64,000 nucleotides of DNA, from positions 4,619,001-4,683,000 of the forward strand of contig NZ_CP053538.1 in the NCBI RefSeq assembly GCF_013137895.1. The letters run 5' to 3'. Source of the stretch: Hymenobacter taeanensis. GTDB lineage: Bacteria > Bacteroidota > Bacteroidia > Cytophagales > Hymenobacteraceae. The position numbers and the translations under genes were made by a program. This document shows, one piece after another, positions 1 to 64,000 of this stretch. Below the pieces are notes generated by a model. The model was not told where the DNA came from. It was given only the letters and a program-made list of their open reading frames with translations, and searched no databases. The number at the start of each line of letters is the position of its first letter. Positions within the stretch are counted from its first letter, which is position 1.

Positions 1-909
1 GGTGCCATCGGCGTTGTACTTCAGGTAGTCCACGCAGATGGAGCGACGGTAGCTGCCGCCGGTGGGCAGGGAGCCGTTGTGGTAGAAAAAATAGCTCTTA
101 CCCTTGTAGTCGATGATGCCGGGGTGGGTAGTAAAGCTGTTGGGCACATTCTCCTGAATAATGCCTCGGTACGTCCAGGGGCCGGTGGCGCTGGGGGCCG
201 TGCAGTACTCTATCATTTCGGGCTTGGTGCCGGCGCTGGCGTACACGAGGTAATACAAGTTCTTGCGCTTATACACCCAAGGGCCTTCGATGTAGTTTCT
301 GGGCGTAATGAAGTTGATGGGGCCAGCCAGCTCGGTCAGGTTGTCCTTGAGCTTCACCCAGCGGCAGCTTAAGTTACCCCAGTACATGTAGACCTGCTTG
401 TCGTCGTCCACGAAAACCGTGGGGTCGATGTCGTCCCAGGCGTGCGGCTTGTCCTTGGTCATCTCATTCACGATGAGCGCCTTGCCAATAGCATCCCTGA
501 ACGGCCCGGTAGGCCTATCTGACACGGCCACGCCAATTGCCGCGCCGCCCTGGCTGTTGCCGTCCTTCTTATGAAACGTGGATACAAACCAGTAGAACTT
601 GCCGTTGTGGTACACGCACTGAGCCGCGTAGGCGTCGCCGGTGGCCCAGGCAAACGTGCGGGGCGAGAGGCGCGTGCCATAGTCTTTCCAGTGCACCATG
701 TCGGTGGTGGAATAGATGCGCCAGTCGGGCATTTTGTAGTTTGTTTCGCTTACTGAGGCCGTATCATGGCCGGTGTAAAGAAACAGCGTATCGCGGTACA
801 CCAAGGGCGCGGGGTCGGCGGTGAATACATCTTTGATAATGGGGTTTTGCGCCTGCGAAGGCAGGTAGGCCAGCAGGGTCAGCAGGGCAATGAGCCAGTT
901 CTTTTTCAT
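1..909 (-). CDS. GH43 family glycosidase, C-terminus cut by window edge
   Basis: Secreted five-bladed beta-propeller glycosidase of family GH43, probably an exo-acting arabinofuranosidase or xylosidase that trims xylan or arabinan side chains. The reading frame stays open to base 1 (303 codons seen). The start at 909 gives a clean signal peptide ending in PSQAQ. The three GH43 acid positions are recognisable: Asp32 in FTADPA (base), the Asp of DDIDPTVF (pKa modulator) and the Glu of NYIEGPW (general acid). The motif layout resembles the GH43+CBM6 protein at 2978-4324, so a CBM6 may follow outside the window. It is the last visible gene of the minus-strand xylan operon, 65 bp after the double esterase. 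Exact specificity cannot be read from the sequence. Confidence 0.9.
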   Translation of the reverse strand, partial: MKKNWLIALLTLLAYLPSQAQNPIIKDVFTADPAPLVYRDTLFLYTGHDTASVSETNYKMPDWRIYSTTDMVHWKDYGTRLSPRTFAWATGDAYAAQCVYHNGKFYWFVSTFHKKDGNSQGGAAIGVAVSDRPTGPFRDAIGKALIVNEMTKDKPHAWDDIDPTVFVDDDKQVYMYWGNLSCRWVKLKDNLTELAGPINFITPRNYIEGPWVYKRKNLYYLVYASAGTKPEMIEYCTAPSATGPWTYRGIIQENVPNSFTTHPGIIDYKGKSYFFYHNGSLPTGGSYRRSICVDYLKYNADGT

Positions 910-974
910 TGGGGTCGGATACTGGTTGGGAAGGCTATAGAGGCTCTGATAGGGCCGTGCGGTTGGCGGGCTAC

Positions 975-2906
<1,932 letters not shown>

Positions 2907-2977
2907 TCAGGAAGAGGCCTAGCAGGCCAGATAGTGGATGTAAATCAGACAGAGTGCAATCGAGAGTCTTCTTGTCT

Positions 2978-4324
2978 CTAGTCAAACTTGACCCAGTCAA
3001 TAGCTACAGGCGTGTTGGTTTTGGAGGACACAACCAACGCATGCGTGCCGGGCTTGAAGGCTGATACAGGTGCTTTTATCTCCTGCCACTGGCTGCTCTT
3101 CGGCACGGTTACCTGGGCTAGTAGCGGGCCGGTAGCCCCATCAGTGCGCAGTTGCACTGTGGCGCCCGCGGCAGCCTGCACACGCAGCGTTACTGTTTTA
3201 AGGGCCTGCTTGCCGAAGGCCACGTCGTTGTATTGCACCCAGCCCTGGTTGTTGGCAAACACCGTTTTCCAGCCCTGGAAGGTGTTGGACGTGTCCAGAA
3301 AGGCAATGGAAGCGCCACGGCTGCTCAGGCGACTGTAGCGGTCCAGCTGAATTTTCTGGCGGGCATCAGTCAGGCCTACGCCGCGCAGGGTGGGCACTAC
3401 TTTGCGAATGGTACCATCGGGCTCAAAAAACAGGCTGTCGATGCGCACCGAGCGATTCTTGTCGAAGGTAGGCGACAGGTCGTTGTGGTGGTAGAACAAA
3501 TACCACTGGTTCTTAACCTCTAGCAGGGAGTGGTGGTTGGTCCAGCACCCCGTCGGCGACTCGTCCATTAGCACGCCCTTCACCGTGAACGGACCCAGGG
3601 GGCTGGTGCTGGTAGCGTATTCAAGCCGCTCGGTCTTGTTGGCCACGTGCGGGTAGGTGAGGTAGTAGGTGCCGTTGCGCTTGAATAGGTAGGGTCCTTC
3701 CTTCAGGCCTTTGGTCGGTAGCTCGCCCAGCGTCACGGGCTCGGAGGCCAGCTCCAGCATGTTTTCTTTGAGCTTGGCCCCATAGATGTTGCCCTGCGAC
3801 CAATACAGGTAGGCCTGTCCATCCTGGTCGATAAATACGTTGGGGTCGATGCCGCGCACCCCCTTAATGGGCTGGGGCTCCGGCATGAAGGGGCCGGTGG
3901 GCTTATCGGCTACGGCTACTCCTACCGTAAAGCCCTTGTTGATGGTCGTGTCCTTGGGGGTAGTCGGGAAGTAGAAGTAGTACTTGCCGTTGCGCGCAAT
4001 GCAGTCGGGCGCCCACATGCTGTAGCTGTCGGGCTTCACCCAGGGCACTTTGTTTTGCGTGACGATGACGCCGTGGTCGGTCCAGTCGGTGAGGTTAGCG
4101 GAGGAAAACACGTGGTAGTCTTCCATCACAAACCAGCCGGCCCGCCCCCGACCGGGCGCGGCCGGAATATCGTGCGAGGGGTACACGTACACCCGTCCGT
4201 TAAACAGGCGCGCCGTGGGGTCAGCCGTGAATTGGTTGGTAATAATCGGGTTCTGCGCCTGGGCCGCACCGCCCACGAGGCAGGCTAGGACAGTCAGGAT
4301 ACAGTATAGTTTGTGTTTCAGCAT
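2978..4324 (-). CDS. GH43 glycosidase with C-terminal CBM6
   Basis: A 448-residue secreted enzyme. I chose the start at 4324 because it gives a normal signal peptide (MLKHKLYC... ending AAQAQ); a longer in-frame reading adds 16 residues of no recognisable type. The GH43 propeller covers about residues 25-320, with base Asp35 in FTADPT, the Asp in RGIDPNVF and the Glu in KEGPYLF. The last 120 residues form a beta-sandwich CBM6-like module ending in IDWVKFD. This pairing is typical of Bacteroidota arabinofuranosidases and xylosidases acting on arabinoxylan. It lies between the double esterase and another GH43, all on the minus strand. A REP-like palindrome sits just upstream. Confidence 0.88.
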   Translation of the reverse strand: MLKHKLYCILTVLACLVGGAAQAQNPIITNQFTADPTARLFNGRVYVYPSHDIPAAPGRGRAGWFVMEDYHVFSSANLTDWTDHGVIVTQNKVPWVKPDSYSMWAPDCIARNGKYYFYFPTTPKDTTINKGFTVGVAVADKPTGPFMPEPQPIKGVRGIDPNVFIDQDGQAYLYWSQGNIYGAKLKENMLELASEPVTLGELPTKGLKEGPYLFKRNGTYYLTYPHVANKTERLEYATSTSPLGPFTVKGVLMDESPTGCWTNHHSLLEVKNQWYLFYHHNDLSPTFDKNRSVRIDSLFFEPDGTIRKVVPTLRGVGLTDARQKIQLDRYSRLSSRGASIAFLDTSNTFQGWKTVFANNQGWVQYNDVAFGKQALKTVTLRVQAAAGATVQLRTDGATGPLLAQVTVPKSSQWQEIKAPVSAFKPGTHALVVSSKTNTPVAIDWVKFD

Positions 4325-4364
4325 ATGTGGGTAGGAATTCGAGTAGGATTTGAAGTCAAAAGAG

Positions 4365-4396
4365 GTCGTCATGCTGAGCGCAGCCGAAGCATGACC
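4365..4396. repeat. REP-like palindrome between two GH43 genes
   Basis: The stem GTCATGCT (4368-4375) pairs with AGCATGAC (4388-4395) around a short loop reading GAGCGCAGCCGA. The TCATGCTGAGC...GAAGCATGA pattern resembles dispersed intergenic palindromes I associate with Hymenobacter and other Bacteroidota. Only one copy was noticed here, so the repeat-family assignment rests on recall. Confidence 0.5.
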
Positions 4397-4408
4397 GTTG
4401 GGTAAAAG

Positions 4409-6001
4409 CTACTTAGCTCCGGTAAGTGTCTCCGTAATGCGGAAGTAGTCGAAATCGGCATAGCCGCCCGCCTGCTTCGTGGCGTAGTTGAACAGCCCAA
4501 ACCGGTAGCCCATGAAGTGAGGCAGCGTGTAGGCCATCTTGAGCGGGCCGCCAATGGCTTTCCACGTTTTGCCATCGAGGCTGTAGAAAAACGTCGCCAC
4601 GTCTTTGCGCTCCGTAAAGTCGCATTCCGCCTTGAAGTACACCGTATTCTGCGTCAGCGGCAGGCGTTGCAATTCCACGGGTTTCTCCGTCTCGGCGCTA
4701 ACCATAACGATGGACTTCTGGCCGTTGCGCGACTCCACTCCTACTAGGCCGTAGCGCTTTTGCAGGAGGGCCAGGCCCGCGAAGTCGCCGTCTTTCAGAT
4801 GCGACACATCCAGGGCGGTGGTGCCGGCGCAAGTCGGGCCGATGGTGCGCTGGGTGAGCGTGTTACGGGCCAGCAGGAAGGTAGTGTCCGTGCGGCCGGT
4901 TTTGAGACGCAGGTAGCCCGCACGGTCGGTGAGCGACCAGAGGGAGTTTTCAGGGTTGTGGTTCCACTGCCACACCAAGGGTAGGGCGGGCTCGCCCTTG
5001 CGCCGGCTAAACTCATCCGAGGCTACGATGCCCGGAATCAGGCCTTTACTGGCGGGTAGGGCCAGCGTCTGGGGCACCTTGCCAGCCGGGCTACCCAGCA
5101 CCGGCCAGCCATCGGCCCAGGTCACGGGCACTAGGTACGGGATGCGGCCCACGGCGCCGTAGTCGCGGAACAGGTAGGAAAACCACCGGCCATCGGGCGT
5201 ATCGATGAGGCCGCCCTGGGCCACGCCTAGGTCTTGCAGCGCCACCCGGCCTTCGTAGGGGCCAGTGAGCTTGTCGGCCCGATGCACCACCACGGTGCGC
5301 ATGCCGCCTTTGGGCCAGGTGATGTTGAAGAGGTAGTACTTGCCTTTGATTTTGAACAGCTGCGACCCTTCGGCGGGTAGACCTAGGTTGGGGCCGGCTG
5401 GGGTGCTGGCATTTTCAATCAGCACCTGCTCCGTGGCGCCAGGCTTCACGCCAGAGGCGTCGGCCTTCAACTCAATTAGTTGCAGCTTACCGGCCCCAAA
5501 CACTAGGTACACACGGCCATCGTCATCAAAAAACAGGGAGTGGTCGTGGTAGCTCGGCTTGAACGACACGGCTTTCCAGGGGCCCTTCTCGATGTTCTTG
5601 GTCGAATAAATGTAGGTCTTGCCCGTGGTCTGGGCGAAGGTCGAAACGTAGTAGGTACCGTTGTGAAACCGCAGGCTACTGGCCCACGACCCGCGGCCGT
5701 AGGTGCTCTTGCCGTTGCGCAGCGTCAGCTCATCTTGGGTACCCAGCGTGTCGGAGGCGTAGCTCACGAGGTGCCAGTTCACCAGGTCCTTCGATTTCAT
5801 GATGGGCACCCCCGGCGTCATGTGCATGGTGGTGCTGCTCATGTAATAGGTGTCTCCTACCCGAATCATGGACAGGTCCGGCACGTCGGCGAAGATGATG
5901 GGGTTTTGCGCCTGCTTCACCTGCGCTGTCAGCGGCGCCACTACCGCCGCCGCGAAGAACACGCCAATAGCTAAAACACTCCGTTTCAAAGAATAAGGCA
6001 T
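4409..6001 (-). CDS. GH43 beta-xylosidase-like protein with C-terminal jelly-roll domain
   Basis: A 530-residue secreted GH43 enzyme. ATG at 6001 gives signal peptide MPYSLKRSVL... ending LTAQ; a second ATG at 6010 would add only MWP. The propeller covers about residues 30-330: base Asp42 in VPDLSMIR, the SYHDHSLFFDDDG strand supplying the modulating Asp, and the GLPAEGSQLFK Glu as proton donor. Residues about 345-530 form a concanavalin-like beta-xylosidase C-terminal domain (DGKTW and GYRFGLFNYA motifs) that usually shapes the active site. The likely role is removal of xylose or arabinose from oligosaccharides in the periplasm. It sits between GH8 and the GH43-CBM6 gene. Confidence 0.87.
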   Translation of the reverse strand: MPYSLKRSVLAIGVFFAAAVVAPLTAQVKQAQNPIIFADVPDLSMIRVGDTYYMSSTTMHMTPGVPIMKSKDLVNWHLVSYASDTLGTQDELTLRNGKSTYGRGSWASSLRFHNGTYYVSTFAQTTGKTYIYSTKNIEKGPWKAVSFKPSYHDHSLFFDDDGRVYLVFGAGKLQLIELKADASGVKPGATEQVLIENASTPAGPNLGLPAEGSQLFKIKGKYYLFNITWPKGGMRTVVVHRADKLTGPYEGRVALQDLGVAQGGLIDTPDGRWFSYLFRDYGAVGRIPYLVPVTWADGWPVLGSPAGKVPQTLALPASKGLIPGIVASDEFSRRKGEPALPLVWQWNHNPENSLWSLTDRAGYLRLKTGRTDTTFLLARNTLTQRTIGPTCAGTTALDVSHLKDGDFAGLALLQKRYGLVGVESRNGQKSIVMVSAETEKPVELQRLPLTQNTVYFKAECDFTERKDVATFFYSLDGKTWKAIGGPLKMAYTLPHFMGYRFGLFNYATKQAGGYADFDYFRITETLTGAK

Positions 6002-6036
6002 AGGCCACAAACGCTGAGGTGAGTAGAGAATCGAAC

Positions 6037-7338
6037 TTAAGCAGGCTTGATAGCCTGGTATTTGCCGCTTAAGTGCAGCAAGCTGAAGAGATATAGCAGG
6101 CCGTCGTAGTAGGGGTCAAAGTAGCCGTCCTCGTAGGGGGTCAGCTTGGCGTTCCAGAGGGCGTGCACGAAAGCCAGGTCCCGGTCTTGATGCATGAGTG
6201 AGGCCGAGGCGCTGGTGGCAACCAGGCCCAGGGAGTGCCGCAGCTTCTTGACGTCGCCGGCTTGCAGAATAAACTCAGGCCGTGAGCCGTCCACGTTGAA
6301 CTGGTCTTCGAAGGTATTCACCCCTTTGCTGCGCAAAAACCCTTGGAAGCGCCGCGCATACTGCTGCTGCCAGGCCTTGTCCTTGCCAAACCACACGTAG
6401 TCCATGGCAATGTTCATGGGCACCCGCCACGAATCGTAGCGGAAGGCGGGCGGCGCCCACTTGGTGGCGTGGGGCTGGCCGCTAAACTCGGTGTAGTCGT
6501 AGTTGAGGCCGGTGGGCGCGGCGCAGGCGCGGTGCAGAAACGCCCGCGCCGTATCGGCGCAGGCCCGGTAAAACGGCTCGTGCCCGTCCTTGGCGTAGGT
6601 GGCCCACACTTCCAGAAAGGCCGGCACGTGGTACGAGGGGTCCGTCCAGTTATACATATCCCCTACCGGCACAAAGGTGATTTGCTTGTGCTCAGTATTG
6701 AAGAGGTTGCGCACGCCGCCCGTACCGTCTTTTTTCCACGAGGCATCTAAAATGCGACGAGCTTCCTGGTAGTAGTTGATGCCGGTGGCATTTCCCCACC
6801 GGTTGGCGGCAAACAGCAGGCTGGTGATGAAGTACAGCTCGCCATCCGAAGCGGGTCCTTCCGAATTGAGCTTCATGGTGGTAGTGCTGAAACTCCAGGC
6901 GAAGTAGCCTTCCAGCGGGCCACTCTGGTGCTGCAAGTTCTTTTTTGACCAGCGCCAGAGACGGTCAAACACCTCCTTTTTGTTCATCTGCACCGCCACC
7001 ATCATCCCGTACGACATGCCTTCGGTGCGGGCATCGTGGTTTTTCACATCCGACACGTAGGCCATCGAGTCGCCCACCTCGAAGTACACCTTGTTGGGCC
7101 CTTCAAACACATCGTGGTAGGTCTGGGCTACTTTCTGGTCGATGGCGGCCTGGCTGTAGCCTGCCTGCCGTAGCAAACTAGGGTACTTACCCGTGTAAAA
7201 AGCTCCTTTTTGCGCGTTGGGTGCCAGTTTGGGCTTGGAGGTGCGCTGGGCAGACGCACTACCTAGGCCAGCACATTGCAAGCCTAGCAGCAGCAAGCCA
7301 ACCCAACTGCGGTGAAGGAAAGAGAAACGTGCATTCAT
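6037..7338 (-). CDS. GH8 enzyme, probable reducing-end xylose-releasing exo-oligoxylanase
   Basis: A 433-residue (alpha/alpha)6-barrel enzyme with an N-terminal signal (ends GSASA). The GH8 signature is clear: acid Glu106 in DARTEGMSYGMM and Asp165 in PASDGELYF. GH8 includes endoglucanases, chitosanases and Rex enzymes (EC 3.2.1.156) that clip xylose from the reducing end of xylo-oligosaccharides. The surrounding GH43, GH67 and SusCD genes favour the Rex function, which is an inference from context. It has the usual family length and no obvious extra domain. The gap to the GH97 gene is 83 bp. Confidence 0.88.
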   Translation of the reverse strand: MNARFSFLHRSWVGLLLLGLQCAGLGSASAQRTSKPKLAPNAQKGAFYTGKYPSLLRQAGYSQAAIDQKVAQTYHDVFEGPNKVYFEVGDSMAYVSDVKNHDARTEGMSYGMMVAVQMNKKEVFDRLWRWSKKNLQHQSGPLEGYFAWSFSTTTMKLNSEGPASDGELYFITSLLFAANRWGNATGINYYQEARRILDASWKKDGTGGVRNLFNTEHKQITFVPVGDMYNWTDPSYHVPAFLEVWATYAKDGHEPFYRACADTARAFLHRACAAPTGLNYDYTEFSGQPHATKWAPPAFRYDSWRVPMNIAMDYVWFGKDKAWQQQYARRFQGFLRSKGVNTFEDQFNVDGSRPEFILQAGDVKKLRHSLGLVATSASASLMHQDRDLAFVHALWNAKLTPYEDGYFDPYYDGLLYLFSLLHLSGKYQAIKPA

Positions 7339-7421
7339 AGAGTGAAGACAAAGGGCGGTGGAGCGGCATTTTGCACAGGTTTTCCGCTCGGTATGGGGGT
7401 AGGAAGAATTGCTGAGAGGCC

Positions 7422-9350
7422 CTAGGGCTGCACCACGAAGCCGCCCCGTGCCGGCAGCGTCACGCTGACAGTATTGCCCGCCACGGCCCGCGTGCTGAAG
7501 CTGCGGTTGGTGTCGCCGTCGGTGATGAGCGTGCCGTTTTTGAGGCCTAGCTTGCCGAGGTCAACCTGGATGGTTTTGGGCGCGTCGGTGGCGTTGATGC
7601 CGGCCACGTACCACTCGCCGCCGGGGGCCTGGCGGGCCAGTACCGCGTACTCGCCAGGGAAGCCGTCGAGCAGCTTCACATCGGCCCAGCGCGGGGGTAG
7701 TTTCTTCACGAAGTCTTGCACGTAAGCGGGCTGCGCGGCCATGCCCTCGGGCACCTCGGCGTAGTGCTGAATGCCCGACTGAAACAGCACCGACAATGCC
7801 AGCTCAAAGGCATTAGACGTGCGCCGCTCCTTGCCCCGAATCTCGGAGAAGGCCATGGGCGTGAAGTCCATCGGCCCCACGGCGTTGCGGGTGAAGGGTA
7901 GCGTAGCGCAGTGGGTAGCCTCCTGGTCGGTGTTGCGCTGGTCGAAGGTCAGGAACTCGAAGCCCTTCACGGCCTCCATCGTCATCAGGTTGGGGTAAGT
8001 CCGGTTCCAGCCCCGCGGGATGGTGGTGCCGTGAAAGTTGACCAGCAGACCCGCTTGCGCGGCATCGACGAGCAAGTCCTGGTAGTAGTTCATAAACGAC
8101 TGTCCATCGCCCCCGAAGAAGTCCACTTTAATTCCTGCCACACCCATTTGCTTGATGCGCGCAAACTCCTTGCGGCGACTTTCGGACTCAAATAGCACGT
8201 TGGTGGGCGTTTGCGGGGCCTGGTTCCAGTGGCCGTTCGAATTGTACCACACCAGCAGGCCCACGTTTTTGGAGCGCGCATACTGGGCTAGCTCCTGCGT
8301 TTTATCGTAGCCTATTTGCTTGTCCCAGAGCGCATCGACCAGGCAGTAGCGCCAACCCATGTTGGCGGCATAGTCGATGAAGCGGCGCTGCACGTCGTAG
8401 GTGGTGTTCTGATCCCCCATTAGCACCCACGACCACGACGATTTGCCGGGCGCCTCGGTGAGCACTGGCGTTTTAGCGGGCGCGCTCAAATCCGTCGTCA
8501 GCGTCGATTCTACAATGGGCGCCAGCGAATTGCCTATCACTACCACGCGCCAGGGCGTACTCCATGGCAGGCGGCTTTCGGGCAGCAGGGCCGCATCAGG
8601 CGTCGTTTTTTCGGGGGCCTGCGGAAATGCCACAGCATACTCCGCATCGGGCGACTCGTGGGCCAAGTGGGTACCGGCGTAGGTTCGGCCCATGCCGGCC
8701 TCAGTCAGTAGCACCCAGTGCCCGTTGGTTTGAAACAACGCCGGAAACGACCACCCCTGCCCGATAGTTGACGGCGTGCCAGCCGCGATACCGCGCTGGT
8801 AATTTTCCTCATACGAGGGCTGCGTGTTGGCAAACCCGGTTTGAGCCTTGGCGTGCGGGTGCAGCCAGCCCTTGGCGCTAGTTGGCAAATGAAAAGAAGT
8901 GGCTTCAGCCGTGATGCGCTGTACCTCCTTGCTCGGCCCTTCCAACAGATACTGAAACGCTACCCCATCATTCGATACCTGAAACACTACGCTGAGCTGC
9001 GGCGCCCCGGCCGCCCCGGCAAAGTGCAGCACGCGCCGGTTGGCCCGGTAGCGGCAATTGGCCCGCTTGTCGGTGGCCAGCTGATAGTCGTCAGTTACAA
9101 CCGTTTGCTTATAGGCTTTCGTTAGCTGGAGGCCCTGTGTGAGGTCGGCGCTGGCGAGGCGGAGGCCTAGGTGCGAGGGCCGTAGCAGCTCGGCCTGGCG
9201 GTAGCGCACGGTGTAGGTAGGCTGGCCTTGGGCCGTTACGTCTACCGTCACCTGTACGGCCCCGTCGGGGCTACTAATCTGGATGGGCTTGGCGGCTTGG
9301 GCAGCGGCAAGGGGTAGCACGAGCAGGCAAAGGAGTGGGAATAAGCGCAT
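7422..9350 (-). CDS. GH97 glycosidase, likely retaining alpha-galactosidase type
   Basis: A 642-residue periplasmic GH97 protein with signal peptide ending AAAQAA. An N-terminal beta-sandwich (about 25-280) is followed by a TIM barrel (about 300-560) and a C-terminal beta-sandwich. GH97 splits into inverting alpha-glucosidases (SusB type) and retaining enzymes with an Asp nucleophile. Here GIKVDFFGGDG places Asp410 at the strand end where the retaining group has its nucleophile, and Glu465 in the MEAVKGFE segment lies 55 residues later, matching the spacing I recall for a retaining Bacteroides enzyme. The substrate could be an alpha-galactosyl or other alpha-linked decoration of xylan. Assignment to the family is firm; the substrate is inferred. 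Confidence 0.88.
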   Translation of the reverse strand: MRLFPLLCLLVLPLAAAQAAKPIQISSPDGAVQVTVDVTAQGQPTYTVRYRQAELLRPSHLGLRLASADLTQGLQLTKAYKQTVVTDDYQLATDKRANCRYRANRRVLHFAGAAGAPQLSVVFQVSNDGVAFQYLLEGPSKEVQRITAEATSFHLPTSAKGWLHPHAKAQTGFANTQPSYEENYQRGIAAGTPSTIGQGWSFPALFQTNGHWVLLTEAGMGRTYAGTHLAHESPDAEYAVAFPQAPEKTTPDAALLPESRLPWSTPWRVVVIGNSLAPIVESTLTTDLSAPAKTPVLTEAPGKSSWSWVLMGDQNTTYDVQRRFIDYAANMGWRYCLVDALWDKQIGYDKTQELAQYARSKNVGLLVWYNSNGHWNQAPQTPTNVLFESESRRKEFARIKQMGVAGIKVDFFGGDGQSFMNYYQDLLVDAAQAGLLVNFHGTTIPRGWNRTYPNLMTMEAVKGFEFLTFDQRNTDQEATHCATLPFTRNAVGPMDFTPMAFSEIRGKERRTSNAFELALSVLFQSGIQHYAEVPEGMAAQPAYVQDFVKKLPPRWADVKLLDGFPGEYAVLARQAPGGEWYVAGINATDAPKTIQVDLGKLGLKNGTLITDGDTNRSFSTRAVAGNTVSVTLPARGGFVVQP

Positions 9351-9387
9351 ATCGGGAAAGGTGGAAGCGTAGCTAGCGGGCCGCGTA

Positions 9388-11073
9388 TTATTTCTTGTAC
9401 ATGGGGTCGTGGCCCTCGTACTTCAGCCACTTGAAGGAGGCCGTATTGGTAGTGGGCTGCCCGGCCGAGGTGCCGTACATGCCGTAGAGGCAGCCAATGA
9501 AGCCGCCCGCTACCTGCGTGCTCAGGAAGCGCGCATCTACCTTGTCTTTCAGCACCGTGTACTTTTTGCCATCCTCCGAAAAGCGGAAGCTATAGGTGTC
9601 GCCGTCGGCATTAATGCGCAGCTGCACCTTGCCGGCCGCCGCTTTCAGCAGCGCTTTTGCCAGCAGCTCGGTGTTCTTCGCATCGGCCGTGCTCTTAAGC
9701 AGTTGCACAACGGGCTTGCCATTCTCCACCGACTTACAGAGGTAGTAGAAGTGCTTCTCATCTTGGAACACCACCAGTCCCGCCGTTTCGTTGGCCGCCT
9801 TGGCCGCAAACGTCAGCTCGGTTTCGGCGCTGCCGTACATGTGCTGCTGGCGCTTGCCGATGAAGGCCGGGTTGCCGGTTTCGGCGCACGTTTCGGGCTT
9901 CAGTTTCAGAGTGAGGCCTTTTGCCTTACTCAGGGAGAAATTGGTGCTATCCACCGTGCGTAGGAACAAGAGCGCCGGGTCGAGCTGCTTCTCGAAAGTG
10001 AGCGTATAGGCGAAATTGCCGTTTTGTGGCAGGGCGCCTTTCTGCTTTACCTCGGGGAAGTTGGCTCTGTAGGAATACTGCACGCCGTTTGGTCCTGGGT
10101 CCATGACGGGCCACTCATCTTTCCACACCACGGGCACAATGAAGGTCTCGCGGCCCGTGTTATAGAAGTTTTCCTCGTAGGGTCGCACAGCCAGGAAAAT
10201 AGCGTAGGTCTTGCCATCGGGGCCCTCTACAAACTGGGCGTGCCCGGCCGAGGTAATGGGATCCTTGCGGTCTTTGGGCAGCTCGCGCTGCGAGAGGATA
10301 GGGTTTTTCTCGTAGGGCACAAAGGGCCCCAGGGGCGCCTTGCCGCGGAATACCACCTCCGTGTGGTTGACCGATGTGCCACCTTCCGCCGCGTACAGGT
10401 AGTACCAGTCGCCTCGCTTCATCAGGTGTGGGCCTTCAATCCAGACGGGCTTCTTGCTCAGGTCTACCCCACCGTTCACTATAATCTTTGCCTCGCCCAC
10501 GGTCTGCAACGTTTTGGGGTTCAGCTCAATAATCTTGATGGAGCGGTGACCGCTATACAGCGGCTTGTTGTCGGGTGGGTCGCTGTTGTAGATAACGTAG
10601 GCCTTATCGCCCTCAAAGTACAGGGAGGGGTCAATGCCCTTCACCTCGGGCAGGAAAGTTGGATTGCTCCACGGCCCGGCTGGGTTTTTGGCCGTCACTA
10701 CAAAGTTGCCCTTGTGGTCGATGAGCGTGCAGGTGACGTAGTACGTGCCATTGTGGTACTCAATGGCTGGCGCGAACAACCCACGGGTCATCCGGTCGCC
10801 CAAAAAGGTCATTTGCGAGGGCCGGTCAATTACGTTCCCTACCTGCTTCCAGTTCTTAAGGTCTCGGCTGTGCATGACCGGTATACCGGGAAAGTAAGAG
10901 AAAGTGGAGTTCACCAGGTAATAATCCGCGCCCACCTTAGTAATACTCGGATCTGGGTAAAAACCCGTCAGAATAGGGTTAACCAACTCAATCGATTGTG
11001 CAAATAGACTTGAGCTTTGTATGAGTACAGCAGTAGTGATACCCAGCAATGCTTTCATGTTTGTGCGTCTCAT
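9388..11073 (-). CDS. GH43 beta-xylosidase with C-terminal concanavalin-like domain
   Basis: A 561-residue secreted GH43 enzyme. Starts at 11073 (MRRTNMKAL) and 11058 (MKALLGIT) are both possible; either leaves a signal ending SSLFAQ. Base Asp41 lies in GFYPDPSI, the modulating Asp in VKGIDPSLYF and the acid Glu in VWIEGPHL. Residues about 350-555 form the beta-xylosidase C-terminal jelly roll. The order NP-x-GFYPDPS with SRDLKNW is typical of exo-xylosidases and arabinofuranosidases. It is the first hydrolase after SusCD, separated from susD by a 219-bp gap containing a long hairpin, so its expression may be set apart from that of the transporter. Confidence 0.9.
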   Translation of the reverse strand: MRRTNMKALLGITTAVLIQSSSLFAQSIELVNPILTGFYPDPSITKVGADYYLVNSTFSYFPGIPVMHSRDLKNWKQVGNVIDRPSQMTFLGDRMTRGLFAPAIEYHNGTYYVTCTLIDHKGNFVVTAKNPAGPWSNPTFLPEVKGIDPSLYFEGDKAYVIYNSDPPDNKPLYSGHRSIKIIELNPKTLQTVGEAKIIVNGGVDLSKKPVWIEGPHLMKRGDWYYLYAAEGGTSVNHTEVVFRGKAPLGPFVPYEKNPILSQRELPKDRKDPITSAGHAQFVEGPDGKTYAIFLAVRPYEENFYNTGRETFIVPVVWKDEWPVMDPGPNGVQYSYRANFPEVKQKGALPQNGNFAYTLTFEKQLDPALLFLRTVDSTNFSLSKAKGLTLKLKPETCAETGNPAFIGKRQQHMYGSAETELTFAAKAANETAGLVVFQDEKHFYYLCKSVENGKPVVQLLKSTADAKNTELLAKALLKAAAGKVQLRINADGDTYSFRFSEDGKKYTVLKDKVDARFLSTQVAGGFIGCLYGMYGTSAGQPTTNTASFKWLKYEGHDPMYKK

Positions 11074-11202
11074 ATACTCTGGTGAGAATTAACGGTAGTC
11101 AGTTGGTTGCCTAGGCCACTCCAGTAGCGTTGCGGAGGCTGAATACTACCCTATGTGAGATAAATCAATTCGTAGCCCCCATAGCCTTCGCGGCGAAAAT
11201 AT

Positions 11203-11259
11203 ATTGCCGGCAGCACACCTTAGCCGAACGGATTCGGGTTCGGGTACACTGCCGGCAAT
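11203..11259 (-). terminator. Intercistronic hairpin between susD and GH43
   Basis: The 11-bp arms ATTGCCGGCAG (11203-11213) and CTGCCGGCAAT (11249-11259) are perfectly complementary. A smaller CCGAA/TTCGG hairpin lies in the 35-base interior. Read on the coding (minus) strand, the stem is followed by an AU-rich TATATTTTC stretch. It could terminate part of the transcripts after susD or stabilise the susCD message. The surrounding 11074-11292 gap holds no gene. Confidence 0.5.
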
Positions 11260-11292
11260 GCATTACTCTTAGCAGACTAGCTACTACGCAGA

Positions 11293-13056
11293 CTATTGAG
11301 GATAGCCAGGGTTTTGCGTGATTTTACCACTCGTACGGTCGATTTCCTGACGCGGAATAGGACGCAACACATGGTAAGGCTGAATGTTAATGGCAGCGTT
11401 AGAGCCGTAGTTATCCGTCACGTTGGGGATGGGCGAAGGCTTAGAGTTAACCAAGGCCGGCACGTATTTCTTTACGCGCTCAATTAGCTTGCCCGTGCGC
11501 ACCAGATCATACCAGCGAAGCTGTTCACCGGCCAACTCACGGCTGCGCTCATCCAAGATGAAGTCAATGTTGAGCTGGCTTTCCGTGATTTCCATTTGAG
11601 CCGTTTTGCCCGGAGCAGCAGCCCGACGACGCACCACGTTGATAAAGTCGCGGGCCTTGGTCAGGTTGCCCAGGTACATGTTAGCCTCTGCAGCAATCAG
11701 GTAGGTTTCCGACAGACGCATCAGAATGAGCGGACGGTCTGAGCTGGTGTTGGCAGCCGGGCGCGTGGCATCATCAAACTTGTTGATGTACGGCGAGAAG
11801 TTGGTAGTGTAGGTGCTGGGGGTGCCTACTACGTACGGGCCGTTAGGACGGGCTGCAATGCGCGCCCGCTCGGCGGCCGAAATCTCACGGCCGGCGTACC
11901 AGGCGGCCGTATCTCCTACTACTGCTTTCGGGTTGAAGCCAGTACCACCATTTACGCCTGGTGAGTTCACTAACCACAAAGTAGAGAACCACTTGCTGTA
12001 GCGGGTATCGGTGGTGCGCCACTGCCGATCAGTGGTTTCGCTGGGCAGGATATAAGAGTTCAGCAGGTACGGGGTTGAGGTCAGACGCCCGAAAGGACGA
12101 CCGTACACGATGCTACGAGCCACGTTGGGCAGCAGGTCGTAGCGGCCCCGGAACAGATAGTTCGTTTGGTTCTGGCCGGCACCACCAGCGCCGTTATCAG
12201 ATATACCAGTGAAGGTAGGGTCCGTGTTGAACTGTACGTTCATCAGAACTTCCTTACCGTTTTCATTGCCTTCTCTGAACACGTCGGCAGGGTCAGCCTC
12301 CAGGCCTTTGCCATATTTGCTGGCATCCCGGATCAGCTCTTCCGAATACTGAGCAGCCTTGGCGTAATCGTCAGCCTGCTTAGCAGTAGAGGTAGCCCGG
12401 GTAAGGTGTACCTGGCCTAGCATGTGCAAAGCCGTAGCCCGCGTTACGCGGCCTGGCTGAGCAGCCGTGTTCGAAATAGTACCCAGCGCATCGGTCAGGT
12501 CTTTCACAATGGCACTGTATACATCGGCAATAGGAGCCCGCGAGAAGTCCTTGGTGGGAGTATCCACGAAAGACAAGGTCAGGGGCACATCGCCAAACGA
12601 CCGCACCAGGCGGAAATAAAACCAGGCCCGCAGCACCTTGGCCTCAGCCACCACCTGTGCAAGGGTAGCCGGAGCCACTCCTTGCACTGAGCCGGCGTAT
12701 TGAATTACGCCATTGGCCGTGTTAATGGCGCGGTAGTACGTGCTCCAGGTATTCGTGATGTTGCCGTTGGTACCATTTAGCGCGCCGGTGTTATAGTCTT
12801 CAAACCCTTCCGTTGAAGCAAAGCCACGCATAAACTCGTCGGTACCCTGCGAGATGAAGATGGAGCCACCCTGGTCAGCGGTGGCATTACGTAGGCTGGA
12901 GTATACCCCTGCCAGACCCGCCTGCACCCCCTCGGGTGTTCCGAGGAAGCTAGGCACCAAAACAGAACGAGGGGTTTCGTCCAGAGTATCTTTGCTGCAG
13001 CTGCTGGCGGCTAAAAGCAGAGCCAGCGCCGAACCTGTAAGCAGTATCTTTTTCAT
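11293..13056 (-). CDS. susD: SusD/RagB-family glycan-binding lipoprotein
   Basis: A 587-residue outer-membrane lipoprotein that forms the lid over the SusC transporter and binds xylan oligosaccharides. The lipobox LAASSC puts the lipidated Cys at residue 20. The N-terminal half contains the helical TPR scaffold typical of SusD (for example the VLRAWFYFRLVRSFGDVPL segment). The C-terminal part carries the conserved RLSETYLIAAEA and DFILDERSRELAGE motifs. It directly follows susC with a 44-bp gap, the usual order. No SusE/F-like surface glycan-binding protein is seen next to it. Confidence 0.96.
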   Translation of the reverse strand: MKKILLTGSALALLLAASSCSKDTLDETPRSVLVPSFLGTPEGVQAGLAGVYSSLRNATADQGGSIFISQGTDEFMRGFASTEGFEDYNTGALNGTNGNITNTWSTYYRAINTANGVIQYAGSVQGVAPATLAQVVAEAKVLRAWFYFRLVRSFGDVPLTLSFVDTPTKDFSRAPIADVYSAIVKDLTDALGTISNTAAQPGRVTRATALHMLGQVHLTRATSTAKQADDYAKAAQYSEELIRDASKYGKGLEADPADVFREGNENGKEVLMNVQFNTDPTFTGISDNGAGGAGQNQTNYLFRGRYDLLPNVARSIVYGRPFGRLTSTPYLLNSYILPSETTDRQWRTTDTRYSKWFSTLWLVNSPGVNGGTGFNPKAVVGDTAAWYAGREISAAERARIAARPNGPYVVGTPSTYTTNFSPYINKFDDATRPAANTSSDRPLILMRLSETYLIAAEANMYLGNLTKARDFINVVRRRAAAPGKTAQMEITESQLNIDFILDERSRELAGEQLRWYDLVRTGKLIERVKKYVPALVNSKPSPIPNVTDNYGSNAAINIQPYHVLRPIPRQEIDRTSGKITQNPGYPQ

Positions 13057-13100
13057 ATAAGTGGAGAACGCACGCAGCGTCGGAGAAAATTCGAAGAAAA

Positions 13101-16100
13101 TTAGAAACCTACATTCACACCCACAATGAAGGAGCGGGTAACGGGGTACTGCGTGCCGGGCAGGTTATCAAAAGAAATACCACCGTTGTTAGCAGTACTG
13201 CCACTAAACCGGGTCGAGTAAGACAGCGCATCCGGATCGATGGCTTTGTTCTTCTTGTAGTACTCCACCGGCGACCAGATCAGTGGGTTTTGCACCTGAA
13301 TATACACCCGGGCCGTGCTCATCTTAGCCCGCTGAATAAGACTGGCCGGCAATGAGTACCCCAGGTCAATGCTGCGCACTTTGATGAACGTACCGCTCAG
13401 ATACGCCAGCGACTGCGAGTTGAGCACGAAGTCGTTGAAGTAGTTCTGGTTGGGCTGCGGGAAGCGGTTGTTAGGCGTTTCTGGCGTCCAGTACGGCAGG
13501 TTAAGCTGATTGCGGCGGCCGCTGAACGTAGTGATGTAGTTGGAAGGGAACAGCAGCGGATCTACAACGGTGGCACCCACGCGGGTGAGGCCTACTGCCG
13601 TCAGGTCAAATCCTTTGAAGCGGAAGCGTTGGGTCATGCCGGCCTCAAACTTCGGCTGGCGGCTACCAATGATCTGCCGGTCGGCACCATCTACTACTCC
13701 GTTTCCGTTAAGATCTTCAATTTTAACTTGCCCGACCCGAGTGCCGGCTTTAGCGGCGGCGGCAGCTTCATCCTGCTGGTAAATGCCAGCGTACTTGTAG
13801 TCATAGAAAACGTACAAGGGTTGGCCAATAAAGCGCTGGTTGCTGATGTCGCTGCGCTCATTACCGTTTTCGTCTTTACCAAGGCCTAGGTTGAGTACTT
13901 TCTCCCGGTTGATGGTAAAGTTCCAGTCAGTGCTCCACTCAAAGCCGCTGGCAGAGCGCACGTTCACCGTAGTCAGGCTGATTTCCAGACCGCGGTTCTG
14001 GGTTTCGCCGATGTTACGGGTAAAGGAGCCATAACCACTGGTTGTCGGTAGGGCATCAGGCAGCAACAGGTCGCTGGTGCGCTGCTGGTAGAGTTCAATC
14101 GAACCGGCTACGCGGTTGTTGAAGAAGCCGAAGTCAAGACCGAAGTTGGTAGTTGCCGTGTACTCCCAGCCCAGATTGGGGTTAGGAATAGAGGATGGAA
14201 TAACACCAGCTACGCCCGTGCCACCGAAGTTATAGTAGCCATTACCCAGGCTAGACTGCAGGGAGCCCAGGGTCTGGTAGGGGTTTACTGCGGTGCTACC
14301 CGTACGGCCGTAGCTGGCGCGTAGCTTCAGGATGTTCAGCCAGGCCTGTCCGCTCAGGAAAGATTCATTGGCCACGTTCCAGGCCACTGCAGCCGATGGG
14401 AAAGGCTTGTATTTGTTGCCGGGAGCCAGGCGCGACGAGCCGTCTACGCGCAAGGTTAACGTGGCGGAGTAGCGGTTATCGTAGGCGTAGTTCAGGCGGC
14501 CCATATAGGAGAGAATATCCCATTGGCTCTTGTTGCTCCGAGCAAACGAAGGCGTACCTGCACCCAGGTTAAATGCTTGCTGGTAGTTGGTGGGCAAGTT
14601 TTGAGCGCCAGCCTCAAAACCATCAGTCCGGAACTGCTGCCAGCTGTAGAGGCCGGTGAAGTTTACATCATGCTTCTCAGCAAAGGTGCGGTTGTACGTC
14701 AGTAGGTTTTCAACCAGCAGGTTGAAGGCAATACTGTTGTTTCGCGTAGCGGCGTTCTGCCCCCCAGCACGCGCCGGGGTGTTTGACGCGAAGAATGACT
14801 CGTTGTTTTCCGTCCGGCCATCCAGACCAAGGTTTAACCGATAGTCGAGGCCTTTCAGGATGTTTACCTGACCGTAGAGACTGTTGAATGTACGCAGACG
14901 ACGGCGCTGCTCAAAGTGCGCATCCTGGGTGTAGTAGTTAAGCGGGTTGGCCTGGGCGTTATCGGCATTCGGGAAGAGGATGGGGTTGCCGGTAGCATCG
15001 AAGGGCGAAGCCAGAGGGCTGCTCGTCAGAATGTTGTACGAGATATTGAGACCCGGGTCATCCTGCTGAGTAAAGGAGTTGAGCGTGTTCAAACCAACTT
15101 TAACCCTCTTACCGATTTGCTGATCCAGGGTGCCGCGCAGGGAGTAGCGCTTAATGCCTTGTACTGGTACAATGCCGGTCTCATCGTAGTAGCCTAGCGA
15201 AGCCGAGTACTGCGTTTGGTCGGTACCGCCACTCACGCCCAAGGCATGGTTCTGAATCCGGCCGTTCTGGAAAAGTAAGTCTTGGTAGTCGAAGCTTCTG
15301 CCGGCAGCGTAGTTGGCTTTTTCATCATCCGTCAGGAAGCCGGCCGCGCTGTTGGGGTTCTGGCCCGCGGCGCGGAACGCTTCCGCCCGATAGTTATAGT
15401 ACTGCTGCCCGTTCTGCAGGTCATAGAAACCATAGGGCTTTTTCACGCCGTAATAGGCGCTATACGTTGCTCTCGGAGCACCTGATTTGCCGCGCTTAGT
15501 GGTAATCAGGATAACGCCGTTTGCGCCGCGCGCGCCATAAATAGCCGTAGAAGAAGCATCTTTCAATACTTCCACGGAGGTAATATCGTCGGGGTTGAGG
15601 TCGTTGAGGCTACCATCAAACGGTATGCCGTCAACTACTAGCAGCGGGTCGTTGCTGCCGGCAAACGAACGGTTACCACGGATGCGGATAACCGGCGCCT
15701 GCCCGGGGGCGTTGCTGGAGCTGGAAATGTTTACACCGGCGGCGCGGCCTTGCAGCGCCTGCCCAATGTTAGCCACCGGCACGTCGCGGAGGGCTTGCTC
15801 ATCTACGGAGGAAATAGCCCCCGTTACCTGGCTTTTCTTCTGTACGCCATAGCCTACTACCACCACTTCGCTCAGGGCCTTGGCATCCTCGCCCAAGGTT
15901 ACATTCACCGTCGACTGGTTGCCAACAGCTACTTCCTTGGAAGTAAAGCCCACGAAGGAGAACACCAGCGTTGAGCCAGATGGGGCTGCCACCGTGTAGC
16001 GGCCGTCGCCATCGGTTACAGTACCCGTGGTGGTACCTTTCACTACCACGTTTACACCGGGCAGGCCGGCACCGTCCGTGCCAACTACGCGGCCGGAAAC

Positions 16101-16226
16101 TGATTGTGCGGTGGCCTGCGCCTGAACCGCTGTGGGAGCCAGCAGACCGCCAGCTAATGAGAGCCCCGTGGCAGCTAATAGCGGCCAGCTCAGGCCCAAC
16201 GCCGTCTTGCGTAAAGGAAAATGCAT
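13101..16226 (-). CDS. susC: SusC/RagA-family TonB-dependent oligosaccharide transporter
   Basis: A 1041-residue outer-membrane beta-barrel importer energised by TonB. In order: signal peptide (ends VQAQA), carboxypeptidase-regulatory-like domain (about 40-120; SGRVVGTDGAGLPGVNV), the TonB-box region ALSEVVVVGYG, the plug domain (about 125-245; DGIPFDGSLNDLNPDDI, then VLKDASSTAIYGARGANGV, both hallmarks of SusC), and a barrel ending in Phe (VGVNVGF). No STN domain is present, so anti-sigma signalling through this receptor is unlikely. It would import xylo-oligosaccharides captured with SusD. The gene lies 73 bp after the SDR gene, so metabolism, import and hydrolysis genes are probably co-transcribed. 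Confidence 0.97.
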   Translation of the reverse strand: MHFPLRKTALGLSWPLLAATGLSLAGGLLAPTAVQAQATAQSVSGRVVGTDGAGLPGVNVVVKGTTTGTVTDGDGRYTVAAPSGSTLVFSFVGFTSKEVAVGNQSTVNVTLGEDAKALSEVVVVGYGVQKKSQVTGAISSVDEQALRDVPVANIGQALQGRAAGVNISSSSNAPGQAPVIRIRGNRSFAGSNDPLLVVDGIPFDGSLNDLNPDDITSVEVLKDASSTAIYGARGANGVILITTKRGKSGAPRATYSAYYGVKKPYGFYDLQNGQQYYNYRAEAFRAAGQNPNSAAGFLTDDEKANYAAGRSFDYQDLLFQNGRIQNHALGVSGGTDQTQYSASLGYYDETGIVPVQGIKRYSLRGTLDQQIGKRVKVGLNTLNSFTQQDDPGLNISYNILTSSPLASPFDATGNPILFPNADNAQANPLNYYTQDAHFEQRRRLRTFNSLYGQVNILKGLDYRLNLGLDGRTENNESFFASNTPARAGGQNAATRNNSIAFNLLVENLLTYNRTFAEKHDVNFTGLYSWQQFRTDGFEAGAQNLPTNYQQAFNLGAGTPSFARSNKSQWDILSYMGRLNYAYDNRYSATLTLRVDGSSRLAPGNKYKPFPSAAVAWNVANESFLSGQAWLNILKLRASYGRTGSTAVNPYQTLGSLQSSLGNGYYNFGGTGVAGVIPSSIPNPNLGWEYTATTNFGLDFGFFNNRVAGSIELYQQRTSDLLLPDALPTTSGYGSFTRNIGETQNRGLEISLTTVNVRSASGFEWSTDWNFTINREKVLNLGLGKDENGNERSDISNQRFIGQPLYVFYDYKYAGIYQQDEAAAAAKAGTRVGQVKIEDLNGNGVVDGADRQIIGSRQPKFEAGMTQRFRFKGFDLTAVGLTRVGATVVDPLLFPSNYITTFSGRRNQLNLPYWTPETPNNRFPQPNQNYFNDFVLNSQSLAYLSGTFIKVRSIDLGYSLPASLIQRAKMSTARVYIQVQNPLIWSPVEYYKKNKAIDPDALSYSTRFSGSTANNGGISFDNLPGTQYPVTRSFIVGVNVGF

Positions 16227-16299
16227 GGAGTGTGGGAATTATTAATTGTGGGATGAAACAGCTGAAAGTCCTGCAGATGCAGGAGCAGAAAACGCGAGA

Positions 16300-17106
16300 C
16301 TAGAAGCCGATGGAGTTACCACCATCCACGGGCAGCGAAGCGCCAGTGATATAGCGGGCGGCATCAGAAGCAAGGAAAACGGCCGCGTGACCAATGTCCT
16401 GGGGCTGGCCGAACTTGCCCATGGGTGTGCGGCGCATGGCCCGGTCGCGACGGTCGGGGTCGGAGTTCATGGCGGTACGGCTCATTTCGGTTTCAATGAA
16501 GCCGGGAGCAATGGCATTCACGCGCACGTTGTCTTTGGAAAACTCCGAGGCCAGCACCTTCACCATGCCCTCTACCGCCGACTTGGAAGCGGCGTAGGCC
16601 ACCACCCGATCAATTCCGTAGTAGGCAGCCATAGATGAAATCATCAGAATTACGCCGCGCTTGCGGGCTACCATGCGCTTGGCACAGGCCCGGGTAAGGG
16701 CAAACACCGAGTTTAGGTTGGTGTGAATGATGCGGTTAAACTCTTCATCGGTTACTTCCAGAGCGGGCTTTTTCATGTTTACCCCGGCATTGTTTACCAC
16801 GATATCCAGCTCACCATAGGTAGCCTCAATGTGGTCAACCAAGCCATCTAGTGAGGCCAGGTCACAAACATCGTTGGTGAGGTAATGCGCCTGCGCGCCC
16901 AGGTCAGCCACGGCTTCCTGCAGTACGCCCTCGCGCCGGCCCGTGATAACCACAGTGGCCCCGGCGGCAATCATGCAGCGGGCAATTTCCAGCCCAATGC
17001 CTGTGCCACCACCCGTAATCAGGGCAAGGTGGCCTTCCAGGGAAAACGGATTCGGCTGGCTGCTTGGGTGTGCAAGTTGAGAGAGAACGGGAGTGAAGTT
17101 TTCCAT
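16300..17106 (-). CDS. SDR-family oxidoreductase, probable fructuronate/mannonate dehydrogenase
   Basis: A 268-residue short-chain dehydrogenase. I start it at ATG 17106 (MENFTPVLSQ); an upstream extension would overlap the GH67 gene and has no family similarity. The Rossmann motif TGGGTGIGLEIA, the NNAG motif, the catalytic Ser in ISSMAAYYG and YAASK (Tyr and Lys) are all present. It resembles gluconate 5-dehydrogenase/KduD-type SDRs. Lying between alpha-glucuronidase and SusC, with mannonate dehydratase two genes upstream, it most likely interconverts fructuronate and mannonate, replacing classical UxuB. That role is inferred from context. No UxaC isomerase is visible in the window. Confidence 0.85.
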   Translation of the reverse strand: MENFTPVLSQLAHPSSQPNPFSLEGHLALITGGGTGIGLEIARCMIAAGATVVITGRREGVLQEAVADLGAQAHYLTNDVCDLASLDGLVDHIEATYGELDIVVNNAGVNMKKPALEVTDEEFNRIIHTNLNSVFALTRACAKRMVARKRGVILMISSMAAYYGIDRVVAYAASKSAVEGMVKVLASEFSKDNVRVNAIAPGFIETEMSRTAMNSDPDRRDRAMRRTPMGKFGQPQDIGHAAVFLASDAARYITGASLPVDGGNSIGF

Positions 17107-17140
17107 TCGAGAAAAGATATTGAAGCCACGGGTGGCCGGA

Positions 17141-19246
17141 TTAGCGGAGCTGGTAGATGTCGACCAGCTGTTTGATTTCAGCGAGGTCACGCGTGGGGGG
17201 CGTGAGCGTGGGCGGTAGCGGCTGCTTGGAGTAAGTCTGGAAATAAAGCACGCAGGCATCACGCCACCATAGGGCTTCGCGCTGCTGGATGCGCAGGCGG
17301 GCCGCTACATCGGCGTGCAGCTCGGCATCAATGGCGGGCTGCACCTGAGCCCACTGCTGCTGCATCCACTGCACCGAGTCGGCGCCGGAGTAGTAGCGGG
17401 TGGTCAGCTCATTCCAAAGTGTTTTGCCCGTATTTAAGGTTTGGGTCCAGGGCACGTGGTGGAACCACAGCAGGTAATCGGGCGGGCAGGTGGCAGGGTT
17501 GCCCCACTGCTTCTGTACTTGCGGCGCATACAGGGCCAGCGCGTTGCTGCCGGTAGCGGTACGGTTGAAGCCTAGGCCTACCGCATCAGCTTTATGATAG
17601 TAAATGGAGGTCCAGTCGGGGCGGGCGCTCTTTTCCAGCCAGGGCTCGGGGCCATAGTGGATGCTCTGGCCCATGATGTGGTGCAGGCCCAGCGGCGTGG
17701 TGTACCGCACGTAAATGTCGCGCGACTTTGTGAGCAGGTCCGTGATGGTGCTCACGGCCTTGGGCTCCTGGGTCAGGGTCATCTTGGTCCACTCCTCGGC
17801 CAGGGCCTGCGAGGTGAGCGTGTGGTCCCAGGCCAGGCGGCCGTAGGAGTACCAGTTGGCCTGGCCTACGGGGTGGCCGGTCCAGTTGCGGTCGGAGCCG
17901 ATGTTGGCCACGCCCGCAATACCGCTGATAGTGTGCTGGTCAACTGTGCCATCAACCACCTTGGCTACCGTAGAGCCGGGTCCTTTGGCGTAGGTGTCTG
18001 ACTCCAGGCATTCCTTGATGAGGGGCGCCAGGTATACGAGGTGAGTGGCAAAGCCTAAGTACTCCTGCGTCAGCTGCACTTCCAGCACCAGCGGCGTTTT
18101 GGGCATGGCCCCGAACAGCGGGTGAAACGGCTCACGGGCCTGGAAGTCGATGGGGCCGTTCTTCACCTGCACCAGCACTTTGGGGGCAAACTTGCCGTCA
18201 AGAGGCTGAAACTCCTGGTAGGCCTCTTTAAACCGGTCGCCGTTGGAGTTGGCTTTGTACACGAAAGCGCGCCACATCACAATCCCATCGTGCTGGCCTA
18301 GAGCCTCGGCGAGCATGTTGGCACCGTCGGCGTGGTTGCGGCCGTAGTCCTGGGGGCCGGGCTCGCCCTCAGAGTTAGCCTTTACCAGGAAGCCGCCGAA
18401 GTCAGGAATGGCCTTGTATATCTCGTCGGTTTTAGCGGTCCACCAGCGGCGCACCTGGGGGTCCAAGGGATCAGAGGTTTGCAGCCCTCCAATCACCTTG
18501 GGTGCCGCCCACAGCACCGACATGTACACCCTAATCCCATAAGGTCGCATTACATTGGCCAGGGCCGCTACCTTCTGCAGGTACTCCGCCGTCAGGAAGC
18601 GGGCGCTGGCATTCACGTTATTAAACACTACCCCATTGATGCCAATAGAGGCATTGGCGCGAGCGTAGTCGCGGTAGCGCGGGTCGATAACCTCAGGCAG
18701 CTCCTGCCACTTCCAGATGGAGGAACCCGCGTAGCCGCGCTCCACGGTGCCGTTGGGGTTGTCCCAGTGATTAAGCAAGCGGTACTCAATGCGGGGCTTG
18801 CTGGTCAGGTTAACGTTGGCCACTGGCTGGCCGGTTTGCCAGTGGCGCAGCAGGGCAAACGCGCCGTAGAGCGCGCCCTTGTCTGTAGCGCCCGTTACTA
18901 CCAGGTTACCGCTTTGGGTGCTCACGCGGTAGCCCTCCTCCCCTAGCTCCGGGTTAGCGGCTACGGCCAGCACAATGCCGCCTTTGCCTTTGCTCTCGCT
19001 TAACACTGGCACCTGCTGGCCTAGCAACCCCAGCAAGCCCTGCTGCAGCTCGCGGCCGGCCGTTTGCAGGATAGGCGAGGCACTGTTGGGTATGGTAATA
19101 AACTTTGCCTGCTTCTGGTACTCTTTCCGCTGGCTGGCGTCGCGTACCAGATCATACTTCAACCACAGTCGGTACCCATCGTCGGCTAGGCCACGCTGAG
19201 CAAAGGTGCAGAGTACGAAAAGGAGCAACAGAGAGCGGAAGGACAT
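17141..19246 (-). CDS. aguA: GH67 alpha-glucuronidase
   Basis: A 701-residue enzyme that removes (4-O-methyl)glucuronic acid from the non-reducing end of glucuronoxylan oligosaccharides. A signal peptide (ends RGLADDGY) suggests the periplasm. The N-terminal GH67 domain (WLKYD... to about 140) precedes the TIM barrel, where SEGEPGPQDYGR supplies the proposed acid Glu and KNGPIDFQAREPFHP the paired Asp/Glu bases. The C-terminal helical domain contains HHVPW and the substrate-shaping WxxW region. Length matches the family. It lies 14 bp after uxuA and 34 bp before the SDR gene, so the uronate-release and uronate-use genes are clearly linked. Confidence 0.95.
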   Translation of the reverse strand: MSFRSLLLLFVLCTFAQRGLADDGYRLWLKYDLVRDASQRKEYQKQAKFITIPNSASPILQTAGRELQQGLLGLLGQQVPVLSESKGKGGIVLAVAANPELGEEGYRVSTQSGNLVVTGATDKGALYGAFALLRHWQTGQPVANVNLTSKPRIEYRLLNHWDNPNGTVERGYAGSSIWKWQELPEVIDPRYRDYARANASIGINGVVFNNVNASARFLTAEYLQKVAALANVMRPYGIRVYMSVLWAAPKVIGGLQTSDPLDPQVRRWWTAKTDEIYKAIPDFGGFLVKANSEGEPGPQDYGRNHADGANMLAEALGQHDGIVMWRAFVYKANSNGDRFKEAYQEFQPLDGKFAPKVLVQVKNGPIDFQAREPFHPLFGAMPKTPLVLEVQLTQEYLGFATHLVYLAPLIKECLESDTYAKGPGSTVAKVVDGTVDQHTISGIAGVANIGSDRNWTGHPVGQANWYSYGRLAWDHTLTSQALAEEWTKMTLTQEPKAVSTITDLLTKSRDIYVRYTTPLGLHHIMGQSIHYGPEPWLEKSARPDWTSIYYHKADAVGLGFNRTATGSNALALYAPQVQKQWGNPATCPPDYLLWFHHVPWTQTLNTGKTLWNELTTRYYSGADSVQWMQQQWAQVQPAIDAELHADVAARLRIQQREALWWRDACVLYFQTYSKQPLPPTLTPPTRDLAEIKQLVDIYQLR

Positions 19247-19260
19247 AGGAAGCGGAAAGA

Positions 19261-20508
19261 CTATTGCGCGAAAGTGTGAGCGGAAGCGGTAGGTAAAGCT
19301 GGTTGCTGCTGCTCTTCGAGGCTACGGCGGATGCCCAGTTCCAGGCCCCGCAGCTCGGCCAGGCCCCGGAGGCGCCCGATGGCCGAGTAGCCGGGATAGG
19401 TGCGTTTTTCGAGGTCGTCGAGCATCTGGTGGCCGTGATCGGGGCGCATGGGCAGGCGAGCGTTGCCTTCGCCCGTTTGGGCGCGGCGCAGCTCCTCGCG
19501 CACCAGCTCTCGTACCACGGCGTACATGTCCACGTCGCCGGTGAGGTGGTCAGCTTCGTGGAAGTTGCGGGGGTTTTCCTCACGCTTGGTGGCACGCAAG
19601 TGGACGAAGTGAATGCGGTGCCCCAGGCGGCGCACGATACCGGGCAGATCGTTATCAGGGCGCACACCCAGAGAACCAGTACAGAAAGTGATGCCATTGG
19701 CCGGCGAGTCGTAGGCCTGTACCAAACCAAGCAGGTCGGCCTCAGTACTTACCACGCGGGGCAGGCCTAGCAGCGGAAATGGTGGGTCATCGGGGTGAAT
19801 GCAGAGAGTCACGCCTACTTCCTCGGCCACCGGGGCCACCTCCCGCAGGAAGTAGTACAGGTTTTCGCGGAGGGCAGCGGCATCAATGCTGGCGTACTCA
19901 TTCAGTAGGTTCTGGAACCCAGCCAGCTCAAAGGCTTCTTCGGAGCCAGGCAGGCCTAGCAGCACCGTGTTGGTAAGCTGGGCTACCTCCGCCGCCGACA
20001 TAGCCGCAAACTGCTCACGGGCAGCAGCAGCCACAGCCGGCTCGTAATCGATTTCGGCACCGGGGCGCTTCAGAATGCAGAGGTCAAACAGCGCGAAGTC
20101 CTGCCATACAAAGCGCAGGGCCCGTGAGCCATCCGGCATTACATAGTTCAGGTTGGTGCGTGACCAGTCCAGCACCGGCATAAAGTTGTAGCACACGGTG
20201 CTAATGCCACAGGCTGCCAGGTTGCGGATTGACTCCTTGTAGGCTTCTATATACTGCGTGCGCGCGGGCAGTCCTTTTTTAATGGCCTCGTGCACGGGCA
20301 GGCTTTCTACTACCACCCAGTGCAGCGGCGAGAACTGCGCGTTGTCGGCTTCAATTAGCTGCTGGCGCGCCTGAATCTCGGCCACGGGCCAAACCTGGCC
20401 AACGGGTATCTGATGCAGGGCCGTTACCACACCGGAACAGCCGGCCTGGCGAAGCGCAAACAGTGAAACCGGGTCGTTTGGCCCGAACCAACGCATGGTG
20501 TGCAGCAT
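19261..20508 (-). CDS. uxuA: Mannonate dehydratase
   Basis: Converts D-mannonate to 2-keto-3-deoxygluconate in the cytoplasm, using a divalent metal. The start at 20508 (MLHTMRWFGPNDPVSL) matches the usual UxuA N-terminus; an upstream in-frame ATG would add nine residues. The 415-residue length is normal. The MRWFGPNDPVSL opening, YNFMPVLDW, CIHPDDPP, FCTGSLG and the HFVHLRATKRE and RPDHGHQ metal/substrate motifs are all intact. It is the first gene of the long xylan operon, so the LacI-type regulator transcribed from the opposite strand 331 bp away probably controls it directly. Confidence 0.96.
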   Translation of the reverse strand: MLHTMRWFGPNDPVSLFALRQAGCSGVVTALHQIPVGQVWPVAEIQARQQLIEADNAQFSPLHWVVVESLPVHEAIKKGLPARTQYIEAYKESIRNLAACGISTVCYNFMPVLDWSRTNLNYVMPDGSRALRFVWQDFALFDLCILKRPGAEIDYEPAVAAAAREQFAAMSAAEVAQLTNTVLLGLPGSEEAFELAGFQNLLNEYASIDAAALRENLYYFLREVAPVAEEVGVTLCIHPDDPPFPLLGLPRVVSTEADLLGLVQAYDSPANGITFCTGSLGVRPDNDLPGIVRRLGHRIHFVHLRATKREENPRNFHEADHLTGDVDMYAVVRELVREELRRAQTGEGNARLPMRPDHGHQMLDDLEKRTYPGYSAIGRLRGLAELRGLELGIRRSLEEQQQPALPTASAHTFAQ

Positions 20509-20839
20509 GCCGCTATCTTTGTAAGAAAAATACAATCATTAGCTCGTTCATCTTCCCCTAATCTCCTTATGCAGCGTTAGCCCGTTACGGAGGAGTGAGT
20601 GAGAACTCGCTTTCGAATATAGAGCAACAAATACAACGATACCTCATTTAAAAACAGGCCCAACTGGCTGAATTCTAAATAAAAATACCGAAAACGTTAC
20701 CGAAAACGGTTCCGATAGGTAATTTCTATCCAACCTGGTGAATTATTTTTTTTGTAGATTACCTTCAAATAATAAAACGAAGCCGATGTGGCAGTTTCGC
20801 TACTCTCTTCTTTTTCCTCTGGAATAATTCTATTTCGCT
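20509..20839. promoter_or_regulatory. Divergent control region between uxuA operon and LacI-type gene
   Basis: A 331-bp gene-free region that must hold promoters for both directions. It is much more AT-rich than the flanking genes near 20640-20770. The main structured element is the repeat cluster at 20686-20712, listed separately. A 7-of-8 match to the Bacteroidota -7 element (TGTATTTG, minus strand, 20635-20628) could serve uxuA; no clear -33 element accompanies it. Confidence 0.55.
20686..20712. promoter_or_regulatory. Candidate LacI-family operator repeats
   Basis: TACCGAAAACG occurs twice in tandem with a 12-bp period (20686-20696 and 20698-20708). A degenerate third unit, TTCCGATAGG, follows at once. 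The junction forms the palindrome AACGTT (20693-20698), and ACCG-AAAA-CGGT (20699-20710) is an inverted repeat. LacI-type proteins bind palindromes with a central CG, so this is the likely binding site of the adjacent regulator. Binding is inferred. Confidence 0.5.
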
Positions 20840-22018
20840 ATGATGAAATGCACAAAGTGCTATTCGGCCGATGCTGTTATGCGGGCGGGCTTTATCCGAG
20901 GACGGCAGCGTTACCTGTGCAAAGCGTGTAGCTACCATTTCACGGATGACAAAACCCCGCAGGTGTCGGAGACGAAACCCCGGCAAACAACCATCAGCGA
21001 CGTAGCTAAAGTGCTGGGCGTGGCACCTTCTACCGTATCACGGGCGCTCAATGGCCACTCCGATATTAATGCCAACACCCGGCAAGCTATTCTGGAGGTA
21101 GCCCGGCAGTTAGATTACCAGCCCAACCTACTGGCGCAGAGCCTGAAAAGCAGCGAAACCAACACCATTGGGGTAGTTATTCCCGACATTGAGCGGCCCT
21201 TCTTCGCTACGGCAGTCAGTGGGATTCAGCAGGTGGTAGGCGAGGCCGGTTACCGCGTTATGATCTGCCAGTCGAAGGAAAGCTATGATATGGAAGTCAG
21301 CAACGTGCAGGCGCTTATTGCCAGCCGCGTGGATGGCCTGCTGATTTGCCACTCCCGAGAAACAGAAAACTTCGACCACGTGAAGCCGGAAGCCTGCCGG
21401 GGTATTCCTGTTATTCACTTCGACCGGGTGAGCAACGAGGTTGATAGCGCCAAAGTGATTTTGGACGACTGGAATGGCGCTTTCAGCGTGACGGAGCACC
21501 TCATTGAACAGGGGGCCCGCCGCATTGCTATTCTGGCCGGACCGGAATCGTTATTGATCAGCCGCAATCGATTGGCGGGCTATCAGAACGCCCTGAAACG
21601 GCACCACATGCCCCTGCGCCCAGAGTACGAAACTCATATCAACTTTAGGCCCGAAGCGGCGGTGGCAGCCCTCGATAACTGGCTGTCCCTGCCAGAGCCG
21701 CCCGATGCCATTTTCGCTATAAACTACACCAACGCGTTTGATTTGCTGGTAGCGCTCAAACAGCGCGGTATTCGCGTGCCCGATGACATGGCAGTAGTGG
21801 GTTTCGGAGATGAATTTATGGCGTCTATGATTGAGCCGGGGCTGACCACTGTAAACCTCCACCCCTACCGTATTGGCCAGCAAGCCGCCCGCCTCTTTTT
21901 AGAGCAGGTACGCCAGAAGGAAAGCTTCCAACCCCGCACGTTCGTTATTACCGGCGACTTGGTCATTCGGCAATCTTCGCTACTAGGCAAAGGCAGTTTC
22001 TTCAAGCTTGAGATATAG
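20840..22018 (+). CDS. LacI-family regulator with N-terminal IS1-transposase-like zinc ribbon
   Basis: A 392-residue sugar-responsive DNA-binding protein, about 50 residues longer than usual. Residues 1-35 form a zinc ribbon with Cys4, Cys7, Cys27 and Cys30 and the spacing CxxC...GRQRYLCKACxxxF, nearly identical in pattern to the N-terminal domain of IS1 InsA. The LacI helix-turn-helix follows (about 50-105; ISDVAKVLGVAPSTVSRALNG) with the hinge helix (YQPNLLAQSLKS). A periplasmic-binding-like sensor domain occupies 110-380. It is divergent from uxuA, so the xylan/uronate operon is its probable target, with a uronate or xylo-oligosaccharide metabolite as likely effector. The ribbon may add DNA contacts or a second specificity. 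Confidence 0.9.
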   Translation: MMKCTKCYSADAVMRAGFIRGRQRYLCKACSYHFTDDKTPQVSETKPRQTTISDVAKVLGVAPSTVSRALNGHSDINANTRQAILEVARQLDYQPNLLAQSLKSSETNTIGVVIPDIERPFFATAVSGIQQVVGEAGYRVMICQSKESYDMEVSNVQALIASRVDGLLICHSRETENFDHVKPEACRGIPVIHFDRVSNEVDSAKVILDDWNGAFSVTEHLIEQGARRIAILAGPESLLISRNRLAGYQNALKRHHMPLRPEYETHINFRPEAAVAALDNWLSLPEPPDAIFAINYTNAFDLLVALKQRGIRVPDDMAVVGFGDEFMASMIEPGLTTVNLHPYRIGQQAARLFLEQVRQKESFQPRTFVITGDLVIRQSSLLGKGSFFKLEI

Positions 22019-22145
22019 CAAGCAACAGCAATAGGCACAGGCATGTACCCAGCACGAAATACTGAGACCAGCACTCCAAGCGCTCAATAAAGCGCAACTA
22101 CTACCTGCCCCAGCTGTAAGCGTGCATCATGCGCGAGCACAACTC

Positions 22146-22192
22146 AGCCCACTGTGGAGAGTGATAACTCACTTTCTACTGTGGGCTTTTTG
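22146..22192 (+). terminator. Rho-independent terminator after the LacI-type gene
   Basis: A long imperfect stem with perfect AGCCCAC/GTGGGCT ends (22146-22152 and 22181-22187) is followed by five T. It lies 130 bp after the regulator stop. The rest of the 22019-22614 gap shows no convincing gene or RNA. Confidence 0.8.
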
Positions 22193-22614
22193 TTGCGAGC
22201 TTATTGGAAGATCTGCCCGTGTAATAACGGTGCTGCAACCCGTGCTACTCCTGAAGGCGCATTTCAGCTAGGTGAGGGTGGCAAACGTCGATAGAACCGC
22301 GGAACTGGTCTAGTGCGTTTACCGGTGATGCCTCCGATAGAATAGTTTGGAGGAAGCATTGGACCATTTTCGACTTTCCCGTTATCTTGTAAACACCTCT
22401 CGTTCTGCGCAGTATTGAGTTTGCGTTGGTTGGGGGCAAATTCATAGCCCTTGCGCGGCGCTTCGCTTATTCCTCTACTCTGTCCTGACTCTTAGCAGCG
22501 CAAAACTGCCCGTTTACTCTTGGTTTTACTTCATCCCACCTGGTGCGCTTACCCCTTGGGCTATGGCCTGCACTGGCCTAGCACTGAAATCCACCCCTGC
22601 TTGCATCACTACAC

Positions 22615-24537
22615 ATGAGTTTACCTGTACCACTTCTTTTTGTGCGCGCCGGCCGACACCTGCTGCTTGTACTTGCACTGCTGCTTAGCATACCTGCCGC
22701 TTTCGCCACGCACATTGTAGGCGGCGAAATGGAGCTGCAGTACCGCAGCGGCAGCACGTATCGGCTTACCCTGAACCTGTACTTCGATGCCATTAACGGC
22801 AACCCAGGCGCACTTGACCAGCAGATGACGGCCAGCATTTTCGACAAGGCCAATAATCGCCGCATGCAAAACGTGGTGCTGCCGCTTACCAGCAATACCT
22901 TTGTGCAGTATACCAACCCGGCCTGTACTACGCCCACGCTCAGCACGCGCAAGTTGGTATACACCAGCGACATCACCCTTGAGCAGGCGCTCTACGTCAG
23001 CGCGGCGGGCTACTACGCCGCGGTGGAGCGCTGCTGCCGCAATAATGGTATCAGCAACATTGTGGCCCCACAGAACGCTGCCCAAACGTTTTACCTGGAG
23101 TTTCCGGCAGTAGTACGAAATGGCCGCCAGTTTATTGACTCTACCCCGCGCATTTTCCCGCCACTAGGTGACTATGCCTGCCGGGGCGAAATGTTTTACT
23201 ACGACTTTGGGGGGCAAGACGCGGATGGCGACTCACTGGTGTACGACATGGTAACGCCACTTAATGGCTATTCCAACACGGTAGCGCCCCTGCCCAATCA
23301 GGCTCAGCCAGCACCCTATCCTGGTATTACCTGGGCCACGGGCCGTAGCACTACCAATCAAATTCCGGGCACCCCCACGCTCGGCATTGACTCCCGCACG
23401 GGGCGGCTCACGGTGCGCCCTTCGCAGCTAGGCCTGTTTGTGTTTGGTGTGCGCTGCAGCGAGTACCGCCAGAAGGTCAAGATTGGAGAGACCCGCCGCG
23501 ATTTTCAGCTGTATGTGTTGAACTGCCCCCAAAATACGGCTCCCAGCGTGCTGGTGTATAACGGCACCGGTAAGCAACCGGCCTATGTTCCTGGCCGCGA
23601 CACTCTGCACCTTATGCCAGGCGGTAACCGCTGCCTCAGCATCCGCTTCACTGATGTAGACCCCAGCTCTCGCTTAACGCTCACTACCCGGCCCGTTAAC
23701 TTCAGTGGCATCGTGCCTTCGTTCACCACGGTGTCAAGTGGCATGGTGCGTGCAGCCGGTGTGCCTGACACGCTCACGGCCACGCTCTGCTTCCCGGAGT
23801 GCCAAGACACCAAGGGCCAGGTATACCTGCTGGATGTGATAGTGGCCGACAATGGCTGCAGCCTGCCCAAGCTTGATACCGTGCGGGTAGCCTTCACGGC
23901 CATACCGCCGCCCAATGCGCCGCCCGTTCTCACTACCACATTCCCGACTGAAGCGCCAGCAGCGGCGCCAATAATAGTGCGCTTGCCCGTGGGGGCCATT
24001 TACACGGCCAACCTCACCGGCACCGATGCCGACCGGGACCCCTTAGTGCTTACGGCCGTAGGCCAGGGGTTTGATTTAGCCGCCGCCGGCATGCAGTTCA
24101 CGGCGCAGAACGGAGTTGGCCGGGCCGATGGCACGTTCACCTGGCAAGCCTCGTGTGAGGCCGCGAAGCTACAAGAAAACCTTAGGGTACAATTTCAGCT
24201 GCAGGAAACTACCAAGTGCACCCCAGTGCCCCAACTCCGGACGGTGCAGTTTGTGGTGCTGCCGCCCGTTGATACAGTGAGCTTTCTGCCACCTAACATT
24301 ATCACCCCCAATGGCGACGGCAAAAACGACGCCTTCGAGCTTCCTACTCTGCCACCCGACTACTGCGACGGGCGCTTTGCGGGTATCCGTGTTTACTCGC
24401 GCTGGGGCACCGAGGTGTTTCATTCCCCTGAGCGCACCTTCCGCTGGAACGGCGCCGGCACCCCAGGTATGTATTTCTACCTTATCAGCTTCACCAACGG
24501 CCGGCGTTACAAAGGCTGGCTGCAGGTATTGCCATAG
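22615..24537 (+). CDS. Large surface protein with type-B gliding/T9SS C-terminal domain
   Basis: A 640-residue exported protein. The signal peptide (ends PAAFA) is followed directly by THIVGGEMELQY, a start common to a family of large Bacteroidota surface proteins. The middle contains beta-rich, Ig-like segments, including DGDSLVYDMVTPL and DADRDPLVLTA repeats reminiscent of cadherin-type folds. The C-terminal 85 residues (PNIITPNGDGKNDAF... to GWLQVLP) are the gliding-motility-associated CHU_C domain that directs type IX secretion and cell-surface attachment. Its specific role (adhesion, scaffold, other) cannot be told. Neighbours give no functional hint; it stands alone between terminators. 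Confidence 0.88.
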   Translation: MSLPVPLLFVRAGRHLLLVLALLLSIPAAFATHIVGGEMELQYRSGSTYRLTLNLYFDAINGNPGALDQQMTASIFDKANNRRMQNVVLPLTSNTFVQYTNPACTTPTLSTRKLVYTSDITLEQALYVSAAGYYAAVERCCRNNGISNIVAPQNAAQTFYLEFPAVVRNGRQFIDSTPRIFPPLGDYACRGEMFYYDFGGQDADGDSLVYDMVTPLNGYSNTVAPLPNQAQPAPYPGITWATGRSTTNQIPGTPTLGIDSRTGRLTVRPSQLGLFVFGVRCSEYRQKVKIGETRRDFQLYVLNCPQNTAPSVLVYNGTGKQPAYVPGRDTLHLMPGGNRCLSIRFTDVDPSSRLTLTTRPVNFSGIVPSFTTVSSGMVRAAGVPDTLTATLCFPECQDTKGQVYLLDVIVADNGCSLPKLDTVRVAFTAIPPPNAPPVLTTTFPTEAPAAAPIIVRLPVGAIYTANLTGTDADRDPLVLTAVGQGFDLAAAGMQFTAQNGVGRADGTFTWQASCEAAKLQENLRVQFQLQETTKCTPVPQLRTVQFVVLPPVDTVSFLPPNIITPNGDGKNDAFELPTLPPDYCDGRFAGIRVYSRWGTEVFHSPERTFRWNGAGTPGMYFYLISFTNGRRYKGWLQVLP

Positions 24538-24548
24538 AAAAATTAATG

Positions 24549-24596
24549 GGTGGTTAGTTGCCGGTTGCTACATGTACCAACCAGCAACTAACCACC
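24549..24596. terminator. Bidirectional terminator between convergent genes
   Basis: The 13-bp arms at 24549-24561 (GGTGGTTAGTTGC) and 24584-24596 are perfect complements. Inner GGTTG/CAACC pairing extends the stem. It lies between the surface-protein stop and the stop of the minus-strand SDR gene and could serve both. Confidence 0.65.
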
Positions 24597-24602
24597 TACC
24601 AC

Positions 24603-25622
24603 TTATCTCTCGTTGTTTTGCTTCTCGGCTTTGCGGGTAAGGGCAGTTAGCCAAGACCGTGATACTTCCGACTCGCTTTCGTGCCCGAAGCGCCGCTGGT
24701 CGCCGGTGCGGTTGGTGGGGCCGGGCAGGGTCCGGTTAACCCAGCTTAGCACGTCGGCGGTGGTGCCGGGAAACAGCCCATGAAAGCCCGACAGCAGTTT
24801 AGCGGGCAGGCTAAGGATAACTTCTGCCTCACCTCTGCGGCAGGCATTCCAGATTTGCCGCCCCGCCGAATCGGCATTCATAGACAGGCCCGGCAGTGAG
24901 TCGGCGATAATAAAGGAGGCGTACTCTTTCTTGTGTTGTCCCTTCACAATGGCGTTGCGGGCGCTGCCGGTGCGCATCAGGCCGGGGCACACGGTAGTAA
25001 CTAACACGCCGTACTGCTTAAGCTCAGCCCGGTACGCTTCAGACAGGCCTACCAGTGCAAACTTGCTGGCGCAATATGGGGCTAGGTGCGGCACGGCTAC
25101 TTTCCCTCCCACCGAGGCAATGTTCACGATTCGGCCCTCTCCGCGCCGGCGCATGTCGGGCAGCACGGCTTGCATAGCGTGGAGCGGGGCCCAAAAGTGG
25201 GTATCCATAGAATCTTCGTAGTCGCGCAGCTCAATATGATCAAGCGGGCCGGCCGTGATAATACCAGCATTATTAACCAGCACATCAATAGAGCCCAGCT
25301 GCTCCCGCACCTCCCGCACTAGCGTATGCACATCGTTGGCGTCGGTGAGGTTGCGCACCAGTGCCAGCACCTGGCCACCATCTTGGGTTAGCTCCAGACG
25401 GGCACGCTCCAATTCTTCGGCATCGCGGGCACAGATGGCAACTCTGGCCCCCTCGGCTACGGCTTGCCGCGCCAGAATAAGCCCTAGCCCCCGCGAGCCG
25501 CCCGTAATGAGTACCACACGGCCAGCGAGGCTATAGTTGCCGCGGCGGTTAGAGTATAGCGTTGCGGCTAGTAGAGCGCCGGCAGCAGTGGCAAGCAGCG
25601 TGTTCCGGGTTTGAGATTTCAT
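24603..25622 (-). CDS. Membrane-anchored SDR-family oxidoreductase
   Basis: A 339-residue short-chain dehydrogenase. An N-terminal hydrophobic helix (about residues 8-24) probably anchors it to the inner membrane. The NAD(P) motif TGGSRGLG, the NNAG motif, the catalytic Ser in NIASVGG and YCASK are intact. The C-terminal extension (about 270-339), rich in charged residues, is longer than in minimal 250-residue SDRs. Substrate is unknown; such extended SDRs often act on lipids or steroid-like compounds, which is only a family tendency. It is monocistronic and convergent with the surface protein. Confidence 0.85.
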   Translation of the reverse strand: MKSQTRNTLLATAAGALLAATLYSNRRGNYSLAGRVVLITGGSRGLGLILARQAVAEGARVAICARDAEELERARLELTQDGGQVLALVRNLTDANDVHTLVREVREQLGSIDVLVNNAGIITAGPLDHIELRDYEDSMDTHFWAPLHAMQAVLPDMRRRGEGRIVNIASVGGKVAVPHLAPYCASKFALVGLSEAYRAELKQYGVLVTTVCPGLMRTGSARNAIVKGQHKKEYASFIIADSLPGLSMNADSAGRQIWNACRRGEAEVILSLPAKLLSGFHGLFPGTTADVLSWVNRTLPGPTNRTGDQRRFGHESESEVSRSWLTALTRKAEKQNNER

Positions 25623-25865
25623 GGGGTGGCGGGGGTAATCAGAAGTGAGTCAGAAATATGAACGGGTGTTCACTATGTAAGGGATGTACGCCCGAAAGGT
25701 TACACCCCACCTGCCTGCCCCTGGCCTAGCCATAGAATAATCTCCCTGTCCGGGCACGTTCTGCCCTGGCTTTTACGTTTCTGGCATCATCTTTACAGGC
25801 GCATACGTTGCGCTCAGCAAGGGCCGGCCGCGCTGCCCCACCCGACTTAGTCTTGATTTTCTCGT

Positions 25866-26333
25866 ATGAAAAGCTCTTTTTTAGCTACTCTTCTCTTTCT
25901 TGCCGCTCCTGTTACGCTGCTGGCCCAAACGGGCAAGGCCCCGGCCAAGGCAAGCCCCACTCTGCCGGCGCGCCCTACCGCTGCCCCCGCTGCACCTAAC
26001 CCTGAGCAAGTAACGGCCCGCGCTGAAGCTCTTACTGCCAACATGCAGAAAGCCCTGGCCCTCAACCCTGAGCAGCTGGAGAAGGTTCGCAATATCAACC
26101 TCATCAGTGTGCGCGGCGTGGAAACTGCCCGCCTAAACTACCGCCAAAACGTGCGGAAGATGTCTTCGGTAATTGACGACATCGGGCAGTCGCGGCTGGC
26201 TATGCTCAAGGATGTGCTGACGCCCGCGCAGTTTGACAAGTATCAGCGCAAGCGCGAAGAGAAAATGGGCGTGCAGAGTGGTCAGGCCGCCCAGGGCAAC
26301 GCCGTACCTGGCCTACCCGGTGGGCAGGAGTAA
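25866..26333 (+). CDS. Small periplasmic CpxP/Spy-like helical protein
   Basis: A 155-residue exported protein: signal peptide ending LLAQ, then an Ala/Pro-rich linker (about 22-45) and a helical region. The motifs LNPEQLEKVRNIN and LTPAQFDKYQRKREEKM resemble the LTxxQ repeats of CpxP/Spy envelope-stress chaperones and of Bacteroidota DUF4890-type proteins. The tail is Gly/Gln-rich. A role in the periplasm as a metal- or stress-related chaperone is possible but unproven. It has its own strong terminator and no operon partner. Confidence 0.75.
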   Translation: MKSSFLATLLFLAAPVTLLAQTGKAPAKASPTLPARPTAAPAAPNPEQVTARAEALTANMQKALALNPEQLEKVRNINLISVRGVETARLNYRQNVRKMSSVIDDIGQSRLAMLKDVLTPAQFDKYQRKREEKMGVQSGQAAQGNAVPGLPGGQE

Positions 26334-26394
26334 GCGCTAAAACCGGAGAGCCGATAGGCTATACCGCTCCCCTGGCGCAGCTTCCCACACATTT

Positions 26395-26449
26395 CAAACC
26401 ACACATAACGCCCCACCACATGCATTGGTGGGGCGTTATGTGTGGTTTG
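26395..26449. terminator. Bidirectional terminator with 24-bp perfect stem
   Basis: The arms 26395-26418 and 26426-26449 are perfectly complementary over 24 bp around the 7-base loop CATGCAT. The stem carries a GC core (CGCCCCACCA) and T-rich/A-rich ends on both strands. It sits between the converging small periplasmic gene and the TauE-type permease gene, as expected of a two-way terminator. Confidence 0.85.
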
Positions 26450-26506
26450 ACCTCATGCCTGGCAGCAGTCATAGTGGCCTACGTTTCATTACTGGCCTAC
26501 GCGCGT

Positions 26507-27328
26507 TTAGCCAACTAGCTGCCAGCTGAGCTTGAGAATAAATGCGCTGACTACCACCAGAAACAGAACGCGCACAAACCCGGTGCCGTGGCGGACTGCC
26601 AGGTAAGCCCCCAGGGTAGAGCCTAGTATATTGCTGATGGCCATAGGAATAGCTACGTGCCACAGAATCTGGCCAGTGTATGCGAAGTAAGCCAGGGCCG
26701 CGAGATTGGTAGCAATGTTTACCAGCTTGGCTGCTGCCGAGGAAGAGATGAAGTCATAGCCAAACAGGCCTACGAAGGCAAACAAGAGAAAGCTACCGGT
26801 GCCAGGCCCAAAAAACCCATCATAGAAGCCGATGATTACTCCCACCAGCGCGCCATACAATGGCTCCCGCTGCTCGGAAAGCCGCGGGGCATGAATGGAG
26901 CCGAAGTCTTTGCGCCAGAAGGTATAGATGGCAATGCACACCAAGAGGCCTAGCACCAGCGGGGGCAACATTTCTTTGGGCAAAAGACTTACCACGCGCG
27001 CCCCCAGAAAAGAAAAAACACCAGCTACTCCGGCTGCCACGCCTACGGCCCGCCACCGGATGGGCACCCGCCCGGCATAGTGGCGGAAGGCCGCTGCCGT
27101 GCCCGCCAGCGAGGAAACCTTGCCCGTACCTAACACGGTGGGCACGGGCACGCCCTTCAGCAAAATAAGCATGGCCGGCAGCTGAATCAGGCCACCGCCC
27201 CCCACAATGGAGTCAATAAAACCAGCCAGAAAGGCAAACAAACAGAGGAGAGCGAGCGTCAGGGTAATCACGCGACGAAGGTAGTGCGAGGACGCGGTAA
27301 GCAGTACCTCAACCCAGCAAAAATCCAT
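26507..27328 (-). CDS. TauE/SafE-family (sulfite/organosulfonate exporter-like) permease
   Basis: An inner-membrane protein of about 273 residues with seven or eight hydrophobic helices. The first TauE repeat shows GFIDSIVGGGGLIQLPAML, and the second GFYDGFFGPGTGSFLLFAFV, which is the family signature. I chose ATG 27328; GTG 27271 (254 residues) is also plausible and closer to the usual length, while longer in-frame readings run into the divergent MFS gene. Family members export sulfite, sulfoacetate or related anions, but the substrate cannot be assigned. The gene is divergent from the MFS exporter with 144 bp between them. Confidence 0.85.
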   Translation of the reverse strand: MDFCWVEVLLTASSHYLRRVITLTLALLCLFAFLAGFIDSIVGGGGLIQLPAMLILLKGVPVPTVLGTGKVSSLAGTAAAFRHYAGRVPIRWRAVGVAAGVAGVFSFLGARVVSLLPKEMLPPLVLGLLVCIAIYTFWRKDFGSIHAPRLSEQREPLYGALVGVIIGFYDGFFGPGTGSFLLFAFVGLFGYDFISSSAAAKLVNIATNLAALAYFAYTGQILWHVAIPMAISNILGSTLGAYLAVRHGTGFVRVLFLVVVSAFILKLSWQLVG

Positions 27329-27472
27329 CGGATTGGCTGTGGAGCCAGCATCCATGAAGCTGGGGGCTTGCTGAATATGGTTCTGCTGTGGGTATGCTAC
27401 TAGGCCTGGAGGTCGGCTAAAAAGCATCTTCCGGTGGCTTGGCGCCGTACTGACTGGCACACCCACGCCGAA

Positions 27473-29054
<1,582 letters not shown>

Positions 29055-29134
29055 CCAGCCTTTACCCGGCAGAGAGCCCTCAAACTTCCTGAGCTTGGTG
29101 GCGGTTATCTCTGCTTACTCTCCCCTCCTTCGCT

Positions 29135-30178
29135 ATGGAAAACCATTCACCTATCCGCTTAAGCGTACTCGATCAGTCGCCGGTGCCACTGGGGCACACC
29201 CCGCGTGAGGCCTTACAGCATACCCTGGAGCTAGCCCGCCTGACCGACCGCCTGGGCTACTCCCGGTTTTGGGTTTCGGAACACCACAATGCAAACTCCC
29301 TGGCTGGCTCGGCGCCGGAAGTGCTGCTGGCCCGGCTGGGAGCCGAAACCAACCGTATTCGTATTGGCTCGGGAGGCGTGATGCTACCGCATTACTCGGC
29401 GCTAAAAGTGGCGGAGAACTTCCGGCTGTTGGAGGCCCTTTACCCTGGCCGCGTAGACTTAGGCATTGGCAGGGCGCCCGGCACCGACCGGATTACGGCC
29501 CACGCCTTAAACCCTCACAATACCTTTAGCGACGAAGACTTTGGGGAGCAGCTGATGAGCCTGCGGGCATATTTGCGCGATGAGGAAGTGCCCGACACCA
29601 TCCATGAACGGGTAAAGGCTGCCCCGTTCATCTCTACCGTTCCTGAGCTGTGGCTGCTGAGTTCAAGCGGGCAAAGTGGCTTATTTGCTGCGCACATTGG
29701 GGCGGCTTTTTCCTTCGCCCACTTTATCAACCCGGTAGGTGGCCCTAAAATGGTGCAGCTGTACCGGGAGCGGTTCCAACCCTCACCGGAGCTGGCGCAG
29801 CCCCTCGCCAACGTGGCGGTATTTGTGCTGTGCGCCGACACAGAAGCCAAAGCCCAGGAGCTTGCTGATACCCTGGCCCTGCAGATGCTTAAGCTGGAGC
29901 TCGGCGACCGGACCCCAGTAGGCCCCTACTCAACTGTGCAAGAGTATGTCCTGGCACCAGAGCAGCGTCATCGCCTGGCCCACCATCACCGCCGCATTGT
30001 GAGTGGCACTCCGGAGTGGGTAAAGGAAGAGTTGCTGCAACTCGCTACCCACTATCAGGTAGATGAGGTGGTGGCCGTTACTATCGCCTACGATTACGCT
30101 GACCGGCTGCGCTCCTATGAGCTGCTGGCCGAAGTGTTTGAGCTAGAGGCCGCCAGCACTCCTGCTTTAACTCCCTGA
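29135..30178 (+). CDS. LLM-class flavin-dependent oxidoreductase (luciferase-like)
   Basis: A 347-residue TIM-barrel flavin monooxygenase of the bacterial-luciferase superfamily. The N-terminus LSVLDQSPV, the WVSEHHN motif near residue 50, the GSGGVMLPHYSALKVAE segment and VDLGIGRAPG are typical of the group 1 alkanal-monooxygenase-like branch. These enzymes use reduced FMN supplied by a separate reductase; the substrate is unknown. It follows the MFS exporter by 80 bp on the same strand and could be co-transcribed. An imperfect hairpin around 30209-30258 downstream may end the transcript. Confidence 0.88.
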   Translation: MENHSPIRLSVLDQSPVPLGHTPREALQHTLELARLTDRLGYSRFWVSEHHNANSLAGSAPEVLLARLGAETNRIRIGSGGVMLPHYSALKVAENFRLLEALYPGRVDLGIGRAPGTDRITAHALNPHNTFSDEDFGEQLMSLRAYLRDEEVPDTIHERVKAAPFISTVPELWLLSSSGQSGLFAAHIGAAFSFAHFINPVGGPKMVQLYRERFQPSPELAQPLANVAVFVLCADTEAKAQELADTLALQMLKLELGDRTPVGPYSTVQEYVLAPEQRHRLAHHHRRIVSGTPEWVKEELLQLATHYQVDEVVAVTIAYDYADRLRSYELLAEVFELEAASTPALTP

Positions 30179-30315
30179 AACAGGCAGTTTAAAAAGCCCA
30201 AGACTATATAACCAGCTCCGTTGCCCTTCATTTAGTTGGGTGGCGGAGCTAGTTGGTTTATACCGATCAGCTTACGAGCACTTATAGCACTGATATTCAA
30301 GAGGAAAATTCTTTA

Positions 30316-30332
30316 TCTAGATTTTTTCTAAA
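30316..30332. promoter_or_regulatory. Palindromic site TYTAGA-N5-TCTAAA, copy 1
   Basis: TCTAGA (30316-30321), five T, TCTAAA (30327-30332). It matches the site at 40021-40037 upstream of the second siderophore receptor, with the same 6-5-6 geometry. A likely operator for an iron-responsive repressor (Fur or DtxR type); the regulator is inferred. Confidence 0.55.
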
Positions 30333-30338
30333 CTTCTA

Positions 30339-30361
30339 TTTTGAATCTATCTAAATAGATA
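30339..30361. promoter_or_regulatory. Palindromic site TYTAGA-N5-TCTAAA, copy 2
   Basis: TTTTGA-ATCTA-TCTAAA (30339-30355) matches the 40021 copy at 15 of 17 positions. It overlaps a second palindrome, TATCTA-AA-TAGATA (30348-30361). A weaker third copy ends in TCTAAA at 30387-30392, only 18 bp before the start codon. Confidence 0.5.
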
Positions 30362-30409
30362 CGTGCTTTGCAATGTTTTAAATCATTCTAAACAAGCAAC
30401 GCTGTTCAG

Positions 30410-33004
30410 ATGCCCCGACCTTTCCCCCTTCTGCTCCTTCTTTCCGTGCCACTTGCTGGTGTTGCTGCGGCTCCAGCAACCACCCCCGATGGCTCCTCTA
30501 CCTTACATTTGGCGCACGGTGATGGAGATGATATAGCACAGCGGGGTCGGGTGATTGGCCGGGTAACGAATGCAGCAGGTGAGGCAGTAGAGGGTGTAAC
30601 AGTTGCGTTGAAAGGCACAACCTACGGTGCTACCACCAGTACTGATGGCAGCTTCCGGCTTTCCGTTCCGGCCGGTAACTACCAGTTGGTTATCAGCAGC
30701 ATGGGCTATGCCTCGCAGGAGTTTGCCGTAACGGTAACGGCCGGCGAAACCCTGACGCTAGCTCCTTTTGCGCTGGCGCAAAGCGCCCAACAGTTAAAAG
30801 AGGTAACGGTTACCGGCAACAAGAGCCTGAATGAGCGGCCCACGGGCGTTAGCAAAATGGCTATTGCCCCGCTTGATTTACCCCAGAGTGTGGTAACCAT
30901 TAAGCAAGAAACATTGGAGCAGCAGCAGGTGCTGCGCCTCAGCGACGCCATTGTGAACGTAAGCGGCATTTACGTAACCAGCACCACCGGCGGCACGCAG
31001 GAAGAACTGGGCAGCCGGGGCTTTGCTTACGGCAGCAATAACACCTTCAAAAATGGGGTGCGCTTCAACAACGGCATCATGCCCGAAGCCAGCTCTCTGG
31101 AAAGCCTGGAAGTGCTGAAAGGCAGCGCCGCCATCTTATACGGCAACGTAGCGGCGGGCGGGGTGCTGAACCTCGTAACCAAAAAGCCCCGCTTTGAGCA
31201 GGGCGGCTCCCTGGGCTTGCGCGTAGGCAGCTACGGCTTCTGGAAACCTATGGTGGATGTGTACGGCGCCGTAGGCCAGAGCGATAAGGTGGCCTACCGC
31301 ATCAACGGCACCTACGAGCAGGGCAACAGCTACCGCGACGAGGTGAAGTCGGACCGCTTTTACGTGAATCCTTCACTGCTCTTCAAGCTCACGCCCAAAA
31401 CTACTCTGGTGCTGGAGGGCGACTACCTGCGCGACAACCGCACGCCCGACTTTGGTATCGGGGCTATTAACTACGAAATTCAGGAGTCGCGCAGCCGCTT
31501 CTTGAACGTGGCAGGTGCCAGCAACGCCACCACCCAAACCAGCACTACGGCTACCATCACCAGCCAGCTAAATAATACCTGGCAGGTACGTGGTGTGGCA
31601 GGCTTTCAGCGCTATGATAATGAGTTGCGCAGCGCAACCCGCCCCACCGCGGTAGTTGGCACGGCGGGCCCCAACTATGCCAACCTCACCCGCGGCCTGC
31701 AGCGCACCCAGACGGCTGAGAACTATTACCTGGCCCAGCTTGACCTGACAGGCAACTTCCGCACGGGCTTCCTAAGCCACACCCTACTAGTAGGCGCCGA
31801 CGCTGATCAGTACGAAACCAACACCCTGGCCTACACTAACCCCGCTTCTACTACCAAGGCCAACACGGCGGTTTCAACCTACGACATCATTAACCTACTG
31901 GACCCCACCAAAACCATTGCCCAGCCCACTGAGCGGCTTTCAGGATTCAATGATCTGGTGCGCAACACCCTCACCATAGGCAACACCCGCCGGGCAGGCT
32001 TTTACGCGCAGGACCTGCTCAGCGTAAGTGAGAAAGTGAAAGTACTGGCCGGCCTGCGCTGGACGTACCAGGAAACCCCCAGCAACGTTTACTATTACAG
32101 TAGCGTCACGAACATTAACAACAAAACGGCCGGCACCTACGCAGAAAACCGCCGCTTCGATAACGCCTTCTCGCCGCGTTTGGGCCTAGTGTACCAGCCG
32201 GTTAAAACTACCTCTTTGTTTGCCTCTTACTCCAACTCCTTCCAGCCCAACACTGGTCAGGATGCGAGCGGCAAATCCCTGGCGCCATCTACCTTCGACC
32301 AGTTCGAGGCCGGCATTAAGAACGACCTGTTCAACGGGGCCCTGTCGGCTAACGTAACGGCTTACCGCATTGTGAACAGCAACCTGGCACAAACCTATTT
32401 GGGCCCGGTGCTGGGAGCCGATGGGCAGCCGGTAGTAGGCTCAAACGGCCAGACTGTTACCAACCTGAACACAAACGTGAAGGAGCTGGCGGGAGAAGTA
32501 ACCAGCAAAGGCGTAGAGGTAGACATCCAGACCAAGCCCATGATGGGCTTCTCTCTGATTGCCGGCTACAGCTACAATCATACTGCTTACACCAAGAGCA
32601 ACATTTACGAGAACGGCAGCCGCCTGCGCTATAACCCTGCCCACACGGCTAACCTGAGCCTGTTCTATAACTTTGGCACTGCTTTCGGCGAAAACGCTTT
32701 CCTGCGTGGCCTCACGGCCGGAGTTACCAGCTACTACGTGGGCGACAAGCTAGCGGGCCGCAACACCCGCTTGTATGACCCCACTAAAGGCCCCGGCCAG
32801 CCTTTCACGGACACCTTTAAGCTCATCAGCATTCCAAACTACACCTTGTTTGATGCTTCTCTGGGCTACAGCTACGAGCGGTTCTCGGTGCGGGTAAAAA
32901 TGTCTAACATCCTCAACGAGCTTAGCTATAACCTCCACGACGACAACAGCGTGAACCCCATTGCTCCGCGCACCTTCTCGGCTACGCTGGGCTACAAGCT
33001 GTAA
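30410..33004 (+). CDS. TonB-dependent siderophore receptor
   Basis: An 864-residue outer-membrane receptor for a ferric siderophore. In order: signal peptide (ends AGVAAA), a carboxypeptidase-regulatory-like domain (about 45-120; GRVTNAAGEAVEGVTV), TonB box (LKEVTVTG), plug (about 135-260; LDLPQSVVTI and LEVLKGSAAILYGNVAAGGVLNLVTKKP) and a 22-strand barrel ending LGYKL. The plug motifs are those of FhuE/FecA-type siderophore receptors rather than SusC. An AT-rich leader with repeated TYTAGA-N5-TCTAAA boxes precedes it, pointing to iron control. A PepSY reductase gene follows on the same strand. Confidence 0.93.
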   Translation: MPRPFPLLLLLSVPLAGVAAAPATTPDGSSTLHLAHGDGDDIAQRGRVIGRVTNAAGEAVEGVTVALKGTTYGATTSTDGSFRLSVPAGNYQLVISSMGYASQEFAVTVTAGETLTLAPFALAQSAQQLKEVTVTGNKSLNERPTGVSKMAIAPLDLPQSVVTIKQETLEQQQVLRLSDAIVNVSGIYVTSTTGGTQEELGSRGFAYGSNNTFKNGVRFNNGIMPEASSLESLEVLKGSAAILYGNVAAGGVLNLVTKKPRFEQGGSLGLRVGSYGFWKPMVDVYGAVGQSDKVAYRINGTYEQGNSYRDEVKSDRFYVNPSLLFKLTPKTTLVLEGDYLRDNRTPDFGIGAINYEIQESRSRFLNVAGASNATTQTSTTATITSQLNNTWQVRGVAGFQRYDNELRSATRPTAVVGTAGPNYANLTRGLQRTQTAENYYLAQLDLTGNFRTGFLSHTLLVGADADQYETNTLAYTNPASTTKANTAVSTYDIINLLDPTKTIAQPTERLSGFNDLVRNTLTIGNTRRAGFYAQDLLSVSEKVKVLAGLRWTYQETPSNVYYYSSVTNINNKTAGTYAENRRFDNAFSPRLGLVYQPVKTTSLFASYSNSFQPNTGQDASGKSLAPSTFDQFEAGIKNDLFNGALSANVTAYRIVNSNLAQTYLGPVLGADGQPVVGSNGQTVTNLNTNVKELAGEVTSKGVEVDIQTKPMMGFSLIAGYSYNHTAYTKSNIYENGSRLRYNPAHTANLSLFYNFGTAFGENAFLRGLTAGVTSYYVGDKLAGRNTRLYDPTKGPGQPFTDTFKLISIPNYTLFDASLGYSYERFSVRVKMSNILNELSYNLHDDNSVNPIAPRTFSATLGYKL

Positions 33005-33041
33005 GCGTGTCTGCGCGCAGCGCCTACCTCTATGAGTGAAG

Positions 33042-33083
33042 AAACCCGGGAAGTACCAGCTGCAACTGGCGCTTCCCGGGTTT
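33042..33083 (+). terminator. Hairpin between receptor and PepSY gene
   Basis: Perfect 12-bp arms AAACCCGGGAAG (33042-33053) and CTTCCCGGGTTT (33072-33083), with an inner CCAG/CTGG pair, followed by TTTG. It may act as a partial terminator that lowers expression of the downstream reductase relative to the receptor. Confidence 0.6.
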
Positions 33084-33123
33084 GTGGTGAACTTGTCTTT
33101 TGCTATTTGCCTTTTCTACCATC

Positions 33124-34476
33124 ATGAAAATCTTCTTTCGCAACATTCACCTCTACCTGAGCCTGGTTTCGGGGCTGATCATCGCCGTGGTGTGCCTCAC
33201 GGGCGGTGTGCTGGTCTTTGAAAAGGAGCTGGAGCAGGCCTGGCACCCCGAGCGCTACCATGTAACGTCCGCTAACTCGCCGCGCTTACCCTTGCAGCAG
33301 CTAACGGGCGCCGTAGCCGCCTACAAGCCGGGCGCCAAAATCACGGGCGTGAAGGTATACGCTGACCCTAGCCGCACAGTAGAGTTTAGCCTGGCAGGCG
33401 CCCCCGGCGGTGAAAAAGGCGATAAGAAAGAAGGCGGCCGGGCCAGCCAGGGCCCCGAAGCCCGTGAAACTCCCGCTGCAGGCAATGGAGTGCCACGTGC
33501 AGAAGCTGGCCGCCGCGAAGGTGGCGCTGAAGGCAAGGGCGAAAAAGGTGGCAAGGGAGGTAAAGGGGGCGAAGGCGGCCCCGGTGGCCCTAAAGTTTTT
33601 GTGAACCCGTACACGGGCGCCGTAACCGGTGAGCTGAACTACCGCGAAACAATATTCTTTACCATGATGGCCCTGCACCGCGGCATGGTAGGCGGCCCCA
33701 TCGGTAAGCTCATTGTAGGCATCAGTACCGTGATGTTCCTGTTCATTATTGCTACGGGCCTTGTGCTCTGGTGGCCTGCTACCCGTAAGGCATTGCAGCA
33801 GCGTCTCAAGGTGAAGTGGAGCGGGGGCTGGAAGCGCGTAAACCACGACCTGCACATTGTACTGGGCTTCTACTCGGCGCTGTTTCTGTTTGTATTTGCT
33901 TTTACTGGCCTGGCCTGGTCGTTTGAGTGGTTTAACAAGGGCATTTATGCCGTTACCAACTCGCCCATGCAGCGCCCCGAGCCACCCGCATCAACGGTGC
34001 CAGCCGCTGCTACGGTAGCTGCGGCGCCTGTGCAGGCCGTACAGGGCTTGCCCGTTGCCAGTGCGGCTCCCCTCTCCCCCGATGCGGCTTTGCAACTGGT
34101 GAAGCAACAGGTACCCGAGGCTGAATCCTATGCGCTGCAACTGCCCAAAGATCTGGCGGGCAGCATTAGGGTGGCTACTCTGCGCCGGGGTGCCAGCTAC
34201 GAGAATGCTACCGATGAACTATTCCTGGATCAATACTCGGGCAAGGTGCTAAGCCAGCAAACGTATGAGCAGCGTAGCCTGGGCCAACGCGTGCGCGGCA
34301 TGTTCAAGCCGGTGCACACAGGGGCGGTGTTTGGCTGGCCTTCCAAAATTATTGCACTGGTAGTGTGCTTACTGGGCTTCACTTTCCCTATCACGGGCAC
34401 CATATTGTGGCTCAACCGCCTGCGCAAAGCCAACAAAAAGCAGCGCAAGCAGCAGAATACTGTTGCGGCCATGTAA
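33124..34476 (+). CDS. PepSY-TM protein, probable siderophore/ferric reductase, with Gly/Lys-rich insert
   Basis: An inner-membrane protein of 450 residues. ATG 33124 (MKIFFRNIHLYL) is the start; upstream in-frame codons lack ATG. Four long helices: about 9-31 (LSLVSGLIIAVVCLTGG), two mid-protein helices (KLIVGISTVMFLFIIATGLVLWW; VLGFYSALFLFVFAFTGLAWS) and a C-terminal one. Conserved histidines in HLYLSL, ALHRGM and KRVNHDLHIV probably bind haem, as in the FoxB/FpvG siderophore reductases. A stretch of about 64 residues (about 100-163) rich in Gly, Lys, Glu and Ala interrupts the first PepSY domain just before KVFVNPYTG; the paralogue at 36227-37363 lacks it. It follows the siderophore receptor. 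Confidence 0.88.
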   Translation: MKIFFRNIHLYLSLVSGLIIAVVCLTGGVLVFEKELEQAWHPERYHVTSANSPRLPLQQLTGAVAAYKPGAKITGVKVYADPSRTVEFSLAGAPGGEKGDKKEGGRASQGPEARETPAAGNGVPRAEAGRREGGAEGKGEKGGKGGKGGEGGPGGPKVFVNPYTGAVTGELNYRETIFFTMMALHRGMVGGPIGKLIVGISTVMFLFIIATGLVLWWPATRKALQQRLKVKWSGGWKRVNHDLHIVLGFYSALFLFVFAFTGLAWSFEWFNKGIYAVTNSPMQRPEPPASTVPAAATVAAAPVQAVQGLPVASAAPLSPDAALQLVKQQVPEAESYALQLPKDLAGSIRVATLRRGASYENATDELFLDQYSGKVLSQQTYEQRSLGQRVRGMFKPVHTGAVFGWPSKIIALVVCLLGFTFPITGTILWLNRLRKANKKQRKQQNTVAAM

Positions 34477-34534
34477 CTCCTATATAGTGGCCTAGGCCAC
34501 TGCAGAGGTACTTACCTACTAACACCGTTTGGCC

Positions 34535-34843
34535 ATGAGCAAACGTCAGCACGAATATCGTCTTACCCTAGAGCACCAGGCAGCCAGCAGCCCAGAGCAG
34601 CCCTTGCACGAGCCTCTGGTGCTGGATTTCACCAACCATGATGATTTGTTTGCCATCGTGCAACGGGTGCAGAACGCTAATTTTCTCACCTCCAGCCAGG
34701 CTGCAGAAATGGCATTGGGCGTGAAGCTGCTGGGCAACGTATTACTGAGCAACCGCGAGCATCCGTTGTTCACGGAGCTCAGCCAGGCCTTTGGTGAGTT
34801 TGTGCAGAAACTTAAATCGCACGCGCAGCCCAAGCCGGAGTAA
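34535..34843 (+). CDS. DUF3861-family small protein
   Basis: A 102-residue soluble protein. ATG 34535 (MSKRQHEYRLTLEH) is chosen over a TTG six bases upstream. The pattern HEYRLTLE...F.NHDDLFAIV and AAEMALGVKLLGNVLLSN...FTEL matches the DUF3861 family, whose function is not known. It follows the PepSY gene by 58 bp on the same strand, with the perfect palindrome AGTGGCCTAGGCCACT (34486-34501) between. A terminator follows directly, so it may be the last gene of the iron operon. Confidence 0.82.
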   Translation: MSKRQHEYRLTLEHQAASSPEQPLHEPLVLDFTNHDDLFAIVQRVQNANFLTSSQAAEMALGVKLLGNVLLSNREHPLFTELSQAFGEFVQKLKSHAQPKPE

Positions 34844-34865
34844 ATACTCCGGTGAGTAGTGCCAG

Positions 34866-34896
34866 AAAGCGCCCTTCACCAGAGGGGCGCTTTTTT
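34866..34896 (+). terminator. Rho-independent terminator after DUF3861 gene
   Basis: The stem AAAGCGCCCT (from 34866) pairs with AGGGGCGCTTT (34883 on), followed by six T. It would close the receptor-PepSY-DUF3861 transcript. Confidence 0.88.
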
Positions 34897-35003
34897 GTGC
34901 CCTAAATCTGGCGTACCGGGTCCTGAAAGAACAGTATCAGCTAGATTTGTTCCGTAGCACCGCTACCGAGTAGTATCTCTAACTCGACGAATAACGCTTT
35001 CTT

Positions 35004-36074
35004 ATGCCCCAGCCTACTCAGTCGTCAGTAGCTCCTCTACCACCGGCGCCTTCGGGCAACCGTTTCCTGAACCTACTCCGCCGGGCAGGACTACTCGATT
35101 GGTTTCTGCTTGGCCTAGCTGGAGTAGTGCTGCTGGCCTACCTGATTCCGGAGGTGGGCAGCAAGGCCAGCCCCATACCCTGGAAGGTACTTACGACGGC
35201 GGGCGTAGCGCTCATCTTCTTCTTCTATGGCCTGCGCCTAAGCCTGGCTAAACTCACGGCGGGTCTCCGCAATTGGCGCCTGCACGTAGTGGTGCAGCTT
35301 ACCACGTTTGTGGTGTTTCCGGTGCTGGCGCTGGCGTTACGGCCCTTGTTTGTGGGGCAAGCGGCCGGCATGTGGCCTAGCGTGTTCTTCTTGTGTACCC
35401 TACCCAGCACCGTTTCTACCTCGGTGGTAATGGTAAGTATTGCCCGCGGCAATCTTCCGGCGGCCATCTTTAACGCCAGTATTTCCAGTCTGCTGGGCAT
35501 TGTGCTTACGCCACTCTGGGCGAGCCTCTTCCTGAATACCTCCGCAGAAGGAGGCAACCTTTGGCACCTGGCCATTGATTTGCTGTGGCAAGTGGTACTA
35601 CCGGTAGTAGTGGGGGTGCTGTTAAACGGGCGCTTCGGAGGCTTTGCAGAGCAGCACAAAGGCTCCTTACGCATCTCCGACCAAGTAGTGATTCTGCTGA
35701 TTGTGTTTACTGCCTTTTGTGAGTCCTTCGCGGAGGGCATCTTCCGTAGCTATGAGCCCCATGATATTGCGCTACTTGCCCTGGGTATGGTGGTGCTGTA
35801 CTTCTTAATATTTGGACTGGTGTGGGCACTGAGCCGGCTGCTGGGCTTTTCCCACGCCGACCGTACAGTAGCGCTGTTTTGCGGCTCTAAGAAGTCGTTG
35901 GTGCACGGTAGCGTGATGGCCAGCCTGCTGTTTCCGGGTATGGCGGCCACGGGTTTGCTGCTGCTGCCCCTCATGCTCTATCATGCCCTCCAAATTATTC
36001 TCGCCAGCATGATGGCCCAGCACATGGGCCGGCAGGCAGAGGCCGCAGAAGTTGCCGCACAGCTTGAGGCGTAG
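35004..36074 (+). CDS. Bile acid:sodium symporter-family (BASS) transporter
   Basis: A 356-residue inner-membrane protein with about ten helices, from DWFLLGLAGVVLLAYLIP near residue 30 to the C-terminus. The segments FFFYGLRLSLAKLTAGL and LPSTVSTSVVMVSIARGNLPAAIFNASISSLLGI are characteristic of the SBF-like branch (PF13593 type); GSKKSLVHGSVMASLLFPG is the second crossover motif. Members move organic anions with sodium; the substrate here is unknown. The gene has its own spacing and terminators and separates the two siderophore modules. No bile-salt function is implied in a free-living bacterium. Confidence 0.88.
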   Translation: MPQPTQSSVAPLPPAPSGNRFLNLLRRAGLLDWFLLGLAGVVLLAYLIPEVGSKASPIPWKVLTTAGVALIFFFYGLRLSLAKLTAGLRNWRLHVVVQLTTFVVFPVLALALRPLFVGQAAGMWPSVFFLCTLPSTVSTSVVMVSIARGNLPAAIFNASISSLLGIVLTPLWASLFLNTSAEGGNLWHLAIDLLWQVVLPVVVGVLLNGRFGGFAEQHKGSLRISDQVVILLIVFTAFCESFAEGIFRSYEPHDIALLALGMVVLYFLIFGLVWALSRLLGFSHADRTVALFCGSKKSLVHGSVMASLLFPGMAATGLLLLPLMLYHALQIILASMMAQHMGRQAEAAEVAAQLEA

Positions 36075-36162
36075 CCTCACCCCTCTTATCTATAGAGTAA
36101 TCTAGGCCAGTTAATTACGTCTTTGGCCCAACCATTACACGCGTAAAGTGCCGAGCCAGGTA

Positions 36163-36212
36163 GCCTAACACAACAAGGCCCCGCTATGTAGCGGGGCCTT
36201 GTTGTGTTAGGC
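36163..36212. terminator. Bidirectional terminator with 24-bp perfect stem
   Basis: The arms 36163-36186 and 36189-36212 are exact complements across 24 bp with a GC-rich core (GGCCCCGC). It sits between the convergent symporter and second PepSY genes and matches the style of the stem at 26395-26449. Confidence 0.85.
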
Positions 36213-36226
36213 ATGCTAGTAACTGG

Positions 36227-37363
36227 TTAGGCTACCTGTACTTTCTTTTTGGGCTTCTTGGTCTTATTACGGCGCCCCCACCAAATGACGGTGCCCGTAA
36301 CGGGTAGGCTAGCGGAAATCAGGCTGGCCAGGAATGCTACTACTTTGCCACCGAAGCCGAGAATCTGCCCGGTGTGAAGGTCGTAGTTCATGTCGGAGAA
36401 CTTGGTACCGTTGCTTTTGGTGGCATGAAAACGAGACTCCAGCATTTGCCCCGAAACCGGATGAAAGGCGTACTCGTCGCGGTGGTAGTAATGGAGCGCT
36501 TTCTGATAGGTCCAGCAATAGGCCGGAGCCTTGCCCGCACCGGTGGGACCAAGCAGAATCATCTCGTTTGCGGGCGACAGGCGGCGCACCGTGTTATATA
36601 CTATGTCCGGTAACGGCTGGGCGGCCACTGGTACGGTTTGCAGAGTATCAAGCTTGGTGGTCATGAGTTCTGGGGGAGCTGCCTGGCCCCCATCCACCAC
36701 AAATCTGATGGATTCCAGCATTGCTGGGAAAATCATGAACAGGCCGGAAAGTGCCAGCACCAGCCCTATGCTGGCGGCATAAAAGCCCAGCACATTATGC
36801 AGATCATAGTTGACGCGTCGCCAGCGGGCACCCCATTTAATCGTGAACCGTTGCTTGCGTTCCTGCTTGCGCTTAGGCCACCACAGCACCACGCCGGTGA
36901 GCAGCATCACCACAAAAATTGAGATGCTGATGCCCACCACCCATTTTGCTATTGCCTCGGGCAGCAGCAAGTGCATGTGAATTTCCTGAACAATGGTAAA
37001 GAAGTGGGTCCGGAGGTTCAGCCGGTGTAGCACCTCGCCGGTATAGGGGTTCAGGTAAACCTGAATAGGATTACCGGCTTTATCAGTATAGAAAACTGTG
37101 GCTGAGCGCTCAGGCCCAAAATATGTCACCCAGGTGTCGTGGGCGTTTACTCCGGGGGCCGAAGCCAAGGCGGCGGCTTGCAGGCGCGAGGGCAATAGCG
37201 GCGCCGTTGCCTGCACCTCTACTTTGCGCCAGGGCTCAATGAGGTCCCGAATGTCATCCTGAAACGTAAAGATGGCGCCGGTAATGCTCACAATGAACAC
37301 CACCAGCCCCGAGGCTAGCCCGAGCCAGAGGTGCACTTTGCCAACAGCTTGCTTGACACGCAT
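36227..37363 (-). CDS. PepSY-TM protein, probable siderophore/ferric reductase
   Basis: A 378-residue inner-membrane protein with the standard four-helix PepSY-TM layout: helix 1 (LWLGLASGLVVFIVSITGA), first PepSY domain ending YLNPYTGEVL, helices 2 and 3 (VVGISISIFVVMLLTGVVLWW; VLGFYAASIGLVLALSGLF), second PepSY domain, helix 4 and a Lys-rich tail (KKTKKPKKKVQ on the cytoplasmic side). The conserved His in KVHLWLG, EIHMHLL and RRVNYDLH could bind haem. It lies downstream of a siderophore receptor on the same strand (189-bp gap), mirroring the module at 30.4-34.5 kb, and probably reduces ferric siderophore after uptake. Confidence 0.88.
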   Translation of the reverse strand: MRVKQAVGKVHLWLGLASGLVVFIVSITGAIFTFQDDIRDLIEPWRKVEVQATAPLLPSRLQAAALASAPGVNAHDTWVTYFGPERSATVFYTDKAGNPIQVYLNPYTGEVLHRLNLRTHFFTIVQEIHMHLLLPEAIAKWVVGISISIFVVMLLTGVVLWWPKRKQERKQRFTIKWGARWRRVNYDLHNVLGFYAASIGLVLALSGLFMIFPAMLESIRFVVDGGQAAPPELMTTKLDTLQTVPVAAQPLPDIVYNTVRRLSPANEMILLGPTGAGKAPAYCWTYQKALHYYHRDEYAFHPVSGQMLESRFHATKSNGTKFSDMNYDLHTGQILGFGGKVVAFLASLISASLPVTGTVIWWGRRNKTKKPKKKVQVA

Positions 37364-37552
37364 ACCTAAAAGTTAGTCTACAATGGTTAAAGCTCTGGCA
37401 CCAGCCGGCAGTTCCCTCCTGCTGCCAAGTGGCCTAGGCTATCTGCACTAAACCGGCAGTATTTATTACATGACCAAGCCAAGCAGCAGTTCACACGCCG
37501 GGAGTGGCCTAGGCCTATCACCAACGCGTGAACTACTGAAACTATGCCGCTA

Positions 37553-40015
37553 TTAGAACTTGTAGGCAATGCTGCCCACAATGCTGCGCAACTTCTGGGG
37601 GCTCATGGTGGTGTAGCCAATCCAATAATGCTTATCGGTTAGGTTATCTACTTTAGCTGATAGCCGGTACTTGGGCTGGTCGTAGAACAAGCTGGCGTTA
37701 AGCACCGTGTAGCTAGGCAGGGTAAACACGTTGGTAGTGGTATTCTGAATGCGGTTGTCGCTGGCGTAGTTGCCCCCGAAGCCCGCGCCCAACCCTTGTA
37801 GCGTACCTATTGGCTGGCGGTAGCTAACCCAGGCATTGGCCAGGTAAGGTGAGGAAGCAGTATTGGGGCGCAAGCCATTCACATCTTCAGTGGCATTCAC
37901 AAACTTGGAGTAGTTGTAAGCAAAGCCCGCAACCACGTTCAGGCCCTCCACGGGGTTAGCCGTTACGTTCAGTTCAGCACCGCGGCTCCACTGAGCGCCG
38001 TTTTGCGTGTTGGCGTTCGGAATGCCATCATTAGCGCCGGGCGTGCTCTCTAGCACTGGCGTGGCCCGCAGCCGGTTTTGCACCCGAATATCGTAGTAGC
38101 TTACGGTGGCACTTACCCGCCCATTGGCCGCATCAAGCTTTACGCCCGCCTCGGCTTGGTTGGCCTGCTCTAGCTTGGCAATACGGCTCACCCCTCTGGT
38201 GTCTACGTAGCTACCCAAGTTGTTAAAGCTGTTCTGGTAGTTTGCAAACAGAGCTACGCGGTCTTTCACGGGCTGAAACACTACTCCAAATTTCGGCGAC
38301 AGCGCCGTTTGCGAGTACGCTTCTACGGGCGTGTAGGCAATGCCGCCCTTATTATCGAAGTGGTCGACGCGCAGGGCGGCCAATACGCTCAGCTTATCAG
38401 TCAGATTGAGCACATCGGAGGCGAAGGCGCTGTAAGTATTTGTTTTGGTGGTAACCAGGTAATGGGCGGGCGACGTGGTGGCGTATGCAGCGGCTACGGC
38501 TGAGCCGTTAAACGAGCGGAGCACGGCTTCTGAGGCGGTCAGGGGTACTGCATCAAAGCTGCCACCCAGGAAATCCACGTCTGAATCGAGGCGCAGGAAG
38601 TCTAGGCCTAACACCACACGGTTGCGCAGGCTACCAAGCTGGAAGTCGCCGTTGAACAGCTGCTGCACCTCAAAAATCTGGCGGCGGCTATCTTGGGTCG
38701 ATTGGTCGGCGCGGGCCAGCGTTAGGGAGTTGGTGCTGTTATCGGCTCCTGGTACCAGGTAAAAATACGGCCCAAAGCCGTTTGAGAAGCTATGGCTAGA
38801 GGTGAGATACGTGGTAGAGGTGAACTTGGGCGAAATGCGGTACTGCACCTGCCCAAACAGGTTGGTGCTGCGCGAGTCCTGTGTCAGCCCCTCTCCCTGG
38901 TACGACTGCCGGTAGTTGAGCGGCAACTTATCGGCACGCGAGGCGCCCAGCTGAGATGAGGGGAAGTAAAAGAAGAGTAGCTGCTTGCCTACTCCCGTGC
39001 CTTTGTATATCTCGGCGTCGAGGTTTACAGTTAGCCGATCTGTGGGGCGAAACTGCAGGCTGGGGGCCACGGCCAGGGTTTTGTTGAAACCCGTATAACC
39101 TACATTCTGGAAGTTGTCTTCGTAGGTATACGCCGTGTTCAGGCGGAACGCCAGGGCTTTGGCTTGCTCAGCAGGGGTGTTGGTGTCTACCAGGTTTACG
39201 TCGGCACTCACCCGGTGGAAACCGTAGCTGCCAGCTGCCACGCCAACTTCTCCGCCGAAGGTATCAAGCGGTTTTTTGGTTACGCGGTTAAGTAAGCCGC
39301 CGTATGAGGTCAGGGAACTGCCAAATAACGTGCCCGAAGGACCTTTAATCACCTCCAGCTTTTCGAGGTTTACGGCATCAATATCACTGGTTACGTTGCC
39401 AGCCACGCCATTGCGCAGCTGGCTCGAAACCACAAAGCCCCGGCTAGCATAAAAGGCGCCACCATCACCGCCGCGGCCGGTGGCATCCCACATTTTTTGT
39501 AGGCCAGGTACGTTGCGCGTGGCATCATCTACGGAAAATACCAGCTGCTCTGTGAGTAGCTCTTTGCCCACGGTAGCATACACCTGCGGATTTTCGAGGT
39601 TGCTGAGCGGCATCTTACCCACGTACTCCGACTGCTTGCGGGCGAAGCGGTTCACGCGGGCACCATTCACAATTACCTCCTTGAGCTGCTCCGCGTTTTC
39701 TGCCAGGGTAAAGTCTAGGGTTACGGATTGACCGCCACTTATCGATACGGCTTTCTCTTCGGTTTTGAGGCCTACTGCCGTAACCACCACCTTGTACTGC
39801 CCGTCGCGCACTCGCTCAATTACATACTGCCCCTGGCTGTTTGTAATAGCTCCTTGCCCCTTACCCTTCAAACCAATAGTTACTGATTCAGCGGGGCGCC
39901 CGTCGGCGGTGGTTATGGTGCCCTGGATGGTAGCCGTTTGCTGAGCCAGCGCTGTAAGGGAGCAGGTGGTAAGAGTAGAAATCAGGCCGAGGTGTTGCAG
40001 AGGTTTCATGCGCAT
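37553..40015 (-). CDS. TonB-dependent siderophore receptor
   Basis: An 820-residue outer-membrane receptor. ATG at 40015 or 40009 both give a signal peptide ending LTALAQ. The carboxypeptidase-like domain (about 28-105; GTITTADGRPAESVTIGLKG) precedes the TonB box (LKEVIVNG), the plug (about 130-270; LEKLEVIKGPSGTLFGSSLTSYGGLLNRVTKKP) and a barrel ending SIAYKF. The plug signature is that of ferric-siderophore receptors. The gene starts only 6 bp from the palindrome TTTAGA-N5-TCTAAA (40021-40037), so repressor binding would block transcription or initiation. A PepSY reductase follows. Confidence 0.93.
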   Translation of the reverse strand: MRMKPLQHLGLISTLTTCSLTALAQQTATIQGTITTADGRPAESVTIGLKGKGQGAITNSQGQYVIERVRDGQYKVVVTAVGLKTEEKAVSISGGQSVTLDFTLAENAEQLKEVIVNGARVNRFARKQSEYVGKMPLSNLENPQVYATVGKELLTEQLVFSVDDATRNVPGLQKMWDATGRGGDGGAFYASRGFVVSSQLRNGVAGNVTSDIDAVNLEKLEVIKGPSGTLFGSSLTSYGGLLNRVTKKPLDTFGGEVGVAAGSYGFHRVSADVNLVDTNTPAEQAKALAFRLNTAYTYEDNFQNVGYTGFNKTLAVAPSLQFRPTDRLTVNLDAEIYKGTGVGKQLLFFYFPSSQLGASRADKLPLNYRQSYQGEGLTQDSRSTNLFGQVQYRISPKFTSTTYLTSSHSFSNGFGPYFYLVPGADNSTNSLTLARADQSTQDSRRQIFEVQQLFNGDFQLGSLRNRVVLGLDFLRLDSDVDFLGGSFDAVPLTASEAVLRSFNGSAVAAAYATTSPAHYLVTTKTNTYSAFASDVLNLTDKLSVLAALRVDHFDNKGGIAYTPVEAYSQTALSPKFGVVFQPVKDRVALFANYQNSFNNLGSYVDTRGVSRIAKLEQANQAEAGVKLDAANGRVSATVSYYDIRVQNRLRATPVLESTPGANDGIPNANTQNGAQWSRGAELNVTANPVEGLNVVAGFAYNYSKFVNATEDVNGLRPNTASSPYLANAWVSYRQPIGTLQGLGAGFGGNYASDNRIQNTTTNVFTLPSYTVLNASLFYDQPKYRLSAKVDNLTDKHYWIGYTTMSPQKLRSIVGSIAYKF

Positions 40016-40020
40016 TGTTA

Positions 40021-40037
40021 TTTAGAATCTTTCTAAA
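40021..40037. promoter_or_regulatory. Palindromic site TTTAGA-N5-TCTAAA upstream of second siderophore receptor
   Basis: TTTAGA (40021-40026), ATCTT, TCTAAA (40032-40037), a perfect inverted repeat of 6-bp arms. It has the same geometry as the boxes before the 30410 receptor. The surrounding 40016-40281 stretch is AT-rich and otherwise gene-free. Confidence 0.6.
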
Positions 40038-40079
40038 ACAATGCAAATAAACAGACTGAAACTTCCCCAAGGAAATTTG

Positions 40080-40096
40080 TTTATAATAATTCTAAA
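40080..40096. promoter_or_regulatory. Second copy of the TYTAGA-N5-TCTAAA site
   Basis: TTTATA-ATAAT-TCTAAA, five of six in the left arm and perfect in the right. It lies 59 bp further upstream of the receptor. It could give cooperative binding or influence the divergent ankyrin gene. Confidence 0.4.
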
Positions 40097-40240
40097 TAAT
40101 ACAGCGAATTTACTGTTAATAAACAGGAGAATACCTGTGAGGTACTTTCTTAAAATCTTCATTAATTGATAGCACTTATCCATGTTTAATTAAAAACTAT
40201 ATTAGTCTAAATAAATTGCGCTATTCGAGTATTGATATAG

Positions 40241-40248
40241 TATATTTG
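40241..40248 (+). promoter_or_regulatory. Candidate -7 promoter element for ankyrin gene
   Basis: TATATTTG is an exact match to the Bacteroidota -7 consensus TAnnTTTG, 33 bp before the start codon at 40282. An ATTG 22 bp upstream is a weak -33 candidate. Confidence 0.45.
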
Positions 40249-40281
40249 GGTTGTTTAATCCCCTTAAATTGCATTCTCCGA

Positions 40282-40731
40282 ATGAAACAACTTCTTCTAA
40301 TTTTTGCCTTGTTTTTAACATCGGCAGTTGCTTTTGCACAAACCCCAACGCAGAAAGTATATGCTGCAGTAGTAAAAAATAAAGTTCCCGATGTGGAGGC
40401 CCTGCTAGCCGGTGGCGCCGATGCAAACGCACCCGTAGAAATGGTACCTGGCTTTCCAACTACTTTCTTGATCATTGCCGCTGGTCACGGGCAGCTTGAT
40501 GTAGTAAAGGCCCTAGTAAAACACAAAGCCCAAGTAGATAAAACCGACAGCTTTGCCGCCACCGCTCTCATGGCCGCCGCTGCCAACGGCAGCCTAGATG
40601 TAGTCGAGTTCCTGCTCGCCAACGGGGCCAACCCCAAGGCCAAAGACAAAGATGGCAAGGACGTATTAGCCAATGCTAAAGAAGGCGGCAACGCCGACGT
40701 AGTAAAGCTGATTCAGACCAAGGCCAAATAA
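40282..40731 (+). CDS. Exported ankyrin-repeat protein
   Basis: A 149-residue protein. Starting at ATG 40282 gives signal peptide MKQLLLIFALF... ending AFAQ. The mature part has about three ankyrin repeats: VPDVEALLAGGADANAP, GQLDVVKALVKHKAQVDKTD and GSLDVVEFLLANGANPKAKDKDG, ending with ADVVKLIQTK. Small periplasmic ankyrin proteins occur near catalase and metal-stress genes in other bacteria, where they protect or bind partners. Here it is divergent from the siderophore receptor, suggesting a possible but unproven link with iron. It has its own promoter candidate and terminator. Confidence 0.9.
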   Translation: MKQLLLIFALFLTSAVAFAQTPTQKVYAAVVKNKVPDVEALLAGGADANAPVEMVPGFPTTFLIIAAGHGQLDVVKALVKHKAQVDKTDSFAATALMAAAANGSLDVVEFLLANGANPKAKDKDGKDVLANAKEGGNADVVKLIQTKAK

Positions 40732-40755
40732 TAGCCTCTCATAGGCTACTATACG

Positions 40756-40786
40756 AAGGGCGGACAAATATATCCGCCCTTTGTTC
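40756..40786 (+). terminator. Rho-independent terminator after ankyrin gene
   Basis: The stem AAGGGCGGA (40756-40764) pairs with TCCGCCCTT (40773-40781), followed by TTGTT. It starts 25 bp after the stop codon. Confidence 0.75.
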
Positions 40787-40915
40787 GTTAGGCTCCTTGC
40801 AACAATCCGACCGGCGGTAGTTCTAAAACCGGCATCACTCTACCCATTACCTGCTGCAACGTTAGCCCCTAAGCAGGCCGCTCCTCCGGTAGTACTATAG
40901 TGGCCTATGCTCACT

Positions 40916-41947
40916 TTATAGCGCTGCTGGCTTAGCTGCCGCAGTAATTAGGTGGTATAGCATGGCGCCAAACGTAAGCAGCCAGGCCAGCAGCGCCACA
41001 TATATACTATAGGCCGGGACGACGCGTAACGCGGGCAGCGGCAAGGCTTCGGCGAGGCGGAGGGTGGCGGCGGTATACATGCCCAGCGGAAACACCATGC
41101 TCCAGTACGTAGGAGCATACTGGAAGGGAGGGCGCGTTGTAAGGTGGTTCCAGAGCCGCAGCCCCGCTACCAACGGAATCCACCAAGTGCTCACGGCCCA
41201 AAACAGCAGGCTACCCCCTTTTATAAAAGGCAGCAGATCAGGCAGGGCCTGGCTTTGCTTGAGGGAGGTTACTAACGTGGTGCCAGCCAGTACCGTTATA
41301 GCGCTGGCCCCTACCCCAATCCAGTAGGTCGCTCCAATTTCCTCACCGGCCAGTGGCTTGAACGTGAGGCGGTATACAAGCAAGCACATAAGCACAACGT
41401 ACAACAACCCACCCAGCAGGAACAAGCTAAGCATGGTAAACAGGCTCACTTCTACTGGTACAGCCCAGCTCGAGGCTAGCTTTGTGCCCAACACCGCCAG
41501 CGATTCAGTGGCCACTACCATCAGCAGCCAACTGCCGTTTAGGCCTTTACCCAGCTGAGGCTTAGCATCACCAATGCTTACCCCAAACCAAAAGGCATAT
41601 AGTAGCACTACCCAGGCCCCGGCTCCCAGCAGCCAGAGTGCACTGCCCAAGCCCGAGTTATGCTGCAGCTGCACTACCTGGCTGCCTAGCAGGCAGGTGG
41701 CGGGCACAAAGGCCAGGAAGGTTGCCCCCTTTTCGTGCGAGGTTAGCTCGGCCCGCAAACCGGCAAAGGCAGTAATGGCGCGCAGGAACAGCAGGACCAG
41801 CAACAGCGGATAGACCAGAACATTCAGGTACAACAGCGCTTCAGCCAAGTCCTTCATTTGCAGCGCTTCCGCTGCCAGGGAGATAACCCCTGTTGACATG
41901 ACCAAGGCAAAGTAGATGGGCTGAAACTGCTGAATGATATTCCTCAT
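40916..41947 (-). CDS. TDT/TehA-family transporter (SLAC1-like anion channel fold)
   Basis: A 343-residue integral membrane protein with ten predicted helices. The start FQPIYFALVMSTGVISLAAEAL matches the TDT family opening (typically PxxFxxVMGTGIxS). Conserved prolines in the odd helices, for example FVPATCLLG and KPLAGEEIGATYWIGVGA, fit the C4-dicarboxylate/TehA/SLAC1 fold. Substrates in the family include malate, sulfite, tellurite and chloride; none can be picked here. Monocistronic on the minus strand. Confidence 0.85.
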   Translation of the reverse strand: MRNIIQQFQPIYFALVMSTGVISLAAEALQMKDLAEALLYLNVLVYPLLLVLLFLRAITAFAGLRAELTSHEKGATFLAFVPATCLLGSQVVQLQHNSGLGSALWLLGAGAWVVLLYAFWFGVSIGDAKPQLGKGLNGSWLLMVVATESLAVLGTKLASSWAVPVEVSLFTMLSLFLLGGLLYVVLMCLLVYRLTFKPLAGEEIGATYWIGVGASAITVLAGTTLVTSLKQSQALPDLLPFIKGGSLLFWAVSTWWIPLVAGLRLWNHLTTRPPFQYAPTYWSMVFPLGMYTAATLRLAEALPLPALRVVPAYSIYVALLAWLLTFGAMLYHLITAAAKPAAL

Positions 41948-42025
41948 GGAGGGCCGGGCTCAGTGGAGAGGCCTAGTCATATACTACTGCCTCAAGCCCG
42001 GTGTTAATGCCGAGCTATACGCAAC

Positions 42026-42058
42026 AAGGGGAGCCCCACTTGGTGTGGGGCTCCCCTT
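42026..42058. terminator. Rho-independent terminator-like stem
   Basis: Perfect 14-bp arms AAGGGGAGCCCCAC (42026-42039) and GTGGGGCTCCCCTT (42045-42058) around TTGGT. On the minus strand it follows the dienelactone hydrolase stop at 42087 and would end that transcript before the TDT gene. Confidence 0.75.
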
Positions 42059-42086
42059 AGTAAAGTAAATACCCCTTCCTACTGGC

Positions 42087-42791
42087 CTAGCGCAGTTTCT
42101 CCTGGAAGAAAGCCAGCGTGAGTGCCCAGGCTTCAGCGGCGGCCTGAGGATGGTAGCTGGGCCGCTCGTCGCAGTGGAAGCCGTGGTCGGCGTAGGAGAT
42201 GAAGGTGTTGATGTAAGGTTTACCGGCGGCCTCCACCGCGTCGGTTACCTGCGCAATGTGCTCTTTGCTGATGTGCTGGTCTAGGCCACCCCAGAAGAAC
42301 AGGTGCGGGGCGTGCAGGTCCTGGGCGCGGTCTTTCAGCAGGTGGGTACCGCCGCCGTAGTACGACACGCCTGCTGCCAGCGGCAACGCGGCATTCGCCA
42401 GAAACGACACGCGCCCACCCAGGCAAAACCCAATACTGCCAATCTTATCCGTCACATTTTCCTGGCTCCGCAGCCAGTCGAAGCAGGCTTGCAGGTCGGC
42501 GGTGAGGCCTTCAGGCGTAATAGCGCTATAGTGCGGCAAGGCACCGGCAAAATTGGAATACGGAATTTCCAGGCCCGGCTCAGCGGTGCGGTGGAACAGC
42601 TCAGGCGCAATAACTACGTAGCCCGCCTGGGCCAACCGATCGGCTACGTTGCGGATGTGGCCGTTAACGCCGAAAGCTTCCTGCAGCAGCAAAATGCCTG
42701 GGTGCGGGCCTTCCGCCGCCGGAAAAGCCGTGTACGCATTAAACTGGGTGTTATCGGAGGCGGTGAGGGAAACCGCATTGGGGTAGCTCAT
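42087..42791 (-). CDS. Dienelactone hydrolase-family protein
   Basis: A 234-residue cytoplasmic alpha/beta hydrolase. ATG 42791 (MSYPNAVSLTASDN) is chosen; a longer in-frame reading adds 31 residues of low-complexity sequence. The family marks are PGILLLQEAFGVNGHIRNVADRLA near the N-terminus, the nucleophile Cys in GSIGFCLGGR, an Asp around HLFFWGGLDQH and the His in YADHGFHCDE. This Cys-Asp-His triad is the dienelactone hydrolase type. The natural substrate is unknown; many paralogues act on general lactones or esters. It lies 191 bp after the glucosidase gene on the same strand. Confidence 0.9.
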   Translation of the reverse strand: MSYPNAVSLTASDNTQFNAYTAFPAAEGPHPGILLLQEAFGVNGHIRNVADRLAQAGYVVIAPELFHRTAEPGLEIPYSNFAGALPHYSAITPEGLTADLQACFDWLRSQENVTDKIGSIGFCLGGRVSFLANAALPLAAGVSYYGGGTHLLKDRAQDLHAPHLFFWGGLDQHISKEHIAQVTDAVEAAGKPYINTFISYADHGFHCDERPSYHPQAAAEAWALTLAFFQEKLR

Positions 42792-42982
42792 GAGGTGAAG
42801 TGGTGAAGAGTGAAATTGTGGAGAGTTGATGAAGTGGAAGTACGTGTAAAAGCGAAGTACTCTATAAGATTGTGAGCAAGACAAGCGTACCAGCGTTGTT
42901 GTTTACCTTCTCACCATGGCTTATCACTTCATTTTTTCGCCATTTCATTAGCGCTTCCCATTTTAATCATCACTCCAGTAAT

Positions 42983-45619
42983 TTATTTCCCCTTCTCCCC
43001 CCGCATCTGCAATAGGCGCACAATGAGGCCAGTCCAGCCGGTTTGATGGTTAGCGCCCAGGCCGTAGCCATTGTCGCCGTGGAAGTACTCGTGGAAGAGC
43101 AGGTTCTCACGGAAGTGTGGATCGGTTTGCAGCAGCTCATTATTGCCGAGAGCCGGGCGGCGGCCATGCTCATCCTTAAGGAGCAGCTTGGTAAGTCGGC
43201 TGGCTAGTTCCTGGGCTACCTGGTTCAGGTTAAGCAGCACGCCCGAGCCGGTGGGGTACTCTACCTTAAACTTCTCGTCGTAGTAGAAGTGGAACCGCTG
43301 CAACGACTCTACAATGAGGTAGTTGATGGGAAACCAAATGGGGCCCCGCCAGTTGCTGTTGCCCCCAAACATGCTGCTCTCGGCCTCGCCGGGTACGTAC
43401 TGCACCACAAAGTCATCGTCCTCGGTGCTGAACACATAAGGGTGCTCCAGGTGGTAGCGCGACATAGCCCTAATGCCAAACTCTGAGAGGAACTCCGTTT
43501 CATCGAGCATGCGAGTGAGCAGGCGTTTGAGGCGGGAGCGGCGCAGCAGGCTCAGCAGGTGGCGGGCACCTTTGCCCGGCTCTTCCCAGCGTGAAACCAG
43601 CTGTGCCAGATGAGGGCGGTTCTCCAGGAGCCAGCGGGCCCGCTCCGTAAACTCGGGCATGGCATCCAGCATTTCCTGATCAATCACCTCTACCGCAAAC
43701 AGCGGAATCAGGCCCACAATAGACCGCACTTTGAGCTTGGTGCGCTCCTCATCGGGGGTATGGAGCACATCGTAATAAAACCCATCTTCCTCATCCCAGA
43801 GGTTGAACAGGCCGTCGCCGCCGCGGGTCATGGCATCGGCAATGTAGAGAAAGTGCTCAAAGAACTTGCCGGCCAGCTCCTGGTACACGGGGTTGGTTTT
43901 GGCCAGCTCCAGCGCCATGCGCATCATGTTCAGGGCAAACATGGCCATCCAGCTCGTGCCGTCTGACTGCTCAATGAAGCCGCCAGTGGGCAAAGCAGAG
44001 CTTCTGTCAAACACCCCAATGTTATCCAGGCCCAGGAAGCCTCCCTCAAAGATGTTCCGCTCACTCTTGTCTTTGCGGTTTACCCACCAGGCAAAGTTCA
44101 GGGCCAGTTTATGAAATACCGCCTCCAGAAAAGCGGTGTCGCCCTGGCCTTCGCGGAGCTTCTTATCCATTTGGTACACGCGCCAGGTGGCCCAGGCGTG
44201 CACCGGCGGGTTTACATCAGAGAAATTCCACTCGTAGGCGGGCAGCTGGCCATTGGGGTGCATGTACCAGTCGCGGGTGAGCAGGCGGAGTTGGCTCTTG
44301 GCAAACTCGGCGTCTACCATAGCCAGCGGAATGGCATGAAAAGCCAGGTCCCAGGCGGCATACCAAGGGTATTCCCACTTATCGGGCATCGAGATGATGT
44401 CCTCGTTGTGGAGGTGGCTCCAGCGGCGGTTACGGCCGTTGAGGCGCTCAGCGGGCGGCGTTTGCACGGCAGGGTCACCGGTAAGCCACTGGTTTACGTC
44501 ATAATAGTAAAACTGCTTGCTCCAGAGCATGCCCGCGAAGGCCTGGCGCTGCACGTTGCGGGCATCGGGGTCAGAGAGGGTATCATGAATGCAGTCGTAA
44601 AACTCATCCGCATCGTGGCGGCGGGCCGCAAAAATGTGGTCGAAATCCAGGAAGGGCTCCTCGCAGCCCGGCTGGCGCAGGCGCAAGCGCACCGCGTGCG
44701 ACTGGCCCGGCTGCAGGGTCAGGGAGTAGTGGGCCGCCACCTTGGTACCGCGCTGGTCAGCATTGATGGCTTCCCGGTCGCCCTTCACCACATAGTCGTT
44801 GATGCCATCTTTGAAATGGCGGCCTTCGGCGGGCAGGTTGTAGAGGCGCGCACCGTTGGTGTCGTTCTCGCAGAACAGCAGCTCGGGCTTCTCATCGCAG
44901 TACAAATGGTACTGGCCTAGCTCATGGTGCTCAGCAACCACCGTTCCGGTGGCGGTTTCGCGTAGCACGGGCCGGGCAGTGTTGTAGCCCCAGGCCCACG
45001 TGTTGCGAAACCACAGCTGAGGCAGCACCTGCACTTTGGCCACCTTGGGCCCCCGGTTGTGCACCGTTATCTGAATCAGGATGTCCTCAGGGTCGGCCTT
45101 GGCATACTCAATGTACACGTCAAAATAGCGGCTCTGCTTAAAAATGCCGGTATCCATGAGCTCATACTCGGGCTCCTGCCGGCTGCGCTTCTTGTTCTCC
45201 TTCAGCAGCTTCCGATACGGGAAAGCCTGCTGCGGATACTTGTAGAGCATGCGCATATAGGAGTGCGTGGGCGTGCTGTCGAGGTAGTAGTACAGCTCCT
45301 TCACGTCCTCGCCGTGGTTGCCCTGCCCGTTGGTGAGGCCAAACAGGCGCTCCTTCAGAATCTCATCTTTGCCATTCCAGAGGCCCACCCCAAAGCACAG
45401 CAGCTGCCGGTCGTCGCAGATACCGCCTAAGCCTTCTTCACCCCAGCGGTAGGCCTTGCTGCGGGCCATATCGTGCGTAATGTATTCCCAGGCGTTTCCG
45501 TCGGGGCTATAGTCTTCGCGTACTGTGCCCCACTGGCGCTCAGTGAGGTAAGGACCAAACTTTTTCCAGGGCGAAATGTGCGCGTTACTTTCGGTTAAGC
45601 GTAAATGTTCTTGCGTCAT
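42983..45619 (-). CDS. MGH1/GH63-like glucosidase
   Basis: An 878-residue cytoplasmic protein without signal peptide. The N-terminal beta-sandwich region contains [20 protein letters not shown] and [21 protein letters not shown]. The C-terminal (alpha/alpha)6 barrel (about 340-870) carries [32 protein letters not shown] and [19 protein letters not shown], all typical of the MGH1-like (mannosylglycerate hydrolase / GH63) glucosidase family. A likely role is cleavage of glucosides such as glucosylglycerate or alpha-glucans in the cytoplasm; the substrate is inferred from family only. No partner genes of compatible-solute metabolism are adjacent. Confidence 0.85.
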
Positions 45620-45980
45620 ACTGAATCTTGTGGCCCATGAAAATACACTTAGCTGCCTGAAGGTACTGCTAAGGAGTTGGGCGCCCCCACGAAGCGTAGG
45701 TAGGGGCGGCTACGGTTCCTGCTGGGGCCCGGCCATGCCAATTACTGACTGCCCTACTGCTTTTTGCGCTAAACGGTTGCTACGGTTGAGGTGACTAGCG
45801 GTGAGGTTGCTGGCATCCCTGGCGTTGCCAGGCCACTATTTAGGCACTTCAGCGCTGCTAGGCCAGTACACACTATTTGCGCAAGCCATAGCTGCACTTT
45901 TGTGTGCCGCGCTAGCATATACCCGGGTTAGCACGTATAGCTTTGCACACTGGGTAATTCCCACGGGCACATAACTGCGT
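45620..45980. promoter_or_regulatory. Intergenic region upstream of two-component system, with candidate -7 element
   Basis: This 361-bp gap separates the divergent glucosidase and response-regulator genes. TAGCTTTG at 45938-45945 (plus strand) is an exact TAnnTTTG match, 35 bp before the response-regulator start; no good -33 TTTG is at the usual distance. No TAATG repeats like those of the downstream promoters were seen, so strong autoregulation through that site is not evident. I see no RNA or small gene. Confidence 0.45.
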
Positions 45981-46658
45981 ATGAAACTATTGCTGGTAGA
46001 AGACGAGCCGAAGTTGGCGTCATTCGTTAAAAAAGGCTTTGAGAACGAGGGCTATGAGCTGGAAGTGGCCTACGATGGCCGCCTGGGGCTTTCGTTAGCC
46101 CAAAAACAGCCTTACGGCCTGGTTATTCTGGATGTAAACCTGCCCCACATCAATGGCTTTGAGCTCTGCCGGCTTATCAAGCAGCAGGCCCCGCAGCAGC
46201 CCATACTCATGCTCACGGCTCTGGATAGTCTCGATGATAAAGTGATGGGGTTTGAGGCCGGCGCCGACGATTACCTGGTGAAGCCTTTTGAGTTTAAGGA
46301 GTTGCTGCTGCGCGCCCGCGTGCTCACCCGCCGCCACGCCGAAGGGGCCGCCGTGAAGCACCTGCTTCGCATTGCCGACCTAGAGCTTAATCTGGACTCG
46401 AAAGCCGTTACCCGTGCCGGGCAGCGCATTGATCTTACCACCAAAGAATATGCCCTGCTGGAATACCTGCTGCTCAATAGAGGCAAGGTTATCTCGCGCG
46501 TTGACATTGCGGAAAAGGTCTGGGAGCTGAATTTCGACACCAATACCAACGTCATTGACGTGTACGTGAGCTACCTGCGCAAGAAGCTTGATAAAGGCTA
46601 TGACACCAAACTGATTCATACGGTAGTAGGTATGGGCTATGTACTGCGCGAAGGGTAG
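45981..46658 (+). CDS. OmpR/PhoB-family response regulator
   Basis: A 225-residue DNA-binding response regulator. The receiver domain (1-115) has the acidic pocket EDE (7-9), phosphoacceptor Asp51 in VILDVNLP, Thr in MLTALD and Lys in DYLVKPFEF. The winged-helix output domain (about 125-223) carries LTTKEYALLEYLLLNRGKVISR and the NVIDVYVSYLRKKLDKG recognition region. Closest in style to the CusR/CopR/RprY-like regulators. It precedes a histidine kinase on the same strand. Proteins of this class bind head-to-tail direct repeats of about 11 bp, matching the TAATG arrays at 48240, 48642 and 51253, which makes it their likely activator (inferred). Confidence 0.94.
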   Translation: MKLLLVEDEPKLASFVKKGFENEGYELEVAYDGRLGLSLAQKQPYGLVILDVNLPHINGFELCRLIKQQAPQQPILMLTALDSLDDKVMGFEAGADDYLVKPFEFKELLLRARVLTRRHAEGAAVKHLLRIADLELNLDSKAVTRAGQRIDLTTKEYALLEYLLLNRGKVISRVDIAEKVWELNFDTNTNVIDVYVSYLRKKLDKGYDTKLIHTVVGMGYVLREG

Positions 46659-46859
46659 CAGGCTGCGAGAAATTAACACAGCAGCAAGCCCTCCTGACTG
46701 CTCTGCGCACTACCCTGCACCCAGGCGTTTAAGGTAGCCATACCTAGCCTGGCGTTTCCTCCTGGGGTATGTTGCGTTAGGATGCCGTGCTGTTTGTTTC
46801 TCCACCCATCAGCCCCCACCACTGCACAAGCTCACAACCATATCACCTCACCGCCTACC

Positions 46860-48242
46860 ATGCTCATTCGCAACAAGCTGATTCTGCGCTTCACCCTGCT
46901 GGTGGTAGGCATTCAGCTGTGCTTTTCTATCTTCATTTACTACTTCCAGGCCAGCAACCGGGAGCAGCGTTTCGTGAACCGCCTGGCTGGCAAAGCGGCC
47001 ATGACCGCGCGCGTTCTGCTGCACCGAGACAGCATCAATGATGAGCTGCTGCGCACCTTGCACCGGCGTGATTTGTTTACCGTACCGGGCGAGCAAATAA
47101 GCATTTATGGCCCTGGTCACCACTTGCTTTATACTAGCGCCGATGGCCTGAGCCAAAAGCTCAACTCCTTCTATCTGCCGCGCATTAAGCCTAGCCGGCC
47201 GGTGCAGTTCCGGGATGGGCAGCTGGAAACTATTGGCCTGTACTATGAGCGCAATGGCCGGCCTTACTGGATATTCGCCGCCGGCCACGATGACTTTGGG
47301 CACCGCCAGATGGTGAGGCTATGGCTGATTTTACTGGCGGCCAATCTGGGGGCGCTGGTGCTGATTATTCTGGCGGGCTGGTACTTCGCGGATGAGTCAC
47401 TGAAACCAATTTCGCGCATTATTGCACAGGTAGAGCGCATTACGGCAACGCAGCTGAGCACCCGGGTTGATGAAGGCAATGGCACCGACGAAATAGCCCA
47501 GCTGGCCCGCACCTTCAACCATATGCTGGGTGGAGTAGAGCAGGCCTTTGAGTCGCAGAAAAGCTTTCTGAGCAATGCTTCCCATGAGTTACGCACGCCC
47601 TTGGCGTCAGTGCTGGGCACCCTGGAAACGTCCTACGCCTACGATACCGATCTGGCCGAAGCCAAGCACAGCATTGGCTCGGCCACGGAAGAAATCAAGA
47701 AGCTGATTGAGCTGACCAACGGGCTGCTGAGCTTAGCCAAAGTTACGGATGCCTCGTTTCGCCGCGACCTGGTGCGCCTTGATGAGTGCCTGGCCCAGGC
47801 CATTGCCTCCTGCGAAAAGCGCCACCCCGGCCGAAGCATAAAGCAGCAGTTTGGCCAGCTCCCTCCCGAGGTGGAGGATATGTTTATGGTGCGCGGCAAT
47901 GAGCAGCTGCTCACCACTGCCCTGCTTAACCTGCTCGATAATGCCTGTAAATATTCGCAGGATGGGGTGCAGGCGTTGCTCAGCTACCCCTCCACCGACG
48001 CCATCGAAGTCAAGATTACGGACACCGGCATTGGTATGGAGCCTCATGAGCTAGCCCGCATTTATGAGCCCTTATACCGCGCTGGCACCAACACTACCGC
48101 CCCCGGCTATGGCATAGGCCTACCCATGACGCGCAAAATTGTGCTGCTGCATGGTGGCCAGATTCAGCTTACCTCAGTGGTTGGGAAGGGTACCACGGCC
48201 AGCGTTAAGCTCCCCGCCGCTACCGCTGGGCCCGGTCTCTAA
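46860..48242 (+). CDS. HAMP-containing sensor histidine kinase
   Basis: A 460-residue inner-membrane kinase, partner of the preceding regulator. ATG 46860 (MLIRNKLILRF) is chosen; a longer in-frame reading lacks features. Helix 1 spans about 10-29, a periplasmic sensor of about 120 residues follows (LYTSADG, DGQLETIGLYY segments), then helix 2 (about 153-176), HAMP (177-230) and the dimerisation domain with His242 in SHELRTP. The ATPase domain has N (NLLDNACKYS), G1 (DTGIGM) and G2 (GYGIGLP) boxes. The layout is like CusS-type kinases; the signal is not known. The TAA stop coincides with the first half-site of the downstream repeat array. Confidence 0.93.
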   Translation: MLIRNKLILRFTLLVVGIQLCFSIFIYYFQASNREQRFVNRLAGKAAMTARVLLHRDSINDELLRTLHRRDLFTVPGEQISIYGPGHHLLYTSADGLSQKLNSFYLPRIKPSRPVQFRDGQLETIGLYYERNGRPYWIFAAGHDDFGHRQMVRLWLILLAANLGALVLIILAGWYFADESLKPISRIIAQVERITATQLSTRVDEGNGTDEIAQLARTFNHMLGGVEQAFESQKSFLSNASHELRTPLASVLGTLETSYAYDTDLAEAKHSIGSATEEIKKLIELTNGLLSLAKVTDASFRRDLVRLDECLAQAIASCEKRHPGRSIKQQFGQLPPEVEDMFMVRGNEQLLTTALLNLLDNACKYSQDGVQALLSYPSTDAIEVKITDTGIGMEPHELARIYEPLYRAGTNTTAPGYGIGLPMTRKIVLLHGGQIQLTSVVGKGTTASVKLPAATAGPGL

Positions 48243-48293
48243 CTTTTTCTAATCTTCTTCTCATATCGTTTTAATGTTGTGGGGCAAGTTTTG
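48240..48293 (+). promoter_or_regulatory. Phased direct-repeat promoter, copy 1 (degenerate)
   Basis: Half-sites TAACT (48240), TAATC (48250), TCATA (48261) and TAATG (48272) are spaced 10, 11 and 11 bp. A TTTG follows whose G (48293) is 17 bp after the end of the last half-site. The geometry equals that of the two better copies at 48642 and 51253, but only one half-site is a perfect TAATG. Confidence 0.45.
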
Positions 48294-48297
48294 CGCC

Positions 48298-48570
48298 ATG
48301 GCTGGACTTCCCCTAACTTCTTCCGCCTCCCGCAACAGGCTCCTGGTATGGCTTCTGCTGGGTACTCTGTTGCTGTCAACGGGGCTCAACCTGTATTTGC
48401 TTTTCCAGAACCCCGAATACCCCGAGGATTATGCCCTTGATGCTCCACTGCTCGAAACAATGGCTGAGGTAGAGTTGCAGCAAACGCGCCGGGCGCTGGC
48501 AGAGTGCCAGGCGGGCTACTCCTTCACGCCCGATAGCCTGGCGCATGCTTCGGCTCCGAAAGGGCAATAG
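48298..48570 (+). CDS. Small single-span membrane protein of unknown function
   Basis: A protein of 90 residues if started at ATG 48298 (MAGLPLTSSASRNR), or 98 residues from ATG 48274. It has one hydrophobic helix (about residues 15-37; LLVWLLLGTLLLSTGLNLYLLF) followed by a polar tail with a single Cys in LAECQAG. I do not recognise a family. It lies 31-55 bp after the kinase gene, and the 48274 start would fall inside the regulatory half-site, so 48298 is preferred. With the -7 TTTG ending at 48293 the message could be leaderless. It could modulate the kinase or the pump, but that is speculation. Confidence 0.6.
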   Translation: MAGLPLTSSASRNRLLVWLLLGTLLLSTGLNLYLLFQNPEYPEDYALDAPLLETMAEVELQQTRRALAECQAGYSFTPDSLAHASAPKGQ

Positions 48571-48641
48571 TCATTCACCTGTTAAGCGGGTACACCTGAG
48601 GTTTAAAACGGTAAAGAGTGTAGGCTAGCTGCCCCATTTTT

Positions 48642-48695
48642 TAATGTTTTCTAATGTAAGATTAATGCTCTCCTAATGTGCGGGCCTGTCTTTTG
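48642..48695 (+). promoter_or_regulatory. Phased TAATG direct-repeat promoter of cysteine-rich gene
   Basis: Perfect TAATG half-sites at 48642, 48652, 48663 and 48674 (spacing 10, 11, 11). TTTG follows, with G at 48695, 17 bp after the last half-site. Head-to-tail repeats of one helical turn are the usual target of OmpR/PhoB-type activators, and this places the protein next to the -33 region. The start codon at 48800 implies a leader of about 100 bases. Confidence 0.75.
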
Positions 48696-48799
48696 GCGCT
48701 TTTCCCACCAAGCGCTGCAAGGCGGGCCCGTTGCATTTTAAGCGCAGAGCTCTGCGCTCTGCCTGCGGCAAGCGCGTTCTTTTTCTTACTTCCTTTCCC

Positions 48800-49135
48800 A
48801 TGCTCCCCCGCCAACAACACGTTTTAGATGCACTTAATTCTTGCCTCATTGCCTGCGAACATCTGGCTCTTACTGGCCTAGAGTTGCCAGAACTGCACCG
48901 AGGCGTGCGCCTAAGCCGCGACTGTGCCGACCTCTGCCGCCTTACCGCCACCTTTGTTATGCGCCAGGCAGAGCATACTGTGCACATCCTGCGCGAGTGC
49001 GCTGAGTTGTGCCGCTCCTGCGCCGATGAATGCACTCAGTTTTCCAATGAGGCTGCTCGCACGTGCACTGAAACCTGCCGCCGGGCCGAAGATGCCTGCC
49101 GCACTGCTTTCATAACGCCCACGTTTGCGCCCTAG
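48800..49135 (+). CDS. Cysteine-rich four-helix bundle protein (Csp/DUF326-like copper storage)
   Basis: A 111-residue cytoplasmic protein without signal peptide, starting at ATG 48800 (MLPRQQHVLDALNSC). It contains 11 cysteines, mostly as CxxxC on predicted helices: Cys15/19, 42/46, 67/71/74/78, 89/93 and 100. It also has histidines at 7, 21, 33, 59 and 62. The layout matches four-helix-bundle copper-binding proteins (PF03860/DUF326), whose Csp members store many Cu(I) ions inside the bundle. It follows a TAATG-repeat promoter shared with the RND pump, so metal or redox stress probably induces it. Copper binding is inferred from family. Confidence 0.85.
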   Translation: MLPRQQHVLDALNSCLIACEHLALTGLELPELHRGVRLSRDCADLCRLTATFVMRQAEHTVHILRECAELCRSCADECTQFSNEAARTCTETCRRAEDACRTAFITPTFAP

Positions 49136-49278
49136 GCCTATCGGCTATCAGGCACTAGCGCAAGCGGCAACCGCCAGAAACAACAACCGCACTTTTCCAG
49201 CCATTCAGCCCATCGGCTGTCCAGCTGGAAAAGTGAGGTTGCTCTGGGGCCTGGCATCCGCTGCTTCGTGGTGGCTTA

Positions 49279-50688
49279 CTACTCCAGGTCGGGGTTGGCT
49301 ACGGGGTGGGGTACTGGGCGGTTTGGCACAGGCTGAGCCAATGCTTCGCGCAGGAAACCGGTTTTTAGGTGTTCATAAAAGGAATGCGGATCAATAAGCG
49401 AAGCCACTGCCTGAGCCATCATGCCACTGAGTAGCAGCTGGAAGATAGCTGAGTGGCGGTCCGTCATTTCCAGAACCAGAATGGCCGCCGTGAACGGGGA
49501 GCGTACTACCCCGGTCAGGAAGCTTACCATGCTCACCAGAATCAGTAGGTTGCGGTCTTCCAGAGGCACCTGGCCCAGGCGGCACAACGCATCACCGAGC
49601 ACGGCACCGGCACTCAGGGAGGTAGCAAAAATACCGCCCGCACCACCACTGCTGTAGCTCAGGGCCATACCGGCAAATCGCACCGGAAAAAGGTACCACG
49701 GCGTTTGACCATCGTTTTGAAACAAAAGGCGGTTGATAATAGGCTTACCCGTGCCCACCCCCTCCTGGCCTACGGCGTAGGCCAGTGCTGCCAGCAGCAG
49801 GCCGCACCCCACTACCCACGCCGCCTGCTGGAGTCTGGTAGCGTAGCGGCGCCGGTAGGCATTAATCCAGAGCAGAGTTTTGGCAAAGGCGGCTCCCGCC
49901 AGGCCACATAACACCGCCACCAATGCCACGGTAGCCAAAAACCATCCTGCATGTGCCGTCACCTTCGGAAACCCGAGGTACAGGTAAGACCCCAGCAACG
50001 TTTGCGCCGTGAGGCCCGCCACAATAACTGCCGAAAATACCGCCATCCGGAAGCGGGCCATGTGCATCTGAGTCAGTTCCTCCACCACAAACACAATCCC
50101 TCCCAGCGGCGTGTTAAAGGCGGCAGCTAGTCCGGCCGCGCCCCCGGTCACGAGGGCAATTTGCCGGGAGAGCTGGGGCCAGCCAGCGGGTTGCAAGCGG
50201 TTTATAGCCCGAAAGATGGCGGCTGATATTTGAATGGTAGGCCCCTCGCGCCCAATTACGCCGCCTCCCAGCAGCAGGGCTACGCTGCTCAACAGCTTTA
50301 CAATGGCCACCCGCAAGCTCAGCAGGTACCCCGTCCGGTGGTGTTGCGAGGGTTTGGAGAGCTCAATGCCCGCCATGAGTTGCGGGATACCACTTCCGCG
50401 GGCAGCCGGCGCCCAGCGCTGCACCAGCCCCCACGACACCAGAAAAGCCAGCGGCGTGAGCGCAAACGCCAGCAGTGGCTGCCGTTGCAGCCACCCAAAG
50501 CTCACGGCCTCTGCCCACACAAACACCTTCTCGTACCCCACCGCCACAACGCCCACAATAATGGAGGCGAACCAAAACGGAAAGCTTTGGAGAATAAGCC
50601 GTCTGACGCGGTCGGTGTAAAGTTGCTGGAGGATATGTGTATCAAACCATGATAGAGCTTTGGCGTAGCGCGAACTGGATGCAGGCAT
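49279..50688 (-). CDS. ClC-family chloride channel/antiporter
   Basis: A 469-residue integral membrane protein. The selectivity-filter motifs are present: GSGIPQLMAG (helix D region), GREGPTIQIS with the gating Glu, and the later SSGGAGGIFATSLSAGAVLG segment; a conserved filter Tyr is not placed with confidence. Length fits a bacterial ClC without CBS domains. It may exchange chloride or fluoride for protons. The start at 50688 (MPASSSRYAKALSWFD) is straightforward. The gene is on the minus strand, convergent with the Csp-like gene; whether it belongs to the stress regulon is uncertain, as no TAATG array precedes it. Confidence 0.92.
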   Translation of the reverse strand: MPASSSRYAKALSWFDTHILQQLYTDRVRRLILQSFPFWFASIIVGVVAVGYEKVFVWAEAVSFGWLQRQPLLAFALTPLAFLVSWGLVQRWAPAARGSGIPQLMAGIELSKPSQHHRTGYLLSLRVAIVKLLSSVALLLGGGVIGREGPTIQISAAIFRAINRLQPAGWPQLSRQIALVTGGAAGLAAAFNTPLGGIVFVVEELTQMHMARFRMAVFSAVIVAGLTAQTLLGSYLYLGFPKVTAHAGWFLATVALVAVLCGLAGAAFAKTLLWINAYRRRYATRLQQAAWVVGCGLLLAALAYAVGQEGVGTGKPIINRLLFQNDGQTPWYLFPVRFAGMALSYSSGGAGGIFATSLSAGAVLGDALCRLGQVPLEDRNLLILVSMVSFLTGVVRSPFTAAILVLEMTDRHSAIFQLLLSGMMAQAVASLIDPHSFYEHLKTGFLREALAQPVPNRPVPHPVANPDLE

Positions 50689-51252
50689 GCACGAGGGGAT
50701 AAAAATGAAGCTACTACCACCAGGGCAGTACGGTCAGGTAGCAGAACGGGTGGGTGCTAAGAAGGATACAACTATGGGAAACCGCTGGAGAGGGCCAAGC
50801 TACGGGGGCTGTCATAAACGACACATGAAGCAAGAGCTGTTTGTACCAGGTATGCGCGGCCCCGCGCTCAGCGGCCAGGCTCAGAGAATGCGGCTTTCCT
50901 GTTGTTACAACTGCGCAAAACATGAAAACGTTGTTATCCACTCAAAACTGCGCCCGTGCGCAGCAGTGGTGGCAGAGGGTGAGGCGTGTGCCCTTCCCGG
51001 CGAAGGCTGCCCGAAAACAAGCCATGTGCTTTGGGCGTACGTACCGCACAAAAGCAGGAGGCCATTGCACACCGGAACAGCAATGAGGCTTGTGTGGTCA
51101 GGGGGCTGGCTTCCTACACCTGGGCTGGCAATGAGGAGCAAAACTACTTTATAGCTCACTAGTTAGCACTATCAGGCGGGGGGCAATTGCCTCAACTGGC
51201 TTAATTGCCTCAGCCTGACAAACCCTTTCCAGACGGCATGAAAGGCCTTTTC
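50689..51252. other. Gene-free stretch upstream of the efflux operon
   Basis: About 560 bp between the ClC start and the efflux promoter. Several open frames here have no recognisable protein features and compete on both strands, so I list none. A 10-bp direct repeat AATTGCCTCA occurs at 51185-51194 and 51203-51212 (18-bp period) just upstream of the TAATG array. Nothing else structured is seen. Confidence 0.5.
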
Positions 51253-51306
51253 TAATGTCTTTTAATGTTGTTCTAATTCTACGCTAATGTTTGGCGTAGA
51301 GCTTTG
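51253..51306 (+). promoter_or_regulatory. Phased TAATG direct-repeat promoter of RND efflux operon
   Basis: Half-sites TAATG (51253), TAATG (51263), TAATT (51274) and TAATG (51285), again spaced 10, 11 and 11 bp. The TTTG ends at 51306, 17 bp after the last half-site. The start codon at 51349 gives a leader of roughly 40 bases. The same geometry as at 48642 strongly suggests one regulator. Confidence 0.75.
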
Positions 51307-51348
51307 CATCATCCTGCACTACTTCCGTGCGCCTTGTTTCTACCTTTT

Positions 51349-52512
51349 ATGCAACCTCTCCGCTCACTCCGATACAGTTTACTTACCTGGATTCTTCCTT
51401 CTATGCTAGGCCTGGGCCTTTCTGGCTGCGGGACTGACACGCAGGCCAACACAGCCACTTTGGCCAAGGATGCGCCGCCTACTTTGCCGGTAACGCAGCT
51501 AAACGCCCGCGACACAATTCTGAGCCATGATTATGTAGCCGATATACAGGCCGTGCGCAACGTGGAAATTCGGGCGCGGCTGGAAGGCTTTCTGGAGCAG
51601 ATCTACGTGGATGAGGGCCAGACAGTACGCAAGGGTCAGCCGCTGTTCCGCATCAACGATACCGAGTATAAGAGCCGGCTCACGAAGGCTCAGGCCGAGC
51701 TAAGTAGTGCTCAGTCGGCGGTTAGGGTAGCCAAGCTGCAGGTAGAGCGCGTCAAGCTGCTCACGGATAAGAATATCATTTCCAAAACGGAGCTGGAAGT
51801 GGCCCGGGCCAAGTATGAAGCGGCCCAAGCAATGGTGCAGCAGGCGCGCACGGCCGTAGCCAACGCCTCTCTGCATCTCTCCTACACGCTGGTGCGTGCC
51901 CCGTTTGATGGCGTTATAAACCGCATTCCGCTTAAAATGGGGAGTGTGATTGAAGATGGCACCCTGCTTACTACAGTGTCAGATATTCACGCCATGTTCG
52001 CGTACTTCAACGTGTCGGAGGCGGAGTATCTCGAGTATGTAAAGAAGAGCGGTCAGGACTCAGCCCGCAGCACCAACGAGGTTCGGTTGCTGCTTGCCGA
52101 TGGCTCTACCTACCCCGTAAAAGGCAAAGTAGAAACCGTGGAGAGCCAGTTCCAGGCTAACACTGGCTCCATCGCCTTCCGGGCCCGCTTCGACAACCCC
52201 AAGAAGCTGTTGCGCCACGGCGCCTCGGGCCGTGTGCGCCTGAGCAGCACCGTAGAAGACGCCGTGCTGGTACCCCAGAAGTCGGTGTTTGAAGTGCAGG
52301 ACAAAAACTACGTGTACATGGTAGATGCGGCTGGTAAGGTCAAGCAACATCCCTTTCAGCCCCAAACTCGCCTCTCCGATTTCTACGTGGTGAAAACGGG
52401 CCTTAAGAGCGGCGACAAAGTAGTGTACGAAGGTGTGCAGGAACTGCGCGACGGGGCCAGCATCACACCTAAATACGTGAAGATGGACGACCTAATCAAC
52501 GAAGCGAGATAA
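51349..52512 (+). CDS. RND efflux periplasmic adaptor (membrane fusion protein)
   Basis: A 387-residue lipoprotein linking the RND permease to the outer-membrane channel. ATG 51349 gives a lipobox LGLSGC with Cys27. The layout is biotinyl-lipoyl half (RLEGFLEQIYVDEGQTVRKGQPLF), an alpha hairpin coiled coil (about 90-165; SRLTKAQAELSSAQSAV...), the second lipoyl half (LVRAPFDGVINRI), a beta-barrel domain and a membrane-proximal domain. It is of the AcrA/MexA type. It is first in the three-gene operon and lies directly behind the TAATG-array promoter. The permease follows after 109 bp. Confidence 0.94.
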   Translation: MQPLRSLRYSLLTWILPSMLGLGLSGCGTDTQANTATLAKDAPPTLPVTQLNARDTILSHDYVADIQAVRNVEIRARLEGFLEQIYVDEGQTVRKGQPLFRINDTEYKSRLTKAQAELSSAQSAVRVAKLQVERVKLLTDKNIISKTELEVARAKYEAAQAMVQQARTAVANASLHLSYTLVRAPFDGVINRIPLKMGSVIEDGTLLTTVSDIHAMFAYFNVSEAEYLEYVKKSGQDSARSTNEVRLLLADGSTYPVKGKVETVESQFQANTGSIAFRARFDNPKKLLRHGASGRVRLSSTVEDAVLVPQKSVFEVQDKNYVYMVDAAGKVKQHPFQPQTRLSDFYVVKTGLKSGDKVVYEGVQELRDGASITPKYVKMDDLINEAR

Positions 52513-52621
52513 GCCCCCGCGGCTTACCCAGCGCCAGGCGCCGCTCCTTGGTTGAGCGGCCAGGCCTGGCCTCTGCTTTACCTCAGTACCGTCCCCTCTC
52601 GCTCTAGAACACCCGCCTCCT

Positions 52622-55600
52622 ATGTTTGCACTCTTCATTCGCCGACCGGTTCTCTCGCTGGTTATATCTCTGTTTATCACGTTTCTGGGTGGCCTAGCGC
52701 TGTTTTCGCTGCCCATTACGCAGTTCCCCGACATTGTGCCCCCCTCCGTAACCGTTACGGCCCGCTACACCGGCGCCAACGCCGAGGTGTGTGCTAAAGC
52801 CGTGGCCACGCCGCTGGAGCGCGCCATTAACGGGGTGCCGGGCATGACCTACATCTCGTCGGTGAGCAGCAACAGCGGCATCACGCTTATCACGGTGTTC
52901 TTTCAGGTGGGTACCGACCCCGACCTGGCGGCCGTGAACGTGCAGAACCGCGTGCAAACAGTAATTGATGAGCTGCCCGAGGAAGTAATTAAGGCCGGTG
53001 TAAGCACCGAGAAAGAGGTAAACAGTATGCTGCTGTACCTCAACGTGATGAGCGAAGACCCCAAGGTGAACGAGAAGTTCATTTACAACTTCGCCGACAT
53101 TAACGTCCTGCAGGAGCTCAAACGCATTGACGGTGTGGGCTTCGCCGAAATCATGGGCCAGCGCGAGTACTCCATGCGCGTGTGGCTGCACCCCGACCGC
53201 ATGGTGGCCTACAACGTGTCGGCTGATGAGGTTGTGGAGGCCATCAGGGCCCAGAACGTGGAAGCGGCACCGGGTAAGTCGGGGGAAAGCTCGGGCCAGG
53301 ATGCGCAGATGCTGCAGTACGTGCTGCGCTACACCGGTAAAATGTTTGAGCCCAAGCAGTACGAGGACATTGTGCTGCGTGCCAACCCCGATGGCTCCGT
53401 GCTGCGCCTCAAAGACGTGGCCCAGGTGAAGTTTGACGTGCTCAGCTACGGTATGGTCTCTAAGATAGACGGTAAGCCCTCGGCGGCCATCATGCTCAAG
53501 CAGCGCCCCGGTTCTAATGCCTCCGATGTTATTAAGAACGTGAAAGAGCGCATGGCCGAGCTGAAAGGAACTTCCTTCCCGCCCGGCATGACCTACAATG
53601 TGGCCTACGACGTGTCGCGCTTCCTTGATGCCTCCATTCATGAAGTACTGCGGACGCTAGTGGAAGCCTTCTTACTGGTATTTGTGGTAGTGTACTTGTT
53701 CCTGCAAGACTGGCGCTCCACGCTCATTCCGGCCCTGGCCGTGCCGGTTGCGCTGGTGGGCACGCTGTTTTTCATGCAACTGCTGGGCTTCTCCATTAAC
53801 CTGCTCACGCTGTTTGCGCTGGTGCTGGCCATTGGTATTGTGGTAGATAACGCCATTGTGGTGGTAGAAGCCGTGCACGCCAAAATGCACGAGAAGCACC
53901 TTTCCGCCATGGATGCTACCCTGGAAGCCATGGGCGAGATTGGCGGCGCTATTGTGGCCATTACCCTGGTGATGTCGGCGGTGTTTGTACCGGTGTCGTT
54001 CATGGATGGCCCGGTGGGCGTATTCTACCGACAGTTTTCGCTTACGCTGGCTATTTCCATTGTTATTTCTGGGGTAAACGCTCTTACCCTCACGCCGGCC
54101 TTATGCGCCTTAATGCTGAAGCCCACCCACGCCATTGAGGGCGATACGCCGGATGCGGCTAACCGCAAGCTCGGCCTGCTTGATAGGTTTTTTGCCGCTT
54201 TCAACCGCCGCTATGAGTCACTGGCCACGGGTTACCAGCGCCTGGTGCGCACAATAGCCAGCCGGCGTATGATTACGGTGGCCCTGCTGATTGGCTTCTG
54301 CCTGGCCACCTGGGGCGTTAACTCCATCCTGCCCTCGGGCTTTATCCCGACGGAAGATCAGGGCATGATTTACGTGAACGTGACCACGCCCCCCGGCGCC
54401 ACCGTGGAGCGTACCGAGAAGGTGCTCGACCAGATCCAGAAGGCTGCGGCCAAGCTGGGCCCGGTAGAATCGGTGTCGACGCTGGCGGGCTACAGCCTCA
54501 TGAACGAAGTAGCTGGCGCCTCTTACGGCATGGGCATGATCAACCTGAAGGCCTGGGACGACCGCAAGCAATCAGTAAACGAGTTGATTTCCGTCCTCAA
54601 CAAACAAACTGAAAGTATCACCGACGCTGATATTCAGTTCTTTGCTCCGCCCACGGTGCCCGGCTTCGGCAACTCCGGCGGCTTTGAGCTGCGCCTGCTC
54701 GACCGCACCGGTCGCGGCGACCTGCAGCAGACGGCTAAAGTTTCAAATGAATTCATTGCGGCCCTTACCAAAACACCCGTGGTAGGCTCCGCCTTCACCG
54801 GCTTCGACGCTAGCTTTCCGCAGTACCTGATTCACGTAGACCAGGACCAGGCCGCCAAAAAAGGCGTGACCGTTGATCAGGCGATGAGCACCCTGCAAAC
54901 GCTGATGGGCTCTTACTACGCCTCCAACTTCATCCGCTTCGGGCAGATGTATAAGGTGATGGTACAAGCGGCCCCCGGCTACCGCACCCAGCCCGAGGAC
55001 GTGCTGAAAATGTACGTAAAAAACAACCGCAACGAGATGGTGCCCTACTCCTCGTTTGTGCGCTTGGAGCGCGTGTACGGGCCTGAGCAGCTCACCCGCT
55101 ACAACATGTACACCTCGGCCATGCTTAATGGCGATGCCGCCGCCGGCTACTCCTCCGGGGATGTAATCAAAACCATTGAGGAGGTAGCCGCCAAAGAGCT
55201 ACCCCGCGGCTACACCTACGAGTGGAGTGGCATGACCCGCGAGCAAATCCTGAGTGGTAACCAGGCCATTTATGTGTTTGCGGTGGTGCTCCTGTTCGTG
55301 TACTTGCTGCTGGCTGCGCAGTATGAAAGCTTTTTGCTGCCACTGCCAGTAATTCTGAGCCTGCCCACCGGTATTTTCGGAGCCTTCCTGTTCCTGAAGC
55401 TGCTAGGCCTAGAGAACAACATCTACGCTCAGGTTTCACTGGTCATGCTGATCGGTTTGCTAGGCAAAAACGCCATTCTGATTATTGAATTTGCGGTTTT
55501 GAAGCGCAAAGAAGGCCTTTCGGCATTGGAGGCGGCCGTGCAAGGTGGTTACTCCCGCCTGCGTCCAATTCTGATGACCTCCTTCGCCTTTATTGCTGGC

Positions 55601-55813
55601 CTCATTCCGCTCACCATTGCCGACGGCGCGGGCGCCTTGGGTAACCGTTCTATTGGTACCGCAGCAGCCGGCGGCATGTTCATTGGCACCCTGTTTGGCG
55701 TCATTCTGATTCCGGGCCTGTACGTGCTGGTATCTGGACGCGGTAAAGCCAACAAGAAACAGCCAGTAACGGAGCCTGAAAGCACCCTCGAACCTGCCCA
55801 CGCCACGGCCTAG
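52622..55813 (+). CDS. RND efflux permease, HAE1 (AcrB-like) family
   Basis: A 1063-residue inner-membrane proton/drug antiporter with twelve helices and two large periplasmic loops. The N-terminus FIRRPVLSLVISLFITFLGG and PITQFPDIVPPSVTVTARYTGA is typical of the hydrophobe/amphiphile (HAE1) class, not the heavy-metal (CusA) class. Conserved TM4 residues occur in ALVLAIGIVVDNAIVVVE, and the TM10-11 region has LLGKNAILIIEFA. It would expel toxic organic compounds from the periplasm. It lies between adaptor and outer-membrane factor, 62 bp before the latter. Confidence 0.95.
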   Translation: MFALFIRRPVLSLVISLFITFLGGLALFSLPITQFPDIVPPSVTVTARYTGANAEVCAKAVATPLERAINGVPGMTYISSVSSNSGITLITVFFQVGTDPDLAAVNVQNRVQTVIDELPEEVIKAGVSTEKEVNSMLLYLNVMSEDPKVNEKFIYNFADINVLQELKRIDGVGFAEIMGQREYSMRVWLHPDRMVAYNVSADEVVEAIRAQNVEAAPGKSGESSGQDAQMLQYVLRYTGKMFEPKQYEDIVLRANPDGSVLRLKDVAQVKFDVLSYGMVSKIDGKPSAAIMLKQRPGSNASDVIKNVKERMAELKGTSFPPGMTYNVAYDVSRFLDASIHEVLRTLVEAFLLVFVVVYLFLQDWRSTLIPALAVPVALVGTLFFMQLLGFSINLLTLFALVLAIGIVVDNAIVVVEAVHAKMHEKHLSAMDATLEAMGEIGGAIVAITLVMSAVFVPVSFMDGPVGVFYRQFSLTLAISIVISGVNALTLTPALCALMLKPTHAIEGDTPDAANRKLGLLDRFFAAFNRRYESLATGYQRLVRTIASRRMITVALLIGFCLATWGVNSILPSGFIPTEDQGMIYVNVTTPPGATVERTEKVLDQIQKAAAKLGPVESVSTLAGYSLMNEVAGASYGMGMINLKAWDDRKQSVNELISVLNKQTESITDADIQFFAPPTVPGFGNSGGFELRLLDRTGRGDLQQTAKVSNEFIAALTKTPVVGSAFTGFDASFPQYLIHVDQDQAAKKGVTVDQAMSTLQTLMGSYYASNFIRFGQMYKVMVQAAPGYRTQPEDVLKMYVKNNRNEMVPYSSFVRLERVYGPEQLTRYNMYTSAMLNGDAAAGYSSGDVIKTIEEVAAKELPRGYTYEWSGMTREQILSGNQAIYVFAVVLLFVYLLLAAQYESFLLPLPVILSLPTGIFGAFLFLKLLGLENNIYAQVSLVMLIGLLGKNAILIIEFAVLKRKEGLSALEAAVQGGYSRLRPILMTSFAFIAGLIPLTIADGAGALGNRSIGTAAAGGMFIGTLFGVILIPGLYVLVSGRGKANKKQPVTEPESTLEPAHATA

Positions 55814-55875
55814 GGCCTCACCCCGGCTTCGCCGGCCACCATCTGCAGCTTATTAGCTCTAGCCTCGCTAGCCCC

Positions 55876-57363
55876 ATGACCTCACTCCTCTCCATACGTT
55901 CAGTTATTAACCGTTTTCTTCCGGCACTAGCTGGCCTGGCGCTGGCAACCAGCTGCCGGGTAGCAGCGCCGACGATGCAGCCGGCTGCCGCCTCTATGCC
56001 CTCCCGCTTTGCTGCCACCACCACCGACTCTGCCTCAATCGGGGCGTTGTCATGGCAGGAGTTTTTCGGAGACAAAAACCTAATCGGCCTCATCGACACG
56101 GCCTTGCAGGCCAACCCCGATTTGCGCACCGCCATTCAGCGCATTGAAATTGCACGGGCTACCCTGCAGGTGCAGCGCGGCGCACTGCTGCCCGCCATTA
56201 ATGGCGTGGCAAGTGCCGGCGTAGAGAAGTACGGCGACTACACCCTCAACGGCATTGGCAACTACGACACCAACTTATCGCCCAATGTGGAGGGGCGGCA
56301 GCGCATTCCTACCCCTACCCCTGACTTCTTCCTGGGGCTGCGCAGCTCCTGGGAGCTGGATGTCTGGGGCAAATTACGGCAGCGCCGGAAAGCAGCCTAC
56401 CTTCGGTTGCTGGCCTCAGAGAAGGGCCGCCATCTGGTAGAAACCTCCCTGGTAGCGGAGGTTGCCCGCCTTTACTTTAATCTGCTAGGCCTCGATAATG
56501 AGCTTACTGTACTAACCAAAAACCAGCGCCTGCAGGAGCGCGCCCTCGAAATTGTAAAAGTTCAGAAGCGCGCGGGCCGTGCCAATGAGTTGGCCGTGCA
56601 GCAGTTTACCGCGCAGCTGCTGCGCACGCGTAGCCTGGAAGCAGAAACCCAGCAGCGCATAGTGGCCACCGAGAATGAGCTGAACCGCTTGTTGGGCCGC
56701 TATCCGCAGCATATTGCTCGGGGCTTACCTATTCTGCAGCAACCCCTCCCGGCGCAAGTGCAGGTGGGCTTACCCGCTACCATGCTCCAGCGCCGCCCCG
56801 ATGTGCAGCAGGCCGAGCTGGAAATGGTAGCCGCCCGAGCCGATGTAGCCGCCGCTCGAGCTGCCTTCCTGCCATCTCTCACGCTTACGCCTTTTGTGGG
56901 TGTAAATGCTTACCGCGCCTCGGTGCTATTTAATACCCCCGGCTCCCTGGCCTACGGGCTGCTGGCGGGCCTGAGCGGCCCCCTCATCAACCGCAATGGC
57001 CTCAAGGCCGACTACCGCCGCTCAGCGGCCGAGCAGCAGATAGCCTACAACGACTATCAAAAAGCGGTGCAAACCGGCTTTGAGGAAGTAACTACCAACC
57101 TGCGCGGAATAGGTAACTACCAGCGTGTGTTTGAGTTGCAGCAGCAGGAAGTAGATGCGCTGAACAAAGCCGTCAGCATCTCCGACGATCTGTATAAAGC
57201 CAATTATGCTTCGTACCTAGAGGTAGTTACGGCCCAACGCAATGTGCTGGAAGCCGAGCTCAACCTCACCACCACACGCCGCCAGCAGTTCCTCTTGCTT
57301 ATCGATCTGTACCGCGCCCTGGGCGGCGGCTGGACGGCCAGTGCCACGCCTATTACTAAATAA
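55876..57363 (+). CDS. RND efflux outer-membrane factor (TolC/OprM-NodT type lipoprotein)
   Basis: A 495-residue outer-membrane channel lipoprotein. The lipobox LALATSC places lipidated Cys27. Two OEP repeats follow, each with long helical hairpins: the first around IEIARATLQVQRGALLPAINGV, the second around RRPDVQQAELEMVAARADVAAARAAFLPSLTLTPFVG, the signature of the NodT/OprM family. The C-terminal part contains ANYASYLEVVTAQRNVLEAEL. It completes the adaptor-permease-channel operon and is followed by a terminator. Length is normal. Confidence 0.94.
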   Translation: MTSLLSIRSVINRFLPALAGLALATSCRVAAPTMQPAAASMPSRFAATTTDSASIGALSWQEFFGDKNLIGLIDTALQANPDLRTAIQRIEIARATLQVQRGALLPAINGVASAGVEKYGDYTLNGIGNYDTNLSPNVEGRQRIPTPTPDFFLGLRSSWELDVWGKLRQRRKAAYLRLLASEKGRHLVETSLVAEVARLYFNLLGLDNELTVLTKNQRLQERALEIVKVQKRAGRANELAVQQFTAQLLRTRSLEAETQQRIVATENELNRLLGRYPQHIARGLPILQQPLPAQVQVGLPATMLQRRPDVQQAELEMVAARADVAAARAAFLPSLTLTPFVGVNAYRASVLFNTPGSLAYGLLAGLSGPLINRNGLKADYRRSAAEQQIAYNDYQKAVQTGFEEVTTNLRGIGNYQRVFELQQQEVDALNKAVSISDDLYKANYASYLEVVTAQRNVLEAELNLTTTRRQQFLLLIDLYRALGGGWTASATPITK

Positions 57364-57430
57364 GTGGGCCTATTTCAATGACTTTAAATTTTGCTCTCAT
57401 AGTGCGCTAGTCGTACTGCATTCCTTGTAA

Positions 57431-57470
57431 CAGCTCGCTCCCTTGTTAGAGAGCGAGCTGCTTGCTTTTG
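57431..57470 (+). terminator. Rho-independent terminator after the efflux operon
   Basis: CAGCTCGCTC (57431-57440) pairs with GAGCGAGCTG (57451-57460), followed by a T-rich CTTGCTTTTG. It lies 68 bp after the outer-membrane factor stop. Confidence 0.72.
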
Positions 57471-57587
57471 TATTACTATCAAATCAAGCGAACCTTAAAT
57501 CGCGTTCGTTTAATTGCAAGTGAATGTATTCGCTTAGCGGCAGGCCTAGGAGCTGTTTGTTTATTAGCAGGAGCAACTGGCCGCTAA

Positions 57588-60065
57588 CTACTTAGCGGCC
57601 TCTATTTCGGCTGTGGCCTGCGTTACTAGGGCCGTAACCTGAGCGGCATTGGCAGTTCCGGCAGCTTGTTGCTGCAGCTGGCCTAGCAGTTTCAGCAGTC
57701 CTTTATGCACGCCGTACGGTTTATACCGAACAGCCAACTCTTTAATGCGGTTGACACCCTGCAGCCAGGCCGCTGGCTGATCAATGCGCACCAGTAAATC
57801 AGAGAGGCCGGTTAACATAGTGAACTGGTCATTGGGCCCAGCGGCATCAAACTTGGTGAGCACCAGTGGCCACTGTGCTGGCCCACCTTCTTTGCCATAT
57901 ACCTCCACCAAGGCTACGGTAAGCGAGCCTTTGTTATCGGCTTCAAAGGCGGTGGCCCGGCTTAGGGCTGCTTTAGCATCTAGCGGCAGTAGGCCCAGCA
58001 AAGCGGCTCCCTGCACTTTATACGATGCACTGGCTAATGCCTTGGTAAATAAGGAAGTATACTGCTTGTTTTTCAGCGTACCCAGTGCCGTGAGAGCAGC
58101 CGCCTGAACCTGTACAGAAGCATCAGCGGTGGCTAGCTTTACCAGAGCAGGAGTGGCCGCTTTGCGCAGGGCCGGCTGCTGCAGATCGAGCAGTTCAATG
58201 GCCATTTGGCGCAGCGCCGCCGACTTATCTGTCAGGCCAGCTACCAGCGTTTGTTGGGCCAGCCGCTCAGCAAACTTTCCTTTGGTAGCTGCCAGGGCTT
58301 CGCGGCGGTCGAGGTAACGCGGGGCGTGCTGATACAGGTAGGCATATTCCGCCACTGATTTATTGTCGGTCTTCTGCCACACCAGCACCTTTTCGGCGTC
58401 TACGTTTACCAGGTCGGGCTTGGTAGCGGCTGAGAAGTAGAGAGTATCTACCGCTTGGCGCAGGGTAGCCTGGTGGCGTTTGACCCGGCCATTGGTGTAC
58501 ACATCTATGGCCAGCGGCAGGATAAAGGGCACGCCAGCCTGCGTTTGGTGCACTATCACTGCCTGCTGCTTACGGCTGGCATTCCACTGGTAGTCAAGCT
58601 GTACGGTGGGGTGGCCTACCCGATAGTACCACTGGTTGAAAAACCAGTTCAGGTCTTGCCCAGATGCTTCTTCTAGGGCCAGCCGCAACTGGTGTGCTTC
58701 ACCATTTCCGAAGGCATGTTGCTTCAGATAGCGCTGCAAGCCGTTGAAAAACACTTTCTCGCCCAAGTAGCTGCGCAACATATATAGTATGCTGCCACCC
58801 TTCTGATAAGTTACATTATCGAAAAGGTGCTCCTTATCGGCGTACTGAAAGCGAACCAGAGGTTTGTCATAATTCTCCGTGCTGCGGAGGTAGTTCCGGA
58901 GGCTGCGGTCAGCTTGCTCTTCTCCGGCATCGGGGCCGTATTCGTGCTCGGCCCACAGCACCTCGCTAAAGTTGGCAAATGACTCATTCACCGTAAGGTT
59001 GCTCCAGCTTTCGGCCGTTACCAAGTCACCGAACCAGTGGTGAAACAGCTCGTGGGCAATTTCGCGCTCTACCCCGGCGTACTCCCAATCTAGCAGTTCC
59101 CGGGCAGAGCCCTGGGCTTGCTCACCGAACAACGAGGCCGAGGTATTTTCCATGGCCCCGCTCGGATAGTTGCGCACCACTATCTGGGCATATTTATTCC
59201 ACGGATACTCAACCCCCAGCCGCTGAGAAAAGAACTCCAGCATGCGGGGTGTTTTCCCAAAAATCTGTTGGGTTTGGGCCGCGTACTTCGGCTCCAGGTA
59301 ATAGCTAACTTCTTTGCCGCGCCAAGTGTCTTTGGTAATCTTAAAGTCGCCGACGGCCATCATAAACAGGTAGGGCGAGTGGGGGAGCTCCTGTTTCCAG
59401 GTATCGCGGCGTAAGCCTGGGCCAGCGGCGGTTTGCTCTGCTAGCCGCCCATTGCTGAGCGTAACATACTTACTGGGAACCGTCAGGCTGATTTCGGCGG
59501 TGGTTTTCTGGCTGGGCTGGTCAATGGTAGGAAACCAGACGGAGTTGGCATCGGTCTCGCCCTGGGTCCAGATCTGTACCGGCTTACCCGCCACGGCGCT
59601 ATCGGGGTTGATAAAGTACAGGCCCTTCCCTTCAGAAATAAGCGTGCTTCTCCCCTTCTTCAGCTCTTCGGGCTTGGCTGTATACTCAATATACACGGTG
59701 TAGGCCTCTCCGGCCGGCACCATTTTGCCCAGGTGCACCAGCAGTTGCTGTTGGGTATACTCGTGCTTGAGGGGCTGCATCTGCTGCCCCATGACCATGC
59801 TCACTGCCTTAATATCCATGCCTTGCGCATCCAGCCGCAAAGAATCGGTGGGGTAGCCATGCGGCCTGAGGGTCACCCACTCCTGGCCGTATAGGTAGCA
59901 CCTGGCGTAGTCGAAACGCACCTCCAGCTTGGTGTGCACCAAGGCATTTACTTTACGCGGCGTGGCTCGGTAGGCAGCTGAAAGGGCGCTTGCGGCCGGG
60001 GCTGACTGAGCCGGAGCCACAGCAGGTACGCCCAATCCCAGGAGCGCTACAAGTATATTTCGCAT
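57588..60065 (-). CDS. M1-family zinc aminopeptidase with HEAT-like C-terminus
   Basis: An 825-residue exported metallopeptidase (signal peptide ends VAPAQ). The N-terminal beta saddle (about 40-250) leads to the thermolysin-like catalytic domain with exopeptidase motif GAMEN (303-307), zinc site HELFHHWFGD (His338, His342) and Glu361 in NESFAN. A Tyr around FFNQWYYRVGHP belongs to the next domain. The last 250 residues form HEAT/ARM-like helical repeats (for example LRQMAIELLDLQQPAL, VQVQAAALTALGTL). It would cleave N-terminal residues of peptides in the periplasm. It is monocistronic and convergent with the efflux operon. Confidence 0.93.
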   Translation of the reverse strand: MRNILVALLGLGVPAVAPAQSAPAASALSAAYRATPRKVNALVHTKLEVRFDYARCYLYGQEWVTLRPHGYPTDSLRLDAQGMDIKAVSMVMGQQMQPLKHEYTQQQLLVHLGKMVPAGEAYTVYIEYTAKPEELKKGRSTLISEGKGLYFINPDSAVAGKPVQIWTQGETDANSVWFPTIDQPSQKTTAEISLTVPSKYVTLSNGRLAEQTAAGPGLRRDTWKQELPHSPYLFMMAVGDFKITKDTWRGKEVSYYLEPKYAAQTQQIFGKTPRMLEFFSQRLGVEYPWNKYAQIVVRNYPSGAMENTSASLFGEQAQGSARELLDWEYAGVEREIAHELFHHWFGDLVTAESWSNLTVNESFANFSEVLWAEHEYGPDAGEEQADRSLRNYLRSTENYDKPLVRFQYADKEHLFDNVTYQKGGSILYMLRSYLGEKVFFNGLQRYLKQHAFGNGEAHQLRLALEEASGQDLNWFFNQWYYRVGHPTVQLDYQWNASRKQQAVIVHQTQAGVPFILPLAIDVYTNGRVKRHQATLRQAVDTLYFSAATKPDLVNVDAEKVLVWQKTDNKSVAEYAYLYQHAPRYLDRREALAATKGKFAERLAQQTLVAGLTDKSAALRQMAIELLDLQQPALRKAATPALVKLATADASVQVQAAALTALGTLKNKQYTSLFTKALASASYKVQGAALLGLLPLDAKAALSRATAFEADNKGSLTVALVEVYGKEGGPAQWPLVLTKFDAAGPNDQFTMLTGLSDLLVRIDQPAAWLQGVNRIKELAVRYKPYGVHKGLLKLLGQLQQQAAGTANAAQVTALVTQATAEIEAAK

Positions 60066-60166
60066 TCGACACAGGAATAAGTTCTTAAGCCGGCAGATGG
60101 CTTGCCCAGGCTCAGGGTTGCCTCTGCGCTACAGCAGCCCAGCGGTGCACTTGCTAATCGGCTCTG

Positions 60167-61246
60167 CTAGTGCTTTTTGCCATCCAACTTTTTTCCGGTG
60201 AAAATCTTCTTCGGAATCATGCTGTGCACGCCTTTGGTACCATCCACGAGCTGGGTAATTTCCATGTTGGCCGCCACGCTGGCCAGCATGTAGGCATCAT
60301 CATGGCTCAGGCCTTTCTCCTTCATCAGGAAATCAAGCATTTCGCGCAGGGCAATTTTGGTGGCCTTGGTGAGGTCCTCGTCGGTGCCCATGGTTATGTA
60401 GTCGGTGGGGGTTTCGGCGCGGGGCCAAGTTAGGTGCAGGTCTTTGCGCACAATGAACTCCAGCGTACCCGTGAGGGAGGTTTCCAGGGCCGTAATATCT
60501 ACCTCACCGTTGCCCTGACCGGCGTGGCCGTCGCCGACTTCAAACAGGGCCCCGGCTACGTGCACCGGAATGTAGAGCGTGGTACCCGCCACCAGCTCTT
60601 TGTTGTCGAGGTTGCCGGCGTGGATACCGGGCGGCGCGCTATTAATCCGGCCGTCAGCGGGTGGTGGCGCTACGCCCATGCTCCCGAAAAACGGCCGCAG
60701 CGGAATCTCAATACCAGGTGCGAACCGGGCCATCATGCGCTTTTTATCAAGCGGAATGATGCGCATTTTAGCGTAGCCAAAATCTTCGGGCAAAAAGCCA
60801 CTGGTTGGGCCAAACGCGTTGTAAGCGTAGGGAATGGCCAGGTCAATCTTACGGATACGCACTTCCAGCACGTCACCGGGCTCTGCGCCTTCCACATAAA
60901 TGGGGCCCGTAAGAATGTGTCCGCCAGGGCCTTTGTTGGTTACGCTCTGGTAAATATCGCGCAACGACTGCTCTACCTGCGCGGGCGCTACTCCGGCTCC
61001 TTCCAGGCGCGTGGGGCTAGAGGTGATGAGCGTTTGCACCTCTACTTTGTCGCCGGACTTGATGCGCAGTACAGGCTTAGCAGCTGCATCATAGAAACCC
61101 CAGGCCACGGTGGTAGGCGTAGGCTTCAGTTGGTGCGTAGTGGGCTTGGCAGTAGCTGACTGCGCCTGGGCGCCGGTAGTCAGGCAGAGAGCACAGGCTG
61201 TGGCCGTTAGCAGAGCCAATCGGTTTGAGAGGTAGTGAAGGGTCAT
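60167..61246 (-). CDS. Acetamidase/formamidase-family amidohydrolase, exported
   Basis: A 359-residue enzyme starting at ATG 61246 (MTLHYLSNRLALLT); a GTG nine codons upstream is less likely. The signal peptide ends GAQAQ. Family motifs: TLITSSPTRLEG, GPIYVEGAEPGDVLEVRI, FFGSMGVAPP, GGNLDNKELVAG-like segment around AGNLDNKELV, and GDGHAGQGNGEVDI near residue 235-250, which are conserved in FmdA/AmdA. The predicted reaction is hydrolysis of short amides, releasing ammonia. Periplasmic location is unusual for classical formamidases but common for the Bacteroidota members. A 327-bp gap with nested palindromes lies upstream. Confidence 0.88.
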   Translation of the reverse strand: MTLHYLSNRLALLTATACALCLTTGAQAQSATAKPTTHQLKPTPTTVAWGFYDAAAKPVLRIKSGDKVEVQTLITSSPTRLEGAGVAPAQVEQSLRDIYQSVTNKGPGGHILTGPIYVEGAEPGDVLEVRIRKIDLAIPYAYNAFGPTSGFLPEDFGYAKMRIIPLDKKRMMARFAPGIEIPLRPFFGSMGVAPPPADGRINSAPPGIHAGNLDNKELVAGTTLYIPVHVAGALFEVGDGHAGQGNGEVDITALETSLTGTLEFIVRKDLHLTWPRAETPTDYITMGTDEDLTKATKIALREMLDFLMKEKGLSHDDAYMLASVAANMEITQLVDGTKGVHSMIPKKIFTGKKLDGKKH

Positions 61247-61408
61247 AGTAGCAAGGGGAACAGCAGAAGCCACAAGCTACGCAGCCCGCGCCAAACCCTC
61301 ACTCCTTCTGTGACCCATAGTGCTGACCTGCTCTCTTGTGCGTGAGTTAGGGCACGTAAGCAGTGAGCAACAAGAACGTCACGCTTGATCCGGCATCCGT
61401 TTTTCGGA

Positions 61409-61461
61409 GCATCACGCGTGCTGATGCTGGGTTGCTATAGCAACTATAACACGCGTGATGC
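61409..61461. repeat. Nested palindromes upstream of the amidase gene
   Basis: The outer arms GCATCACGCGTG (61409-61420) and CACGCGTGATGC (61450-61461) are exact complements. The octamer CACGCGTG inside each arm is itself a palindrome. Between them lies a third perfect palindrome, GTTGCTATAGCAAC (61431-61444). It could be a regulator binding site or a transcript hairpin. No T-run follows on the minus strand, so a simple terminator is unlikely. The rest of 61247-61573 is unremarkable. Confidence 0.6.
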
Positions 61462-61573
61462 CTCAACGCTGCTCAGCCTGATGTTTTTCTATTATCCCAA
61501 CTCATTACTGTTCAAATAGCCAAAGGCGTGCTCAACCAGGATTGTTAGCGTGCAGCCTTGTGCAGCAGCATGG

Positions 61574-62404
61574 CTATAGCTGCTTGGTCAGGAGCAGGCC
61601 GCTGTAAGAGTAGCCATTGGCGTTCAGCCCCTGAATGGGCGCCAGGGAGTAGCTGTTGCCGGTGGTTTTGTGCAGCTGCGGCACCACAATGCCGGCGGTA
61701 GCGCCAATTACGTAGCCCACAATATTGTCTGAGAGAAAGTGTTTACCCGCCTCAACGCGGGTGTAGGCCACTGCGGCGGGCATAAGGGCGGCCGCCCCCC
61801 ACACGAAAGGCTCTGCCGGCGAGTTGGGGTTAAAGTCGTGAAAGACTTTAGCGGCGAAAAACGTGGCGGTAGCCGTGTGCGCCGTATGCCCCGCAAAAAA
61901 GGAGTTGGTTGAAATTTTGCTGTTCCGGGTAGCCCCTCCTTCGGTGCCGTACAGGAACGGCCGGTAGCGGGTAACGCGGCCCACTGTGGTGGTGAAAATG
62001 GCGTCGGTGGTAAGCATAGTTTGCAGGTACAGCCCCAGCACTTGCCCATAGCGGCCGCGCACGTCCTCGTTGAGGGCCAGCAAACCGGGTGCTACCACCA
62101 AGGAGCCGTAGCATAGAAAGTCGCCGGCTGTTTGTGCCGACTTGCTATAGTTGCCGGCTGAGAACCGGTCAAATTTCGGCACATCGTTTTTACTCAGGCG
62201 GGCCAGCTCGGCGTCAGTCAACCCGTTTTTCTGCTGCACTAAATACAGGCCCAGGCCACTCACTGCCCCCAGGCCCAGCGTGATGGGGGCATCAACGGCG
62301 AAGCGCGTGCGGTAGGGTGACGCAGATGAGTTTTGGGCCGTAGCGCTGGGGCCGGCAGCCAGGAACAGGGCCCCGGAGAGCAGCAGAGTAGCGGAGTACT
62401 TCAT
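61574..62404 (-). CDS. PAP2-family phosphatase
   Basis: A 276-residue exported or membrane-attached phosphatase (signal peptide ends GPSATAQ). The three-part acid-phosphatase signature is visible: VGRVTRYRPF (KX6RP-like), FFAGHTAH in place of PSGH, and TRVEAGKHFLSD (SRX5HX3D-like), giving the catalytic His pair. Members act on phosphatidic acid, undecaprenyl pyrophosphate or other lipid phosphates; the substrate here is not known. It is on the same strand as the amidase gene, but a 327-bp gap separates them. Confidence 0.88.
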   Translation of the reverse strand: MKYSATLLLSGALFLAAGPSATAQNSSASPYRTRFAVDAPITLGLGAVSGLGLYLVQQKNGLTDAELARLSKNDVPKFDRFSAGNYSKSAQTAGDFLCYGSLVVAPGLLALNEDVRGRYGQVLGLYLQTMLTTDAIFTTTVGRVTRYRPFLYGTEGGATRNSKISTNSFFAGHTAHTATATFFAAKVFHDFNPNSPAEPFVWGAAALMPAAVAYTRVEAGKHFLSDNIVGYVIGATAGIVVPQLHKTTGNSYSLAPIQGLNANGYSYSGLLLTKQL

Positions 62405-62721
62405 GGAGTAAACTGTTAGGAAAGGGGAACTTTTGAAACGGGAAACTCTTCTGTAAGGTTAATAGAGAGCTATTACCACTGCTTTGGGTTACTCCCTTTA
62501 CTGCCCGGCGCAGGGGACGCGGCAAGCCTCAGGCCGCCGAACTACTAGCGGCAACTTTTGTTACTCTGCTACGCATACTATTTTGCGGGCGCCTGGCCAC
62601 TGCGGCCCATTTTAAGAAGGGCTGCTCACGGGCTAGCCAGCAGTGCATGCAGCCCGGGAGGCCAGTGCGTCGTCCATAGGCGCTTATTACTCACTTGAAA
62701 ACCCGCCACATATTGCTTTCC
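62405..62721. promoter_or_regulatory. Divergent intergenic region between PAP2 and PQQ-dehydrogenase genes
   Basis: A 317-bp gap that should hold promoters for both directions. No clear repeats, hairpins or exact -7/-33 elements stand out. Confidence 0.4.
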
Positions 62722-64000
62722 ATGAAGAATACTTTTTCCCGCTTTCTGTTACTGCCGGCGGCCGTACTTGGGAGCCTCTCCTTGTTTGCGCTTACAACCG
62801 AAACCGCCGTTGCCCCCGATGCCGACAACGCCGGCCTGAAGCTGCCCGCCGGCTTTGGTGCGCTGAAAGTAGCTGAAACGGGCGGCCGCGCCCGGCACAT
62901 CACCGTTACGCCCCAAGGCACTATCTACGTTAAGCTAAACCGCCCCAACGCCGCTGGTAAAGGCATTTTGGTGCTTCATGAAACCAGCGGTGGCAAGGCC
63001 GAGGTGGCTAGTGGCTTCGGCAACTATGGCGGTACGGGTATTCTCAGCACACCAGAGTACCTGTATGCTTCTTCCGATGAGGAAGTGTTCCGCTACAAGC
63101 TCAACGGCAAAGGCGAGGTTATCAACCCCGACCAGCCCGAAAAGATTATTACGGGCCTCGTTAACCGGAAGCAGCACGAGAGCAAGTCTATCACGCTGGA
63201 TAAGGCCGGCAACATTTACGTAAACGTAGGGGCTTACTCTAACTCCTGCCAGGTGAAAGACCGGCAGAAGGGCTCCATGGGCATCGAGAACTGCCCGGTG
63301 CTGGACTCGGCGGGCGGTATCTGGCAGTTCAAGGCCGATAAGCTCAACCAGACCTATGGCAGCGGCATCCGCTACGCTACTGGCCTACGCAACGTGGTGG
63401 GCCTCGACTGGAATACCCAGGCCAACCAGTTGTTTGTGATGCAGCACGGCCGTGACCAGCTCTACGATAACTTCCCCAGCCTGTACACCAGCAAACAGTC
63501 GGCGGAGCTGCCGGCAGAGTGCATGTACGCCCTGAACCGCGGTGACAATGCCGGCTGGCCCTACATCTACTACGACAATCAGCAGCATAAGAAGATGGTG
63601 GCGCCGGAGTACGGCGGCGACGGCAAAAAGGTGTCTACGGGTAACTACCTGGAGCCCGCCGCGGCTTACCCCGCCCACACCGCCCCCGATGCGCTGCTCT
63701 TCTACACCGGCACTATGTTTCCGGAGAAATACCGCAATGGCGCATTTATTGCCTTTCATGGTTCCTGGAACCGTGCTCCCGAGCCACAGAAGGGCTACTA
63801 CGTAGTGTTTCAGCCCTTCAAAAACGGTAAACCTTCCGGCGACTGGGAAGTGTTTGCGGATAACTTTGCAGGCTCTGAGGCCAATGCCGCCGCTGGCCGC
63901 CCAGAGCATAAGCCCTGTGGCCTAGCCCAAGGCCCTGATGGCTCCCTGTATGTTACCGATGACAAGAAGGGCACCATTTACCGTATTGTGTACACCAAGA
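62722..64000 (+). CDS. Sorbosone dehydrogenase-like PQQ-type sugar dehydrogenase, C-terminus cut by window edge
   Basis: A six-bladed propeller dehydrogenase of the soluble L-sorbosone/aldose dehydrogenase family, at least 426 residues, still open at base 64000. ATG 62722 (MKNTFSRFLLLPAAV) gives a signal peptide. Family features: LPAGFGALKVAE near the start, HGRDQLYDNFP, ECMYALNRGDNAGWPYIYYD, FHGSWNR and GLAQGPDGSLYVTDDKKGTIYRI near the end. Known relatives use PQQ and pass electrons to cytochrome c; a cytochrome domain or gene may follow outside the window. The substrate is unknown. It is divergent from the PAP2 gene. Confidence 0.85.
   Translation, partial: MKNTFSRFLLLPAAVLGSLSLFALTTETAVAPDADNAGLKLPAGFGALKVAETGGRARHITVTPQGTIYVKLNRPNAAGKGILVLHETSGGKAEVASGFGNYGGTGILSTPEYLYASSDEEVFRYKLNGKGEVINPDQPEKIITGLVNRKQHESKSITLDKAGNIYVNVGAYSNSCQVKDRQKGSMGIENCPVLDSAGGIWQFKADKLNQTYGSGIRYATGLRNVVGLDWNTQANQLFVMQHGRDQLYDNFPSLYTSKQSAELPAECMYALNRGDNAGWPYIYYDNQQHKKMVAPEYGGDGKKVSTGNYLEPAAAYPAHTAPDALLFYTGTMFPEKYRNGAFIAFHGSWNRAPEPQKGYYVVFQPFKNGKPSGDWEVFADNFAGSEANAAAGRPEHKPCGLAQGPDGSLYVTDDKKGTIYRIVYTK

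What the first reader, a model, noticed from the sequence alone, without database searches (positions are those of the whole stretch)
48240..51306. Three promoters with identical phased TAATG arrays define a candidate OmpR-type regulon
At 48240, 48642 and 51253 four TAATG-like half-sites recur with the same 10-11-11 bp spacing. In each case a TTTG -7 element has its G exactly 17 bp after the end of the last half-site. Nine of the twelve half-sites read TAAT plus one base (seven are exactly TAATG). The sites precede a small membrane protein, a Csp-like cysteine-rich protein and an RND efflux operon, and all lie downstream of an OmpR-family regulator/kinase pair. Head-to-tail repeats one helical turn apart are the known target type of this regulator family. 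Copies two and three are strong; copy one is degenerate.
Basis: partly seen in the sequence, partly recalled or inferred. Interest (0 to 1): 0.8.

Follow-up and report, generated by a model that had tools for sequence, protein, structure and literature searches.

The report
Four-repeat promoter switch in Hymenobacter
Three gene switches beside a sensor-regulator pair share one rigid pattern of four short DNA repeats at a fixed distance from the promoter; the same ruler recurs beside relatives of that regulator in many related bacteria while the repeat letters change with the regulator, which makes its DNA-reading code testable.

Summary
The genome is a Hymenobacter. Arrays at 48240, 48642 and 51253 have four head-to-tail units at 10-11-11 bp, with the G of a TTTG (-7 element) exactly 17 bp after the last unit; shuffled windows give 0.01 matches on average.

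All 27 fetched Hymenobacter orthologues of the response regulator (77-93% identical) have such an array downstream of the kinase. With spacing and -7 distance left free (1,472 geometries), 97 of 109 Hymenobacter regulator loci choose 10-11-11+17 or 11-11-11+17. Outside the genus 11-11-11+17 occurs beside related systems.

No other strong site was found in the genome, so the regulon is local: small membrane protein, Csp-like protein, RND efflux operon. "Degenerate" copy one is the most conserved type.

Best explanation: two dimers of the adjacent OmpR/PhoB-family regulator bind the array and activate from the -35 region. Binding is inferred. Its nearest named kin (CusR/CopR/PcoR) use palindromes; this clade has tandem arrays. 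Recognition-helix residue 197 tracks the half-site letter, on few independent changes and with other columns close behind.

The parts
45981..46658 (+). OmpR/PhoB-family response regulator (225 aa), closest curated family heavy-metal RR (TIGR01387) but below its cut-off
   Evidence: Pfam PF00072 and PF00486; TIGR01387 258.4 bits, cut-off 279.2
46860..48242 (+). sensor histidine kinase (HAMP, HisKA, HATPase_c), 460 aa
   Evidence: TIGR01386 184.1 bits, cut-off 292.55
48240..48276 (+). array 1 (P1): units at 48240 TAACT, 48250 TAATC, 48261 TCATA, 48272 TAATG; 10-11-11; unit 1 contains the kinase stop codon
48290..48293 (+). TTTG -7 element of P1, G 17 bp after array 1
48298..48570 (+). small protein behind P1 (90 aa), single membrane span judged by eye; A of ATG is the 5th base after the G of TTTG
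   Evidence: no Pfam or NCBIfam family at E 0.001
48642..48678 (+). array 2 (P2): four TAATG at 48642, 48652, 48663, 48674; 10-11-11
48692..48695 (+). TTTG -7 element of P2, G at +17
48800..49135 (+). Csp-like cysteine-rich protein (111 aa)
   Evidence: Pfam DUF326; PDB cytosolic copper storage proteins, best 6qvh E=5.1e-7; TIGR04401 24.5 bits against cut-off 100
51253..51289 (+). array 3 (P3): TAATG 51253, TAATG 51263, TAATT 51274, TAATG 51285; 10-11-11
51303..51306 (+). TTTG -7 element of P3, G at +17
51349..52512 (+). RND periplasmic adaptor (387 aa), first gene of the efflux operon
   Evidence: TIGR01730 269.1 bits, above cut-off 94.9
52622..55813 (+). RND permease, HAE1/AcrB type (1063 aa)
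   Evidence: TIGR00915 1068.3 bits, above cut-off 940.35; CusA/CzcA family TIGR00914 348.8, below 701.45
55876..57363 (+). outer membrane efflux protein (495 aa)
   Evidence: Pfam OEP; TIGR01845 265.2 bits, above cut-off 210.05

Best explanation
The three arrays are operators of the response regulator encoded just upstream. [quoted passage not shown] With the last unit ending 17 bp before the G of the -7 element, the promoter-proximal dimer lies over the -35/-33 region and recruits the Bacteroidota sigma factor, switching on a small membrane protein, a Csp-like protein and an RND efflux operon. Shown: the geometry, its conservation and its linkage to this regulator clade. Inferred: binding by this regulator, activation rather than repression, dimer-of-dimers occupancy, and the signal (envelope or metal stress is a guess from the kinase and Csp similarity).
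For: All 27 fetched Hymenobacter orthologue loci carry the array downstream of the kinase. TAAT-TAAT distances at 28 loci pile up only at 10, 11, 21, 22 and 32 on the gene strand, with at most one at any distance on the other strand. TTTG is at +17 in 44 of 47 arrays. A geometry-free search picks 10/11-11-11+17 at 97 of 109 regulator loci; 4 of 109 opposite-strand controls have +17 at all. 124 of 125 linked model hits are on the regulator's strand; 103 of 114 regulator genes have a listed hit within 8 kb, and variant or unlisted arrays sit at 8 of the 11 others. 79 of 80 genomes with the regulator at E<=1e-90 have a model hit at E<=0.01, against 12 of 21 without. The spacing label needs 2 changes on the regulator tree against a shuffled mean of 28. 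In Ser-197 regulators units 2 and 4 never carry TCA while units 1 and 3 often do (0/70, 0/70, 27/70, 64/70), as expected for two dimers. A recognition-helix column is the protein column that best predicts the half-site letter. PhoB and PmrA bind tandem half-sites; PhoB contacts sigma region 4 there, for PmrA this is a docking model (PMC3973317, PMC4660055, passages).
Against: No binding, footprint, transcription start or expression data. Operator and regulator are co-inherited at one locus, so their co-variation need not mean contact. Three genomes (loci L175, L177, L188) have 10-11-11 arrays before an unlinked copy of the RND operon while the array beside their regulator is 11-11-11, so either one regulator tolerates both or another reads the unlinked ones. 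12 of 109 loci did not choose the geometry, and 6 of 14 non-Hymenobacter regulator rows have no called array downstream. Eight genomes without the regulator at E<=1e-90 have weak model hits (best E 1.7e-4 to 0.004) that I did not examine. Receiver-domain columns 22 and 11, which should not touch DNA, predict the letter nearly as well as residue 197 (eta squared 0.70 and 0.69 against 0.76), so much of that signal is phylogeny. No array precedes the regulator gene itself in the window.
Confidence: 0.82

Rival explanations
1. The adjacent regulator binds the arrays but represses: bound dimers block RNA polymerase and phosphorylation or dephosphorylation relieves it.
For: The array covers the -35/-33 region, where a bound protein could also block polymerase; PhoB, of the same family, is described as a dual regulator (PMC10294691, passage).
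Against: A rigid 17-bp distance to the -7 element at 44 of 47 arrays is what contact with polymerase demands; a blocker would tolerate drift. The TA of the TAnnTTTG consensus is absent at all 47, which suggests a weak core promoter needing help.
Confidence: 0.1
2. The arrays are read by a different regulator encoded elsewhere, and linkage to this regulator reflects shared pathway, not binding.
For: Some arrays have no homologue of this regulator within about 6 kb (L168, L169, L177, L181, L187, L188, and L173 with a kinase only). Eight genomes without the regulator at E<=1e-90 have weak, unexamined model hits.
Against: Array spacing and letters follow the phylogeny of the adjacent regulator; paralogous regulator systems have their own arrays, including a second system in this genome; the four genomes with a listed (stronger) hit but no regulator at E<=1e-90 each hold a more distant, split or fragmentary homologue at the locus.
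Confidence: 0.06
3. The arrays are phased A/T tracts that bend DNA or act as UP-elements for polymerase, with no specific protein.
For: Units are A/T-rich and spaced by about one helical turn.
Against: In some relatives the whole array is TCAT instead of TAAT with unchanged geometry (L221, L230); single positions are nearly invariant while neighbours vary; strong hits are concentrated at these regulator loci.
Confidence: 0.02

Closest known systems
PhoB/PmrA-type tandem operators (pho box, PmrA box)
   Same: Head-to-tail half-sites about one helical turn apart; PmrA half-sites CTTAAT and CCTAAG with a 5-bp spacer resemble YTAATG; in the PhoB ternary structure sigma region 4 contacts the -35 element and the bound domain, and for PmrA the same is a docking model (PMC3973317, PMC4660055, passages).
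   Different: Four units with fixed 10-11-11 or 11-11-11 spacing, instead of the basic two half-sites, anchored to a Bacteroidota TTTG -7 element at exactly 17 bp.
ArcA multi-repeat binding sites
   Same: OmpR/PhoB-family regulator; 92 of 158 ArcA sites have three to five direct repeats, mostly 11 bp apart (PMC3798270, passages).
   Different: ArcA sites vary in repeat number, spacing, position and orientation; here number, spacing and distance to the -7 are nearly fixed across the clade.
CusR/CopR/CzcR/PcoR/AgrR heavy-metal regulators
   Same: Nearest curated family (TIGR01387) and nearest solved DNA-binding domain (PcoR 2jzy, E=1.3e-24); kinase and RND efflux genes alongside; AgrR also has in-phase direct repeats flanking its inverted repeat and is proposed as a type II activator (PMC7380067, passages).
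   Different: Their core operator is an inverted repeat (PMC11195947, PMC7380067, passages). No matching palindrome lies at the three promoters. The recognition helix reads YVSYLRKK here and AVRRLRSK in PcoR.
Mycobacterium tuberculosis PhoP
   Same: Recognition helix SYVSYLRRK is near-identical to VYVSYLRKK; binds direct repeats (PMC3413638, abstract and passages).
   Different: Two direct repeats 1-5 bp apart and a distant third (PMC3413638, passages); no fixed four-unit array.
Bacteroidota sigma-ABfr promoters
   Same: TTTG of the TAnnTTTG -7 element (PMC7366714, passage).
   Different: TA of the consensus absent in all 47 arrays; the -33 region is taken by array units.

Membership tests
OmpR/PhoB-family response regulator | Response_reg receiver plus Trans_reg_C winged-helix domain | tested here: met
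   PF00072 100.3 bits and PF00486 92.7 bits, both above cut-off
OmpR/PhoB-family response regulator | linked promoters carry head-to-tail repeats about 10-11 bp apart | tested here: met
   48240, 48642, 51253 and orthologous promoters
OmpR/PhoB-family response regulator | regulator binds the site in vitro or in vivo | not testable with these tools
   needs footprint, EMSA or ChIP
Class II (PhoB-like) activated promoter | operator at a fixed distance from the -10/-7, over the -35 region | tested here: met
   17 bp from last unit to G of TTTG in 44 of 47 arrays; one other TTTG among offsets 4-45
Class II (PhoB-like) activated promoter | transcription rises when the regulator is bound | not testable with these tools
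   needs expression data
CusR/CopR/CzcR heavy-metal regulators (TIGR01387) | score above the curated cut-off | tested here: not met
   258.4 bits against 279.2
CusR/CopR/CzcR heavy-metal regulators (TIGR01387) | inverted-repeat operator at target promoters | tested here: not met
   AgrR-type and CusR-type palindromes occur no more often than in shuffles (4 against 3.0; 2 against 4.8) and none at the three arrays. No inverted repeat at P1 or P2; at P3 a 10-nt one (51278-51287/51291-51300) overlaps unit 4 and by eye is not kept in L063 or L089
CusABC/Czc heavy-metal RND efflux | permease of the HME (CusA/CzcA) family | tested here: not met
   HAE1 family TIGR00915 above cut-off; TIGR00914 348.8 against 701.45
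Csp copper storage protein | match to the curated Csp1 family model | tested here: not met
   TIGR04401 24.5 bits against cut-off 100; relation to cytosolic Csp only by weak PDB hits
sigma-ABfr promoter | TAnnTTTG at -7 | tested here: inconclusive
   TTTG present at 44 of 47 arrays, TA at 0 of 47

The most novel reading that the evidence does not exclude
A clade of PcoR/CusR-like regulators in Bacteroidota has traded the palindromic operator of its kin for a fixed four-unit tandem chassis (10 or 11-11-11, then 17 bp to the -7). The chassis is frozen and specificity is written in two places only: one recognition-helix residue (197: Asn reads TAAT, Ser accepts TAAT or TCAT at the weaker odd units, Gly reads TCAT) and the first spacing (10 or 11), which helps keep co-resident paralogous systems apart.
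Probability: 0.3. Interest if true: 0.75.

Novelty: new variant of a known kind. Interest (0 to 1): 0.6.

Why it matters
How OmpR/PhoB-family paralogues sharing one genome avoid each other's promoters is a standing question. Here over a hundred regulator-operator pairs (115 labelled rows) share one promoter ruler and differ in few letters, so the specificity code can be tested by swapping natural regulators and arrays. It also gives a predicted operator and activated-promoter architecture for a Bacteroidota regulator clade. The listings of my library searches showed no description of it: searches found no paper, one search listed 6 of 6, 15 of 184, 12 of 36. That library lacks most subscription journals.

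Tried and rejected
Loose genome scan with up to 3 mismatches: rejected as evidence, because the backward pattern gives almost as many hits (33 against 39). Genome-wide regulon: not found in this genome; apart from the three window sites the best model hits are 18.9 and 16.2 bits and belong to a second two-component system, and the next is 12.0 bits. Palindromic metal-regulator operators: not found. Copper or metal efflux by the RND pump: not supported, the permease is of the HAE1 type. Autoregulation through an array upstream of the regulator: none in the window. First-spacing-as-insulator as a settled claim: not made, because unlinked 10-11-11 arrays coexist with an 11-11-11 regulator-linked array in three genomes. 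Residue-197 code as a settled claim: not made, because only 3 independent pairs exist on starred branches (about 2 agree, 0 disagree, 1 uninformative) and receiver-domain columns score nearly as high.

Rows dropped before counts: 3 of 47 arrays without TTTG at +17 were left out of alignment A1 and model R1, so TTTG is invariant there by selection; the unselected figure is 44 of 47. L078/L203 are one locus, counted twice among the 109. In one search L078, L100, L101, L104, L108 and regulators under 215 aa were left out, and 20 of 135 rows bear no spacing label. In one search five rows did not fit the helix pattern and 14 had no called array. The relaxed score gives C 0.9 and A 1.0 at the second base. 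The 150 hits are the listed part; weaker ones were not listed. One search shows only arrays with TTG at +17; the unfiltered list is.
Full report
WHAT IS THERE. The window lies in a 4.88-Mb single-contig genome (G000:C1:4619001-4683000); the named relatives of its regulator at 77-93% identity are all Hymenobacter. [quoted passage not shown] Three arrays of four units start at 48240, 48642 and 51253, each with spacing 10-11-11 and the G of TTTG 17 bp after the last unit.

IS IT MORE THAN CHANCE. The full pattern has 3 matches in the window against a mean of 0.01 in 100 shuffles. A matrix built only from other species, without the two nearest relatives, scores the three sites 66.5, 48.4 and 47.8 and everything else at most -5.5; the best of 30 Markov windows is -6.3. 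In the whole genome the sequence model R1 finds these three (53.2, 42.9, 42.2 bits; they were among its 44 training rows) and then falls to 18.9 bits. Loose matching is not informative: at up to 3 mismatches the backward control gives 33 hits against 39.

CONSERVATION AT ORTHOLOGUES. One scan of the 84,980-species collection returned 56 loci, of which 27 (L063-L089) are Hymenobacter orthologues. All 27 have at least one array with up to 2 mismatches on the gene strand. Over the 28 loci with the window there are 47 arrays; TTTG is at +17 in 44 and occurs once at any other offset from 4 to 45. Distances between TAAT words in these regions pile up only at 10 (31), 11 (19), 21 (9), 22 (42) and 32 (29); the opposite strand has at most one at any distance from 5 to 40. 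Exact four-TAAT arrays with any spacing of 8-14 number 9, all 10-11-11; 20 Markov replicates gave none. Mean information is 1.25 bits in the array and 0.09 in the upstream flank; the array columns were selected on TAAT, the TTTG (1.7-2.0 bits) was not.

A GEOMETRY SHARED BY A REGULATOR CLADE. I took 109 Hymenobacter regulator loci (window, L063-L089, L190-L270; one locus is present twice, L078/L203) and let spacing (64 triples), -7 distance (23 values) and letters (T[A/C]AN) float. 80 chose 10-11-11+17 and 17 chose 11-11-11+17; 99 scored above every opposite-strand and Markov control. The opposite strand had +17 in 4 of 109. Not above controls were L196, L197, L239, L243, L254, L256 and a variant group (L198-L200, L270) that still has the +17 geometry. 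In 101 genomes (an even sample of the genus) 80 have the regulator at E<=1e-90 and 91 have a model hit at E<=0.01: 79 of the 80 (all but G044) and 12 of the other 21. Of those 12, four have listed hits and a more distant, split or fragmentary homologue at the locus; the eight weaker ones were not examined. Of 150 listed hits, 125 are within 8 kb of one of 114 regulator genes, 124 on the same strand; listed hits accompany 33 of 33 regulators at 80% identity or more, 50 of 54 at 70-79% and 20 of 27 below. Of the 11 without a listed hit, L195 has an exact array below the list's end, L190-L193 carry TCAT/TTAA-type units and L198-L200 TAGA-TAAT-CAAT-TAAT units in the same frame; L194, L196 and L197 show none.

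THE 25 UNLINKED HITS. Twelve lie beside a more distant regulator (54-58% identical) with its own 11-11-11 array; one (L172) beside a regulator matched in two pieces; one (L173) beside a kinase only. L175, L177 and L188 stand before a copy of the RND operon (adaptor 70%, permease 87-88%), L175 with a 35% identical regulator nearby and the others with none within 6 kb. L165 and L169 have a membrane protein downstream that I take for DUF389, and L181 and L187 one that I take for a bestrophin-like protein (labels recalled, not from a call; sequences). L166-L168 and L183 were not resolved further. In the three genomes with unlinked RND arrays the unlinked array is 10-11-11 and the regulator-linked one 11-11-11; this counts against a simple spacing-specificity rule.

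BEYOND THE GENUS. A strict 11-11-11+TTTG@17 pattern has 5 hits in 296 Bacteroidota genomes against 1 for the backward control; 10-11-11 has 4 hits in 3 genomes, two of them of the window's genus, with none for the control. Of the five, three (L157-L159) sit between a histidine kinase and an outer membrane efflux gene and one (L156) after a kinase; the fifth (L155) lies between a sulfate permease and a NamZ-like gene. At the more distant regulator loci L090-L108, unfiltered arrays with at most one mismatch number 23 (overlapping registers included), 10 of them 11-11-11, and 3 have TTTG at 17. Of 14 non-Hymenobacter regulator rows, 8 have a called array downstream and 6 have none.

SECOND SYSTEM IN THIS GENOME. 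At about C1:3560000 (locus L164) a second PcoR/CusR-like pair precedes adaptor and outer membrane genes; both promoters have 11-11-11 CTAAT-type arrays with CTTG at +17. So two co-resident paralogous systems use the same ruler with different first spacing and letters.

CO-VARIATION WITH THE REGULATOR. On a FastTree tree of 135 regulators the spacing label (83 of 10-11-11, 32 of 11-11-11) needs 2 changes; shuffled labels need 28 on average and 0 of 500 are as low. Vertical co-inheritance alone would also cluster the label. Of the protein columns tested, residue 197 in the recognition helix best predicts how many units have C as second base (eta squared 0.76): Asn 0 of 136 units, Thr 0 of 12, Ser 91 of 280, Gly 29 of 36. 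Against this, receiver-domain columns 22 and 11 reach 0.70 and 0.69, so much of the signal is shared ancestry. Among 70 Ser regulators C occurs at unit 1 in 27, unit 2 in 0, unit 3 in 64 and unit 4 in 0. The alternation of a tolerant and a strict unit fits two dimers on units 1-2 and 3-4. Independent evolutionary pairs are few: 3 on starred branches, about 2 agreeing, none opposed. The nearest solved DNA-binding domain is PcoR, whose helix reads TNVIDVAVRRLRSK where this one reads TNVIDVYVSYLRKK; M. tuberculosis PhoP reads NVVESYVSYLRRK.

TARGETS. Behind P1, all 28 loci have an open frame of 70-103 aa that by eye is the same kind of small membrane protein. Its ATG begins 5-6 bases after the G of TTTG in 12 of 28, which would make a leaderless or nearly leaderless message; in the other 16 it is 23-34 bases on. 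The adaptor gene starts 85-104 bp after the start of an array of its own in 14 of 28 loci. A separate Csp promoter with TTTG is seen in the window and L063; L069 has an array there without TTTG.

MECHANISM. By analogy with PhoB, whose tandem-bound domains meet sigma region 4 at the -35, and with the docking model for PmrA (PMC4660055, passages; its authors state they have no direct evidence for PmrA), I infer class II activation with the promoter-proximal dimer over the -35/-33 region. The TA of the TAnnTTTG consensus (PMC7366714, passage) is missing at all 47 arrays, which fits a weak core promoter that needs an activator. A 10-nt inverted repeat overlaps unit 4 of array 3; by eye it is not kept in L063 or L089 and I give it no role. 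Binding, activation and signal are not shown.

NOVELTY. Tandem repeats read by OmpR/PhoB regulators are textbook, and ArcA uses three to five at 92 of 158 sites (PMC3798270, passages). What differs is the rigid four-unit ruler across a clade, in regulators whose nearest named kin have palindromic core operators (PMC11195947, PMC7380067, passages; AgrR adds flanking direct repeats). I rate it a new variant of a known kind. Library searches listed no description of it. The papers cited were seen only as abstracts or found passages.

Noticed in passing
48240-48298: The first half-site of array 1 contains the kinase stop codon TAA, and the ATG of the small membrane protein begins 5 bases after the G of TTTG, implying a leaderless message; a 5-6 base distance occurs in 12 of 28 loci.
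   Followed up: partly
48298-48570 and orthologues: A 70-103-aa protein with an LLxGxLLLSTxLN-like stretch (by eye) follows the P1 array in all 28 loci; the window copy matches no Pfam or NCBIfam family at E 0.001. A feedback modulator of the kinase would be one guess.
   Followed up: partly
L164 (G000:C1:3556000-3566000): Second PcoR/CusR-like two-component system of the genome with two 11-11-11 CTAAT-type arrays and CTTG at +17 before efflux genes.
   Followed up: yes
L175:6003, L177:6017, L188:6016: Arrays before copies of the RND operon away from the focal regulator, with 10-11-11 spacing although the regulator-linked array of the same genome is 11-11-11.
   Followed up: partly
L165, L169, L181, L187: Arrays of the same kind before membrane proteins that look like DUF389 and bestrophin-like families (labels recalled).
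   Followed up: no
L155:1501: A perfect 11-11-11+17 array in another family of the order lies before a sulfate permease gene, with no kinase beside it.
   Followed up: no
L194, L196, L197: Regulator-kinase pairs, regulators 66-69% identical to the focal one, without any recognisable array.
   Followed up: no
51278-51300: A 10-nt inverted repeat with a 3-nt loop overlaps unit 4 of array 3; by eye it is absent from the aligned arrays of L063 and L089.
   Followed up: partly
49279-50688: CLC-type chloride channel gene on the opposite strand between the Csp-like gene and array 3; the protein has tblastn hits in only 4 of the 28 loci.
   Followed up: no
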